A stretch of DNA of 47,133 nt from a bacterium (GTDB lineage: Bacteria > Oederibacteriota > Muellerivitia > Muellerivitales > Muellerivitaceae). Location of the stretch: the NCBI GenBank assembly GCA_035549195.1, contig DASZRK010000052.1, positions 1 to 47,133 of the forward strand. The letters are read 5' to 3'. Below the pieces are notes generated by a model. That model searched no databases and was not told where the DNA came from. It saw only the letters and a program-made list of their open reading frames with translations. Position numbers and translations under genes: made by a program. This document shows positions 1 to 47,133 of this stretch, piece after piece. The stretch's first letter is position 1, and each line of letters starts with the position of its first letter.

Positions 1-2
1 CG

Positions 3-476
3 CAGAAGGGCAAGATGCCCGTGTTCATCCTGACCGCCCGCGGGTCCTCCGAGGACATCGTGCGGGGGTTGGAGGCAGGCGCGGAGGACTACCTGAGCAA
101 ACCCTTCAACGAAAGGGAATTCCTCGCCCGGGTCCGGGCGATCCTGAAACGGCATTCTTCCACGACCCCGGTCAAGGATGAGATCATTTCCGGGAAGGTC
201 CGACTTTCGCCGACCTCCCATGAGGTCTGGTGCCAGGACAAGCCCATTGCCTTGACCTTACGGGAGTTCGACATCCTTCGGATCTTCCTGGAGAATCCGG
301 GGAAGGCCCTGTCCCGGGAGGAGATCGTCCGTTTGGCCTGGGGACCGGCCACCGCCATCGTCCCCAAAGTGGTGGATGTCCATGTGGGGCATCTTCGGGC
401 CAAATTGGGTCCGGAAGGAAAGCGGGTCGAGACCGTTCCCCAGGTCGGCTACAAGTGGGTCCTGTCCAAGCGGTGA
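3..476 (+). CDS. OmpR/PhoB-family response regulator, 5' end missing
   Basis: This is the C-terminal part of a two-component response regulator; the frame is open to the window start, so the acidic pocket and phospho-acceptor Asp lie upstream. What remains of the receiver domain has the conserved Thr (ILTARG) and the conserved Lys (LSKPF). It is followed by a winged-helix trans_reg_C domain over roughly the last 95 residues (LTLREFDIL, LSREEIVRLAWG, VDVHVGHLRAKLG, VGYKW). Proteins of this family bind direct repeats spaced about 11 bp apart, and such an array starts 22 bases after the stop. The partner kinase is not in the window. The family is certain; the target genes are inferred. Confidence 0.93.
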   Translation, partial: QKGKMPVFILTARGSSEDIVRGLEAGAEDYLSKPFNEREFLARVRAILKRHSSTTPVKDEIISGKVRLSPTSHEVWCQDKPIALTLREFDILRIFLENPGKALSREEIVRLAWGPATAIVPKVVDVHVGHLRAKLGPEGKRVETVPQVGYKWVLSKR

Positions 477-497
477 TCCCGGGGCCTATACGGCTTC

Positions 498-536
498 TTT
501 ACCGCTCCTTTGCCGCCTTTTTACCCCGTTCGTACC
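498..536 (+). promoter_or_regulatory. 11-bp-spaced direct repeats, possible response-regulator operator
   Basis: Hexamers TTTACC (498), TTTGCC (509), TTTACC (520) and a weaker CGTACC (531) recur at exactly 11-bp steps in the gap between the response regulator and the next genes. OmpR/PhoB proteins bind head-to-tail sites of this period. A second array of the same hexamer lies at 1521-1559. The pattern is seen; binding by the neighbouring regulator is inferred. Confidence 0.55.
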
Positions 537-599
537 CCTTTTCTCCTTAAATTCATCCCTGGAAAGCCGTGCCGCAAAGGCATGGGGAAGGGATGGACC

Positions 600-752
600 A
601 TGATCCGAACCAAGAGCCCTGAGGACTTGCCTCCTTGGACCGAGGATGTTTGGGACCGGTGGTTCTATTCCTTCATGAAGGAGGTCTCCCAACCCGAAGA
701 TGGGGAGGCCCCGACGCCCCCTTCGGACCCGGTGGCCGGTGGTGCGTCATGA
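600..752 (+). CDS. Small ORF of 50 residues, unknown
   Basis: This short, acidic, Trp-rich frame (start MIRTKSPEDLPPWTED) lies between the operator-like repeats and the AraC-type gene. It begins at ATG 600 after a purine-rich stretch (GGGAAGGGATGGACC). Its TGA overlaps the ATG of the next gene (ATGA, 749-752), the usual sign of translational coupling. No domain is recognised. It may be a real small protein or a leader that drives translation of the regulator. The overlap is the main support; the coding status is uncertain. Confidence 0.45.
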   Translation: MIRTKSPEDLPPWTEDVWDRWFYSFMKEVSQPEDGEAPTPPSDPVAGGAS

Positions 753-1489
753 CCGAGATCCTGGAAGCTCCCGTCGATAGGGTTTCCCTGCGAGGCCCGG
801 ACCACGGGGAAACATCCCCGCCGGAACGGTCCGCCCTTTGGGAACTCCTGAGCGCGTTCCAAGGGCTCCAAAAGGTCTATCGGGAAGGGCGGATGTCGGA
901 GAGGGAGGCGGCTTTCCAGCTTTATGTCCATCGGGTCCGGATGCAAGGACGGGGTGCGGTCGTCCATTTCCAATACGCCCTTGGGTTCTTGGCCTTGGAG
1001 CTCTCCAAAATGGAACCCGGATTGGCCCCGGCCTTGGATAAGGTCCTGGCGGAGAACGCCCGATCGATGGAACGGGGGGACCCGGAGGCCATGTTCAAGG
1101 ACGGGTTGGAACGCATTTATCGTCTGGCCCTCAAACCCCGGCAAGGGATGAAAGAAGACCGTTTGGACAGCGCGCGGGACTTCATCCGGGCCCATTTCCA
1201 GGAATCCATCCCCTTGGGGAAGGTGGCCGTCGAGTTCGGGCTTTCGACCTCGGTTTTCGGCCGTTGCTTCAAGGAACGGTTCGGAAAAGGGTTTTCAGTG
1301 TTCCTGAGGGATCTTCGGGTCGAGAAGGCCAAGGAGCTTTTGACCCATGGCCAACTCTCGGTCGAACGGGTCAGCCTTGAAAGCGGTTTCAAGAACTTCC
1401 ATTACTTCTTCGAGGTCTTCAAGAAGGCGACGGGGAAGACGCCCCATCAATTCCGGAGGACCCAAACGGGACGATCGCCCAAAGTTTGA
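749..1489 (+). CDS. AraC-family transcriptional regulator
   Basis: This 246-residue protein has a C-terminal double helix-turn-helix of AraC/XylS type over about the last 100 residues. The visible marks are the first HTH (IPLGKVAVEFGLSTSVFGRCFKERFG), the linker FSVFLRDLRVEKAKELL, and the second HTH with the family signature (SLESGFKNFHYFFEVFKKATGKTPHQFRR). The N-terminal half is helical and matches no sensor domain I recognise. The start ATG overlaps the stop of the 50-residue ORF. It lies between two arrays of TTTRCC repeats, so it may be under the control of the upstream response regulator. The effector is unknown. Confidence 0.88.
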   Translation: MTEILEAPVDRVSLRGPDHGETSPPERSALWELLSAFQGLQKVYREGRMSEREAAFQLYVHRVRMQGRGAVVHFQYALGFLALELSKMEPGLAPALDKVLAENARSMERGDPEAMFKDGLERIYRLALKPRQGMKEDRLDSARDFIRAHFQESIPLGKVAVEFGLSTSVFGRCFKERFGKGFSVFLRDLRVEKAKELLTHGQLSVERVSLESGFKNFHYFFEVFKKATGKTPHQFRRTQTGRSPKV

Positions 1490-1520
1490 CCGAGATCCAT
1501 TTTCAACCGATGGCCCTTCC

Positions 1521-1559
1521 TTTGCCGTTCCTTTAATCCTTCTTTACCCCTTCTTTACG
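1521..1559 (+). promoter_or_regulatory. Second array of 11-bp-spaced direct repeats
   Basis: TTTGCC (1521), TTTAAT (1532), TTTACC (1543) and TTTACG (1554) follow at exact 11-bp steps, upstream of the secreted-protein genes that begin at 1646. The hexamer and period match the array at 498-536. It is a candidate activator site; no clear -35 element is visible, as is common at promoters activated by this regulator family. Confidence 0.55.
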
Positions 1560-1645
1560 AAAAACCAATGCGATGGGCGATAGCATTTGCTCGTCGTCCA
1601 TAAAAATGATTTTCGGTCGATCGCCTTCGGCCATGGTGGTGTGTT

Positions 1646-2779
1646 TTGATCCGAGAAAGATCCTTAAAGATCGGGGAACTCCAAGGAGCCGTTGAACCTT
1701 CGAGGACCGATCCTGGCCTTGATGTTCCTCCCTTCGGGCGGCTCCGTCCTTCTTGGGGCCTGGCTTTTCTGATTTTCCTTTGGGCCCTTCTTCCTTCCCC
1801 GGTCCTGGCCTGGGTCAATGGGGATTTCGAGACCTGCAACCTGACCGGTTGGACCACTTCGACCAATTCAGGGGCCAATCTTGCCTGCGGGCCCCCGACC
1901 GCCTCTTCTGTTCCGGTCGGATGGGCCCCTCTTTCCAATAATATGCTTCCCATGGTCCATGGGGGAAATTGTGCCGCCCAGCTCTACTCGGCCCGGGGCG
2001 ATGAGAACCACCAGGATTGGGCCCGCATCCAGCAAACGGATGTGGTCCCGTCGGACGGGAGGACCTGCCTTTCCTTTTGGTTCGCGGCGGTCTTCGAGGA
2101 CCATCACTATGAGGTCGGTCAATCGGAGGACACCTATATCCAGGCCGACGTGATCGTGGGCGGCACCACGATCGCCTCCCTGGTCTATAACTGGGCCAAC
2201 AACCTGGCCATCGTGGTCTTTGACGGCTTGACCGGGACGGGTGGCGCGATCTGCGCGGTCAACCCGACCACCGAGAACCGATGGGGGTACCTTCCCTGGA
2301 CCAATTACACCATCAACCTTTGCCAATACGTGGGCCAACAGGTCACCCTTCGGTTCACTGACTACGATTGCGGGCAAGGGGGGCATTACGGTTGGGGCTA
2401 CGTGGACGATGTGACCTGGGCGGCCTGCCCCCAACCACCGACCATGTCCTTGACCAAGTCCAACGATCCGTCGGGCCCGGTCACCCAAGGCCAGGTCATC
2501 ACCTATACCTTGACCTATGGGAACAGTGGCCCCGGATTGGCCAGCGGCGTGACGGTGACGGACCCGATCCCCCCGGGGACCAGTTTCGTGCCCGGGTCCC
2601 AGACCAGCAGCCCCAGCATGCCCAATACCTTCGTGAGCGGCGGCCAGGTGGGCTGGTCCATCGGCAACCTGCCCGCCGGAGCCTCCGGGACCCTTAGTTT
2701 CCAGGTCCGGGCAAGCCAATCCTGCGTGACGATCATCAACCAAGCGTCTTTATCCGACCTGGAACAGGCTTGCTATTGA
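1646..2779 (+). CDS. Secreted protein with lectin-like N-domain and DUF11-like domain
   Basis: This is a 377-residue exported protein. After a long N-region comes a hydrophobic segment ([19 protein letters not shown], about residues 37-55), read as a signal peptide. Residues of about 56-262 start [14 protein letters not shown] and look like a beta-sandwich/carbohydrate-binding-like module with many Cys. From about residue 268 a DUF11-like repeat domain follows ([33 protein letters not shown]). The start TTG at 1646 is the only plausible in-frame common start, behind a weak GGTGG, so the N-terminus is uncertain. The next gene starts 8 bases later, so the two are probably cotranscribed. It is probably a cell-surface protein; the function is unknown. 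Confidence 0.75.
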
Positions 2780-2787
2780 GGGCGCCG

Positions 2788-5700
2788 ATGGAAAAGGGAC
2801 CGAGGATGGATGGGATGGGATGGGGGAGGCTTCGGCTGGCCCTTTCCCTGGCCTTTGCCCTGGCCGCGGGTGCGGTCCGGGGGCAGACCTTCTCGACCAT
2901 CTCCGTCGGCGCCACCACCTCCTGCGTCACCGTCGGGCAGACCCTGTCGGTCACCCTGGTGTTCGGTCCCACGAACGATCAATTCCAAACCGACGATTAC
3001 AGCATCGGTTTCGGAAGTGCCGCGACCCTTTCGTTCCCCGGGGGTTGCACCGCTTCCTATAACACGGGCTCCCTCCCCACCGCGGATGCGGTCACCTTGG
3101 TCCAGTCGGTCACGGTCCCGGCCACGATCTCGGGCCCTTGGACGACCCTCGCAGTGGTCGGGATCGAGAACAGCACTTACTTATGCGGCGGAAGTACCGT
3201 GATCGGGACGACAGGCATCTCCCTTTGCCCCTCTTCTTCCACCGGTACCCCTACGTTCACCCCGACCCGGACCAACACCCCCACCTCGACGAGGAGTTCC
3301 ACTCCAACCCGGACGGTCACCCCCACCCTTACCGGATCGGGTGGGCCCGCCGACACGCCGACCTTTACCCCAATACCCATCGGTCCGACCGCGACGCCCG
3401 TTCGGAAGATGATCCTTTCGAACGCGGTGACCAACGTGGTCGGAGGCTGCACCCCCTCCCCGACCTCGACCGGGACCCCCACCCGGACGCCGTCCGCGAC
3501 CTCGACCCCGACCTCCACCCGGACGGCCACCGACACGGCCACCTCCACCTCGACCTCCACCAGCAGCTTTACCTCGACCGCGACCCGGACCTCCACCTCG
3601 ACCTGGACGACCACGGATACCTCCACCGAAACCTCCACCTGGACCCCGACCAAGACCTGGACCGCCAGTTCCACCGCGAGCGATACTTCGACCGCGACCT
3701 TTTCCAGGACGGCGACTTCCACCAGTACGGATACCGGTACACCGACCGCCACCAAGACCCCCACTTCCACCTTCACCCCTTCGGATACCCGCACTTCCAC
3801 GCCGACCTCCACCGATACCTCGACCGGGACGGCCACCTCCACGGCGACCGATACCAGGACCGCCACGTTCACCGCGACCGCTTCCGATACGCGCACCTCG
3901 ACCGCTACCTCCACTTCGACCCATACGCTGGTCTTCACGGCGACGCCCACGGATAGCTTCACCGTGACGGACACTCCGACGGCCTCCAATACCCGGACCG
4001 ATACCGCCACCTCCACCGCAACTAGGACCTGGACCGCCACCGGGACCCCGACCGCCACGTCCACGGATACCTTCACCCCTACGTCCACCCGGACCTCCAC
4101 CGAAACCCGGACCCCCACGCCGACCCCCACCCCCACGAACAGCGCGACGGATACCTGGACCTTCACTTCGACCTTTACGGCGACCGATAGTCCGACCCCG
4201 ACCTGGACCCGAACGGCGACGGCGACGTCCACGGCGACCCGGACCTGGACCTTCACCTCCACAGCGACGGATACAAGGACCTTTACGTCGACCTTCACTT
4301 GGACCCCGACGGCCACCGCCACTTCGACCCCGACTTCGACCCCGACCGCGACGGATACAAGGACATTCACAGCCACCCGGACACCCACCCATACATGGAC
4401 GGACACTTCCACGCCGACACCGACCCGCACCGCCACCGATACCCCGAGCCCCACGGCGACCCGGACCTTTACGCCGACCCGAACACCCACCTGGACCTGG
4501 ACTTGGACCCACACCTGGACGGCGACCTCCACGGCAACCCCGACCCGAACCCCCACCGATACATGGACGGCGACCCCGAGCGACACCTGGACCCCCACTT
4601 GGACGGCGACGGCCACGGCGACTTCCACCCCTTTACCTCAGATCTCCTTCTCGAAAAAGGTCTCGGCCCTGACGGTGGAGTCCGGCGGGAACTTGACCTA
4701 TACGCTGGAATTGACCGTGGGAGCCGCCGGTCTGGGTGGAGCGACCATCACCGACCGATTGCCCCCCCAACTTGTTTTTACGGGGGCGGGGCCCAATGTT
4801 CCTGCAAGCCTTCCGACGCCGCTTTATGACCCGGCCCAGTCCGTTCTTTCCTGGGCCCTCCCGGCCCTGGGTCCGGGGACCTATGACCTTACCTATCGAA
4901 CCCGGGTGAAGGATCTTTTGGTCTCGGGGACCCAGGTCCTGAACCAGGCGGTCCTGGAACTGGGTCCTTCGGCGGGCCTCACCAGTGTCGCGCCCTCGGT
5001 GGTGGTGGGCTCCTATGAGGTCACGATCGGGGTCTATAACGAGGCAGGGGAATTGGTGGTGGTCCTGCTCCAGGAGCAACTTTCCCAGGCGATCCAAAAT
5101 TTCGACTTTGGGAGCGGGAACGGATCGATCACCAGCCTTTCCGGTCCCAATGGCTCGGTGACGGTCTATTTCGGCGGGGTGGCCTTGACCACCTGGGACG
5201 GGACCAATGGTTCGGGGTCCCCGGTCAGCAACGGTGTTTACCACCTGAAGGTGGACAATGTGAACGGGCAAGGCATGGACCTGAGCACCACCCAACAGGT
5301 GACGGTCAGCCGGTCCCTGGCCCACGTCCATGTGGCCATTTATAACGAAGCGGGCGAGATCGTCCGGGAGCTCCTGACGACGGCGCAGGACAGCCAGGGG
5401 AACGGACTGGCCACCCTTTCCCTCGGTTCGTCGGTGTTGGACCCGGCCTCAGGTCCGCTCCAGGAAACGATCATCCTTTCGACCATACTGGGATCCCCGG
5501 TCACCCTGTCCTGGGACGGGACAGGAAGTTCGGGGGCTTATCTGACGGCCGGGCGTTATTTCGTGGAAGGGCATTGGACCGGCGCCCAGGGTGGGGAACA
5601 GACCTTGGTCCAGACCTTCACCATCGCCTCGGGGAGACCGGACCGGGAAAAGGTGACCGTGGGCCCGAACCCGGTCCGGCTTTCCCAGGGTCAGGCCCAA

Positions 5701-5922
5701 GCCCTTTTCCAGGGACCCACGGGGGCCCAGGACACCCTTCGGGTCAAGATCTATGACCTGGCCGGGGAACTGGTCGGGGAGATCCAGGGAGCGACCGGCG
5801 CCAATAGCGCCGCCTGGGACGCTTCCACGGTGGCGACGGGCATCTATCTGGCGGTCGTGGAAATAAAGCCGCCGACCGGCGGGATCCAGCGACAGATCCT
5901 GAAGCTGGGCGTCATTCGCTGA
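2788..5922 (+). CDS. Giant Thr/Pro-rich surface protein with DUF11 and FlgD-like modules
   Basis: This 1044-residue exported protein has a signal peptide ([19 protein letters not shown]), a beta-rich Cys-containing head (about residues 31-150), then a Thr/Pro/Ser-rich low-complexity stalk with short Trp, Asp and Arg interruptions (about 150-617). One DUF11-like domain follows ([19 protein letters not shown], about 618-720). Three FlgD-like beta modules come next, marked by [19 protein letters not shown] and [10 protein letters not shown], each with WDG or WDA plus GxY motifs. The last one starts VGPNPVRL and resembles sorting-type C-terminal domains. ATG 2788 is preferred because GAGG lies six bases upstream; a TTG at 2770 is an alternative. 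It is probably a long, perhaps glycosylated, surface stalk. Confidence 0.82.
3235..4640 (+). repeat. Low-complexity Thr-codon repeat tract
   Basis: About 1.4 kb of degenerate ACC/ACG/ACT-rich repeats (units like CGACCTCCACC) encode the Thr-rich stalk of the surrounding gene. There is an interruption near 3400-3450 that encodes a short non-repetitive stretch. The composition leaves several frames open on both strands, which produces long false ORFs. The tract is prone to slippage and assembly collapse. Confidence 0.85.
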
Positions 5923-6157
5923 AAAAGACCCGGTCCCTTCGACGCAAGCCTGGAAGGAAAGTCCTTCGCCCGGGATGAGTCGGAAATCGTCCCGGCCGAA
6001 CGCCACGGTGGAAGGGTCCTTGTGACCTTTGCCACCTTCCTGAGGACTTTGCCGTGAGGGATCGGAAGCCGTCATCCGCCCTCTTCCTCCGTGGGATCGA
6101 TCGGGTCCTTGCCGTTCTTCCCTGAAGACACTAACTTCCAAAAAAAGCGCCCCCTTT

Positions 6158-6166
6158 TGCTATACT
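6158..6166 (+). promoter_or_regulatory. Extended -10 promoter element
   Basis: TGCTATACT fits an extended -10 (TGnTATAAT-like) 24 bases before the ATG of the next gene. No convincing -35 is seen, which suits extended -10 promoters. The 267-base gap before this gene (5923-6189) otherwise holds only a short GAAGGA/TCCTTC inverted repeat at 5953-5967 without a T-run. Confidence 0.45.
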
Positions 6167-6189
6167 CTTGCGAAATTTCGGGGGTTTTC

Positions 6190-6633
6190 ATGCCTAAAAA
6201 GCTCCAAAAGTTGACCTGGAAGAAGGGACTGACGCTTTACGCGGTCAGTTGGGTCATCACGTTCTTCGTGGTCTTCGGGCTGCGGCAGGCCCTCATCGAC
6301 CGGGATGAGCTCAATTGCTATGCGCGTATCCACGTGATCCAAAAGGCGGTGGACCAGTGGAATCAAGTCCACGCCGACCAACCCGTCACCGAGGACATCG
6401 ACGAGAACGCCCTCGTTCAGGCCGGCTTCCTGGCCCCCCAGACCTATGACCATCAAAAGCACTATTACTTCGTGGGGAAGACCGCCTGGGGCCCCCGGGT
6501 CAAATGCAACAAGCATGAGGACAATCCGCTCATCCTAAAGCTGGTCGGCGACTGTCTTTTGGCGGTCCTGGGGTTCGTGGCTTTTTGTTCCTATAAAGGC
6601 TATGTGCTGTTCGACGGCACGGAAAAAGGGTGA
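6190..6633 (+). CDS. Small two-helix membrane protein, unknown
   Basis: This 147-residue protein has a hydrophobic helix near residues 14-33 (TLYAVSWVITFFVVFGL) and a second near 115-135 (LILKLVGDCLLAVLGFVAF). A soluble middle part contains NCYARIHVIQKAVDQWNQ, which resembles the short helical motif found in pseudopilin-like proteins. ATG 6190 is chosen because it begins the hydrophobic N-terminus and follows a G-rich stretch; the longer frame to 6091 would run through the promoter-like element. Its stop overlaps the GTG alternative start of the kinase gene, so they are probably cotranscribed. No family is assigned. Confidence 0.7.
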   Translation: MPKKLQKLTWKKGLTLYAVSWVITFFVVFGLRQALIDRDELNCYARIHVIQKAVDQWNQVHADQPVTEDIDENALVQAGFLAPQTYDHQKHYYFVGKTAWGPRVKCNKHEDNPLILKLVGDCLLAVLGFVAFCSYKGYVLFDGTEKG

Positions 6634-6638
6634 AGCGA

Positions 6639-7556
6639 ATGTCCGAGGTATTGATCGTTGGTTCGGTGGCCTATGACGGGTTGAAGACCCCCTATGGGTC
6701 CGCGGACCGGGTGCTGGGAGGGGCGGCGGTCTATTCCAGCCTGGCGGCCAGCTTGTTCACCAAGGTCCAAATGGTGGGAGTGGTAGGGGACGATTTCAAG
6801 GAAGTTGAATTGGCACGCCTGCGCAGGAAGGGCATCCAAACGGGCCTGGTGACCCGCGAGAAGGGCAAGACCTTCTATTGGAAGGGTTATTACGAGAACG
6901 ACATGTCGGTCGCCCATACGGTCAAGATCGACCTGGGCGTTTTTGAGCGCTTCGACCCCCATATCACGGGGAAACACCGTGATATCCCCTATGTGTTCCT
7001 GGCGGCCATCCACCCGGACCTCCAGATCAATGTCCTGAACCAGATGAAGCGCCCCAAGTTCACGGTGCTCGATACCCGGGACCTTTGGATCAATATCACC
7101 CGTCCGGCCCTGATCAAGGTCCTGAAGCGGACCGATCTGGTGGTGGTCAATGACCAGGAGATCCGGCTTTTGACCAAGGAAATGCACCTGATGAAGGGAG
7201 CCCGCGCGCTCCAGAAGATGGGGCCCAAGATCGTCATCGTGAAAAAGGGCGAGCATGGGGCCATGTTGTTCGGACCCGGTTGGACCTTCCTGTCGCCCGC
7301 CGTGCCTTTGGACTATGTGGTGGACCCGACCGGCGCCGGGGACACCTTCGCGGGCGCCTTCATCGGTTACGTGGCCCGGGCTGGGAAACTGAACCCCGAG
7401 GTCTTGAAACAGGCCGTCATCGCGGGCAATTTGGTGGCTTCCTTCACCGTGCAGGGATTCGGCACCAAGGCCATCGCCGGGCTCACCAAGGCGAAGCTGA
7501 AACAAAGGTCGGTGGCCTATCACAAGTTCGCCTCGATACCGAAGGTCAAGATCTAA
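6639..7556 (+). CDS. PfkB-family carbohydrate/nucleoside kinase
   Basis: This is a ribokinase-like sugar or nucleoside kinase of about 305 residues. It shows the N-terminal start of the fold (VLIVGSVAYDGL), the first PfkB signature region (VLGGAAVYSSLAASL) and the second signature DPTGAGDTFAGAF, whose Asp is the catalytic base and whose GAGD forms the anion hole. ATG 6639 is preferred because AAGGG lies eight bases upstream; GTG 6630, overlapping the previous stop, would add three residues. The substrate cannot be read from the sequence. It precedes the aminotransferase block by 15 bases and may be in the same transcript. Confidence 0.9.
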   Translation: MSEVLIVGSVAYDGLKTPYGSADRVLGGAAVYSSLAASLFTKVQMVGVVGDDFKEVELARLRRKGIQTGLVTREKGKTFYWKGYYENDMSVAHTVKIDLGVFERFDPHITGKHRDIPYVFLAAIHPDLQINVLNQMKRPKFTVLDTRDLWINITRPALIKVLKRTDLVVVNDQEIRLLTKEMHLMKGARALQKMGPKIVIVKKGEHGAMLFGPGWTFLSPAVPLDYVVDPTGAGDTFAGAFIGYVARAGKLNPEVLKQAVIAGNLVASFTVQGFGTKAIAGLTKAKLKQRSVAYHKFASIPKVKI

Positions 7557-7571
7557 TCACCCGGAGAGACC

Positions 7572-8750
7572 ATGCCGATCCGCACCGAAGCTAACCTCAT
7601 CAAGAAATTCCCGCCCTATCTTTTCGCCCGGCTCAACGCCGAGAAACTGGCCGCGCGGCAGAAGGGGATCGATGTCATCGATTTCGGGATGGGGAACCCG
7701 GACAATCCGACACCCCGGCCCATTGTGGACAAGCTCATCGAAGTGGTGCAGGACAAGAAGTCCCATCGTTATTCCACCTCCAAGGGGATCCCGGCTTTCC
7801 TGAAGGCCGTATCCCGCTGGTACGACCGCAAATACGGGGTCCCCATCAACCCCTATACCGAGGCGGTCTCGGTCATCGGTTCCAAAGAGGGTTTGGCCCA
7901 CCTGGGGCTCGCCGTCATCAACCCCGGCGACAAGGTGCTTGTGCCCAACCCGACCTATCCCATCCATCATTACAGCGTCATCATCGCCGGCGGAAGCCTG
8001 GTCACCATCCCCATCCTGGATGGACCGGAGGCCTTCTTAAGGCATGTGGACAAGGCCTATTCCAAGTCCACCCCGAAACCCAAGATCCTCATCATCAATT
8101 TTCCCCATAACCCCACGACCATTTCCATCGAACCGGAGTTCTTCAAGGACGTCGTGAAGTGGGCCAAGAAAAAGCAGGTCCTGGTGGTCCACGACCTGGC
8201 CTACGCCGATATCGTCTTCGACGGCTACAAATCCCCCAGTTTCCTGGCCACGCCCGGCGCCAAGGACGTGGGCATCGAGATCTTCACCATGTCCAAGTCC
8301 TACAACATGGCGGGGTGGCGCATCGGTTTCGCGGCGGGGAACCCCAAGGTCATCGCGTCATTGGCCAAGATCAAGAGCTACATGGATTACGGCATCTTCA
8401 CCCCCATCCAGGTGGCCGCCATCACGGCCCTCGACAGCCCCGAAGAGAACCTCCGTAAGCTGGCCGCCGTCTACCAGGAGCGCCGGGACATCATGGTCGA
8501 GGGGATGAACCGCATGGGTTGGCCCATCGAAAAACCCCGGGCGGCCATGTATCTTTGGGCCAAGATCCCCCAGAAGTTCGGCAAGCTGAACTCGATGGAC
8601 TTCGCCATGAAGCTTTTGAAGGAAGCGGAAGTGGCCGTTTCTCCCGGAACGGGATTCGGGAGCTTGGGGGAGGGTTACATCCGCATGGCCTTGGTCGAGA
8701 ACAAGGACCGCATCCGGCAGGCCTTGAGGAACATGAAGAAGTTGTTTTAA
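7572..8750 (+). CDS. alaC: Glutamate-pyruvate aminotransferase AlaC-like (class I PLP enzyme)
   Basis: This 392-residue fold-type I aminotransferase is very close in motif order to E. coli AlaC: RLPPY-like PPYLFA, IDFGMGNPD, YSTSKGIPAF, IGSKEGLAHL, VPNPTYPIH, VVHDLAYADI, SKSYNMAGWRIGF with PLP Lys242, and SPGTGFG. AlaC makes alanine from pyruvate and glutamate. Relatives in other phyla are annotated as LL-diaminopimelate aminotransferases, and its position before hom-thrC-lysC keeps that role open. GGAGAG stands just upstream of ATG 7572. It acts in the cytoplasm. The family is sure; alanine versus diaminopimelate specificity is not. Confidence 0.88.
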   Translation: MPIRTEANLIKKFPPYLFARLNAEKLAARQKGIDVIDFGMGNPDNPTPRPIVDKLIEVVQDKKSHRYSTSKGIPAFLKAVSRWYDRKYGVPINPYTEAVSVIGSKEGLAHLGLAVINPGDKVLVPNPTYPIHHYSVIIAGGSLVTIPILDGPEAFLRHVDKAYSKSTPKPKILIINFPHNPTTISIEPEFFKDVVKWAKKKQVLVVHDLAYADIVFDGYKSPSFLATPGAKDVGIEIFTMSKSYNMAGWRIGFAAGNPKVIASLAKIKSYMDYGIFTPIQVAAITALDSPEENLRKLAAVYQERRDIMVEGMNRMGWPIEKPRAAMYLWAKIPQKFGKLNSMDFAMKLLKEAEVAVSPGTGFGSLGEGYIRMALVENKDRIRQALRNMKKLF

Positions 8751-8846
8751 CCTGGGTCCGGGCGGCTGTCCTGGGTCATAGGAATCGAAGGCCCCGCTCC
8801 CTTAGGATCTCCCGATATCGGACCATACCAAGATTTGAGGTGCTGA

Positions 8847-10010
8847 ATGGAAATCTCGAACCGCATGAAACAGATCGCGCCCTCGATGACACTGGCCATC
8901 GACGCGAAGGCGAAGAAGCTCCAGGAAGAGGGCGTGGACGTCCTCAACTTCGGGGCCGGGGAACCGGATTTCAAGACGCCCCAGGTCATCTGTGACGCCG
9001 CCAAGAAGGCCATCGACGACGGTGTCCACAAGTACACCCCCGTGCCGGGCACCCTGGAACTGCGCAAGGCCATCGCCCAATATCTGGAGCGGGAATACAA
9101 GGTCCAATACGCCCCCACCGACATCGTGGCCTCCTGCGGGGCGAAACATTCCCTCTATAACGTGTTCATGGCGATCCTGAACCCGGGCGACGAGGTGCTG
9201 ATCCCGGCCCCCTATTGGGTGAGCTATCCCGAGCAGGTGAAACTGGCGGGCGGGATACCGGTCTTCGTGGATTGCCCCGAATCGCAGGAATTCAAACTGA
9301 CCGCCGAGGTCCTGGCCCCCAAGATCACCTCCAAGACCAAGGTCTTGGTCCTGAATTCCCCCAGCAACCCCACGGGCGCGGTGGTGGGCCGCAAGGCGCT
9401 CGAGTCCATCGCGGAATTGGTCCTCAAGCACAAGCTCATCGTGGTCTCCGATGAGATCTACGCCAAGCTGGTCTACGGCGAGGCCCATACCTGTTTCCCG
9501 TCCATTTCCAAGGAAGTGGCCGCCCAGACCATCCTGGTCAATGGGATGTCCAAGGCCTATGCCATGACCGGCTGGCGGCTGGGTTACGCCGCGGGTCCCG
9601 CCAACGTGATGAAGGCCATCTCGGACCTTCAGGGCCAATCCACCTCCAACCCCACGGCCATCGTGCAGAAGGCCGGGGTGGCCGCCTGTGCCATGCCGGA
9701 TTCGGAGATCCAGAAGATGGTCGAGATATTCCAAAAACGCCGGGACATGATCGTGGACGGCTTGAACGCCATCCCGGGCATCCAGTGCCTGAAGCCCGCC
9801 GGGGCCTTCTATGTGTTCCCGAACGTGAAGGGTCTGTTCAAGCCCGGCCGCTCCAATTCGCTGGAGCTTTCCGAGTACCTGCTCGACAAGGCCAAGGTGG
9901 CCTTGACGCCCGGCATCGCTTTCGGCGCGGAAGGCTATATGCGCCTTTCCTACGCCACCAGCGAGAAGGTCATCCAAGAGGGACTGCGCCGGATCAAGGA
10001 AGCCGTCTAA
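8847..10010 (+). CDS. Aspartate aminotransferase, class I
   Basis: This 387-residue PLP aminotransferase is of the Thermus/Bacillus aspartate type. Motifs include LNFGAGEPDFKTP, KYTPVPGTLELRKAIA, PYWVSYPEQVKLAGG, NSPSNPTG, SDEIYAKLVYG, and MSKAYAMTGWRLGY with PLP Lys236. It would interconvert oxaloacetate and aspartate, feeding the aspartate kinase encoded downstream. GAGGTG precedes ATG 8847. The 96-base gap after alaC shows no clear terminator. Some members of this subgroup also use prephenate or aromatic substrates, so the symbol is left blank. Confidence 0.9.
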   Translation: MEISNRMKQIAPSMTLAIDAKAKKLQEEGVDVLNFGAGEPDFKTPQVICDAAKKAIDDGVHKYTPVPGTLELRKAIAQYLEREYKVQYAPTDIVASCGAKHSLYNVFMAILNPGDEVLIPAPYWVSYPEQVKLAGGIPVFVDCPESQEFKLTAEVLAPKITSKTKVLVLNSPSNPTGAVVGRKALESIAELVLKHKLIVVSDEIYAKLVYGEAHTCFPSISKEVAAQTILVNGMSKAYAMTGWRLGYAAGPANVMKAISDLQGQSTSNPTAIVQKAGVAACAMPDSEIQKMVEIFQKRRDMIVDGLNAIPGIQCLKPAGAFYVFPNVKGLFKPGRSNSLELSEYLLDKAKVALTPGIAFGAEGYMRLSYATSEKVIQEGLRRIKEAV

Positions 10011-10033
10011 GCCCCGCTTTACGGGCCTTTTCC

Positions 10034-10060
10034 TTGAAGAAGACCCCCCTTTCTTATAAT
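10034..10060 (+). promoter_or_regulatory. Promoter ahead of hom
   Basis: TTGAAG (10034-10039) and a perfect TATAAT (10055-10060) are separated by 15 bp, which is short, so the -35 is doubtful. Transcription would start near 10067, just before the hairpin at 10079. Confidence 0.5.
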
Positions 10061-10078
10061 CTGTAGCTCCTTTTCACC

Positions 10079-10114
10079 AAACGCCCCGGCTTTTCATAAG
10101 CACGGGGCGTTTTC
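10079..10114 (+). terminator. Rho-independent terminator or attenuator before hom
   Basis: AAACGCCCC (10079-10087) pairs with GGGGCGTTT (10104-10112). An inner GCTT/AAGC stem is also possible, and a short T-run follows. It lies downstream of the TATAAT box and only 22 bases before the hom start, so it may be an attenuator of the hom operon instead of just the end of the aminotransferase transcript. No leader peptide or known riboswitch was seen in the roughly 70-base leader. Confidence 0.6.
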
Positions 10115-10135
10115 CATTTCCGGTAGGAGCGCACC

Positions 10136-11458
10136 ATGGCTGGGGGAAAAACCATCGTTCAGGTCGGCATGATCGGCTTCGGCAACGTGGGCCAGGGGCT
10201 TTACCGCCTCCTGGAAAAGAACCGCACCCTCATCGAGGCCAAGGTCGGGGCCCAAATGCGCATCAAGCGCATCATGGTCCGTGACCTGGCCAAGCAACGC
10301 GAGGTCACGACCCCCGAGGGGATGCTGACCGATAAGTACGAGGATATCCTCAATGACCCCGAGATCGACGTCGTCCTGGAATTGATGGGGGGCTATGAGC
10401 CCGCCCGCACCTATCTTTTGGACGCCATGAAGAAGGGGAAGCACATCGTCACCGCCAATAAGGCGGTCCTGTCCGTCCATTGGGACGAGATCATCGAGAC
10501 GGCCCAACAGAACAAGGTGGACATCTATTTCGAGGCGGCGGTCTGCGGGGGCATCCCGGTCATCCAGGCCATCAACGACGGGTTGGCCGCCAACAACATC
10601 ATGTCCATTTACGGCATCGTGAACGGCACCACCAATTACATCCTCCAGAAGATGACCGAGGAAAAAAAGAGCTTCAAGGAAGCCCTCCAAACGGCCCAAA
10701 AGAAAGGCCTGGCCGAGGCGGACCCGACGTTGGACATCAACGGGATGGACGCGGCCCATAAATTGGCCATCCTGGCCTCCCTGGCCTTCTCCAAGCGGGT
10801 CAAGGTGGAGGATATCTACGTGGAGGGGATCGAACGCATCACCCTCCAGGACATCGAGTTCGCCCGTGAGGAATTCGGCCGGGTAGTGAAGCTCTTCGCC
10901 ATCGCCGAGGTGGAGGGGGATGAACTGGAAGTGCGCGTGCACCCGACCCTCATCCCCCAGGAGCACCTTTTGGCCAAGGTGGACGGGGAATACAACGGCG
11001 TCCTGGTGACGGGCGATTTCGTGGGCACCACCATGTACTACGGACTGGGGGCCGGCAACAAACCCACGGCCTCGGCGGTGATGAGCGACCTGATCTACGT
11101 AGGCCGAAGCGTCAGCGACAACGTGGCGGGCGAGATCTCCAATTGCTGGTTCCTGTCCGATAACCCCCAGATCAAGCGCCTGAAGAAGATGGGCGATATC
11201 AAGTCGCGCTACTACCTGAAGTTCACCGTGCTCGACCAGGTCGGGGTGCTTTCCAACATCTCCCGCATCCTGGGCGAGCACCAGATCTCCATCGCGTCCG
11301 TCATCCAAAAGGAGCAAAAGAAGGGCGACAAGGTGCCGGTCGTCATCGTGACCTACGAGGCGGTGGAAAAGAACGTGCAGGAGGCCCTCAAGAAGATCAA
11401 CGGTCTGCCCTTCATCCAGGAAGAGACCCTCCTCATCCGCATGGACCGGGGGGAATAA
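10136..11458 (+). CDS. hom: Homoserine dehydrogenase with C-terminal ACT domain
   Basis: This 440-residue enzyme reduces aspartate semialdehyde to homoserine. The NAD(P)-binding start is GFGNVGQGLYRLL; the dinucleotide/substrate region has TANKAVLS; the catalytic domain has NGTTNYILQKM and EADPTLDINGMDAAHKLAILA. A C-terminal ACT domain (about residues 355-430, KFTVLDQVGVLSNISRIL) suggests feedback inhibition, classically by threonine. AGGAG lies six bases before ATG 10136. Its TAA shares one base with the thrC ATG (TAATG), so hom and thrC are translationally coupled. Confidence 0.96.
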   Translation: MAGGKTIVQVGMIGFGNVGQGLYRLLEKNRTLIEAKVGAQMRIKRIMVRDLAKQREVTTPEGMLTDKYEDILNDPEIDVVLELMGGYEPARTYLLDAMKKGKHIVTANKAVLSVHWDEIIETAQQNKVDIYFEAAVCGGIPVIQAINDGLAANNIMSIYGIVNGTTNYILQKMTEEKKSFKEALQTAQKKGLAEADPTLDINGMDAAHKLAILASLAFSKRVKVEDIYVEGIERITLQDIEFAREEFGRVVKLFAIAEVEGDELEVRVHPTLIPQEHLLAKVDGEYNGVLVTGDFVGTTMYYGLGAGNKPTASAVMSDLIYVGRSVSDNVAGEISNCWFLSDNPQIKRLKKMGDIKSRYYLKFTVLDQVGVLSNISRILGEHQISIASVIQKEQKKGDKVPVVIVTYEAVEKNVQEALKKINGLPFIQEETLLIRMDRGE

Positions 11459-12519
11459 TGGCTTATTGGAGAGGACTCATCGAGGAGTACCGGTCCTACC
11501 TGCCGGTCTCCGACAAGACCCCCGTCGTTTCCCTCAAAGAAGGCGATACGCCCCTGCTTTATGGGTCCCGCATCTCCGAGAAGCTGGGAAACGGGCTGAA
11601 GGTCTATTTCAAGTTCGAGGGACTCAACCCCACCTGTTCCTTCAAGGACCGGGGCATGACCATGGCCATCTCCAAGGCGGTCGAGGAGGGGTCGAAGGCG
11701 GTCATCTGCGCCTCCACCGGCAATACTTCGGCCTCGGCGGCGGCTTATTCGGCCCGGGCGGGGCTTTCCTGCGCCGTGCTCCTGCCCCATGGTTCCATCG
11801 CGCTCGGCAAGCTGGCCCAGTCCATGATCTATGGCGCGAAGGTGCTGGCGGTGGAAGGCAGCTTCGACCAAGCCCTCGCCCTGACCCGGGAGTTGGCGGA
11901 CAAATATCCGATCACCATGGTGAACTCGAACAATCGTTACCGCATCGAAGGCCAGAAGACGGCCGCCTTCGAGATCGTGGACACCATCGGCGACGCGCCC
12001 GAATACCACGCCATTCCCGTCGGCAACGCGGGGAACATCACTGCCTACTGGAAGGGCTATCAGGAATACAAACAACTGGGCAAGTCCACCCGGCTGCCCC
12101 GCATGTGCGGGTTCCAGGCGGCGGGCGCCGCCCCCATCGTGTCGGGGAAGGTGGTGGAGAACCCCCACACCATCGCCACGGCCATCAAGATCGGGAATCC
12201 CTATTCGTGGAAATCGGCCGAGGCCGCGCGCGACGGGTCCAAAGGCCTCATCGAAGCGGTCACGGACGAGGAGATCCTGCAGGCCTACGAGATGCTGGCT
12301 TCCCTGGAGGGCATTTTCTGCGAGCCCGCTTCCGCCGCGTCCCTGGCCGGGGTCATCAAGAAGAACCAAGAAGGCTATTTCACCGACGGGGAGAAGCGGA
12401 TCGTTTGTACCCTGACCGGCCACGGCCTGAAGGACCCGGACACGGCGGTCATGCGCAGCAATAAACCTTTGGTCATCAAGCCCGAGATGGGCGAGATCTT
12501 GAAGGCCCTGGGCTTTTAA
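11458..12519 (+). CDS. thrC: Threonine synthase
   Basis: This 353-residue fold-type II PLP enzyme converts O-phosphohomoserine to threonine. The PLP Lys63 sits in CSFKDRGMT; the phosphate-binding loop STGNTSASAAAYSARAG and the C-terminal CTLTGHGLKDPD are typical of the compact bacterial ThrC. It begins on the last base of the hom stop. Homoserine kinase, needed between hom and thrC, is not visible here; it could be elsewhere. A second, zinc-ribbon threonine synthase-like gene is present at 19328. Confidence 0.96.
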   Translation: MAYWRGLIEEYRSYLPVSDKTPVVSLKEGDTPLLYGSRISEKLGNGLKVYFKFEGLNPTCSFKDRGMTMAISKAVEEGSKAVICASTGNTSASAAAYSARAGLSCAVLLPHGSIALGKLAQSMIYGAKVLAVEGSFDQALALTRELADKYPITMVNSNNRYRIEGQKTAAFEIVDTIGDAPEYHAIPVGNAGNITAYWKGYQEYKQLGKSTRLPRMCGFQAAGAAPIVSGKVVENPHTIATAIKIGNPYSWKSAEAARDGSKGLIEAVTDEEILQAYEMLASLEGIFCEPASAASLAGVIKKNQEGYFTDGEKRIVCTLTGHGLKDPDTAVMRSNKPLVIKPEMGEILKALGF

Positions 12520-12544
12520 GGCCGGGGTCCCTAAGGAAAGAAAA

Positions 12545-13765
12545 ATGGCGATCATTGTCCAAAAATTCGGCGGCTCCTCGGTGGCCGACGCGGCCAAGAT
12601 GCTGGAGGTGGCCGCCCGCATCGCCAAGACCCGCAAAAAAGGGAACCAGGTGGTGGTCGTGGTCTCCGCACCCGGGGACACCACCGACGACCTGATCGAG
12701 ATGGCGAAGAAGATCACCGACGATCCCGAGGAGCGGGAAATGGACGTGCTGCTCGCCACCGGTGAGCAACAATCCATCGCGTTGCTGGCCATGGCCATCC
12801 GGGCCCAGGGCTGCGACTCCATCTCCTTCACCGGTCCCCAGGTCGGGATCGTGACCGACAATGTCCATACCAAGGCCCGCATCGTGAAGGTGGGGGATTC
12901 GACCATCCGCAAGGCCTTGAACGCCGGGAAAGTGGTGGTGGTGGCCGGTTTCCAGGGCATGAACCGCAACAACGAGATCACGACCCTGGGACGGGGCGGG
13001 AGCGACCTGACGGCGGTGGCCATCGCCGCGGCCTTGAAAGCGGACGTCTGCGAGTTCTATAAGGATGTGGACGGCGTCTTCACGGCCAACCCCTCCATGG
13101 TGAAGGATGCCCGTAAACTGAACGTCATCAGCTACGATGAAATGCTGGAGATGGCCAGTGCGGGGGCCCAGGTCCTGAACGCCCGCTCGGTGGAATTCGC
13201 CAAGAACTTCGGCATCAAGATCCATGTGCGGCCCACATTTAACGAAAAGGAAGGGACGATCGTCATGCAAGAGACCAAAGCCATGGAAAAGGTGGTCATC
13301 AGCGGGGTGACCTACACCAAGAACGAGGCCAAGATCACGGTGCGTGGCGTTCCGGACCGCCCCGGCATCGCCTCCATCCTCTTCTCCCGGTTGGGCAAGG
13401 CGGGCGTCAACGTGGACATGATCATCCAGAACATCGGGGAGAAGGGGCATTCGGACGTTTCCTTCACCGTGGACAAGGGCGAGTTCAAGAAGGCCATGAA
13501 GGTGGTCCAGGAGGCCTCCAAGTCCTTGAAACCCGCCGGGGTCATCAGCGACGAGGATATCGCCAAGGTCTCGGTGGTGGGCGTGGGCATGCGCTCCCAT
13601 TCGGGCGTGGCCGCCAACATGTTCACCGCCCTGGCCGAGGCCGGCGTGAACATCGAGATGATCTCGACCTCGGAGATCAAGATCTCGGTCGTGATCGACC
13701 AGAAGGACGTGGCCAAGGCCGTTTCGGCCATCCACAAGAAGTTCCATTTGGGCAAGAAAGCTTAA
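12545..13765 (+). CDS. lysC: Aspartate kinase
   Basis: This 406-residue kinase phosphorylates aspartate, the first step to lysine, threonine and methionine. It shows KFGGSSVADAAKM at the N-terminus, the nucleotide/substrate motif TTLGRGGSDLTAVAIAAAL, KDVDGVFTANP, and two ACT domains at the C-terminus (about residues 265-400) that normally bind lysine and/or threonine. The length fits monofunctional two-ACT enzymes. It has its own ribosome site (AAGGAAAG) 25 bases after thrC and lies in the same operon. Confidence 0.96.
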   Translation: MAIIVQKFGGSSVADAAKMLEVAARIAKTRKKGNQVVVVVSAPGDTTDDLIEMAKKITDDPEEREMDVLLATGEQQSIALLAMAIRAQGCDSISFTGPQVGIVTDNVHTKARIVKVGDSTIRKALNAGKVVVVAGFQGMNRNNEITTLGRGGSDLTAVAIAAALKADVCEFYKDVDGVFTANPSMVKDARKLNVISYDEMLEMASAGAQVLNARSVEFAKNFGIKIHVRPTFNEKEGTIVMQETKAMEKVVISGVTYTKNEAKITVRGVPDRPGIASILFSRLGKAGVNVDMIIQNIGEKGHSDVSFTVDKGEFKKAMKVVQEASKSLKPAGVISDEDIAKVSVVGVGMRSHSGVAANMFTALAEAGVNIEMISTSEIKISVVIDQKDVAKAVSAIHKKFHLGKKA

Positions 13766-13774
13766 GGGGAGACC

Positions 13775-15370
13775 GTGTCCGATAAGATCGTTCTTTATGA
13801 CGCGTTATTGCGGGAGGGTCCGCAGACCCAGGGGTTGAACCTCTCGGTCGAGGATAAGCTGGCGCTCGCCCAGGCCCTGGACGACCTGGGGCTCCATTAC
13901 TTGGAGGGGGGCTGGCCCGGGGCCAACCCGAAGGACACCGAGTTCTTCCAGCGGGTGAAGAAGCTCAAATTGAAGGCGCGGCTCTCGGCCTTCGGCATGA
14001 CCCGCCGCGCCCGCCACAAGGCCGGCGAGGACCAGAACCTGCTCAACCTGGTGAAGGCCGGGGTCTCCACCATCACGGTGGTGGGGAAGACCTGGGACTT
14101 CCACGTGACGAAGGCCCTGGGGATCCAGCTTCCCCAGAACCTGGAGATCATCAACGACTCCGTCAAATTCCTGAAGTCCAGGACCGATGAGGTCTTCTTC
14201 GATGCCGAGCATTTCTTCGACGGCTACAAGCGCAATCCGGAATACTCGCTCTCCTGCCTGGAAGCGGCCCTCCAGGGCGGCGCCGATTGCCTGGTGCTTT
14301 GCGATACCAACGGGGGATCGCTGCCCGAGGACATCGAGGCGGTGGTGACCCGGGTGCGCCAGCGTTTCCCCGGCGCGGCCCTCGGTATCCATTGCCACAA
14401 CGACTCCGACCTGGCGGTGGCCAACACCCTGGCGGCCCTCGCCGCCGGCGCCACCCAGGTGCAGGGCTGCATGAACGGTTATGGGGAACGGGTGGGCAAC
14501 ACCAACCTGACCTCCCTCATCCCGACCCTGGCCCTGAAGACCCAGTTCGGATTCCTGCGGCCGGTGAAACTCGAGAAGCTCACCGAAGTGTCCCACCGGG
14601 TCGATGAGATCCTCAACCAAAGCCCCCGGCCGGGGGCCCCTTATGTGGGCAAGAACGCCTTCACCCATAAGGGCGGGATGCACATCTCCGCCGTCCAAAA
14701 AGCCACGGAGGCCTATGAGCACGTGGATCCCGAACAGGTGGGGAACGCGCGCAAACTGGTCCTCTCCGACCAGGCGGGGGCCTCCGCCGTCCTTCACCAG
14801 GCAGGGACCCGTCACATCAAGCTCGACCGCAACACGCCCGAAGCCCGCGCCATCATCGACGAAGTGAAGAAGATGGAGAGCGAAGGCTACCAGTTCGAGG
14901 GGGCCGAGGCCTCTTTCGAGATACTCCTTAAAAAAGCCCTGGGACAGCACCGCAACTTCTTCGACCTGGTGGGCTTCCGCGTCATCGTGGAGAACCGGGG
15001 GGACGGCAAACTGGTGAGCGAGGCCACCATCAAGCTGCGGGTGAACGGGGTCCTGGAGAACACGGTGGGCGAGGGCGACGGGCCCATCAACGCGCTTGAC
15101 CAGGCCTTGCGGAAAGCATTGACCAAGTTCTATCCCTCCCTCAAGGAAGTCCGCTTGAGCGACTTCAAGGTGCGTGTCCTGGACGCCAAGGAAGGGACCG
15201 CCGCCAAGGTTCGGGTCTTGATCGAGAGCCGGGACCCCCAAGGGGCCTGGGGCACCGTGGGCGTCAGTGAGAACATCATCGAGGCCTCTTGGGAGGCCCT
15301 GGTCGATTCCATCGACTATAAGCTGCTCAAGGATTCCAAAGGGCGCAAACCCAGGAAGTCCGGCCGTTGA
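13775..15370 (+). CDS. cimA: (R)-Citramalate synthase
   Basis: This 531-residue protein of the isopropylmalate/homocitrate synthase family would condense pyruvate and acetyl-CoA to citramalate, giving 2-oxobutyrate for isoleucine without threonine deaminase. Visible are the TIM-barrel start LYDALLREGPQTQG, the CimA-like EGGWPGANPKDTEFF, the metal site IHCHNDSDLAVANT, GCMNGYGERVGNTNL, and the C-terminal LeuA-dimer regulatory domain (about 400-520). The usual LRDG is LREG here, as in some homocitrate synthases, so metal binding should be kept. The start is GTG 13775 behind GGGGAG. It is 9 bases after lysC. Confidence 0.92.
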   Translation: MSDKIVLYDALLREGPQTQGLNLSVEDKLALAQALDDLGLHYLEGGWPGANPKDTEFFQRVKKLKLKARLSAFGMTRRARHKAGEDQNLLNLVKAGVSTITVVGKTWDFHVTKALGIQLPQNLEIINDSVKFLKSRTDEVFFDAEHFFDGYKRNPEYSLSCLEAALQGGADCLVLCDTNGGSLPEDIEAVVTRVRQRFPGAALGIHCHNDSDLAVANTLAALAAGATQVQGCMNGYGERVGNTNLTSLIPTLALKTQFGFLRPVKLEKLTEVSHRVDEILNQSPRPGAPYVGKNAFTHKGGMHISAVQKATEAYEHVDPEQVGNARKLVLSDQAGASAVLHQAGTRHIKLDRNTPEARAIIDEVKKMESEGYQFEGAEASFEILLKKALGQHRNFFDLVGFRVIVENRGDGKLVSEATIKLRVNGVLENTVGEGDGPINALDQALRKALTKFYPSLKEVRLSDFKVRVLDAKEGTAAKVRVLIESRDPQGAWGTVGVSENIIEASWEALVDSIDYKLLKDSKGRKPRKSGR

Positions 15371-16170
15371 AGCACCTGCCCATCGGGATCTTCGATTCGG
15401 GCCTCGGGGGACTCACGGTCTTCAAGGCGATCCAAAAGGAACTTCCCCACGAACGGATCGTCTATTTCGGCGACACGGCCCGCATCCCCTATGGTACCAA
15501 GAGCCCGGACACCATCATCCGCTATGCCCGGCAGATCATCCGGTTCTTCCGTAAAAAAGAGAAGGTCAAGTGCGTGGTGGTGGCCTGCAATACCTCCTCG
15601 GCCTGGGCCCTGGAGGCCGTCCGGAAGGAATTTTCCCTGCCTATCCTGGGTGTGATCGAACCCGGGGCCTTCACGGCCGTCGAGGTGACCCGCAACGGCC
15701 GCATCGGGGTCATCGGTACCGAGGGAACGGTCGCTTCCGGAGCCTATGAGAAGGCCATCCGCCGCTTGATGCCCAAGGCGCGGGTCTTCTCCCGGGCCTG
15801 CCCTCTTTTCGTGCCGCTGGTGGAAGAAGGAAAACTGACCGGACCCATACCGGAGGCCGTGGCCAAGGAATACCTGAAGCCCCTCTTGAAGGCCGGGATC
15901 GACACCCTGGTGCTGGGTTGCACCCATTACCCGCTCTTGAAAAGGACCCTCTCGAAGGTGGCGGGGAAAAGGGTCCGGATCGTGGATTCGGCGGAGGAGA
16001 CCGCCCGTTCCCTTCGGCGCAACCTGGAGACCCACGGGGTCGAGTTGAGCGGGCGGGGCGGGAGCCGGTTCTTCGTCAGCGACCTTTCCCGTAAGTTCAA
16101 GGAGCAGGCCCAACGCTTCCTGGGGCGCCATATCGCCACCGTCGAGAAGGTCTTCATCGAAAATTACTGA
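15367..16170 (+). CDS. murI: Glutamate racemase
   Basis: This 267-residue enzyme makes D-glutamate for peptidoglycan. Both catalytic cysteines are visible, in VVACNTSSAWAL and LVLGCTHYPLL, and the N-terminal IGIFDSGLGGLTV and GDTARIPYG are hallmarks. It starts at TTG 15367, overlapping the cimA stop by four bases (TTGA), so it is the last gene of the amino-acid operon. Its presence supports a peptidoglycan-containing envelope. Confidence 0.95.
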   Translation: MKHLPIGIFDSGLGGLTVFKAIQKELPHERIVYFGDTARIPYGTKSPDTIIRYARQIIRFFRKKEKVKCVVVACNTSSAWALEAVRKEFSLPILGVIEPGAFTAVEVTRNGRIGVIGTEGTVASGAYEKAIRRLMPKARVFSRACPLFVPLVEEGKLTGPIPEAVAKEYLKPLLKAGIDTLVLGCTHYPLLKRTLSKVAGKRVRIVDSAEETARSLRRNLETHGVELSGRGGSRFFVSDLSRKFKEQAQRFLGRHIATVEKVFIENY

Positions 16171-16183
16171 GGATGCCGTTCCG

Positions 16184-16211
16184 TTGACTTTGGGGTCCTG
16201 GACCCTAAAAT
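16184..16211 (+). promoter_or_regulatory. Sigma-70-like promoter overlapping the annotated ATG
   Basis: TTGACT (16184-16189), a 16-bp spacer and TAAAAT (16206-16211). The -10 overlaps the first possible ATG (16210), so a transcript from here would start near 16218, inside the longest frame. This bears on the true start of the next gene. Confidence 0.5.
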
Positions 16212-16959
16212 GAAACAAAACCTCCGGAGGTCCCCCATTCGCCCCCGCGCCCTTGCCTTCCTGATCCTTTCCCTTGCCTGGAGCCCGGCCCTTTGGGCCA
16301 AGAACGACGTGGTGACCGACCCGACCAATTATGAGATGGTCATGGCCCCCACCGCCTATACCCTGGGCCATGGCGGTTATGACCTGGTGACCGAAATGTA
16401 CGACAACGGCGGGGTCTATGTCCGGGCCAACGTCGGGTTCGAGAAGTTCTTCATGTTCGGGTTCTCCGCCAACGGCACCAACCTGGTGGGGAACGGAACG
16501 ATCCAGGTCCAGGCCCCCCGGCTCTTCTTCAAGCTCAAGCCCCTGGACGAGGGGACTTCCCCGGTGGCCTTGGCGATCGCCTGGGACGACCGGGGTTACG
16601 GGGTGGTGAACGGGGGACGGTTCTTCCCGGGGACCGAAGAGGGCTTCTACGTGGCCGCCAGCCACGAGTTCAAGGAACTGGGTTGGCTTCAATTGCACGG
16701 CGGGGTCAATCTGGTGAAGTTCGACAACTTCGACGCGAGCCAGGACCTGGGTTGTTTTTTCGGGACCTCCTTCGCGGTCACTCCCGTGCTGGCCTTCAAC
16801 ATGGAAGTGAACCAGCTTTTGACGACCTATTGGCAGTACAACGCCAACGTGATGTTCAACCTGGATAACCCGCTTCGGATCGGCCTGGACCTGAGGGACA
16901 TCAACCGTCCCGATCTTTTTGCCCGGGTCCTGCGCGTCCAATACATCAGCTTCTTCTGA
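16210..16959 (+). CDS. Exported beta-barrel-like protein, unknown
   Basis: This is up to 249 residues with a signal peptide (ALAFLILSLAWSPALWA). The remainder is made of alternating hydrophobic strands rich in Gly, Phe and Tyr, and it ends in Phe (YISFF), as outer-membrane barrels often do. It loosely resembles YjbH-type proteins (TAYTLGHGGYDLVTEMYDNGGV). The ATG at 16210 has no ribosome site and lies in the -10 box; an ATT at 16237, six bases after GGAGG, may be the real start and would leave a cleaner signal peptide. Function unknown. Confidence 0.72.
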   Translation: MKQNLRRSPIRPRALAFLILSLAWSPALWAKNDVVTDPTNYEMVMAPTAYTLGHGGYDLVTEMYDNGGVYVRANVGFEKFFMFGFSANGTNLVGNGTIQVQAPRLFFKLKPLDEGTSPVALAIAWDDRGYGVVNGGRFFPGTEEGFYVAASHEFKELGWLQLHGGVNLVKFDNFDASQDLGCFFGTSFAVTPVLAFNMEVNQLLTTYWQYNANVMFNLDNPLRIGLDLRDINRPDLFARVLRVQYISFF

Positions 16960-16992
16960 TCCGGGACCCGGGTTCCCGGGAAAGGGGGCCCC

Positions 16993-17514
16993 ATGGCCCG
17001 TTGCATCCGCCTGGCCTTTGCCTTGTCCCTCCTGGTCCTGGGTTGCTCCCCCTCGGGGAAGGGTCCGGACCTCATTCCGGCCGCGGAACGGCTTCCCGCT
17101 CCCGAGGTCAAGGCCCACTTCCTGAACGCCTCCAACGGACTGAGCCTTTCCTCCATGAAGGGGAAGGTCGTGGTCCTCGATTTTTGGGCCACCTGGTGCG
17201 GTCCCTGCCGGATGGAACTGCCTTCCCTGGTGAGGATCTACGATGACAATCATTCGAAGGGATTGGAAATGTGGGGATTGTCCCTTGAAGCCGCGGACAA
17301 CAAGCCTGACGCTTACTTCCAGGATTTCATCGCCAAGAACGGCCTGAGCTATCCGATCGGATTGGCCTTCGATCAGACGATCAAGGATTACGGGGTGAGC
17401 GGCATCCCCGCCACCTATTTCATCGACAAGAAGGGCCGGGTGGCCCTGGCTTTCGTGGGCCTCCACCGGGAAGAGGACCTGGACGGGGCCGTGCAAGAGC
17501 TGTTGGCTGAGTGA
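16993..17514 (+). CDS. TlpA-like thioredoxin-fold lipoprotein
   Basis: This 173-residue exported thiol-disulfide protein has a lipobox (LVLGC, Cys18) that predicts a lipid anchor. A TlpA/ResA-like thioredoxin domain follows with the active site WATWCGPCR and the cis-Pro loop GIPATYFIDKKGR. Such proteins reduce or oxidise cysteines outside the cytoplasm, for example in cytochrome c maturation. ATG 16993 follows AAAGGGGG. The preceding barrel gene ends 33 bases upstream; a CCCGGG-based inverted repeat lies between them. Confidence 0.9.
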   Translation: MARCIRLAFALSLLVLGCSPSGKGPDLIPAAERLPAPEVKAHFLNASNGLSLSSMKGKVVVLDFWATWCGPCRMELPSLVRIYDDNHSKGLEMWGLSLEAADNKPDAYFQDFIAKNGLSYPIGLAFDQTIKDYGVSGIPATYFIDKKGRVALAFVGLHREEDLDGAVQELLAE

Positions 17515-17548
17515 GCCTCCCTGACTTTCTTTGGGAAGGGGGGCGGGG

Positions 17549-17554
17549 TATAAT
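17549..17554 (+). promoter_or_regulatory. -10 element (TATAAT)
   Basis: A perfect TATAAT stands 26 bases before the ATG at 17580. The -35 region is pyrimidine-rich and weak. GGAGGG just before the start codon is a good ribosome site. Confidence 0.45.
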
Positions 17555-17579
17555 TCCAAAAAGCCGAACGGAGGGCGCC

Positions 17580-18014
17580 ATGGGTCAAGCACAGGACTCC
17601 GATGTTCGGGAAAGTTTCCTTGAACTTTACCGTGAGCTTTTCTCCCACGTCTCCTTCCTGGAAGTGGTGATCGAGCGGCTGGTCCACGGACAGCATGTGG
17701 ACCGACCCATGCTGGAGAACCATCTGGCGCAGATGATCGCGGGGATCGCCCTCCACGAGAAGAAGTGGACCAAGCCTCGGCTGCCCAAGCGGGTGCGCAA
17801 GGACCACCCGGAATATTTCCGCAACGAGATGCTGCGGGTCTCCAAGGTCATCAAGGGCCAACTGTCGGTCCTCCTGAAGACCTCCTTTTTGGTGGACGAG
17901 CGCGAGGTGGAGGAGGACTACCTCCAGACCCTCAGCGACGTGACCGATAATATCGCAGGCGCTTTCCAGCACGTGGTGCGTTCGAACGTCCTGATGCCGG
18001 TCATGTTGAATTAA
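17580..18014 (+). CDS. Hypothetical helical protein of 144 residues
   Basis: This soluble, highly charged, probably all-helical protein (SFLELYRELFSHVSFLEVVIERL; LPKRVRKDHPEYFRNEMLR) has no signal peptide or membrane segment, and I recognise no family. It has its own TATAAT box and a strong terminator after it (18034-18067), so it looks like a single-gene transcript. ATG 17580 is preferred over the upstream in-frame start at 17511 because of GGAGGG and because the longer frame would include the promoter. Confidence 0.75.
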   Translation: MGQAQDSDVRESFLELYRELFSHVSFLEVVIERLVHGQHVDRPMLENHLAQMIAGIALHEKKWTKPRLPKRVRKDHPEYFRNEMLRVSKVIKGQLSVLLKTSFLVDEREVEEDYLQTLSDVTDNIAGAFQHVVRSNVLMPVMLN

Positions 18015-18033
18015 ACCGATAAAGCCGTGTTGG

Positions 18034-18067
18034 AACCGGGTCGTTCCCCTGGGAACCCCGGTTTTTG
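18034..18067 (+). terminator. Rho-independent terminator
   Basis: AACCGGG (18034-18040) pairs with CCCGGTT (18057-18063). An inner stem GTTCC/GGAAC (18043-18047 with 18052-18056) continues after a two-base bulge, and a T-run (18062-18066) follows. It separates the hypothetical gene from fur. Confidence 0.8.
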
Positions 18068-18082
18068 ATTTCAGGGGGAGCG

Positions 18083-18550
18083 ATGTCCATGTTGAAGGGA
18101 CCGGTCAAACCAAAGGGCGTGGAATACGAGGTCTTCAGCCTTTATCTCAAGGAAAAGGACCTGAAACTGACCGCGCAAAGGGAGCTCATCCTGGAGACCT
18201 TCCTGGCCAGCCGGGGCCATGTTTCGGCGGAAGAGCTTTTCCAGAGGGCGCGGGCCAAGCAACCCCACGTGGGGTTCGCCACCGTCTATCGGACCCTCAA
18301 GCACCTGGGCCAGTGCGGGTTGGCCCGGGAACTGGATTTCGGCGATGGCCGGGTCCAATACGAGCCCGAATTCAACCGCCAACACCATGACCACATGATC
18401 TGCACCCAGTGCGGGACCTATATCGAGTTCCTGAACCCGCAGATCGAGGAGTTGCAGGAGCAGGTCAGCCGGAAGCACGGCTTCAAGATCACCTCCCATC
18501 GGATGCAGCTTTACGGTCTGTGCCAGAAGTGCCAGAAAAGCGGTAAATGA
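18083..18550 (+). CDS. fur: Fur-family metal-dependent repressor
   Basis: This 155-residue DNA-binding regulator has the Fur winged helix (KLTAQRELILETFLASRGHVSAEEL; VGFATVYRTLKHL), the metal site HHDHMICTQCG and a C-terminal second Cys pair (CQKCQ) for structural zinc. It could be Fur, Zur or PerR; length and motif order suit Fur best. ATG 18083 sits after AGGGGGAG; the frame reaches back to 18065 but inside the terminator. greA follows 24 bases later. Confidence 0.9.
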   Translation: MSMLKGPVKPKGVEYEVFSLYLKEKDLKLTAQRELILETFLASRGHVSAEELFQRARAKQPHVGFATVYRTLKHLGQCGLARELDFGDGRVQYEPEFNRQHHDHMICTQCGTYIEFLNPQIEELQEQVSRKHGFKITSHRMQLYGLCQKCQKSGK

Positions 18551-18574
18551 TCAATTCCGGACCAGGAGAACGTC

Positions 18575-19054
18575 ATGGCTGATTTTTTGGTGTCCCGGGT
18601 GACCCGCGACAAGCTTCAGGACGAGCTCAACCGCCTCAAGACCGTCCGACGGCCCCAGGTGGCCAAGGCCCTGGAAGAGGCCCGGGCCCATGGGGACCTG
18701 AAGGAGAACGCCGAATACGATGCGGCCAAGCAGGAACAGGGGATCCTGGAAGCCCGGATCCGGGAGATCGAGGACAAGCTGTCCCGGGTCCGCATCCTGG
18801 AGGATGAGAACATCACCGGGGAGCATGTGTCCATCGGTTGCAAGGTGACCGTCAAGGACCTGGACAGCCAGCAGGACGAGATCTACCGGCTGGTGGGCGA
18901 GGAAGAGGCCGATTTCGCCAAGAACAAGATCTCCATCCGGACCCCCATCGCCCGTGGGCTCATCGGAAAGAAGGTGGGTGAGAAAGTGGATATCCAGGTG
19001 CCCCGCGGAACCCTCAAATACCAAGTGCTCAACATCGAAGTGGGGACCGATTAG
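18575..19054 (+). CDS. greA: Transcription elongation factor GreA
   Basis: This 159-residue protein stimulates RNA cleavage by backtracked RNA polymerase. The N-terminal coiled coil carries the acidic tip (ARAHGDLKENAEYDAAKQEQ) that enters the polymerase channel; the C-terminal FKBP-like domain ends GKKVGEKVDIQVPRGTLKYQVL. Its length is normal. It may be cotranscribed with fur. The SAM-responsive leader starts 17 bases after its stop with a separate promoter. Confidence 0.95.
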   Translation: MADFLVSRVTRDKLQDELNRLKTVRRPQVAKALEEARAHGDLKENAEYDAAKQEQGILEARIREIEDKLSRVRILEDENITGEHVSIGCKVTVKDLDSQQDEIYRLVGEEEADFAKNKISIRTPIARGLIGKKVGEKVDIQVPRGTLKYQVLNIEVGTD

Positions 19055-19070
19055 CCGCCCCTTGGATACC

Positions 19071-19100
19071 TTGACAAAGGAGAATGGGGACCGGTAGTAT
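19071..19100 (+). promoter_or_regulatory. Sigma-70-type promoter of the SAM-riboswitch transcript
   Basis: A perfect TTGACA (19071-19076), an 18-bp spacer and TAGTAT (19095-19100) lie 16 bases before the riboswitch P1 stem, so transcription would begin a few bases before it. Confidence 0.75.
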
Positions 19101-19116
19101 CTTTCAAAATTTAACG

Positions 19117-19232
19117 CTCTTATCGCGAGTGGCGGAGGGACAGGCCCTTTGATGCCACGGCAACCGGCCCGAAAGGGCGCCAGGTGCCAAATCCTGCTCC
19201 GGGAAAGATCAAGACCCGGGGAAAGATGAGAG
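19117..19232 (+). promoter_or_regulatory. SAM-I (S-box) riboswitch aptamer
   Basis: The sequence carries the S-box hallmarks in order: P1 strand CTCTTATC, GGCGGAGGGA, the GCCC...TGATGCC...GGCAACC core with the kink-turn region, CCAGGTGCCAAATCC, and the closing GATGAGAG. P1 pairs 19117-19124 with 19225-19232 (one G-U). Downstream, GAGATGGAA (19230-19238) can pair with TTCCATCTC (19256-19264), an antiterminator that uses part of P1 and part of the terminator. High SAM should stabilise P1 and switch the transcript off. It controls the second threonine synthase-like gene. Confidence 0.93.
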
Positions 19233-19252
19233 ATGGAAAACCACCCCCCAAA

Positions 19253-19282
19253 GGCTTCCATCTCACGATGGAGGCCTTTTTT
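19253..19282 (+). terminator. SAM-riboswitch intrinsic terminator
   Basis: A 10-bp stem, GGCTTCCATC (19253-19262) with GATGGAGGCC (19267-19276) including one G-U, has a four-base loop and six T residues (19277-19282). Its 5' arm overlaps the antiterminator, as expected for a transcriptional OFF switch. Confidence 0.92.
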
Positions 19283-19327
19283 AGTTCCAGCTAAAGAAGG
19301 TTTCCGGGGCGACCTCAGGAGACTTCG

Positions 19328-20557
19328 ATGAGCTACGTGAAAGCCTTGAAATGCCGGGAGTGCGGCCAGGAATACGAGAAGGCCGCCAAATACGTCTGCG
19401 AGTTCTGCTTCGGCCCCCTCGAGGCGGCCTACGACTACGACAAGATCAAGAAGGACGTGACCCGGGAGAAGATCTCCTCCCGGTCGCTGAACATCTGGCG
19501 TTATCGCGAGTTCCTGCCCGTGGAAGGGGACAAGTTCAACAGCCTGGGCGAAGGTTTCACGCCGCTCTTGAAGGCCGACCGCCTGGGCGAGGAATTGGGT
19601 CTTTCAAAGCTCTATATCAAGAATGACTGCGCCAACCCGACCCATTCCTTCAAGGACCGCGTCGTTTCAGTGGCCTCGACCCGGGCTTTGGAACTGGGCT
19701 TCGACACCCTCGCCTGCGCTTCCACCGGCAACCTGGCCAACGCGGTTTCCGCCTATGGGGCCAAGGGCGGCATGAAGCGTTTCGTGTTCATCCCTTCCAA
19801 CCTGGAGCCCAGCAAGGTGACGGCCTCCCTCATCTACGATCCCAACCTCATCGGGGTGAACGGCAACTACGACGATGTGAACCGCCTCTGCAGCGAGATC
19901 GCGGGGAAGTACAAATGGGCCTTTGTGAACATCAACATGAGGCCCTATTACGCCGAGGGGTCCAAGACCCTTGGGTTCGAGGTGGCCGAGCAATTGGGAT
20001 GGAAGTCGCCCGAGCAGGTGGTGGTGCCGGTGGCCTCCGGATCGCTCCTGACCAAGATCTGGAAGGGGACCCAGGAATTCGCCAAGACGGGATTGATCGA
20101 GGCCCGGCCCATGCGGGTTTTCGGGGCCCAGGCCGAAGGATGTTCACCCGTGACCACGGCCTACAAGGCCAAGACGGACACCTTCCGTCCTGTGAAACCC
20201 AACACCATCGCCAAATCCCTGGCCATCGGGAATCCGGCCGACGGCTTCTATGCGCTCAAGACCATCGCCGAGTCCAACGGCGGGGCCGAAATGGTCAACG
20301 ATGAGGAGATCGTCGAGGGGATCAAGCTATTGGCCCGCACGGAAGGCATCTTTGCCGAGACCGCGGGCGGCGTGACCATCGGCTGTTTGAAGAAATTGGC
20401 CGAGTCCGGGGCGCTGGACCCGGACAAGGTGACCGTGGCCTTCATTACCGGAACGGGGCTGAAGACCCAGGAAGCGGTCATGGGCCATTTGAAGAAGCAC
20501 GAGGTCATCCAGCCCAACCTGGCCGCTTTCGAGGCCACCCAGTTGGTCACGGCCTGA
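19328..20557 (+). CDS. Threonine synthase-like PLP enzyme with zinc ribbon, SAM-regulated
   Basis: This 409-residue fold-type II enzyme has an N-terminal zinc ribbon (Cys9, Cys12, Cys24, Cys27). The PLP Lys109 is in THSFKDRVV, the phosphate loop is ASTGNLANAVSAYGAKGG, and FITGTGLKTQE is near the end. By sequence it belongs with threonine synthases that use O-phosphohomoserine. The SAM-I riboswitch in its leader implies a methionine-related task, and a normal thrC already sits in the hom operon. I infer it may make homocysteine from O-phosphohomoserine and a sulfur donor, perhaps the carrier protein encoded at 27185. An ordinary ThrC under methionine control is the alternative. AGGAG precedes ATG 19328. 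Confidence 0.88.
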   Translation: MSYVKALKCRECGQEYEKAAKYVCEFCFGPLEAAYDYDKIKKDVTREKISSRSLNIWRYREFLPVEGDKFNSLGEGFTPLLKADRLGEELGLSKLYIKNDCANPTHSFKDRVVSVASTRALELGFDTLACASTGNLANAVSAYGAKGGMKRFVFIPSNLEPSKVTASLIYDPNLIGVNGNYDDVNRLCSEIAGKYKWAFVNINMRPYYAEGSKTLGFEVAEQLGWKSPEQVVVPVASGSLLTKIWKGTQEFAKTGLIEARPMRVFGAQAEGCSPVTTAYKAKTDTFRPVKPNTIAKSLAIGNPADGFYALKTIAESNGGAEMVNDEEIVEGIKLLARTEGIFAETAGGVTIGCLKKLAESGALDPDKVTVAFITGTGLKTQEAVMGHLKKHEVIQPNLAAFEATQLVTA

Positions 20558-20559
20558 AC

Positions 20560-21000
20560 GTGCGAAAAAACTTGCTCCTTCTCCTGTCCCTTTTCCTGGG
20601 TTCGGCCGTCTGTTGGGCGGTCGCTCCCGAGGATTATTTCAACGCGGGCAAGGACCTCTACGACCACAAGGATTACGAGAAGGCGGTGAAGTATTTTCAT
20701 GCGGCCGTGGAACAACGGCCCGATTACTGGCAGGCCTATCAACTGCTGGGCCAGTCCTATTACCAGGTCGCCAATCGCACCGAGGCCATCCTGGCCATCG
20801 ACGAGAGCCTCCGTCTCCATCCCAACAACCCCGAATTGCGAAAATTCGAGGCCAAGATCCGCGCGGCCAGTCCCTGGGTCTCCAAGGACTTCGTTTCCCG
20901 GACCCTGCCGATCCTTTCCATCTTGATCTCGCTCGGCACCTTGGCCTGGACCCTCTGGGGCCAGCGCTGGTGGCGGTCCCGTAAAGCCCCGGCGCCCTGA
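20560..21000 (+). CDS. Exported TPR protein with C-terminal membrane helix
   Basis: This 146-residue protein begins with a signal peptide (LLLLLSLFLGSAVCWA), then about two to three tetratricopeptide repeats (YFNAGKDLYDHKDYEKAVKYF, YWQAYQLLGQSYYQVANRTEAI) and a hydrophobic helix near residues 113-133 followed by Trp/Arg. The TPR part is probably outside the cytoplasm and tethered to the membrane. GTG 20560 lies two bases after the previous stop, so it belongs to the SAM-controlled transcript. A link to methionine metabolism is not evident. Confidence 0.8.
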   Translation: MRKNLLLLLSLFLGSAVCWAVAPEDYFNAGKDLYDHKDYEKAVKYFHAAVEQRPDYWQAYQLLGQSYYQVANRTEAILAIDESLRLHPNNPELRKFEAKIRAASPWVSKDFVSRTLPILSILISLGTLAWTLWGQRWWRSRKAPAP

Positions 21001-21006
21001 TATTCG

Positions 21007-21753
21007 ATGCTCAAGATCGTCGCCATCGGCGGGGGAAGGTTCGGGTGGGGGAATCCCCCCGTTGATGTCGTCCCTCTTTGCCAAGAAATAATCCATTTAA
21101 GCGGCAAAAAGTATCCCCGCATCTTGTTCGTTCCAACGGCCAGTGATGACCGCCTTGCCACCGTGGAAATGGTGAAGCGGCTTTTTGTCAGGCGTCTTGG
21201 GTGCCGTTTGGATACCCTCTATCTCGTTAAAACCAAGCCTGCGATCGCCCAAATCCGTAAGAAGGTCATGGCCTCGGACGTGGTCTTTGTGTGGGGAGGG
21301 AACACCCTCAAAATGATGAGGCGCTGGAAATTATTGGGGGTCGATAAGGTCCTGCGGGAAGCGCGGGAAAAGGGAAAGGTGCTGTGCGGTCCCAGTGCCG
21401 GGGCCATTTGCTGGTTCCGGCAAGGGAATTCGGACTCCCGTAAATTCAAAAATCCCAAAGCGAAGCTCATCAAAGTGACCGGATTAGGGTTCATCGACGC
21501 CCTAGGCTGTCCCCATTACGATGGGGAAAGGGACCGGAAACCCGAACTCAAAGAAATGATGAAAAAGACGCCGGGTGTCGCCCTGGCCATGGACAATTGC
21601 GCGGCCTTGGAAGTGGTTGGGGACAAAGCCCGGGCTGTGGTCTCCAAACCGACGGCAGGGGTTTACCGGGTCTATTGGAAAGCCGGGCGCTATTTCCAGG
21701 AAAAACTGCCCAAGGGGAAGTGGTTCGACTTGAACGGATTGACCCGGAAATAG
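21007..21753 (+). CDS. S51-family (PepE-like) peptidase
   Basis: This 248-residue protein of the dipeptidase E/cyanophycinase superfamily has KIVAIGGGRFGWG at the N-terminus, FVWGGNTLKMMRR, and the nucleophile elbow CGPSAGAICW with Ser130. A His in CPHYDGERD completes a likely triad region. PepE-type enzymes cleave Asp-X dipeptides. It starts 6 bases after the TPR gene. Its codon use is less G+C-biased than that of its neighbours (many AAA, TTA and ATT codons), which may point to later acquisition. Substrate unknown. Confidence 0.85.
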   Translation: MLKIVAIGGGRFGWGNPPVDVVPLCQEIIHLSGKKYPRILFVPTASDDRLATVEMVKRLFVRRLGCRLDTLYLVKTKPAIAQIRKKVMASDVVFVWGGNTLKMMRRWKLLGVDKVLREAREKGKVLCGPSAGAICWFRQGNSDSRKFKNPKAKLIKVTGLGFIDALGCPHYDGERDRKPELKEMMKKTPGVALAMDNCAALEVVGDKARAVVSKPTAGVYRVYWKAGRYFQEKLPKGKWFDLNGLTRK

Positions 21754-21763
21754 GCCTAGTACT

Positions 21764-22177
21764 TTACGGTTCGAGGGTAACACAGGGGACGTTCGGGTCA
21801 TCCTGGGGCGGTCCGATCTGCCTCAACTTCCCCTGCCAATAGGCCAATTCCTGTTTTTTAAAATCCAACAGCTGGTTGGGGTCTTGGGCGGGGGAAGCGG
21901 AGCTTCCCTCCGAGGCCGCAAGGGCGACCCGGGCGGCTTCGACCTGGGATTCGAGATAGGCGAGCTTTTTCCGGTAAGCGGCGAGCTTTTCGGCTTCCCA
22001 CTTGGCCTTTTCCACCGAAGCTTTTTGGATGTCCTTGGCCGTGGCGTTCCTTTGGGCGACCAATTGGTCGATCGCCTGCTCGAAACCGGCCAAAGGGCCG
22101 TCGGCGGCGGGGATGTTCTTATGGGCCGGGGTTTGAAGGGCCTGTTCCAGGTCCTGGATCGCTTGTAAGGGGTTCAT
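21764..22177 (-). CDS. Small coiled-coil protein, unknown
   Basis: This 137-residue soluble protein is rich in Ala, Gln and Glu, with a central heptad-like helix (DIQKASVEKAKWEAEKLAAYRKKLAYLESQVEAA, shown only by its repeating pattern). No family is recognised. The start is ATG at 22177-22175, with GAGGA a few bases upstream on the minus strand; the longer frame to 22339 lacks such a site. It converges on the peptidase gene and diverges from the GH127 gene. Confidence 0.65.
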   Translation of the reverse strand: MNPLQAIQDLEQALQTPAHKNIPAADGPLAGFEQAIDQLVAQRNATAKDIQKASVEKAKWEAEKLAAYRKKLAYLESQVEAARVALAASEGSSASPAQDPNQLLDFKKQELAYWQGKLRQIGPPQDDPNVPCVTLEP

Positions 22178-22308
22178 AGGATTCCTCGGTAGTCCTAACG
22201 GACGTTCCAGGTCAATCTTGAATCTCCATTTAACGGGCATTTCCTTAGGGGCCCTCCCGGACGTCCTGTTAAAGTGGTGGCTCGATCGCCTCCCGGAAAG
22301 GACGGAAC

Positions 22309-24345
22309 TTGACCGAGGACACTTCTCCCCAAACCTCAAGCATCCTTCCCAAGGTCCTGATCGCCCTTTTGGCGGTCGGCATCGGGCTCCTGGGGTTCCT
22401 TTATTACCGCAAATACAAGCAAGACCAAAGAGCCAACCGCCCCCTGGGACTTGAACCCCTGGCGATGGAACCCTTGCCGTTGGGCGCGATCAAACCCAAA
22501 GGCTGGATCCTGGACCAACTGAAGCTCCAGGCTGCGGGCCTATCGGGACACCTGGACGAATTCTGGCCGGATGTGGCGAAAAGCGGCTGGTTCGGCGGCG
22601 ATGGGGAGGGATGGGAGAGGGCGCCCTATTGGCTGGATGGAGCCATCCCCCTGGCCTATCTGACCGGGGACCCGAAGCTGATCGCGAAGGTCACCAAGCA
22701 CATCGACTATATCCTGGCCCATGCCCAGAAGGATGGATGGCTGGGTCCCCAGACCATCCGGGGTCCCTTCGGAATCCCGGGGCCGCCGCCCGATTCCCGG
22801 GACCCCTGGCCCCAGTTCGTCATCCTGAAGGCCCTGGCCCAATACCAGGAAGCCACGGGGGATCCCCGCATCCTTCCTGCCATAGGCCGGGACTTGGCCG
22901 CCCTCGCCAGCCAGTTGGAGCAAAAGTCCCTCTACGATTGGAATTTTTTCCGTTACGGGGACCTTCTCACCACCTTGTTCTGGTACTACGACCGTACCCA
23001 TGAGCCGGCGGCCTTGGCCCTGGCCTATCGGGCCGCTTCCCAAGGTTATAACTGGCCCAAGCATTTCGAGGACCTGCCCATCAAGGAAAAATCGCCGGGT
23101 TGGAACTGGTACAGCCATGTGGTCAACAACGCCATGGGGCTCAAGGTGCCGGCGCTCCTCTGGCGTTTGACGGACCAGGATGAGTTCAAGGACCTGTCGC
23201 CCAAGGCCATCGGGGAACTGGATAAATACCACGGGGAGCCCAACGGTCTTTTCAGCGGGGACGAGTGTTTGGCGGGACGAAGTCCCTCCCAAGGGACCGA
23301 GCTTTGCGCCATCGTGGAGACCATGTATTCGTTGGAGACCCAGCTTTCCATCCTGGGGGGCTGTGCCCCGGCGGACCGCCTGGAGAAGATCGCCTTCAAC
23401 GCCCTTCCGGCGGCCATCAGTCCCGACTACTGGGGCCATCAATATGACGAACAGGCCAACCAGGTGGCCTGTGTCTTCTACCAACAGCCGGTCTATACCA
23501 CCAACCGCGGAGAGTCGAACCTTTTCGGCCTTCAACCCCAATATGGCTGCTGCACCGCCAATTTCCACCAGGGTTGGCCGAAGTTCGTTTCGCACCTATG
23601 GATGGGGACCCCGGACGGGGGCCTGGCCGCGGTGGCCTATGCGCCTTGTGCTGTGACGGCCCGGGTCGCGGGCGGGAACGTTTCCATCGAGTTGGAGACC
23701 CAATATCCATTTTCTGAGGACCTGACCTTCACGGTCCATTCCGGCTCAGGGTCGGATTTTCCCCTCTATCTTCGGATACCCGGTTGGGCGAAGGGTGCTT
23801 CCGTGACCTTGCCCGATGGGAAGGAACTCGGCGGTAAAGCGGGGAAGTACTTGAAGATCGCCCGGCGTTGGACGGGGGACGAACGGGTCCAACTTCACCT
23901 GCCGATGACCTTCAAGATCCACCGTGGTTACGAGGATTCGGTGAGCGTCGAACGGGGGCCTTTGGTCTATTCCTTGGGGCTGCCGGAGGTTTGGAAGCAG
24001 GCTCGGCCTTTTCCCTTCCAAACGAAGGACAAGAAGCGTTTCGATTATTTCGTACTGCCCCAAACGGCTTGGAATTACGCCCTCCAGTTGGATACGGAAC
24101 ACCCGGAGAAGAGTTTGGAGATCCAAGTGACGGCCTTGTCGGGGGATCCCTTCACCTTGTCGGATGTTCCCATCCATGTGAGGGCCCGCGGAAGGAAATT
24201 GCCCGACTGGGCCTTCGCCCAAGGCGCCGCTCTCCCGCCGCCCCAAAGCCCGGTGGCGAGCACCGAGCCCCTGGAGGACCTGGTCCTGGTGCCCTATGGT
24301 TCGGCCCGGTTGCGGGTGACCGAGTTCCCGCTCCTAAAAAATTAA
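22309..24345 (+). CDS. Membrane-anchored GH127-type glycoside hydrolase (DUF1680)
   Basis: This 678-residue protein matches the GH127 beta-L-arabinofuranosidase family. An N-terminal helix (VLIALLAVGIGLLGFLYY, about 15-32) acts as an uncleaved anchor. The alpha/alpha toroid follows (WILDQLKLQAAGLSG, APYWLDGAIPLAYLTGD, WPQFVILKALAQYQEATGD), then a beta-sandwich end. The zinc/nucleophile set of the family is present: Glu331 and Cys333 in GTELCAIVE, and Cys414-Cys415 in YGCCTANFHQG; in HypBA1 the first Cys of the CC pair is the nucleophile. TTG 22309 follows AAAGGACGGAAC. Substrate is probably an arabinofuranoside-like glycan at the cell surface. Confidence 0.88.
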   Translation: MTEDTSPQTSSILPKVLIALLAVGIGLLGFLYYRKYKQDQRANRPLGLEPLAMEPLPLGAIKPKGWILDQLKLQAAGLSGHLDEFWPDVAKSGWFGGDGEGWERAPYWLDGAIPLAYLTGDPKLIAKVTKHIDYILAHAQKDGWLGPQTIRGPFGIPGPPPDSRDPWPQFVILKALAQYQEATGDPRILPAIGRDLAALASQLEQKSLYDWNFFRYGDLLTTLFWYYDRTHEPAALALAYRAASQGYNWPKHFEDLPIKEKSPGWNWYSHVVNNAMGLKVPALLWRLTDQDEFKDLSPKAIGELDKYHGEPNGLFSGDECLAGRSPSQGTELCAIVETMYSLETQLSILGGCAPADRLEKIAFNALPAAISPDYWGHQYDEQANQVACVFYQQPVYTTNRGESNLFGLQPQYGCCTANFHQGWPKFVSHLWMGTPDGGLAAVAYAPCAVTARVAGGNVSIELETQYPFSEDLTFTVHSGSGSDFPLYLRIPGWAKGASVTLPDGKELGGKAGKYLKIARRWTGDERVQLHLPMTFKIHRGYEDSVSVERGPLVYSLGLPEVWKQARPFPFQTKDKKRFDYFVLPQTAWNYALQLDTEHPEKSLEIQVTALSGDPFTLSDVPIHVRARGRKLPDWAFAQGAALPPPQSPVASTEPLEDLVLVPYGSARLRVTEFPLLKN

Positions 24346-24368
24346 GGCGGACCTCTTTAAGGTTAAAA

Positions 24369-24384
24369 CGGGAAAATTTTCCCG
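24369..24384 (+). repeat. Perfect 16-bp palindrome
   Basis: CGGGAAAATTTTCCCG is perfectly self-complementary. It lies 23 bases after the GH127 stop and about 170 bases before the pyrophosphatase start. It may be an operator; on the minus strand it is followed by TTTT and could act as a weak terminator. Confidence 0.5.
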
Positions 24385-24556
24385 AAACGGGACCCAAAAC
24401 ATCATCGGAAGGCATCTGGATCCCGCTGCGTTTCGTTCAGGTAAAAGATGTGCCTTTCCTCGATTTTCCCCGTCGTCTCCCGCAATATGACCCGTGTCAT
24501 CACCCGGGCCCCGAACTCTTTCAATAATTGCGCTAAACCTCCCCAAGGAGACTTCC

Positions 24557-27103
<2,547 letters not shown>

Positions 27104-27121
27104 TCCTGGGGTCTTTTCCCC

Positions 27122-27151
27122 TGGAATTTCCGGGGCTCTTTCGTCCATAAT
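27122..27151 (+). promoter_or_regulatory. Possible promoter of the sulfur-carrier cluster
   Basis: TGGAAT (27122-27127), 18 bp and CATAAT (27146-27151) lie 34 bases before the carrier ATG. A G+C-rich dyad (27104-27125 and CCCC/GGGG at 27118-27135) overlaps the -35 side. The matches are weak. Confidence 0.3.
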
Positions 27152-27184
27152 CGGGACTTCTCACACCCCACCAGGAGGAAGTTC

Positions 27185-27466
27185 ATGGCCGTGAAAGTGC
27201 TCATCCCCACCCCCTTGCGGAACCTCACCAACAACCAGGCCGAGGTCAACGCCGATGGCGCCACGGTCGCCGACCTCATCAACGACCTGGGGAAGAACTA
27301 CAACGGCCTCAAGGACCGGCTCTGTGACGAGAACGGCAAGATCCGCCGCTTCGTGAACATCTACCTGAACGAAGAGGACATCCGCTTCCTGCAAGGGGAA
27401 GCCACTGCCGTCAAGGCGGGCGACCAGATCTCCATCGTCCCGGCCATCGCGGGCGGAGTTCGCTAA
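27185..27466 (+). CDS. MoaD/ThiS/CysO-like sulfur carrier protein with masked Gly-Gly
   Basis: This 93-residue beta-grasp protein resembles CysO ([70 protein letters not shown]). Such carriers are adenylylated and thiocarboxylated on the C-terminal glycine and pass sulfur to PLP enzymes. Here the Gly90-Gly91 pair is followed by Val-Arg before the TAA, so the reactive end would need trimming, as known for HcyS-type carriers matured by a JAMM metalloprotease. No such protease is in the window. AGGAGG precedes the ATG. It heads a run carrier, NIL protein, E1-like protein, cysteine synthase. Confidence 0.9.
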
Positions 27467-27512
27467 AAGCCAACCGGTTCCCGCGGGGAGCCTTTCGATC
27501 CTGGAGCGTCCC

Positions 27513-27758
27513 ATGCTTTCCATCAAGAAACTCGTCGAACTCGATTACCCCACCGAAAAGGTCACCCAACCCGTCCTGTCGGCCATCATCAAGAAATACG
27601 ACGTGACCGTGAACATCCGCCGGGCTTCCATCACCAAGGGTTTCGGCTATGTCCAGATGGAGATCGAGGGTCCGGAGGCCGAGGTCAAGAAGGCCTTGGA
27701 CGACCTGACGGCCCAGGGGATCGACGTGAACCCCATCGTCAAAGATATCGTCGAGTAG
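27513..27758 (+). CDS. Stand-alone NIL-domain protein
   Basis: This 81-residue protein consists of a single ferredoxin-fold NIL domain (KKLVELDYPTEKVTQPVLSAIIKKYDVTVNIRRASI, by pattern; FGYVQMEIEGPEAEVKKALDDL). NIL domains occur at the C-terminus of the methionine importer ATPase MetN and, with ferredoxin, in the sulfide-to-homocysteine pathway of methanogens. It may therefore bind methionine or take part in sulfur transfer. It has GGAG ten bases upstream of ATG 27513 and is followed after 3 bases by the E1-like gene. Confidence 0.88.
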   Translation: MLSIKKLVELDYPTEKVTQPVLSAIIKKYDVTVNIRRASITKGFGYVQMEIEGPEAEVKKALDDLTAQGIDVNPIVKDIVE

Positions 27759-27761
27759 CCT

Positions 27762-28430
27762 GTGCCCGAAATGACCGTCGAGGACCGCTTTTTCCGGCAG
27801 GAGATCCTTTCCGGCGTGGGGAAGGAAGGTCAGGCCAAATGGGCCCAGGCCCGCGTCCTGCTGGCCGGGGACGGCCCCGCGCTGAAGTCCGCCGTTTTAG
27901 GGCTCGCCTCTTCCGGGATCCACCAGATCATCCTCCTTTCAAAGGCCCCCTTTGACGGTTCCTCTTTGACGGAACAATTTCCCCAACTGAGGTTGGAACT
28001 GCTTCGGGAGGCCCCGGGAACGCTTCCTAGCGTTTCTTTGGGGATGGTCCTTTCCGAAGACCCGGCGTTCCGGCGGGCGATGAGCCGTTCTTTCCGGCGT
28101 CAGGCTCAGTCGGCCCTTTTCGGTTGGCCGGCGGCTTCGGGTTTTGCCTTGATGGCGGTGGAACACCAAGACGGGCAATGTCCCTGCCTGGAATGTTTCG
28201 AGGTCATGAATCCCAAGGCCTTCACTCAGGGGACCCCTGCCATCCAGGAAATGACCGGAGCCCTGGCGGCGACCGAAGCGCTCCTTTGGATCCTCAAAGG
28301 TGGAACGCCTCTGACCGGAAAGGTCTGGATCAACGCGCTGGGGGCCGGGGTCTCGGTCCAGCACGCGGTCCACCCCACCTACAAATGCGCCGCCCGGATG
28401 GCCGAGGAAGGAGCGGTTGTCACCCCATGA
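27762..28430 (+). CDS. Degenerate ThiF/MoeB/HesA-like E1 protein
   Basis: This 222-residue protein starts like MoeB/ThiF (DRFFRQEILSGVGKEGQAKW) but has lost the ATP-binding GxGGxG loop (AGDGPALKSAV) and the following Asp and Arg residues. One Cys pair survives (CPCLECF) and the C-terminal zinc pair is reduced to a single Cys (YKCAARM). Adenylylation is therefore unlikely; it may dock the carrier or serve as a scaffold. The start is GTG 27762. The cysteine synthase ATG overlaps its stop (ATGA). An intact E1 is encoded at 33799. A sequencing error is unlikely, as the frame runs in step with both neighbours. Confidence 0.8.
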   Translation: MPEMTVEDRFFRQEILSGVGKEGQAKWAQARVLLAGDGPALKSAVLGLASSGIHQIILLSKAPFDGSSLTEQFPQLRLELLREAPGTLPSVSLGMVLSEDPAFRRAMSRSFRRQAQSALFGWPAASGFALMAVEHQDGQCPCLECFEVMNPKAFTQGTPAIQEMTGALAATEALLWILKGGTPLTGKVWINALGAGVSVQHAVHPTYKCAARMAEEGAVVTP

Positions 28431-29371
28431 GCCATAATCGCTATCCTTTGGCCGAGAACGTCACCCAGATCATCGGTAATACGCCGCTCCTGCGGCTCCA
28501 GAACATTCCGGACAAGGCCCATGCCCAGGTCCTGTGTAAATTGGAGTTCTACAACCCGGGTGGGAGCGTCAAGGACCGTATCGCCCTGGCCATGATCGAG
28601 GACGCCGAGAAGAAAGGGATCCTCAAGCCCGGCGGGACCCTGGTGGAGCCCACCAGCGGAAACACCGGCATCGGATTGGCCCTGGTCTGCGCGCAAAGAG
28701 GCTACAAGCTCATCCTGGTCATGCCTGAGGATATGAGCCAGGAACGCCGGGTCCTTTTGAAGGCTTATGGGGCCGAATTGGTCCTGACCTCGGCCAAGGG
28801 TCTCATGTCCGAGGCGGTGACCAAGGCCCGTGAGATCAAGGAAAAGAACCCGCATTATTTCATGCCCGAACAGTTCGCCAACCGGGCCAACCCCGAGGCC
28901 CATAAGCGCTCGACCGCTCCCGAGATCGAGAAGGACACCGAAGGAAAGATGGACGCCTTTGTCGCCGGGATCGGCACCGGAGGGACCATCACGGGGGTGG
29001 GAGAATACTTCAAGGCCAAGTCCCCCAAGGTCCGGATCGTGGGGGTGGAACCCGCGGCGTCGGCGGTGCTTTCAGGGGGCAAACCGGGTGTCCACCGTAT
29101 CCAAGGCATCGGGGCGGGGTTCGTTCCGTCGGTTTTGAACCGCTCGGTGGTGGATGAGGTGATGACGGTCACCGATGAGGAAGCGTTCGCCATGACCAAG
29201 CGCTTGGCCCGGGAGGAAGGGCTTCTCCTGGGGATCTCCTCGGGCGCCAATGTGGCGGCGGCCCTGCGGCTTGCCAAGTCCATGGGCCCGGACCAGCGCA
29301 TTGTGACCATCTGCTGCGACATGGGCGAGCGCTATTTCAGCCTGGAAGAGGAATTCGAAAAGAAGAAGTGA
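28427..29371 (+). CDS. cysM: Cysteine synthase (CysM/CysK family)
   Basis: This 314-residue fold-type II PLP enzyme has NVTQIIGNTPLLRL, PLP Lys49 in YNPGGSVKDRIA, the substrate loop EPTSGNTGIGLA, GIGTGGTITGVGEYFK and GISSGANVAAALRLAK. It would make cysteine from O-acetyl- or O-phosphoserine and sulfide or a carrier thiocarboxylate. Its place directly behind the CysO-like carrier, and overlap with the E1-like gene, favour a CysM that works with the carrier; CysK-type use of free sulfide cannot be excluded. Confidence 0.92.
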   Translation: MSHNRYPLAENVTQIIGNTPLLRLQNIPDKAHAQVLCKLEFYNPGGSVKDRIALAMIEDAEKKGILKPGGTLVEPTSGNTGIGLALVCAQRGYKLILVMPEDMSQERRVLLKAYGAELVLTSAKGLMSEAVTKAREIKEKNPHYFMPEQFANRANPEAHKRSTAPEIEKDTEGKMDAFVAGIGTGGTITGVGEYFKAKSPKVRIVGVEPAASAVLSGGKPGVHRIQGIGAGFVPSVLNRSVVDEVMTVTDEEAFAMTKRLAREEGLLLGISSGANVAAALRLAKSMGPDQRIVTICCDMGERYFSLEEEFEKKK

Positions 29372-29377
29372 GGGTTT

Positions 29378-29617
29378 TCAGCGCCCGGAGCTGAGCACAT
29401 CCCCGGCGGCCTCGGCGCCCTGCACCATGCCCGCGGCGGGGGAACCGGCGGGAGCGTCCTTGCCAGGGACCGGTGTTGCGTTGGAGGCCTGGGTGGTCCC
29501 GGGCTTGTCCACCATCGGCCAAAGATAGACGTAACCGACATAGCCCAAGGCGACCACTACGGCCAAGAGGATGAGGTTCATGACCATTCCTTCGCCTTTT
29601 TGATCGAGCCTTTTCAT
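29378..29617 (-). CDS. Small single-pass membrane protein
   Basis: This 79-residue protein has one helix (MNLILLAVVVALGYVGYVYLWP, by pattern, about residues 13-34) and a Pro/Ala/Gly-rich tail (KPGTTQASNATPVPGKD). ATG 29617 has GGAGG five bases upstream; a start seven codons earlier would overlap the yjbQ stop. It follows yjbQ closely on the minus strand and is probably cotranscribed. It converges with the cysteine synthase gene six bases away. Function unknown. Confidence 0.65.
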   Translation of the reverse strand: MKRLDQKGEGMVMNLILLAVVVALGYVGYVYLWPMVDKPGTTQASNATPVPGKDAPAGSPAAGMVQGAEAAGDVLSSGR

Positions 29618-29634
29618 CGTTCCCTCCTTGGTTT

Positions 29635-30030
29635 TCAACCCGGCAGCAGTTTCAGCCAGACTTCCCGTTCCCGGGGCCCGTCGAACTCCAAAAAGTATAC
29701 CCCCTGCCAGATCCCCAAGCAGATCCGCCCCTTTTCCACGATGAGCATCTGGGTCACACCGGTCAGGACCGACTTGATGTGGGCGTCGGCATTGTCCTCG
29801 TTGTGCTTGAACTCAGGGGACTGTGGGATGGACTTTTTGAGGTGGTAGAGGATGTCCCGTTTCACGTCCGGATCGGCGTTCTCGTTGACCGAGACGGCCG
29901 CGGTCGTATGGGGGCAGAAGACCGATAGAAGCCCGGATTCCTGACCGCTTTTGGTCACGAAATCCTGCAACAGGGGCGTGATGTCCTGGATCTCGTCCCG
30001 CTGGTGGGTGCGTATCTTGATGATCTTCAT
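29635..30030 (-). CDS. yjbQ: YjbQ family protein (UPF0047)
   Basis: This 131-residue cytoplasmic protein matches the YjbQ/UPF0047 family, annotated as a secondary thiamine-phosphate synthase. The family His/Asn/Asp residues are in FCPHTTAAVSVNENADPDV, with NADAHIKSVL and GVYFLEFDGPRER later. The start is ATG at 30030-30028, where the family similarity begins; the longer frame has no support. The true role of the family remains unclear. It is divergent from the FrnE-like gene. Confidence 0.9.
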   Translation of the reverse strand: MKIIKIRTHQRDEIQDITPLLQDFVTKSGQESGLLSVFCPHTTAAVSVNENADPDVKRDILYHLKKSIPQSPEFKHNEDNADAHIKSVLTGVTQMLIVEKGRICLGIWQGVYFLEFDGPREREVWLKLLPG

Positions 30031-30118
30031 GCCTCCAGTATATCGCCGGTAACCTCCCAGGACCCGGGAAGGCTTGCCACCGGATTGGCAGGAACTTAAG
30101 GTGGGGGTGGAGGTCGCC

Positions 30119-30745
30119 ATGACCATGAAGATCGATGTTTATTCCGATGTCATCTGCCCCTGGTGCTACCTGGGGAAGAAAAGGCTGGAAGCCGCCTTGG
30201 AACAATGGGACGGCAAAGCCGACGTGCGTTTCCTTCCCTATGAGTTGAACCCGGGGACCCCGGCCGAGGGATTGGACCATAAGGCCCATCTGGAAGCCAA
30301 ATTCGGCGGTCGTCATGTGCTGGACGCGGCCCATGCCCGTTTGACCGCTTTGGGAAAAGAAGTCGGCATCGATTACCGATTCGACGACATCCAAAGGACG
30401 CCGAACACCTTCAATGCCCACCGGGTGCTATGGCTCGCTGACCAGGAAGGGAAGGGAAATGCGGCGCATAACGCCTTCTTCAAGGCCTATTTCACGGATG
30501 GGAAGGACCTCGGGGACAAGAAGGTCCTGATCGAGGCGGCCACCTCGGCTGGATTGGATAAGACCAAGGTCGAGAAGCTTTTAGCGGGCAATGGATTTGA
30601 AGAGGAAGTCCGGGCCGCCGAAGAGAAGGCCTATGACCTGGGTATCCAGGGGGTGCCGTTCTTTGTTTTCAACGACAAGCTGGCGGTGTCAGGCGCGCAA
30701 AGTCTGGAAGTTTTTAAGAAGGCTGTTGAACAAGCCGGTTCGTGA
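30119..30745 (+). CDS. DsbA/FrnE-family oxidoreductase
   Basis: This 208-residue cytoplasmic thioredoxin-fold protein has an inserted helical domain. The active site is ICPWCYLG (Cys13, Cys16); NTFNAHRVLWLA and the cis-Pro loop GIQGVPFFVFNDK are typical of the FrnE/YwbO branch, which handles disulfides or acts as an isomerase. There is no signal peptide. ATG 30119 follows a GGTGGAGG stretch; an ATG two codons on (30125) is also possible. It converges with miaE, with two bases between stops. Confidence 0.9.
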   Translation: MTMKIDVYSDVICPWCYLGKKRLEAALEQWDGKADVRFLPYELNPGTPAEGLDHKAHLEAKFGGRHVLDAAHARLTALGKEVGIDYRFDDIQRTPNTFNAHRVLWLADQEGKGNAAHNAFFKAYFTDGKDLGDKKVLIEAATSAGLDKTKVEKLLAGNGFEEEVRAAEEKAYDLGIQGVPFFVFNDKLAVSGAQSLEVFKKAVEQAGS

Positions 30746-30747
30746 TC

Positions 30748-31359
30748 TTAAAAGGATCCACTGTGGATCCGGTGACCCTTTTCCTGTTCCTGGATGATCT
30801 TGGCCTCCATATCCAACAATTTATCCCACCGGCTTTCCACTTCCTTCGTTGGCATTACCTTCTTGGCCATGTCCACGAAGAGCCGGTAGTGGCCGTTCTC
30901 AGATTCCAATAAGCCCGAGTAGAACCTAGCCAATTCGCCATCCTCGCAAGCCTCCGCTAAGCGTTCGAAACGTTCACAGGAACGGGCTTCGATGAGGGCC
31001 GAGATCAACAGGCGGTCCGCCAGGTCCTGGAGCCCTTTGCCCTTTCGGATACAGGACCTCAGGTCCATGGCATATTGGTTCTTATGGGTCCTTTCGAGCT
31101 TTCCGCCTCTTTTCTCCAACAGTTTCAGGACCATCTTCATGTGGGTTGTTTCATCCTGGGCGATGGCGGCGACCGACGAAAGCCAATGTTCAGGCGCTTC
31201 AGGCCCGGGCCATAGGTTCAAGAATTCCAGCGCATTGTTCGCGGCTTTCTTTTCGAGATAAGCCTGGTCGGATAGAAGGGCGATGGGGTCTTTCAGGACC
31301 GATGGGGCCCAGGAAGGTGGGGTGGCAGTGCGAAGGGGCAGGGATTTTTTGGTGCTCAT
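30748..31359 (-). CDS. miaE: tRNA-2-methylthio-isopentenyladenosine hydroxylase (MiaE-like)
   Basis: This 203-residue ferritin-like di-iron protein shows the carboxylate/His ligands in NALEFLNLWP, AIAQDETTHMKMVL, LISALIEARSCERFERLAE and LLESENGHYRLF. MiaE hydroxylates the isopentenyl group of ms2i6A37 in tRNA and requires oxygen, so it hints at a microorganism that meets oxygen. The start is ATG at 31359. It is divergent from the BrkB gene, 70 bases away. Confidence 0.9.
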   Translation of the reverse strand: MSTKKSLPLRTATPPSWAPSVLKDPIALLSDQAYLEKKAANNALEFLNLWPGPEAPEHWLSSVAAIAQDETTHMKMVLKLLEKRGGKLERTHKNQYAMDLRSCIRKGKGLQDLADRLLISALIEARSCERFERLAEACEDGELARFYSGLLESENGHYRLFVDMAKKVMPTKEVESRWDKLLDMEAKIIQEQEKGHRIHSGSF

Positions 31360-31429
31360 GGCGTGATAAGTTCCGAAAGTCGGTCTTGGTTGAATAAAAT
31401 GACCCTCATTCTAACCCGAGGACACAAGC

Positions 31430-32374
31430 TTGCCTCACTTTCGTGGACACGACCGCCTTCGAAGGGAAGACCCTTCGCTTTGGACCGATTTCCGGACCAT
31501 CCCTTGGGCCATTCGCCAAGCGTTCTTGAAAGGGGACAACCAGGAAAGCCGCAAGAAACCCCTTTACGCCAGTTCCTTGGCCTTCAAGACCATCCTGGCC
31601 CTGGTCCCGGCCCTGGCCATCCTCCTGGCGGTCCTGTCGAACGAGGCCTTCAAGAGCCAACGGAACCTCCTTTTGGACCAGTTGGTGGACGGGATCTATC
31701 CGGTCGATGTGTCCGACCCGAACTCGCTCTTGGACCCATCCGAATCCCAGAACCTGAAGCAACTCAATGAGATCGGGAAACAACAGATCCGCTTCTCGGT
31801 CCGGAAATTCGCCTTCCATTCCCAGCGGGCCGGTTGGTTCGGATTCCTGGGATTCCTGATGGTCGTTTTCCTGCTCCTGCGGGACGTGGAGCATTCCTTC
31901 AACCATCTTTGGCGCATCGAGAGACCCAGGCCCCTGGGGTCCCAGTGGCTGCGGCACATGACCTTTTTCGTCGGACTCCCCTTGGCCCTGACCCTCTTGA
32001 TGGACCTGAAACGCTGGATGGAAGGTCTGAGGATCCTGGGACCCGACCTGAACCTGTGGGTCTTCTCCACCTTCGTCCCTTTTCTCATGACCTGGGCGGC
32101 GATCGGATGGCTCTATCAATGGATCCCCAATACCCGGGTGGGGTTCGGCGCGGCGGCGGGCGCGGCCCTGGCTTCCACCTTCTTCATCGGGGTGGCCCGA
32201 TGGGGGATGAACTGGTACACCCATGTGGTGTTCAAACAGTCGAACATCTACGGGGCCCTTTGGATCTTCCCGGTCATCCTCCTGTGGTTCTATGTTTCCT
32301 GGCTGGTCATTCTTTTCGGTGTGGAGGTCTCGTTCCACATCCAGAAGCGCCATCAAGAAATGGCGGCCCGCTAG
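31430..32374 (+). CDS. YihY/BrkB-family integral membrane protein
   Basis: This 314-residue protein has about six membrane helices. Family marks are YASSLAFKTILALVPALAILLAV at the first helix (by pattern), FNHLWRIERPRPL, LMTWAAIGWLYQWIPNTRV and IYGALWIFPVILLWFYVSWLVILFG. YihY/BrkB proteins are common inner-membrane proteins, once called RNase BN by mistake; their job is not settled. TTG 31430 is the family-consistent start. The following secreted protein gene starts 3 bases after its stop. Confidence 0.9.
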   Translation: MPHFRGHDRLRREDPSLWTDFRTIPWAIRQAFLKGDNQESRKKPLYASSLAFKTILALVPALAILLAVLSNEAFKSQRNLLLDQLVDGIYPVDVSDPNSLLDPSESQNLKQLNEIGKQQIRFSVRKFAFHSQRAGWFGFLGFLMVVFLLLRDVEHSFNHLWRIERPRPLGSQWLRHMTFFVGLPLALTLLMDLKRWMEGLRILGPDLNLWVFSTFVPFLMTWAAIGWLYQWIPNTRVGFGAAAGAALASTFFIGVARWGMNWYTHVVFKQSNIYGALWIFPVILLWFYVSWLVILFGVEVSFHIQKRHQEMAAR

Positions 32375-32377
32375 GAG

Positions 32378-33553
32378 ATGGCGACCTGGAAAGGCCCGAT
32401 CCTCTTATTGGCCTTGGGATTCTTGGGGGCCATGGGCCCGGGCCGCGCGCAAACGCCCCGACCCTACCTGACCGGTGCCACCCTCTATATCTCCGTGGAT
32501 GATTGGGCCGACATCTGGCTCAACGGCATCCCCATCGTGGACAGCCAACGCAGGACCCCGGCCAGCAAGGGTTTCCAGACCATCCAGTGCTTGCCGGACC
32601 ACCTCTGTTATTTCCATCGGGACAATGTCCTGGCCATTTCCAATTCCAACGCCTATTCATCTATTCCGTTGCCGGGGGACCAGGTGGGACTGGCTTATGC
32701 CCTTCACCTCCGTTTCTCCGATGGTTCCAGGATGGTCTTGACCAGCAATGAGGTCCCCGAGAACCGTTCGTTCTATTTGGCCGACCGGGAAGAGAAGGAA
32801 CCGAAGGGGTGGCACGGGACCCTGTTCGACGACTCGGGCTGGCCTAGCGCATCGAACGGAGGTTTTCATGTACAGGGATTGGCTGAACTGACCGACCCGG
32901 AGACGCACGCGCCGGTGGCTTTTCTGACGACGAGGCCCGGGGAACGACCCGTTCCCGGTGAAAGGCATCTATACCGCCGCCGGTTCTCCTTGGATATCGG
33001 GCCCAGTCCTTATTGTCCGCCTTCGACCCGGAAGGGTTTTTGGGCTGAGGTGCCCAAGGGTCCGGGAACTTATCGTGATCATCCGGTCCTAACGACCCCG
33101 ACCTCCGTTCCGTCCTTGTCGGCCGTCCTGCACGCTCCGGGGACGCTGACCCCGGCGGTTGTGGCGACTCCGACCGAGGAAGCCCTGGACATTTACCGGC
33201 CTTTGCACGAATTCCTGGCCCAACCGACCTTTACGCCCACCGCGGTTCCGGTCCTGTCCCCGATCCCGGCGATCGGGGGGGAGGTCATTGTCTTTGACCG
33301 TCCCCCTGCTAATATTTATGTGACCTTCGCGGACGGTCCGGGCCTTTATACCGTCGATGTCCTGGATTCACGTTCGACCCCGATCAAAAGGATCCTTGAA
33401 AAAAAGGTCATAGCCGACCATGGAGAATGGACGGTCTGGGACGGGAAGGACGCCCGAGGGGCCGACAGTCCCCCGGGTGATTATTGGGTCCTCCTATCGA
33501 GGGAGGGGAAGTCGGTCAACCGGGTCCTGGTGCGCAAACGTCCTTCGCCTTGA
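32378..33553 (+). CDS. Exported protein with FlgD-like C-terminus, unknown
   Basis: This 391-residue protein has a signal peptide (GPILLLALGFLGAMGPGRAQ). Residues of about 25-200 form a lectin- or discoidin-like beta domain (GATLYISVDDWADIWLNGIPI; FDDSGWPSASNGGF). A Thr/Pro linker (QPTFTPTAVPVLSPIPA) follows, and the end is a FlgD-like module (VDVLDSRSTPIKRILEKK, WDGKDARGADSPPGDYWVLL). The linker and end module recall the giant surface protein at 2788, which suggests a common design for exported proteins in this organism. Three bases separate it from brkB. Confidence 0.75.
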   Translation: MATWKGPILLLALGFLGAMGPGRAQTPRPYLTGATLYISVDDWADIWLNGIPIVDSQRRTPASKGFQTIQCLPDHLCYFHRDNVLAISNSNAYSSIPLPGDQVGLAYALHLRFSDGSRMVLTSNEVPENRSFYLADREEKEPKGWHGTLFDDSGWPSASNGGFHVQGLAELTDPETHAPVAFLTTRPGERPVPGERHLYRRRFSLDIGPSPYCPPSTRKGFWAEVPKGPGTYRDHPVLTTPTSVPSLSAVLHAPGTLTPAVVATPTEEALDIYRPLHEFLAQPTFTPTAVPVLSPIPAIGGEVIVFDRPPANIYVTFADGPGLYTVDVLDSRSTPIKRILEKKVIADHGEWTVWDGKDARGADSPPGDYWVLLSREGKSVNRVLVRKRPSP

Positions 33554-33599
33554 AAAGGCCCGGGGTCCCTTTGACTAATTCGAAGATCTGGAGATTTCA

Positions 33600-33794
33600 T
33601 TGGGATATTTCGTTCTAGGGCTCGGGATCCTTTGTCTGGGTTTCGGCTTTTTCCAGTTCTCCACCATGTTCAGCCTTTATAGGGCCCAAAAGGACGAGGA
33701 TTCCTTGCCCTGGGCCTACTGGACCTTGCGGGCCCTTGGCTTTTTCTCCATGGCGGGGGGTATCCTCATCGTGGTCTATTCCTTGATGAGGTGA
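33600..33794 (+). CDS. Small two-helix membrane protein
   Basis: This 64-residue protein has two hydrophobic segments (YFVLGLGILCLGFGFFQF and TLRALGFFSMAGGILIVVYSL) joined by a charged loop (RAQKDEDSLPW). The start is TTG 33600 with GGAG upstream. It lies 46 bases after the previous gene and 4 bases before the E1 gene, so it is probably in the same transcript. No family recognised. Confidence 0.65.
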   Translation: MGYFVLGLGILCLGFGFFQFSTMFSLYRAQKDEDSLPWAYWTLRALGFFSMAGGILIVVYSLMR

Positions 33795-33798
33795 GAAC

Positions 33799-34509
33799 TT
33801 GAGGGACCTTCGGATATTGATCGTGGGGGTCGGCGGGCTAGGTTGTCCGGCCGTCCTGGGGCTGGCCGCGGCCGGTGTGAAGCGGATGACCCTCCTGGAC
33901 CCGGATCAGGTCGAACTTTCGAACCTCCACCGGCAAGTTCTCTATTCGGAGAAGGACCTGGGGCGGCCCAAGGTGGAAGCGGCCCGGCAGCGCCTGGCAG
34001 TCCTTTATCCGGGACTCGAAGTTGAGGCCATCCAGGGTTCCTTTTCGGGGAATGACGCTGAACGGATCCTTTCCCCGTACGACCTGGTCATTGACGGCCT
34101 GGATCGCATCGAAAAGAAATTCATCCTGAACGATTGGTGCGTGAAGTTGGACAAGCCCTATGTCCATGCCGGGGTGGTCGGGTTCGAGGGCCAGGTGATG
34201 GCCGTTCTCCCGGGCAAGACCGCTTGTCTTCGCTGCCTTATCCCCAAGATCCCGCCGCCCTTCGCCATGCCCACTTGTCGGGAAGCGGGGGTCCTGGGCT
34301 CTTTCTCCCAGGCGATCGGTTATTTCCAGGCTTTGGAAGCCCTTCGGTTGGCCAAGGAAGAGGGCCCTTTCCGGCTCTGGAAATGGAACGCCTTGAGGCG
34401 GGAAGCCAGGTCCCTCCTCCCTGAACGGGACCCGCAATGCCAGGCTTGCGGCCAAGGAAAGGTGGAGATAGGCGCAGTGGCCGGGAACTGCGAAGTCCAA
34501 GCCCGATAA
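33799..34509 (+). CDS. ThiF/MoeB-type E1 adenylyltransferase, intact
   Basis: This 236-residue protein activates ubiquitin-like sulfur carriers by adenylylating the C-terminal glycine. The ATP loop ILIVGVGGLGCPAV, the LDPDQVELSNLHRQVLY segment, the catalytic-Asp region DLVIDGLDRIEKK, zinc pairs CLRC and CQAC, and PTCREAGVLGSFSQAIGYFQALEALRL all fit MoeB/ThiF; the enzyme lacks the rhodanese extension. It starts at TTG 33799 behind GAGGTGAG. It is a candidate activator for the carrier at 27185, whose own neighbour is degenerate. A molybdenum cofactor or thiamine role is equally possible by family alone. Confidence 0.9.
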   Translation: MRDLRILIVGVGGLGCPAVLGLAAAGVKRMTLLDPDQVELSNLHRQVLYSEKDLGRPKVEAARQRLAVLYPGLEVEAIQGSFSGNDAERILSPYDLVIDGLDRIEKKFILNDWCVKLDKPYVHAGVVGFEGQVMAVLPGKTACLRCLIPKIPPPFAMPTCREAGVLGSFSQAIGYFQALEALRLAKEEGPFRLWKWNALRREARSLLPERDPQCQACGQGKVEIGAVAGNCEVQAR

Positions 34510-34515
34510 AACCGC

Positions 34516-34544
34516 TTGACATTTCGGCCGCCTGAAAGTATTTT
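34516..34544 (+). promoter_or_regulatory. Promoter of the tandem leader RNAs
   Basis: A perfect TTGACA (34516-34521), a 17-bp spacer and TATTTT (34539-34544) start 7 bases after the E1 stop. The transcript would begin near 34551, a few bases before leader RNA copy A. Confidence 0.75.
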
Positions 34545-34557
34545 TTCTAAACAACGC

Positions 34558-34622
34558 GGGCTTTAAGTTCCAACTTGCTCCGGCGTGGTTCCCAAAAGGA
34601 CCGAACAGCGAGCTAAAGCGGT
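34558..34622 (+). ncRNA. Unrecognised structured leader RNA, copy A
   Basis: Core in order: GGGCTTTA, an 11-base segment ending CCAACTT, GCTC, CGGC, a hairpin (GGTTCC/GGACC around CAAAA), GAACAG, then CGAGCTAAAGCGGT. CTTTA (34561-34565) can pair with TAAAG (34614-34618), and GCTC (34577-34580) with GAGC (34610-34613), giving two stacked helices with an 11-base bulge on one side. The 3' AAAGCGGT can instead pair over 8 bp with ACCGCTTT in the terminator. Copies B and C share this plan. I know no riboswitch class with this consensus. Confidence 0.75.
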
Positions 34623-34650
34623 AGATGCGATTTAGAGAGAAATCCCTAAA

Positions 34651-34683
34651 CCCGGACCGCTTTAAGAGCGGCCCGGGTTTTTT
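34651..34683 (+). terminator. Intrinsic terminator of leader RNA A
   Basis: CCCGG-A-CCGCT (34651-34661) pairs with AGCGG-C-CCGGG (34667-34677); a T-run (34678-34683) follows. ACCGCTTT at 34656-34663 is also the partner of AAAGCGGT at 34615-34622, so terminator and antiterminator exclude each other. A GATTT/AAATC hairpin lies between aptamer and terminator. Confidence 0.88.
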
Positions 34684-34702
34684 ATTTTCGGGTACTTTTT
34701 GT

Positions 34703-34720
34703 CGCTTTTCATGAAAAGCG
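34703..34720 (+). repeat. Perfect 18-bp palindrome between leader copies A and B
   Basis: CGCTTTTCATGAAAAGCG is perfectly self-complementary and lies after terminator A and before copy B. It is not followed by a T-run on the plus strand. It may be an operator or a spacer hairpin. Confidence 0.6.
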
Positions 34721-34775
34721 CCCTGGTGAGGCTTTAATTGGGCGGTGTTGAATCGCCCCGAAAAACCATAAAAAC

Positions 34776-34838
34776 AAGGGTTTTTCGCCAACTTGCCCCG
34801 GCCAGCACTCGAAAGAGAAAACAGGGGGCTAAAGCGGC
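34776..34838 (+). ncRNA. Unrecognised structured leader RNA, copy B
   Basis: Core: AAGGGTTTTTCG, CCAACTT, GCCCC, GGCC, a CTC-GAAA-GAG hairpin, AACAG, GGGGGCTAAAGCGGC. GCCCC (34795-34799) pairs with GGGGC (34825-34829), replacing the GCTC/GAGC pairs of copy A; TTT pairs with AAA of CTAAAG. Just upstream, GAAAAACC (34760-34767) pairs with GGTTTTTC (34779-34786), an alternative hairpin that would hide the first strand of the core. It is transcribed downstream of copy A and directly precedes the peroxiredoxin. Confidence 0.72.
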
Positions 34839-34863
34839 GCCTGCTTTCCAGAATTCCGGAAAC

Positions 34864-34896
34864 CCGAGCCGCCTCAAAGGTGGCCCGGTTTTTTTT
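34864..34896 (+). terminator. Intrinsic terminator of leader RNA B
   Basis: CCG-A-GCCGCC (34864-34873) pairs with GGTGGC-C-CGG (34879-34888), with one G-U and one A-C mismatch, and eight T residues follow. GCCGC (34868-34872) can instead pair with GCGGC (34834-34838) of the aptamer end. The matching pairs in copy A are ACCGC/GCGGT, so this alternative helix covaries. Confidence 0.88.
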
Positions 34897-34930
34897 CTTG
34901 GGCCTCCTCAAAAAATTTAGGAGGCACGTC

Positions 34931-35572
34931 ATGGCATTGCGACTTGGAGATATCGCGCCGGATTTCACGCAGGAGTCGAGCGAAGGGCCTGTCCATTTTT
35001 ATGATTGGGCCGGAAAGAACTGGGTGGTGTTGTTCTCCCACCCGGCGGATTTCACGCCTGTATGCACCACCGAACTGGGTGAGACCGCCCGCTTGAAGCC
35101 CGAGTTCGAGAAGCGCGGGGCCAAGGTGATCGCCCTGTCGGTCGATACGGCGGAGAACCACAAGGGCTGGATCCCGGACATCAACGAGACCCAGAACACC
35201 CGGGTGAATTTCCCCATCCTGGCCGACCACGACCATAAGGTTTCTCTACTCTACGACCTCATCCACCCCAATTCCCTGGCCAACGCCACAGTGCGGTCCG
35301 TCTTCGTCATCGACCCGGACAAAAAGGTGAGGGCCCTTATCACTTATCCGGCCAGCACGGGCCGCAATTTCAACGAGATCCTGCGGGTCATCGATTCCCT
35401 CCAGTTGACGGACAACCATAAGGTGGCCACCCCGGTCAATTGGAAGTACGGGGAGGACGTGGTCATCGTGCCGGCCTTGAAGGATGAGGCCGAGATCCGG
35501 CAGCGTTTCCCGTTGGGATTCAAGGCGGTTCGGCCTTACCTGCGGTTGACGCCCCAGCCGAACAAGAAGTGA
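34931..35572 (+). CDS. 1-Cys peroxiredoxin (Prx6-type)
   Basis: This 213-residue cytoplasmic peroxidase has the peroxidatic Cys45 in HPADFTPVCTTE and no other cysteine, so it belongs to the 1-Cys Prx6 group with the long C-terminal arm (VATPVNWKYGEDVVIVPA). It reduces peroxides with a thiol partner. ATG 34931 has AGGAGG six bases upstream; the frame is open back into leader B but that part is RNA. Two tandem leader RNAs with terminators control it. A known relative, LsfA of Pseudomonas, is induced by sulfate limitation, which suits the neighbouring sulfate genes. Confidence 0.94.
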   Translation: MALRLGDIAPDFTQESSEGPVHFYDWAGKNWVVLFSHPADFTPVCTTELGETARLKPEFEKRGAKVIALSVDTAENHKGWIPDINETQNTRVNFPILADHDHKVSLLYDLIHPNSLANATVRSVFVIDPDKKVRALITYPASTGRNFNEILRVIDSLQLTDNHKVATPVNWKYGEDVVIVPALKDEAEIRQRFPLGFKAVRPYLRLTPQPNKK

Positions 35573-35641
35573 GGGCTCTTTAGAGGGGGGAATCCGGACA
35601 GGAAGGGAGGTGGGAGAGGACAATTAAAGCAGTTGAACGGC

Positions 35642-35718
35642 GGGATTTAATGACCAACTTGCCCCGGCCGGTTCCGGACCGATGTTCTCGGCGCGGACGA
35701 ACAGGGGACTAAAGCGGT
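35642..35718 (+). ncRNA. Unrecognised structured leader RNA, copy C
   Basis: Core: GGGATTTA, an 11-base segment ending CCAACTT, GCCCC, GGCC, a longer hairpin (GTTCCG with CGGAC, T bulged as in copy A), GAACAG, GGGGACTAAAGCGGT. TTTA (35646-35649) pairs with TAAA (35710-35713); CCCC (35662-35665) with GGGG (35704-35707). Copies A and C align without gaps from GGG to the second helix. No clear promoter lies in the 69 bases after the peroxiredoxin stop, so read-through from that gene is possible. Confidence 0.73.
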
Positions 35719-35743
35719 GTTGCGATTATTGTGTTCCACATAA

Positions 35744-35779
35744 TCCCGACCCGCTGATGAAGCGGGGCCGGGATTTTTT
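35744..35779 (+). terminator. Intrinsic terminator of leader RNA C
   Basis: TCCCG (35744-35748) and CCCGCT (35750-35755) pair with CGGGA (35769-35773) and AGCGGG (35761-35766) around a small internal loop; six T residues follow. A separate hairpin (GATTA-TTGTG/CACA-TAATC, 35724-35745) lies just before it. AGCGG of the aptamer end can pair with CCGCT of the terminator arm. Confidence 0.85.
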
Positions 35780-35841
35780 GGTTGGCCCCGAGCGGCGACC
35801 CGCCGCGATACAAAACGGGAAAATTAAAAAAGGGGTAAGAA

Positions 35842-36996
35842 ATGAAAAAGCTATACGTCTATTCGCTGGTCTTACTGGCGGGACTGTTCCTGTCGGTGGG
35901 AAGGGTGGGTGCCGTGGAGGAGCCCAAGCAGGATGCCGATTTCGAGGATACGCCCGCGGAGGTCACGGTCTCCGATATCGAAGGCCTGAACAACCGGATC
36001 AATGACCTGGCGAAGTCGGCCCGGGTCAATGTGCTGTTGCAGGCGCAATACGCGAATTCCGGCGTGCAGTCCCTCCAACCGAAGGGGTTCAAGACCGCAA
36101 CGGGTGGTGCTTCCTACAACGACCTCTTCCTGGGTCGCCGGGCGGAAGTGAGCTTCTCGGGGGACCTGGATAACAAACAGGTCGCCTACCGGGTCCAGTA
36201 TGATTTCCTGGGCTCGACCAGCACCAAGGCGGGTGTGGCTACGGGTTCGCAGTTGAAGGACTACTGGGTTCGGTTGTCCTACATCCCCTTCGCGGACATC
36301 CAGATCGGGCAGCAGCGTTACGCCCAAGGCCTGGAGGCGCGGACTTCCTCGGCCGACCTGGATTTCGCCGATAGCGCCCTGGTGACGAGCGCTGTTGAGG
36401 ACCGCAGGGACCTGGCCATCCAGGTCCAGTCCAGCAAAGTGCCCTTGGGTCCGTTGAAGCTGGAATATGCCGTCGCCCTGGTCCAGGGGTCCGGTCAGAA
36501 CACGCCGGACAACAACGACAACAAGGACCTGGCCGGGAGGATCGGATTGACCTACGGGGAAGCCGACTGGAAGGTCTTTGTCGGGGCCTCGGGTTATGAC
36601 GGATGGGAAAGCACCGTGGCGGCCCATTCCGGGGACCGTAATGCCTTCGGCCTGGAAGGCCGGGTCAATGTTGGCGGTTTGAAGCTCCAGGGTGAGTACA
36701 TCCAAGCCCAATTGGAACCGGGGAACAATTACAACCCCTCCGGCACAGCCCTGTCCCGTCCCCAAGGATGGTACGTTAGCGCGAATTACCGGATCGAGGA
36801 TTGGCGGCCTGGACTCCGTGCGGAATCCTACACCGTGGACTCGACCGTCGGTTCGGCCAACAACCTAAATAATGACGTCCTGACGGCGGGTTTGGACTGG
36901 TTCCATGGGCATGACGACGTGCGTTTGAGCGTCAACTTCGAGGAGCATTTCGCTCAGTACGAACAGGTCATCGGCCAGGTTCAGGTCAAGATCTAA
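35842..36996 (+). CDS. Porin of the phosphate-selective OprO/OprP type
   Basis: This 384-residue protein has a signal peptide ([19 protein letters not shown]), a short helical segment ([20 protein letters not shown], about 35-55) that may form a coiled-coil stalk, and an antiparallel barrel with alternating strands ([24 protein letters not shown], by pattern; [17 protein letters not shown]). It would form an anion-selective outer-membrane pore. ATG 35842 follows GGGGTAAG. Its place between leader RNA C and the sulfate-binding protein suggests it brings sulfate through the outer membrane. Confidence 0.82.
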
Positions 36997-37045
36997 CAAC
37001 CCGCACGGGCCAACGTCCGAGCATCAAAGATCAAGGAGAAGAAAA

Positions 37046-38065
37046 ATGAAAAAGCAATGGATCAAGCGGTTCCTGGCTGTGGCTGTCTTTTGGGTTTCGA
37101 TTTCAAGCGGGTTGGCTTTTGGAGCGGAGGGGAGCGTTCACCTCTTGAACGTGTCCTATGACCCGACCCGGGAGCTTTACCAGGCCTTCAACACGGCCTT
37201 CGCCAAGCACTGGAAGGCCGAGACGGGGCAGGATGTCACGGTGGACCAGTCCCATGGCGGTTCGGGCAAGCAGGCCCGGGCGGTCATCGACGGCCTGGAG
37301 GCGGACGTCGTCACCCTGGCCCTGGCCTCGGACATCGATGCGATCGTGGACAAGTCGAAGCTCATCGGGGAGGACTGGCAGTCTCGTCTTTCCTACAACA
37401 GCACTCCCTACACCTCCACCATTGTGCTGCTGGTGAGGTTCGGGAATCCCAAGGGCATCCATGACTGGGGCGATCTGGTGAAGCCGGGGATCTCGGTCAT
37501 CACCCCCAACCCGAAGACCTCGGGTGGGGCCCGCTGGAACTTCCTGGCGGCTTGGGGTTACGCATTGAAGAAGTATGGGAGCGAGGAAAAGGCCCGGGAA
37601 TTTGTCACGAAGCTCTACAAGAACGTCCCGGTGCTGGATTCGGGGGCACGGGGCTCCACAACCACCTTCGTGGAACGGGGGATCGGGGACGTCCTCATCT
37701 CCTGGGAAAACGAGGCCTACCTGGCGGTCAACGAATTGGGAAAGGGTAAGTTCGAGATCGTCAATCCCTCGGTAAGCATCCTGGCCGAGCCTCCGGTGGC
37801 GGTAGTGGACAAGAACGCCGAAAAGCACGGCACCACCAAAGTGGCGGAAGCCTACCTGAAATACCTTTACTCGGATGAGGGACAGGAGATCGCGGCCAAG
37901 AACTATTACCGGCCGCGCTCGAAGTCGGTCCTGGCCCGTTATTCGTCCACCTTCCCCAAGTTGAATCTCTTCACCATCAATAAGGTGTTCGGTGGATGGA
38001 AGAAGACGCAAGCGGCTTATTTCGGGGACGGGGGCGTGTTCGACCAGATCTACCAGCTTAAATAA
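37046..38065 (+). CDS. sbp: Periplasmic sulfate-binding protein
   Basis: This 339-residue exported solute-binding protein has a signal peptide ([18 protein letters not shown]) and the strong Sbp/CysP signatures [63 protein letters not shown] and [13 protein letters not shown]. It delivers sulfate (or thiosulfate) to CysTWA. AAGGAG precedes ATG 37046. A strong terminator at 38110 separates it from the rest of the cluster, which would give more binding protein than transporter. Confidence 0.95.
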
Positions 38066-38109
38066 TTCCGGACCAATGGGAGGGTCTCTCCCCCTCTTTT
38101 CCGGGTCGA

Positions 38110-38147
38110 CGCGGGGAACGTGTCAGGGACGTTTCCCGCGATTTTTT
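38110..38147 (+). terminator. Rho-independent terminator after sbp
   Basis: A 12-bp stem, CGCGGGGAACGT (38110-38121) with ACGTTTCCCGCG (38129-38140, one G-U), has a 7-base loop and six T residues (38142-38147). It should make most transcripts end after sbp, leaving read-through or an unseen promoter for the HPr-like gene and permeases. Confidence 0.9.
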
Positions 38148-38205
38148 CAAAGGGGCTTGCGGCGTTTCGGCCCTAGCTCCACTTGGGATCGTAGTGTAAT
38201 CGATC

Positions 38206-38535
38206 ATGGAATGGACAGTTCCTGAACAACACGAACCGATATGGGTTCAAGGTATCCCCGTGAAGATCATTGAAGAGATCCCGATCCTACACCGATTGGG
38301 AATGCATTTGAGGGCCGGGGCAGAGCTGGTGCGGGTCACCAGCCGTTTCAAGAGCCGCATTTGGGTCACCGCCGGCGGCCACACAGTGGAAGCCAAAAGC
38401 CTCCTGGGACTCTTAACCCTTGGGGCCATTTATGGTACGTTACTCGAGTTTTCGGCCGAGGGGGAGGATGCGTCCCAGGCCATCCAAGCCATCCGTTCGT
38501 TGCTCAAGGAATGGGAAAACAAGACCGAATTATGA
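38206..38535 (+). CDS. HPr-like phosphocarrier domain protein in the sulfate operon
   Basis: This 109-residue protein has an N-terminal extension of about 25 residues and an HPr fold. The phospho-His site reads LGMHLRAGAEL (His34), where GLHARPA is usual: the Arg is kept and the Pro is lost. Ser65 in AKSLLGLLTLGA corresponds to the regulatory Ser46 of HPr, with the same 31-residue spacing. It has no other PTS gene nearby and overlaps cysT by four bases (ATGA). I infer it regulates the transporter or another enzyme through phosphorylation; a sugar-transport HPr is less likely in this setting. Confidence 0.8.
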   Translation: MEWTVPEQHEPIWVQGIPVKIIEEIPILHRLGMHLRAGAELVRVTSRFKSRIWVTAGGHTVEAKSLLGLLTLGAIYGTLLEFSAEGEDASQAIQAIRSLLKEWENKTEL

Positions 38536-39362
38536 AATCCTTCAACAACACCGGGGTCCTTCCGGGTTTTGGACCGACCCTGGGCTTTACCCTCGCCTAC
38601 CTAGGCCTTATCGTCCTCATTCCCTTGGGAGCCATGGTCCTGAAGACCACGGACCTGACCTGGGGACAATTCCTCCAGACTGTGACCGAACCCCGTGCGG
38701 TGGCCTCCTACAAACTGACCTTCAGCGCTTCTTTCGTGGGGGCTTTGATCAATTCCGTCTTTGGCGTGATCGTCGCTTGGGTCCTCGTCCGTTATGAGTT
38801 CCCCGGCAAACGGGTCATGGACGCCCTTGTGGACCTGCCTTTCGCCCTGCCGACAGCCGTGGCAGGGATCACCTTGACCGCCCTCTATGCGCCCAATGGA
38901 TGGATCGGAAGTCGGCTGGAACCTTTGGGGATCAAGGTGGCCTATACCCCTTTGGGGATCATCTTGGCCTTGACCTTCATCGGACTTCCTTTTGTGGTGC
39001 GGACCCTTCAACCGGTGCTGGAATCGCTGGATCCTGAGATGGAAAAGGCCGCGGTTTCCCTGGGAGCAAACCGTTGGTACACCATCCGTCGGGTCATCCT
39101 GCCCACGTTGGTCCCCGCCTGGATCACCGGTTTTTCGCTGGCTTTCGCCCGGGCCGTCGGCGAGTACGGATCGGTGGTCTTCATCGCGGGCAACATGCCC
39201 ATGAAGACCGAGATCACCCCGCTCTTGATCATCACGAAGCTGGAGCAGTACGACTACGTTGGCGCCACCTCCCTGGGGGTGGTCATGCTGGTCATCTCCT
39301 TTTTCTCCCTTTTGACCATCAATTGGCTTCAATCCCGCGCCGGTAATTACCGGACCCATTGA
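38532..39362 (+). CDS. cysT: Sulfate ABC transporter permease CysT
   Basis: This 276-residue inner-membrane permease has about six helices. Its family marks are [24 protein letters not shown] (by pattern), [24 protein letters not shown], and the ATPase-coupling EAA loop [21 protein letters not shown], with the typical [12 protein letters not shown] after it. With CysW and CysA it imports sulfate/thiosulfate. The ATG overlaps the stop of the HPr-like gene, so the two proteins are translationally coupled. cysW follows 16 bases later. Confidence 0.95.
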
Positions 39363-39378
39363 GGAAAGGAAAGACGCC

Positions 39379-40287
39379 ATGCCCCAAGAGACGTTGATTG
39401 TCGTAGTGAGGGGAGACCGTCTCGGCGACCCCACCCGGGCCTTGACCGAGCCCCGTTTCGTCCGGTGGGGTTTGATCCTGTTGGCCCTCCTTTTCATGGG
39501 GCTCTTCCTGATCGTGCCATTGGCCCAGGTCTTCACGGCGGCGATGGCCAAGGGAGTGGATTATTATCTCGAGGCCATCCGGGAGCCGGTGGCTTTCGCG
39601 GCCATCCGGTTGACGTTGATCGCGGCCTTTTTCGCCGTCCTTTTCAACGGTCTTTTCGGCCTGGCATCGGCCTGGGCCATTACCAAGTTCCGGTTTCCCG
39701 GGAAAAGCTTGTTGATCACGCTCATCGACCTTCCCTTTACGGTCTCACCGGTCGTTTCGGGCCTGATCTACGTCCTTCTTTTCGGCCTTCAGGGGCTGAT
39801 GGGCCATTGGCTGAAGGACCACAATATCCAGATCATTTTCGCGGTGCCCGGAATCGTCCTGGCCACCATCTTCGTCACCTTTCCGTTCGTTTCCCGGGAA
39901 CTCATCCCCCTCATGCAGGAACAGGGGAGCGAGGAAGAGGAGGCCGCTTTGGTTCTTGGCGCCGGTGGGTGGCAGATTTTCTGGAAGGTGACGCTTCCCA
40001 ATATCCAATGGGGGCTCCTATACGGTGTCATCCTCTGCAATGCCCGTGCGATGGGGGAGTTCGGGGCCGTCTCTGTGGTATCCGGCCATGTACGGGGGAT
40101 GACCAACACCCTTCCGCTCCACGTTGAGATCCTCTACAACGAGTATAATTTCGCGGCGGCCTTCGCCGTGGCTTCCCTTCTCACCTTCCTCGCCATCCTG
40201 ACCTTGATCGCCAAGTCACTGGTGGGGGCCAAGTACGCCCTCGAGCGCGAACATTTGCCCGATGAGATCCATGGAGGGTTGGCATGA
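39379..40287 (+). CDS. cysW: Sulfate ABC transporter permease CysW
   Basis: This 302-residue membrane partner of CysT shows [39 protein letters not shown], and the EAA loop [22 protein letters not shown], with [15 protein letters not shown] after it, all typical of CysW. It has a long cytoplasmic N-terminus ([20 protein letters not shown]) before helix one. GAGGAAAGG precedes ATG 39379. Its stop overlaps the cysA start (ATGA). Confidence 0.95.
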
Positions 40288-41324
40288 GCATCGAAGTACG
40301 GGAGTTGAGCAAGACCTTCAACGGGTTCAAGGCCGTGAAAGGTGTGAGCGTTAAATTGGAGACCGGTTCCTTGACCGCCCTTTTGGGGCCTTCCGGATCC
40401 GGGAAAAGCACCCTTTTGCGCATGATCGCCGGGCTGGAGACCCCCGATTCGGGTGAGATCCACCTGACCGGACGGGAAGCCACATTTGCCTCGGCCAAGG
40501 AAAGGAACGTGGGCTTCGTCTTCCAGCATTACGCCCTTTTCAAGCACATGACGGTCTTTGAGAACATCGCTTTCGGCCTCAGGGTCCGGAAACAAGGGGA
40601 AAAAGAGATACGGGAGAGAGTCTATGACCTCCTCAACCTGATCCAATTGAAGGGCTATGAGAAAAGGTTCCCGGCCCAGTTGTCGGGAGGCCAGCGCCAG
40701 CGTGTGGCCGTGGCGCGGGCCTTGGCACCGCGTCCGGAGGTCCTTCTGCTGGACGAGCCGTTCGGGGCACTGGACGCCAAGGTACGGGAGGAATTACGGG
40801 AATGGATCCTGAAACTCCATGAGGAGACCAATGTCACGACCCTCTTCGTGACCCATGACCAGCAGGAAGCCATGGAGGTGGCCAGTCGGATCCTCATCAT
40901 GAACCATGGGGTCATCGAACAGGACGGGACGCCCATCGAGATCTTCGACAAGCCCTCGACCCATTTCATCGCCCAGTTCGTGGGGGAGACCAACTACATC
41001 GATACGGAAGTGGCCGAAAAGGGATTGGCGGTTTGGGGCCCCTTCCGGTTCTCGGTCAGTCCTTCTTTGCCGCCCAAACAGAAGATCCGGATCTATTTTC
41101 GGCCCAATGACGTTTACGTGACGGCCCAGTTCGAGACCCTGCAGGTGCGGGCCAAGATCGCCAAGAGCCGCTTCAAGGGAACGGTCATCGAGTACCAGTT
41201 GGATATCGGGGGTGATAAGAGGATCTTCGCCCAGGTCCCCAAGGGGGTCGCCCTGGCCAGCGGGTTCAAGGACGGTCAGGATGTTTATGCCGCTATCACG
41301 GCTTTCCACGTATTCCCCCTCTAG
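40284..41324 (+). CDS. cysA: Sulfate ABC transporter ATPase CysA
   Basis: This 346-residue ATP-binding subunit has Walker [10 protein letters not shown], the Q-loop [14 protein letters not shown], signature [15 protein letters not shown], Walker [16 protein letters not shown], and the H-loop [12 protein letters not shown]-terminal TOBE-like regulatory domain (about 235-346, with [13 protein letters not shown] before it) is usual for CysA. It powers sulfate uptake through CysT and CysW. The 113-base gap after it, before cysD, holds a GCCCGC/GCGGGC inverted repeat without a clear T-run. Confidence 0.96.
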
Positions 41325-41437
41325 GCGGTTGAGGAAAACCACGGGAAAGTGTATTTTTGGGGTCCTTTTTGGCCCGCTCCCTGGAAACGCCCCTGCGGGC
41401 GACCGAATAATGGCCTGAAAACAACAGGAAGATCGAC

Positions 41438-42361
41438 ATGACGACGACCCTCTCCAATCGAACCATCTCCCACCTGCGCCAACTGGAAGCGGAAAGCATC
41501 CATATCATCCGCGAGGTGGCGGCCGAGTTCAAAAACCCCGTCATGCTCTATTCGGTGGGGAAGGACTCCTCCTGCATGGTCCGCCTCGCGCAGAAGGCCT
41601 TCCACCCCGGCAAGATCCCTTTTCCCCTGATGCATGTGGATACGGGCTACAAGTTCCCCGAGATGTACGAGTTCCGCGACAAGTTCATCGCCGATATCGG
41701 CGCCAAGCTCTTCGTGGAGCGCAACGAGAAGGCCATCGCCGAGGGTTCCAGCCCCTTCAAATACGGGGTCCAGAAATGCTGCGGTCTTTTAAAGACCCAG
41801 GGCCTGCTGGACGGGCTCACCAAGCACGGTTTTGACGCCGCCTTCGGGGGTGCCCGCCGCGAGGAGGAAAAGTCCAGGGCCAAGGAGCGGGTCTATTCTT
41901 TCCGGGATGCTTTCGGCCAATGGGACCCCAAGAACCAGCGGCCCGAACTTTGGGACCTCTATAACTCCAAGATCAACGAAGGGGAGTCCATCCGGGTCTT
42001 TCCCTTGTCCAACTGGACCGAACTGGATATCTGGCTCTATATCGAGATGGAAAAGATCCCTGTGGTCCCCATTTACTTCACCCATACCCGCAAGATCATC
42101 AAGCGCAACAACCTGCTCATCCCCTGGGTCTCCCACATCCCCATCCTGGAAGGGGACGAGATCAAGGAGATGCGGGTCCGCTTTCGGTCCTTGGGCTGCA
42201 TGTCCTGCACGGGAGCGGTCCAGAACGAGAAGGAAGTCCACGACCTTCGGGGCATCATCGAGGACCTCATCCAGACGCGGAAGAGCGAGCGGGAGAACCG
42301 CATCATCGACCACGGCTCCGACAGCTCCATGGAACAGAAGAAGAAGGAGGGTTACTTTTGA
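41438..42361 (+). CDS. cysD: Sulfate adenylyltransferase subunit 2
   Basis: This 307-residue PP-loop enzyme makes adenosine 5'-phosphosulfate from ATP and sulfate together with CysN. Hallmarks are [22 protein letters not shown] (by pattern), [54 protein letters not shown] and [14 protein letters not shown]. Length is normal. AGGAAG lies 7 bases before ATG 41438. It overlaps cysN by four bases. Confidence 0.97.
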
Positions 42362-43650
42362 CCCTCAGTGCCAAGACCCTCCTCAATTACGAACAGATGG
42401 ACATGCTGCGCTTTTCGACGGCGGGGAGCGTGGACGACGGGAAATCGACCCTGATCGGACGCTTGCTCTACGATTCCCGTGGTGTCTTTGAGGATCAGCT
42501 TGACGCCATCCGCAAGACCACCCAGCGCAAGGGCGGTGAGGACATCGATTTCGCCCTCATCACCGACGGCCTGGCCGCCGAGCGGGAGCAAGGCATCACC
42601 ATCGACGTGGCTTACCGCTATTTCGCCACCGCCAAGCGCAAGTTCATCATCGCCGATACCCCGGGCCACGAGCAGTACACCCGGAACATGGTCACGGGGG
42701 CCTCGACGGCGGACCTGGCCATCATCCTCATCGACGCCCGCAACGGGGTCATGATCCAATCCAAACGGCACGGCTATATCGCCAAGCTCCTGGGCATTCC
42801 CCACATCGTGGTGGCGGTCAACAAGATGGACCTGGTGGATTTCAAACAGGACGTTTTCGAGCGGATCAAGAAGGATTACACGGATTTCTTTTCCCAATTG
42901 GTGGCCGATAACCCGGCGGCCCCGAGCCTCGCCAACCTGGAATTCATCCCCATCTCGGCCCTCAAAGGGGACAACGTCACCACGAAGAGCCCCAACATGC
43001 CCTGGTTCACGGGAAAACCCCTCCTGGAGTTGCTCGAGACCATCGAGATCTCCAAGGACCGCAACCTGGACGATTTCCGTTTCCCCGTCCAACTGGTGCT
43101 CAGGCCCAACCTGGATTACCGGGGATTCGCCGGAAAAGTGGCCTCGGGCATCGCCCAAAAGGGCAAGCCGGTCATTGCCCTGCCTTCCGGCTTCACCTCG
43201 ACCCTGAAGGCCATCGACTCCTTCGAGGGGGAATCGGACGAGGCCTTCCCCCCCATGAGCGTGACGCTCCGTTTGGCCGATGAGATCGATATTTCCCGGG
43301 GCGACATGATCTGCTATCCGGAGAACAAACCCACGGTCGCCAACCGCTTCCAGGCCAACCTTTGTTGGATGGTCAAGGAACCCATGGCCCTGAAGAAGAA
43401 ATACGTCCTGAAATTGGCCGCGACCGAGGTGAAGGCCATGATCTCGGGCATCCAATGGGTGCGGGACATGAAAACGCTGGAGAAGAACCCGGCCTCCGAA
43501 TTGAACCTCAACGATATCGCCTTGGTCGAGGTGCAGACCTTGAAACCCATCTGTTTCGATCCCTATACCCGCAACCGGGCCACGGGGAGCTTCATCCTCA
43601 TCGATGAGCTCAACAACAACACCGTCGCCGCGGGGATGATCGTTGGCTAA
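42358..43650 (+). CDS. cysN: Sulfate adenylyltransferase subunit 1 (GTPase)
   Basis: This 430-residue EF-Tu-like GTPase drives APS synthesis by CysD. The G motifs are visible: [39 protein letters not shown]. It ends after the beta-barrel domains and has no C-terminal APS kinase (CysC) domain, and neither APS/PAPS reductase nor sulfite reductase is in the window. TTG 42358 overlaps the cysD stop (TTGA) after a GGAGGG. The next gene overlaps its end by 8 bases. Confidence 0.96.
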
Positions 43651-45058
43651 GGACGGGATCCGGTCCTCTCCGGAGACCCTGTTGTGGATCATCGCCGGTT
43701 TCGCCTTCCTCTATTGGCTCGCCGGATTTCCACTGCTCTTTGACCGGTTGGTCTGTCCCTTCCAAGTCGCCCAGGGAGAAGCCGCCAATGTCGAATTCGG
43801 CCGGATCCTGGCCCGGGGGGAGAACCTCTATTTCGACCCGGCCCATGGACCATTCCTCTACCCGGCCTACCCTCCCTTGTTCCCCCTCCTTCTTTGCTTT
43901 TTATCCAAACTTCTGTCCGCCCCTTTTTTTCCGGGGAGGCTCTTGGCATTGTCGGGCTATCTGGCTTGCGGCGGTCTTCTCCTGGCCTGGGGTTGGCGGC
44001 GTTGGGACAAGGCTTGGTGTGCCGCCTTGCTTTTCCTCTTTTGGGTCTCTCCCACCGGGCGGGTCTGGGGGACGATGGGAAGGATGGACACCCTTCTTCT
44101 GGCGGTGGAATTCGGCGCATTCCTCCTTCTTTACGGTGACGATGAAAAGAAAGGACGCAGGCTTCCACTGGCCGCCGCCTTATCGGCCTTGGCCCTTCTT
44201 CTCAAACAGAGCGCGCTGATCCTCTTGATGGCCTATAGCGTTTCGGCCATCCGGAAAGGGGATTATCGGGTCCTGGCACGGTTCCTTGCCTTTTCCCTCG
44301 TTCCGGTGGCGGCCGCCTATTTGTTGTTGCAATGGTCGAGCGGAGGCTGGTTCTTCTTCTGGAACTTCCGGGCACTGCCCCTGACCTTCCATTGGTCGGG
44401 CTTTTTTTACTATCTCCGCGCCGCCGTGGTCCCCGAAGAAGGGTGGTTGTTCCTGGCGGTCGGTCTCACACTGATCCTCCGTGACTTGCGTCCCCTGCTG
44501 AAGTGGCAGCTCTTTTTCTCTTTCTTGCTCTTGTTGGCCCTGGGGAGGGAAGGCGCCGCCGAAAATTACCTCTTGGAACCCTGGCTTTACGGGATCTTCG
44601 CCCTGGGGGAAGGGTGGGGAAGGGTCGTTGGGAAGTCAAAGGCCCCATCTTGGGCCGGATGGACGGTGGCCTGTCTTTTGCTCGTGGGTTTGCTCTTGTT
44701 CCTGGTCCGTCCCTTGCCGCGGTTGCCGAGCCGTGAAGAGATGGCCATGAAATCATCCGCCCTTTCGATCTACCGTCAGCCCGGAGAACACCTGGCCTTG
44801 GATGCGGACCTTCCTTTGATGGCCGGGAAGAAGGTCTGGATCATGCCCATGGAATACACGGCCATGGTGGAGTCGGGGAAGTTGGACATGGGGCCTTTTT
44901 TGAAGGCTATTCGAGAAAGGAAGTTCGCGACCATCGAACTTTATGACCTGGACCGGCAATATCTTCTTCCTGCGAAGGCGGTGGAAGCCGTCGAGGCTTC
45001 CTACCAGGTCGCTTTCAAGGGATTCGGCCGTCGCTGGTACGTTCCCAGGGTCCGTTGA
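43643..45058 (+). CDS. Polytopic membrane protein, GT-C-type glycosyltransferase candidate
   Basis: This 471-residue protein has about nine to ten membrane helices and a soluble C-terminus (about 375-471). The first extracytoplasmic loop carries an acidic site (VAQGEAANVEFGRILARGENLY) followed by YPAYPPLFPLLL, as in many GT-C enzymes that use polyprenyl-linked sugars; WGTMGRMDTLLLAVEF is another typical patch. TTG 43643 overlaps cysN by 8 bases, so it is probably in the same transcript, although no sulfur role is evident. It could glycosylate a lipid or surface protein. The specific family is not assigned. Confidence 0.72.
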   Translation: MAKDGIRSSPETLLWIIAGFAFLYWLAGFPLLFDRLVCPFQVAQGEAANVEFGRILARGENLYFDPAHGPFLYPAYPPLFPLLLCFLSKLLSAPFFPGRLLALSGYLACGGLLLAWGWRRWDKAWCAALLFLFWVSPTGRVWGTMGRMDTLLLAVEFGAFLLLYGDDEKKGRRLPLAAALSALALLLKQSALILLMAYSVSAIRKGDYRVLARFLAFSLVPVAAAYLLLQWSSGGWFFFWNFRALPLTFHWSGFFYYLRAAVVPEEGWLFLAVGLTLILRDLRPLLKWQLFFSFLLLLALGREGAAENYLLEPWLYGIFALGEGWGRVVGKSKAPSWAGWTVACLLLVGLLLFLVRPLPRLPSREEMAMKSSALSIYRQPGEHLALDADLPLMAGKKVWIMPMEYTAMVESGKLDMGPFLKAIRERKFATIELYDLDRQYLLPAKAVEAVEASYQVAFKGFGRRWYVPRVR

Positions 45059-45123
45059 AGGCCGGGAAGAAATATGGGAACATGCCTTGTGCTTCATCCT
45101 CCGTTCCTTCCATGGCCTGACCC

Positions 45124-47133
45124 TTGAGATCCATTCGTCCCACTTCGAGACACCTCCTGAAAGCCCTCTCGATCGGGTGCTTTTTTTGGGCTTTGTTCGT
45201 CCTTGTCGGCTATTTTTTGAACATCCCGGTCGACCCCCGTTCCTTAATGGCCTCGGCTTTTTCCTTTCGTGGGGAAAGGACCGCCGTCCTTTGGGGTTCC
45301 TTAATTAGGTTCATCCACATCCTTCTGTCCGCCTCCGTTGTCTTTTGGGTGACCCTCTGGCTCGGAAGGGGTCTCCAACCCTTGTTCCGCTTGGGCCGCC
45401 TGGACCCATGGATGGGTTTTGGATTGGATTATGCCTTGGGCGCTATTTTCCTTTCCTTGCTATGGATGGGTTGGGGGTTGGTCGGGCTTTGGTTCGCACC
45501 TTTCCTGATGGCCGTGATCCTACTGCTTTTGATCCTGTCGTTCTTGGGGAGGCGAAGGAGCGGGGATGGGATCCTAGGGTCCTGGCCCCGGGAGATCCCC
45601 TTGCGTTTTTTGATGGGGGTGGCGGTGATCTATGGGCTCTTCACCCTTTTGCACGGTCTCCTCCCCGAGACCCATCCGGACGGATTGGTCTATCACTTGG
45701 GGACCCTTTCCTATTGGATGTTCAGGCACGGGTTGGCCGACCTTCCCTCCCAACCGTTCGGGGGATTCCCTTACGGCGGCGAACTCTATTTTTTGTCGGG
45801 ATACGTCCTGCAGGGGACCGAGTCGGCGAAGTGCTTGAACATCGCCAGCTTGGGCGTTCTTGGAATGGTGGCGGGAGCTTGGGCGGCGGAGATCGGTGGT
45901 GAAAGGGCCCGTTGGTTGGCTTTGGGAATGGTGCTCACCCTTCCCCTGGCCCATTTGGTTTCTTGGACTTCCCAGGTCGAGGTCCTTCAATCCCTGTTCC
46001 TGTTGCTTTTCCTTTATGCCTTGGAGAGAGCAGGCGTGGGGCGAAATTGGGCCATGCTGGCCGGTCTTCTGGGGGGCATGGCGTTGGCGATCAAATATAC
46101 TTCGGTCTTTGGCTGGGCCGCCGGGATCCTGGCCCTTTCGATGGCGGGTCGGGGACCGAGGCCTTTCCGGAATTGGGAACCCATGGGATGGATCCTCGGT
46201 TTGGCTGCGATCGTGGCGGGGTCATGGGCTTTGAAGAACTTCGTCTATACGGGTGATCCCTTTTATCCCTATTTACAGGATTGGATCGGCGCGCGCCATA
46301 TGTCGGCGGTGGGATATCGCTCCATGCTGCAGGATCAGGGTCTTTGGACCCACGGGGGCAGGGGATGGGAGGCCCCGTGGTATCTTTTGATGACCCGGCC
46401 CGCGCTCTTTAATTTCGCCGGCCCCCTGCCGTTGGCCCTTGCGCCCCTGGGCCTGCTCCTGGCCTTCCGCAAGGTCCCCTCCCGTTTTCTATCCTGGGTG
46501 ATCCCGTTTCTTTGGGTGTCCGGGCTTTTCGTGACGGGGATCCTTAAATTCCATCTGCCTGCCTTGGTCTTGACCCTTCTTTTTATCGCGGCCTGCCTGG
46601 GTCCCGGGGATGGAGTTGCGGAAAAGAGGTGGGCCGCCTGGTTGCCCGCCCTTACCGGCATCCTTTGCTTTCCGTTCTTGGCGGGCCTGAGCTCGGTCTA
46701 CTATCCGGGAGGCGGGGTTTGGACCTGTCGCGAAAGCGTCCCGGCTTACTTGGAGAGGGCGGTCCGCAATCCTTACGAGGGGCTTTGCGGATGGGTCGGC
46801 CAGGAGTTGCCCAAGGACGCGCGCCTCCTGATCGTAGGGGATGCCCGGGGGCTCTATTACCCCCGGTCTTTCCAAACGGATACCGGTTACGACCTTTCCT
46901 TTTTGACCTCCCTAGCGGAACGGGGTCTCGATTCCGCGGGGATCGGGAAGGAGGTCCGGAAGATGGGCTTCACCCATGTCGTGGTGAATACGGCCCAGGG
47001 AATCACGGCGGCCTCCATGTTCCCGACCCACCCCTTGGACGCGCGCCAGTGGAAGGAACTGGATGGGTTCGTCCGTCGTGGGCTGGATGTCCTCCATGAG
47101 GAGGGATACGGGTTCATCCTGAAGGTCCGGGAC
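45124..47133 (+). CDS. Polytopic membrane protein, glycosyltransferase-like, 3' end missing
   Basis: An uninterrupted frame of 670 codons runs to the window end. It encodes about ten or more helices (LLKALSIGCFFWALFVLVGYF at the start, by pattern) and a soluble part near the end (LPKDARLLIVGDARGLYYPRSF). The loop LLPETHPDGLVYHLGTLSYWM carries Asp/His and resembles GT-C or ArnT-like proteins, as does MALAIKYTSVFGWAAG. A stop lies at 45118-45120, so the start is TTG 45124 or a later ATG such as 45247; neither has a strong ribosome site. It resembles the preceding gene in design. Function not assigned. Confidence 0.7.
   Translation, partial: MRSIRPTSRHLLKALSIGCFFWALFVLVGYFLNIPVDPRSLMASAFSFRGERTAVLWGSLIRFIHILLSASVVFWVTLWLGRGLQPLFRLGRLDPWMGFGLDYALGAIFLSLLWMGWGLVGLWFAPFLMAVILLLLILSFLGRRRSGDGILGSWPREIPLRFLMGVAVIYGLFTLLHGLLPETHPDGLVYHLGTLSYWMFRHGLADLPSQPFGGFPYGGELYFLSGYVLQGTESAKCLNIASLGVLGMVAGAWAAEIGGERARWLALGMVLTLPLAHLVSWTSQVEVLQSLFLLLFLYALERAGVGRNWAMLAGLLGGMALAIKYTSVFGWAAGILALSMAGRGPRPFRNWEPMGWILGLAAIVAGSWALKNFVYTGDPFYPYLQDWIGARHMSAVGYRSMLQDQGLWTHGGRGWEAPWYLLMTRPALFNFAGPLPLALAPLGLLLAFRKVPSRFLSWVIPFLWVSGLFVTGILKFHLPALVLTLLFIAACLGPGDGVAEKRWAAWLPALTGILCFPFLAGLSSVYYPGGGVWTCRESVPAYLERAVRNPYEGLCGWVGQELPKDARLLIVGDARGLYYPRSFQTDTGYDLSFLTSLAERGLDSAGIGKEVRKMGFTHVVVNTAQGITAASMFPTHPLDARQWKELDGFVRRGLDVLHEEGYGFILKVRD

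Follow-up and report, generated by a model that had tools for sequence, protein, structure and literature searches.

Leader RNAs with a SAM-II/SAM-V-like pseudoknot and a predicted antiterminator-terminator switch upstream of peroxiredoxin and sulfate genes

The window (the whole stretch of DNA that was analysed, 47,133 nucleotides) belongs to a genome of 3.2 Mb in 80 contigs, whose closest relatives are found in candidate division FCPU426. It contains three leader RNAs, A (34554-34683), B (34723-34896) and C (35638-35779), each built of a conserved core that is followed by an intrinsic terminator. Copies A and B form a tandem pair upstream of a peroxiredoxin gene and copy C is located upstream of a sulfate operon. 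The sole promoter-like site that was found precedes copy A, with a predicted start 2-4 nt upstream of the first helix (P1) of this copy. The promoter-like site and the genes are:

34516..34544, forward strand: promoter-like site of copy A (TTGACA, 17 nt, TATTTT), 10/12 consensus positions, 0.7 expected by chance
34931..35572, forward strand: peroxiredoxin gene behind the tandem A-B pair
35842..43650, forward strand: operon-like run behind copy C, with genes for a porin, a sulfate-binding protein and an HPr-like protein, then cysT, cysW, cysA, cysD and cysN

The gene of the HPr-like protein (PF00381, 38206-38535) separates cysT from the gene of the sulfate-binding protein, and an ORF of 471 amino acids without an NCBIfam match at E 0.001 (43643-45058) is found immediately 3' of cysN. 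A SAM-I riboswitch (RF00162, 87 bits, 19117-19232) is located 15 kb upstream of the leader RNAs and in front of a threonine synthase-like gene (19328-20557); no other SAM-I match turned up in this genome.

An initial pattern search detected the motif of these leaders in 8 of 59 relatives. The covariance model R2 detected it in 11 of 45 genomes of the host's phylum, in 12 of 295 Elusimicrobia (a set that overlaps with the FCPU426 phylum set in 'Candidatus Obscuribacterium magneticum') and in 2 of 396 Acidobacteria, with a third acidobacterial case (L049) coming from a separate search; the covariance model R3 added one further genome, of another phylum, among 384 relatives. The RNA type is represented in no fewer than four bacterial phyla. 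In the host's own genome R2 and R3 find just three copies; the near-matches L004 and L005 were judged unlikely to be further copies, L005 being without the rest of the motif, and two other loci (L044 and L053), in which the third strand is absent, were taken as chance matches. At several loci the copies stand in tandem: in FCPU426 copy A occurs together with B or C, and there are pairs upstream of metY in L046 and L077 and of metK in L086. The genes downstream of the homologues include metK (TIGR01034, 562 bits), metH (twice, as partial genes), metX, metY and cysD, as well as genes for a DsrE-like protein, a TusA-like protein and ABC transporters.

One of the questions that these leaders raise regards the fold of the conserved core. 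The initial annotation described a core helix in which TTTA pairs with TAAA. This UUUA/UAAA helix had been built into model R2, and it was dropped because none of its pairs, which are uninformative, ever shows a double change; covariation backs a pseudoknot with a different P1 instead. An RNAalifold fold of the first 15 sequences was also set aside, its pairs being without covariation. Reading the homologues side by side, we saw co-variation between the strand 5' of G[A/G]GG[A/C]UUUAA and the strand that follows the 5' side of P2, and the strand pairs of P1 in the homologues are ACGC/GCGU, CGGC/GCCG, CGGU/ACCG, UGGC/GCCA, AGGC/GCCU, UUAU/AUAA and AAGC/GCUU. The general plan is an H-type pseudoknot with a covarying P1, a P2 with a bulged U, a third strand GNUUUAA, a P2a of 2 bp and, usually, a P3 hairpin followed by AACA. 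In the window, the elements are placed as follows:

34554..34621, forward strand: copy A aptamer
34554-34557 with 34583-34586, forward strand: copy A P1, ACGC with GCGT
34560-34566, forward strand: copy A third strand, GCTTTAA
34570-34571 with 34620-34621, forward strand: copy A P2a, CC with GG
34575-34581 with 34608-34613 and 34615-34616, forward strand: copy A P2, with bulged U 34614
34587-34602, forward strand: copy A P3 hairpin, followed by AACA at 34604-34607
34723..34837, forward strand: copy B aptamer
34723-34727 with 34801-34805, forward strand: copy B P1, CTGGT with GCCAG
34728-34737, forward strand: copy B third strand, GAGGCTTTAA
34740..34787, forward strand: two hairpins (34740-34758 and 34759-34787) inserted in L1 of copy B between the third strand and P2, -21.3 kcal/mol
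34788-34789 with 34836-34837, forward strand: copy B P2a, CC with GG
34793-34799 with 34824-34829 and 34831-34832, forward strand: copy B P2
35638..35717, forward strand: copy C aptamer
35638-35641 with 35667-35670, forward strand: copy C P1, CGGC with GCCG
35644-35650, forward strand: copy C third strand, GATTTAA
35654-35655 with 35716-35717, forward strand: copy C P2a, CC with GG
35659-35665 with the strand on either side of bulged U 35710, forward strand: copy C P2

The pseudoknot was scored on 35 distinct sequences that were trimmed to fixed pieces, with the variable linker and P3 removed, and their MAFFT alignment stayed ungapped. The trimming and the register were chosen manually, a sequence rule was used for the 5' strand of P1 and some rows were moved to another register once they had been inspected, which biases the figures in favour of the model: 90.8% of the cells are paired (82.5 when shuffled), the covariation score is 0.214 (shuffled 0.081) and 33 cells are changed on both sides (shuffled 8.6). 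Slid registers gave far lower values in every case. The double-sided changes fall on all four P1 pairs and on two P2 pairs, one of which turns from C-G to G-C in 6 rows, whilst one P2 position is mostly unpaired and a bulge seems to shift there. P1, which in its true form is not included in R2, has 144 of 160 pairs in the fixed register against 113.8 (sd 4.5) in shuffled sets, with 0 of 2000 shuffles as high; an earlier test with a free register gave a weak signal (4.33 vs 3.96; 4 of 500). Based on comparison among homologous sequences, P1 and part of P2, the contact bases, the antiterminator, the terminators and the gene context are shown to be shared, as predicted elements, by this RNA type.

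Copy B deserves separate attention. The peroxiredoxin-linked copies gave a first impression of being without P1, which was given up when the 5' strand of P1 was found upstream of a two-hairpin insertion. Read further upstream, the four peroxiredoxin-linked copies show GAGGCUUUAA and a matching P1 strand, parted from P2 by two stable hairpins; P1 is intact in three of the four and has one mismatch in the L028 copy. The insertion is found at the same place upstream of peroxiredoxin genes in L021, L025 and L028, and other copies have only a few nucleotides there. Since the two hairpins stand between the third strand and P2, the 5' end of copy B is at 34723, and the earlier extent of this copy, which had missed the true 5' end, was corrected.

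Another question is how such a core could act on the terminator that follows it. It had been proposed that the 3' end of the core is complementary to the 5' arm of the terminator, and this is found in all three copies. In copy A, AAAGCGGT (34615-34622) is complementary to ACCGCTTT (34656-34663) and the match even extends to 9 bp, and copies B and C have 5 bp each; in copy C both antiterminator strands enclose an inner hairpin, GATTAT...ATAATC.

34614..34664, forward strand: copy A antiterminator, TAAAGCGGT (34614-34622) with ACCGCTTTA (34656-34664), 9 nt, 100% complementary in the repeat search
34648..34683, forward strand: copy A intrinsic terminator and U tract, -21.9 kcal/mol
34834..34872, forward strand: copy B antiterminator, GCGGC (34834-34838) with GCCGC (34868-34872), 5 bp
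34859..34896, forward strand: copy B intrinsic terminator and U tract, -17.2 kcal/mol
35713..35755, forward strand: copy C antiterminator, AGCGG (35713-35717) with CCGCT (35751-35755), 5 bp
35742..35779, forward strand: copy C intrinsic terminator and U tract, -22.1 kcal/mol

The sequence CTAAAGCGG occurs three times in the window, each time inside copy A, B or C, where 0.24 occurrences are expected. With a simple automatic finder, 40 of 46 homologues were seen to have a terminator downstream, which in 38 cases is below -13 kcal/mol; the finder picked a wrong hairpin for L038 and detected none for six homologues. Among the 38 stable terminators, 28 have CCGC in the 5' arm; for unrelated terminators, taken from the same sequences and similar in GC content, the count is 6 of 40 (Fisher p ~2e-7, with homologues that are not independent). 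In 19 of 34 cases the nucleotide that follows GCGG pairs with the one that precedes CCGC (U-A 7, C-G 7, G-C 3, U-G 2), against 11.4 (sd 2.1) after shuffling and 0 of 5000 shuffles as high, a covariation that is to be read with the non-independence of the homologues and the terminators' own constraint in mind. CCGC is absent from the terminator of some homologues (L081, L085, L101). Both the conservation and the covariation of this complementarity support, at the sequence level, the earlier proposal that antiterminator and terminator are mutually exclusive, here across the 46 homologues, and folding agrees.

In folding of the growing transcript, the antiterminator helix precedes the emergence of the 3' arm of the terminator, with a top pair probability of 1.00 for A, 0.62 for B and 0.88 for C, and when the core is blocked the terminator probability is 1.00. 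The full-length, ligand-free copy A is balanced (0.48 to 0.52), which could fit a switch that decides during transcription. Full-length copies B and C without ligand favour the terminator. The predicted OFF logic, in which ligand-stabilised folding of the core would free the terminator, fits these results.

Which ligand would the core bind? The initial annotation proposed neither a ligand by name nor an RNA family. In SAM-II, conservation is complete at U10-12, U20, U21, G22, C23, G42, C43, U44 and A45-47; the sulfonium lies opposite U11 and U21, U44 contacts the adenine and A47 the methionine end, and the UUU is a third strand against UU:AA pairs and not a strand of a helix of its own (PMC3764141). 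The comparison that follows rests on this published base numbering. The corresponding UUU, UUG and UAAA are invariant in 35 of 35 rows, with search models that favoured these bases; the equivalent of C43 is kept in 34 of 35 rows, and that of C23-G42 is C-G in 27, G-C in 6 and unpaired in 2. The C-G pair beyond UU:AA is spaced by three nucleotides on both strands, like the C16-G50 pair of SAM-II (PMC12434664). The H-type pseudoknot, the GNUUUAA third strand and UUG...UAAA with the bulged U are as in SAM-II (RF00521, SAM_alpha, the metA element), and so are the terminators, the methionine and SAM genes, and the promoter start just upstream of P1, which is seen in SAM-II (PMC1273637) and predicted for copy A. 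Unlike SAM-II, which is mainly found in Proteobacteria, this RNA type occurs in FCPU426, Elusimicrobia and a few Acidobacteria, has sulfate assimilation genes as targets, carries a linker of 2-4 nt or the two-hairpin insertion between the third strand and P2, and usually has a P3 hairpin in L3, which is absent from SAM-II; P3 is variable and is lacking in L029, L081-L085 and L101.

SAM-V (RF01826) has P1, the third strand and P2, followed by a P3 stem-loop and A-minor adenines (PMC6061858). The pocket, the order P1, third strand, P2, P1, P3, A-rich strand and P2, and metY among the targets are shared with it, and most copies have, as SAM-V does, a hairpin and AACA or a close sequence before the 3' strand of P2. 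SAM-V occludes the ribosome site (Shine-Dalgarno), whereas the RNA type here is terminator-based. In SAM-V the aminoacyl group is contacted by A50, a base that A18 supports (PMC6061858); a clear difference is that the column equivalent to A18 is C in most rows here and A in four. Like the switch proposed here, SAM-I (RF00162) turns off the transcription of sulfur and methionine genes; its four-way-junction fold is unrelated to this pseudoknot.

No Rfam model gave a match to this RNA type in the loci and genomes scanned. Rfam scans at E up to 10 gave no family that bears on the motif in the window region or in 14 homologue loci, and scans at the gathering cut-off gave nothing in 19 more loci; no RF01826 match appeared in the window or these 33 loci, nor in 44 genomes, the controls being likewise silent. 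SAM_alpha exceeded its curated cut-off in 0 of the 44 genomes, and its matches at E up to 10 were discarded as noise that is also seen in 13 of 14 control genomes. In the literature searched, in which subscription journals are thinly covered, no description of this RNA type was found. As the Rfam models are silent and the architecture mixes features of both classes, we do not file it as SAM-II or as SAM-V; the best reading of the sequences is a newly recognised variant within the SAM-II/SAM-V group that probably works like SAM-II.

Each copy is very probably a pseudoknot riboswitch on the SAM-II/SAM-V plan joined to an intrinsic terminator, that is, a transcription-terminating OFF switch for SAM; the identity of the ligand, the direction of switching and the formation of the triplex are what we infer. 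When SAM is low, P2 and P2a would be unstable and the 3' strand AAAGCGG would pair with the 5' arm of the terminator (ACCGCTTT in A, GCCGC in B, CCGCT in C), leading to read-through. Binding of SAM in the triplex of P2, to which the third strand GNUUUAA, the bulged U and AAA belong, would hold UAAAGCGG in P2 and P2a, the terminator arm would stay free and transcription would stop. At high SAM the cell would switch off its peroxiredoxin along with the uptake and activation of sulfate, and relatives would do so with metK, metH, metX and metY too; feedback by SAM would lead one to expect a terminator switch upstream of metK, metX, metY and sulfate activation. Several points count against a SAM switch. 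The search models account in part for the invariance of the core, the A18 equivalent is usually C and the Rfam SAM models are silent; the antiterminator of copy B has only 5 bp and the ligand-free, full-length copies B and C are predicted to favour the terminator; and some homologues are without CCGC in the terminator or, in a few cases, without a detected terminator.

It is unlikely that these RNAs form a third branch of the SAM-II/SAM-V fold with an altered aminoacyl end, in which C for the A that backs the ligand-contacting A alters discrimination and a SAM-related compound or the SAM/SAH balance, instead of SAM alone, is read. Another reading, which keeps the pseudoknot and the OFF logic and replaces SAM by a related compound such as SAH, decarboxylated SAM or methylthioadenosine, draws on the C at the A18 equivalent and is improbable, as there is no variation in the SAM-II bases that face the sulfonium (the U pair), contact the adenine (a U) and contact the aminoacyl group (an A), and metK, metX, metY and sulfate activation are expected targets of SAM feedback. 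A regulatory protein or another RNA, instead of a small molecule, might bind the core and decide between antiterminator and terminator, and the conserved single-stranded blocks could serve as protein sites; a covarying P1, a bulged U and the exact bases and spacing of the SAM-II pocket are specific to a known small-molecule pocket and make this highly improbable. That termination is constitutive and short RNAs are the main product of the leaders, with a core complementarity that has no regulatory role, is scarcely credible: SAM-II leaders of Sinorhizobium meliloti do yield short riboswitch RNAs and no effect of SAM binding on its metA terminator was predicted (PMC9373788), but neither the enrichment of CCGC nor the covariation of the flanking base would be expected if terminators were constitutive.

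SAM-II and SAM-V have one pocket in common, with different helices and a different mode of control. The RNA type described here joins the P3 and A-rich strand of SAM-V with the P2a and terminator of SAM-II, and with this mixture in at least four phyla it bears on the relation of both known classes. If the SAM reading holds, a peroxiredoxin and the uptake and activation of sulfate are added to the targets of this kind of control, in a genome that also carries a SAM-I riboswitch 15 kb away. Since Rfam misses this RNA type, annotation of the sulfur regulons in these uncultured phyla is probably incomplete.

Some homologues stand apart from the general plan. In L086 (1501-1662) two divergent tandem copies lie upstream of metK, the second with a P2 of UUGUUC/GAAC and a very short loop. 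A short sub-branch in Elusimicrobia (L082, L084 and L088) has UUGG...CC in P2, is without P3 and lies upstream of genes for TPR-repeat proteins; its change from C-G to G-C in P2 adds covariation. In Acidobacteria (L049:4932-5219 and L076:1130-1417) the motif is located upstream of a gene for a 95 amino acid protein without a Pfam match, and a similar small protein is encoded behind the motif in L051.
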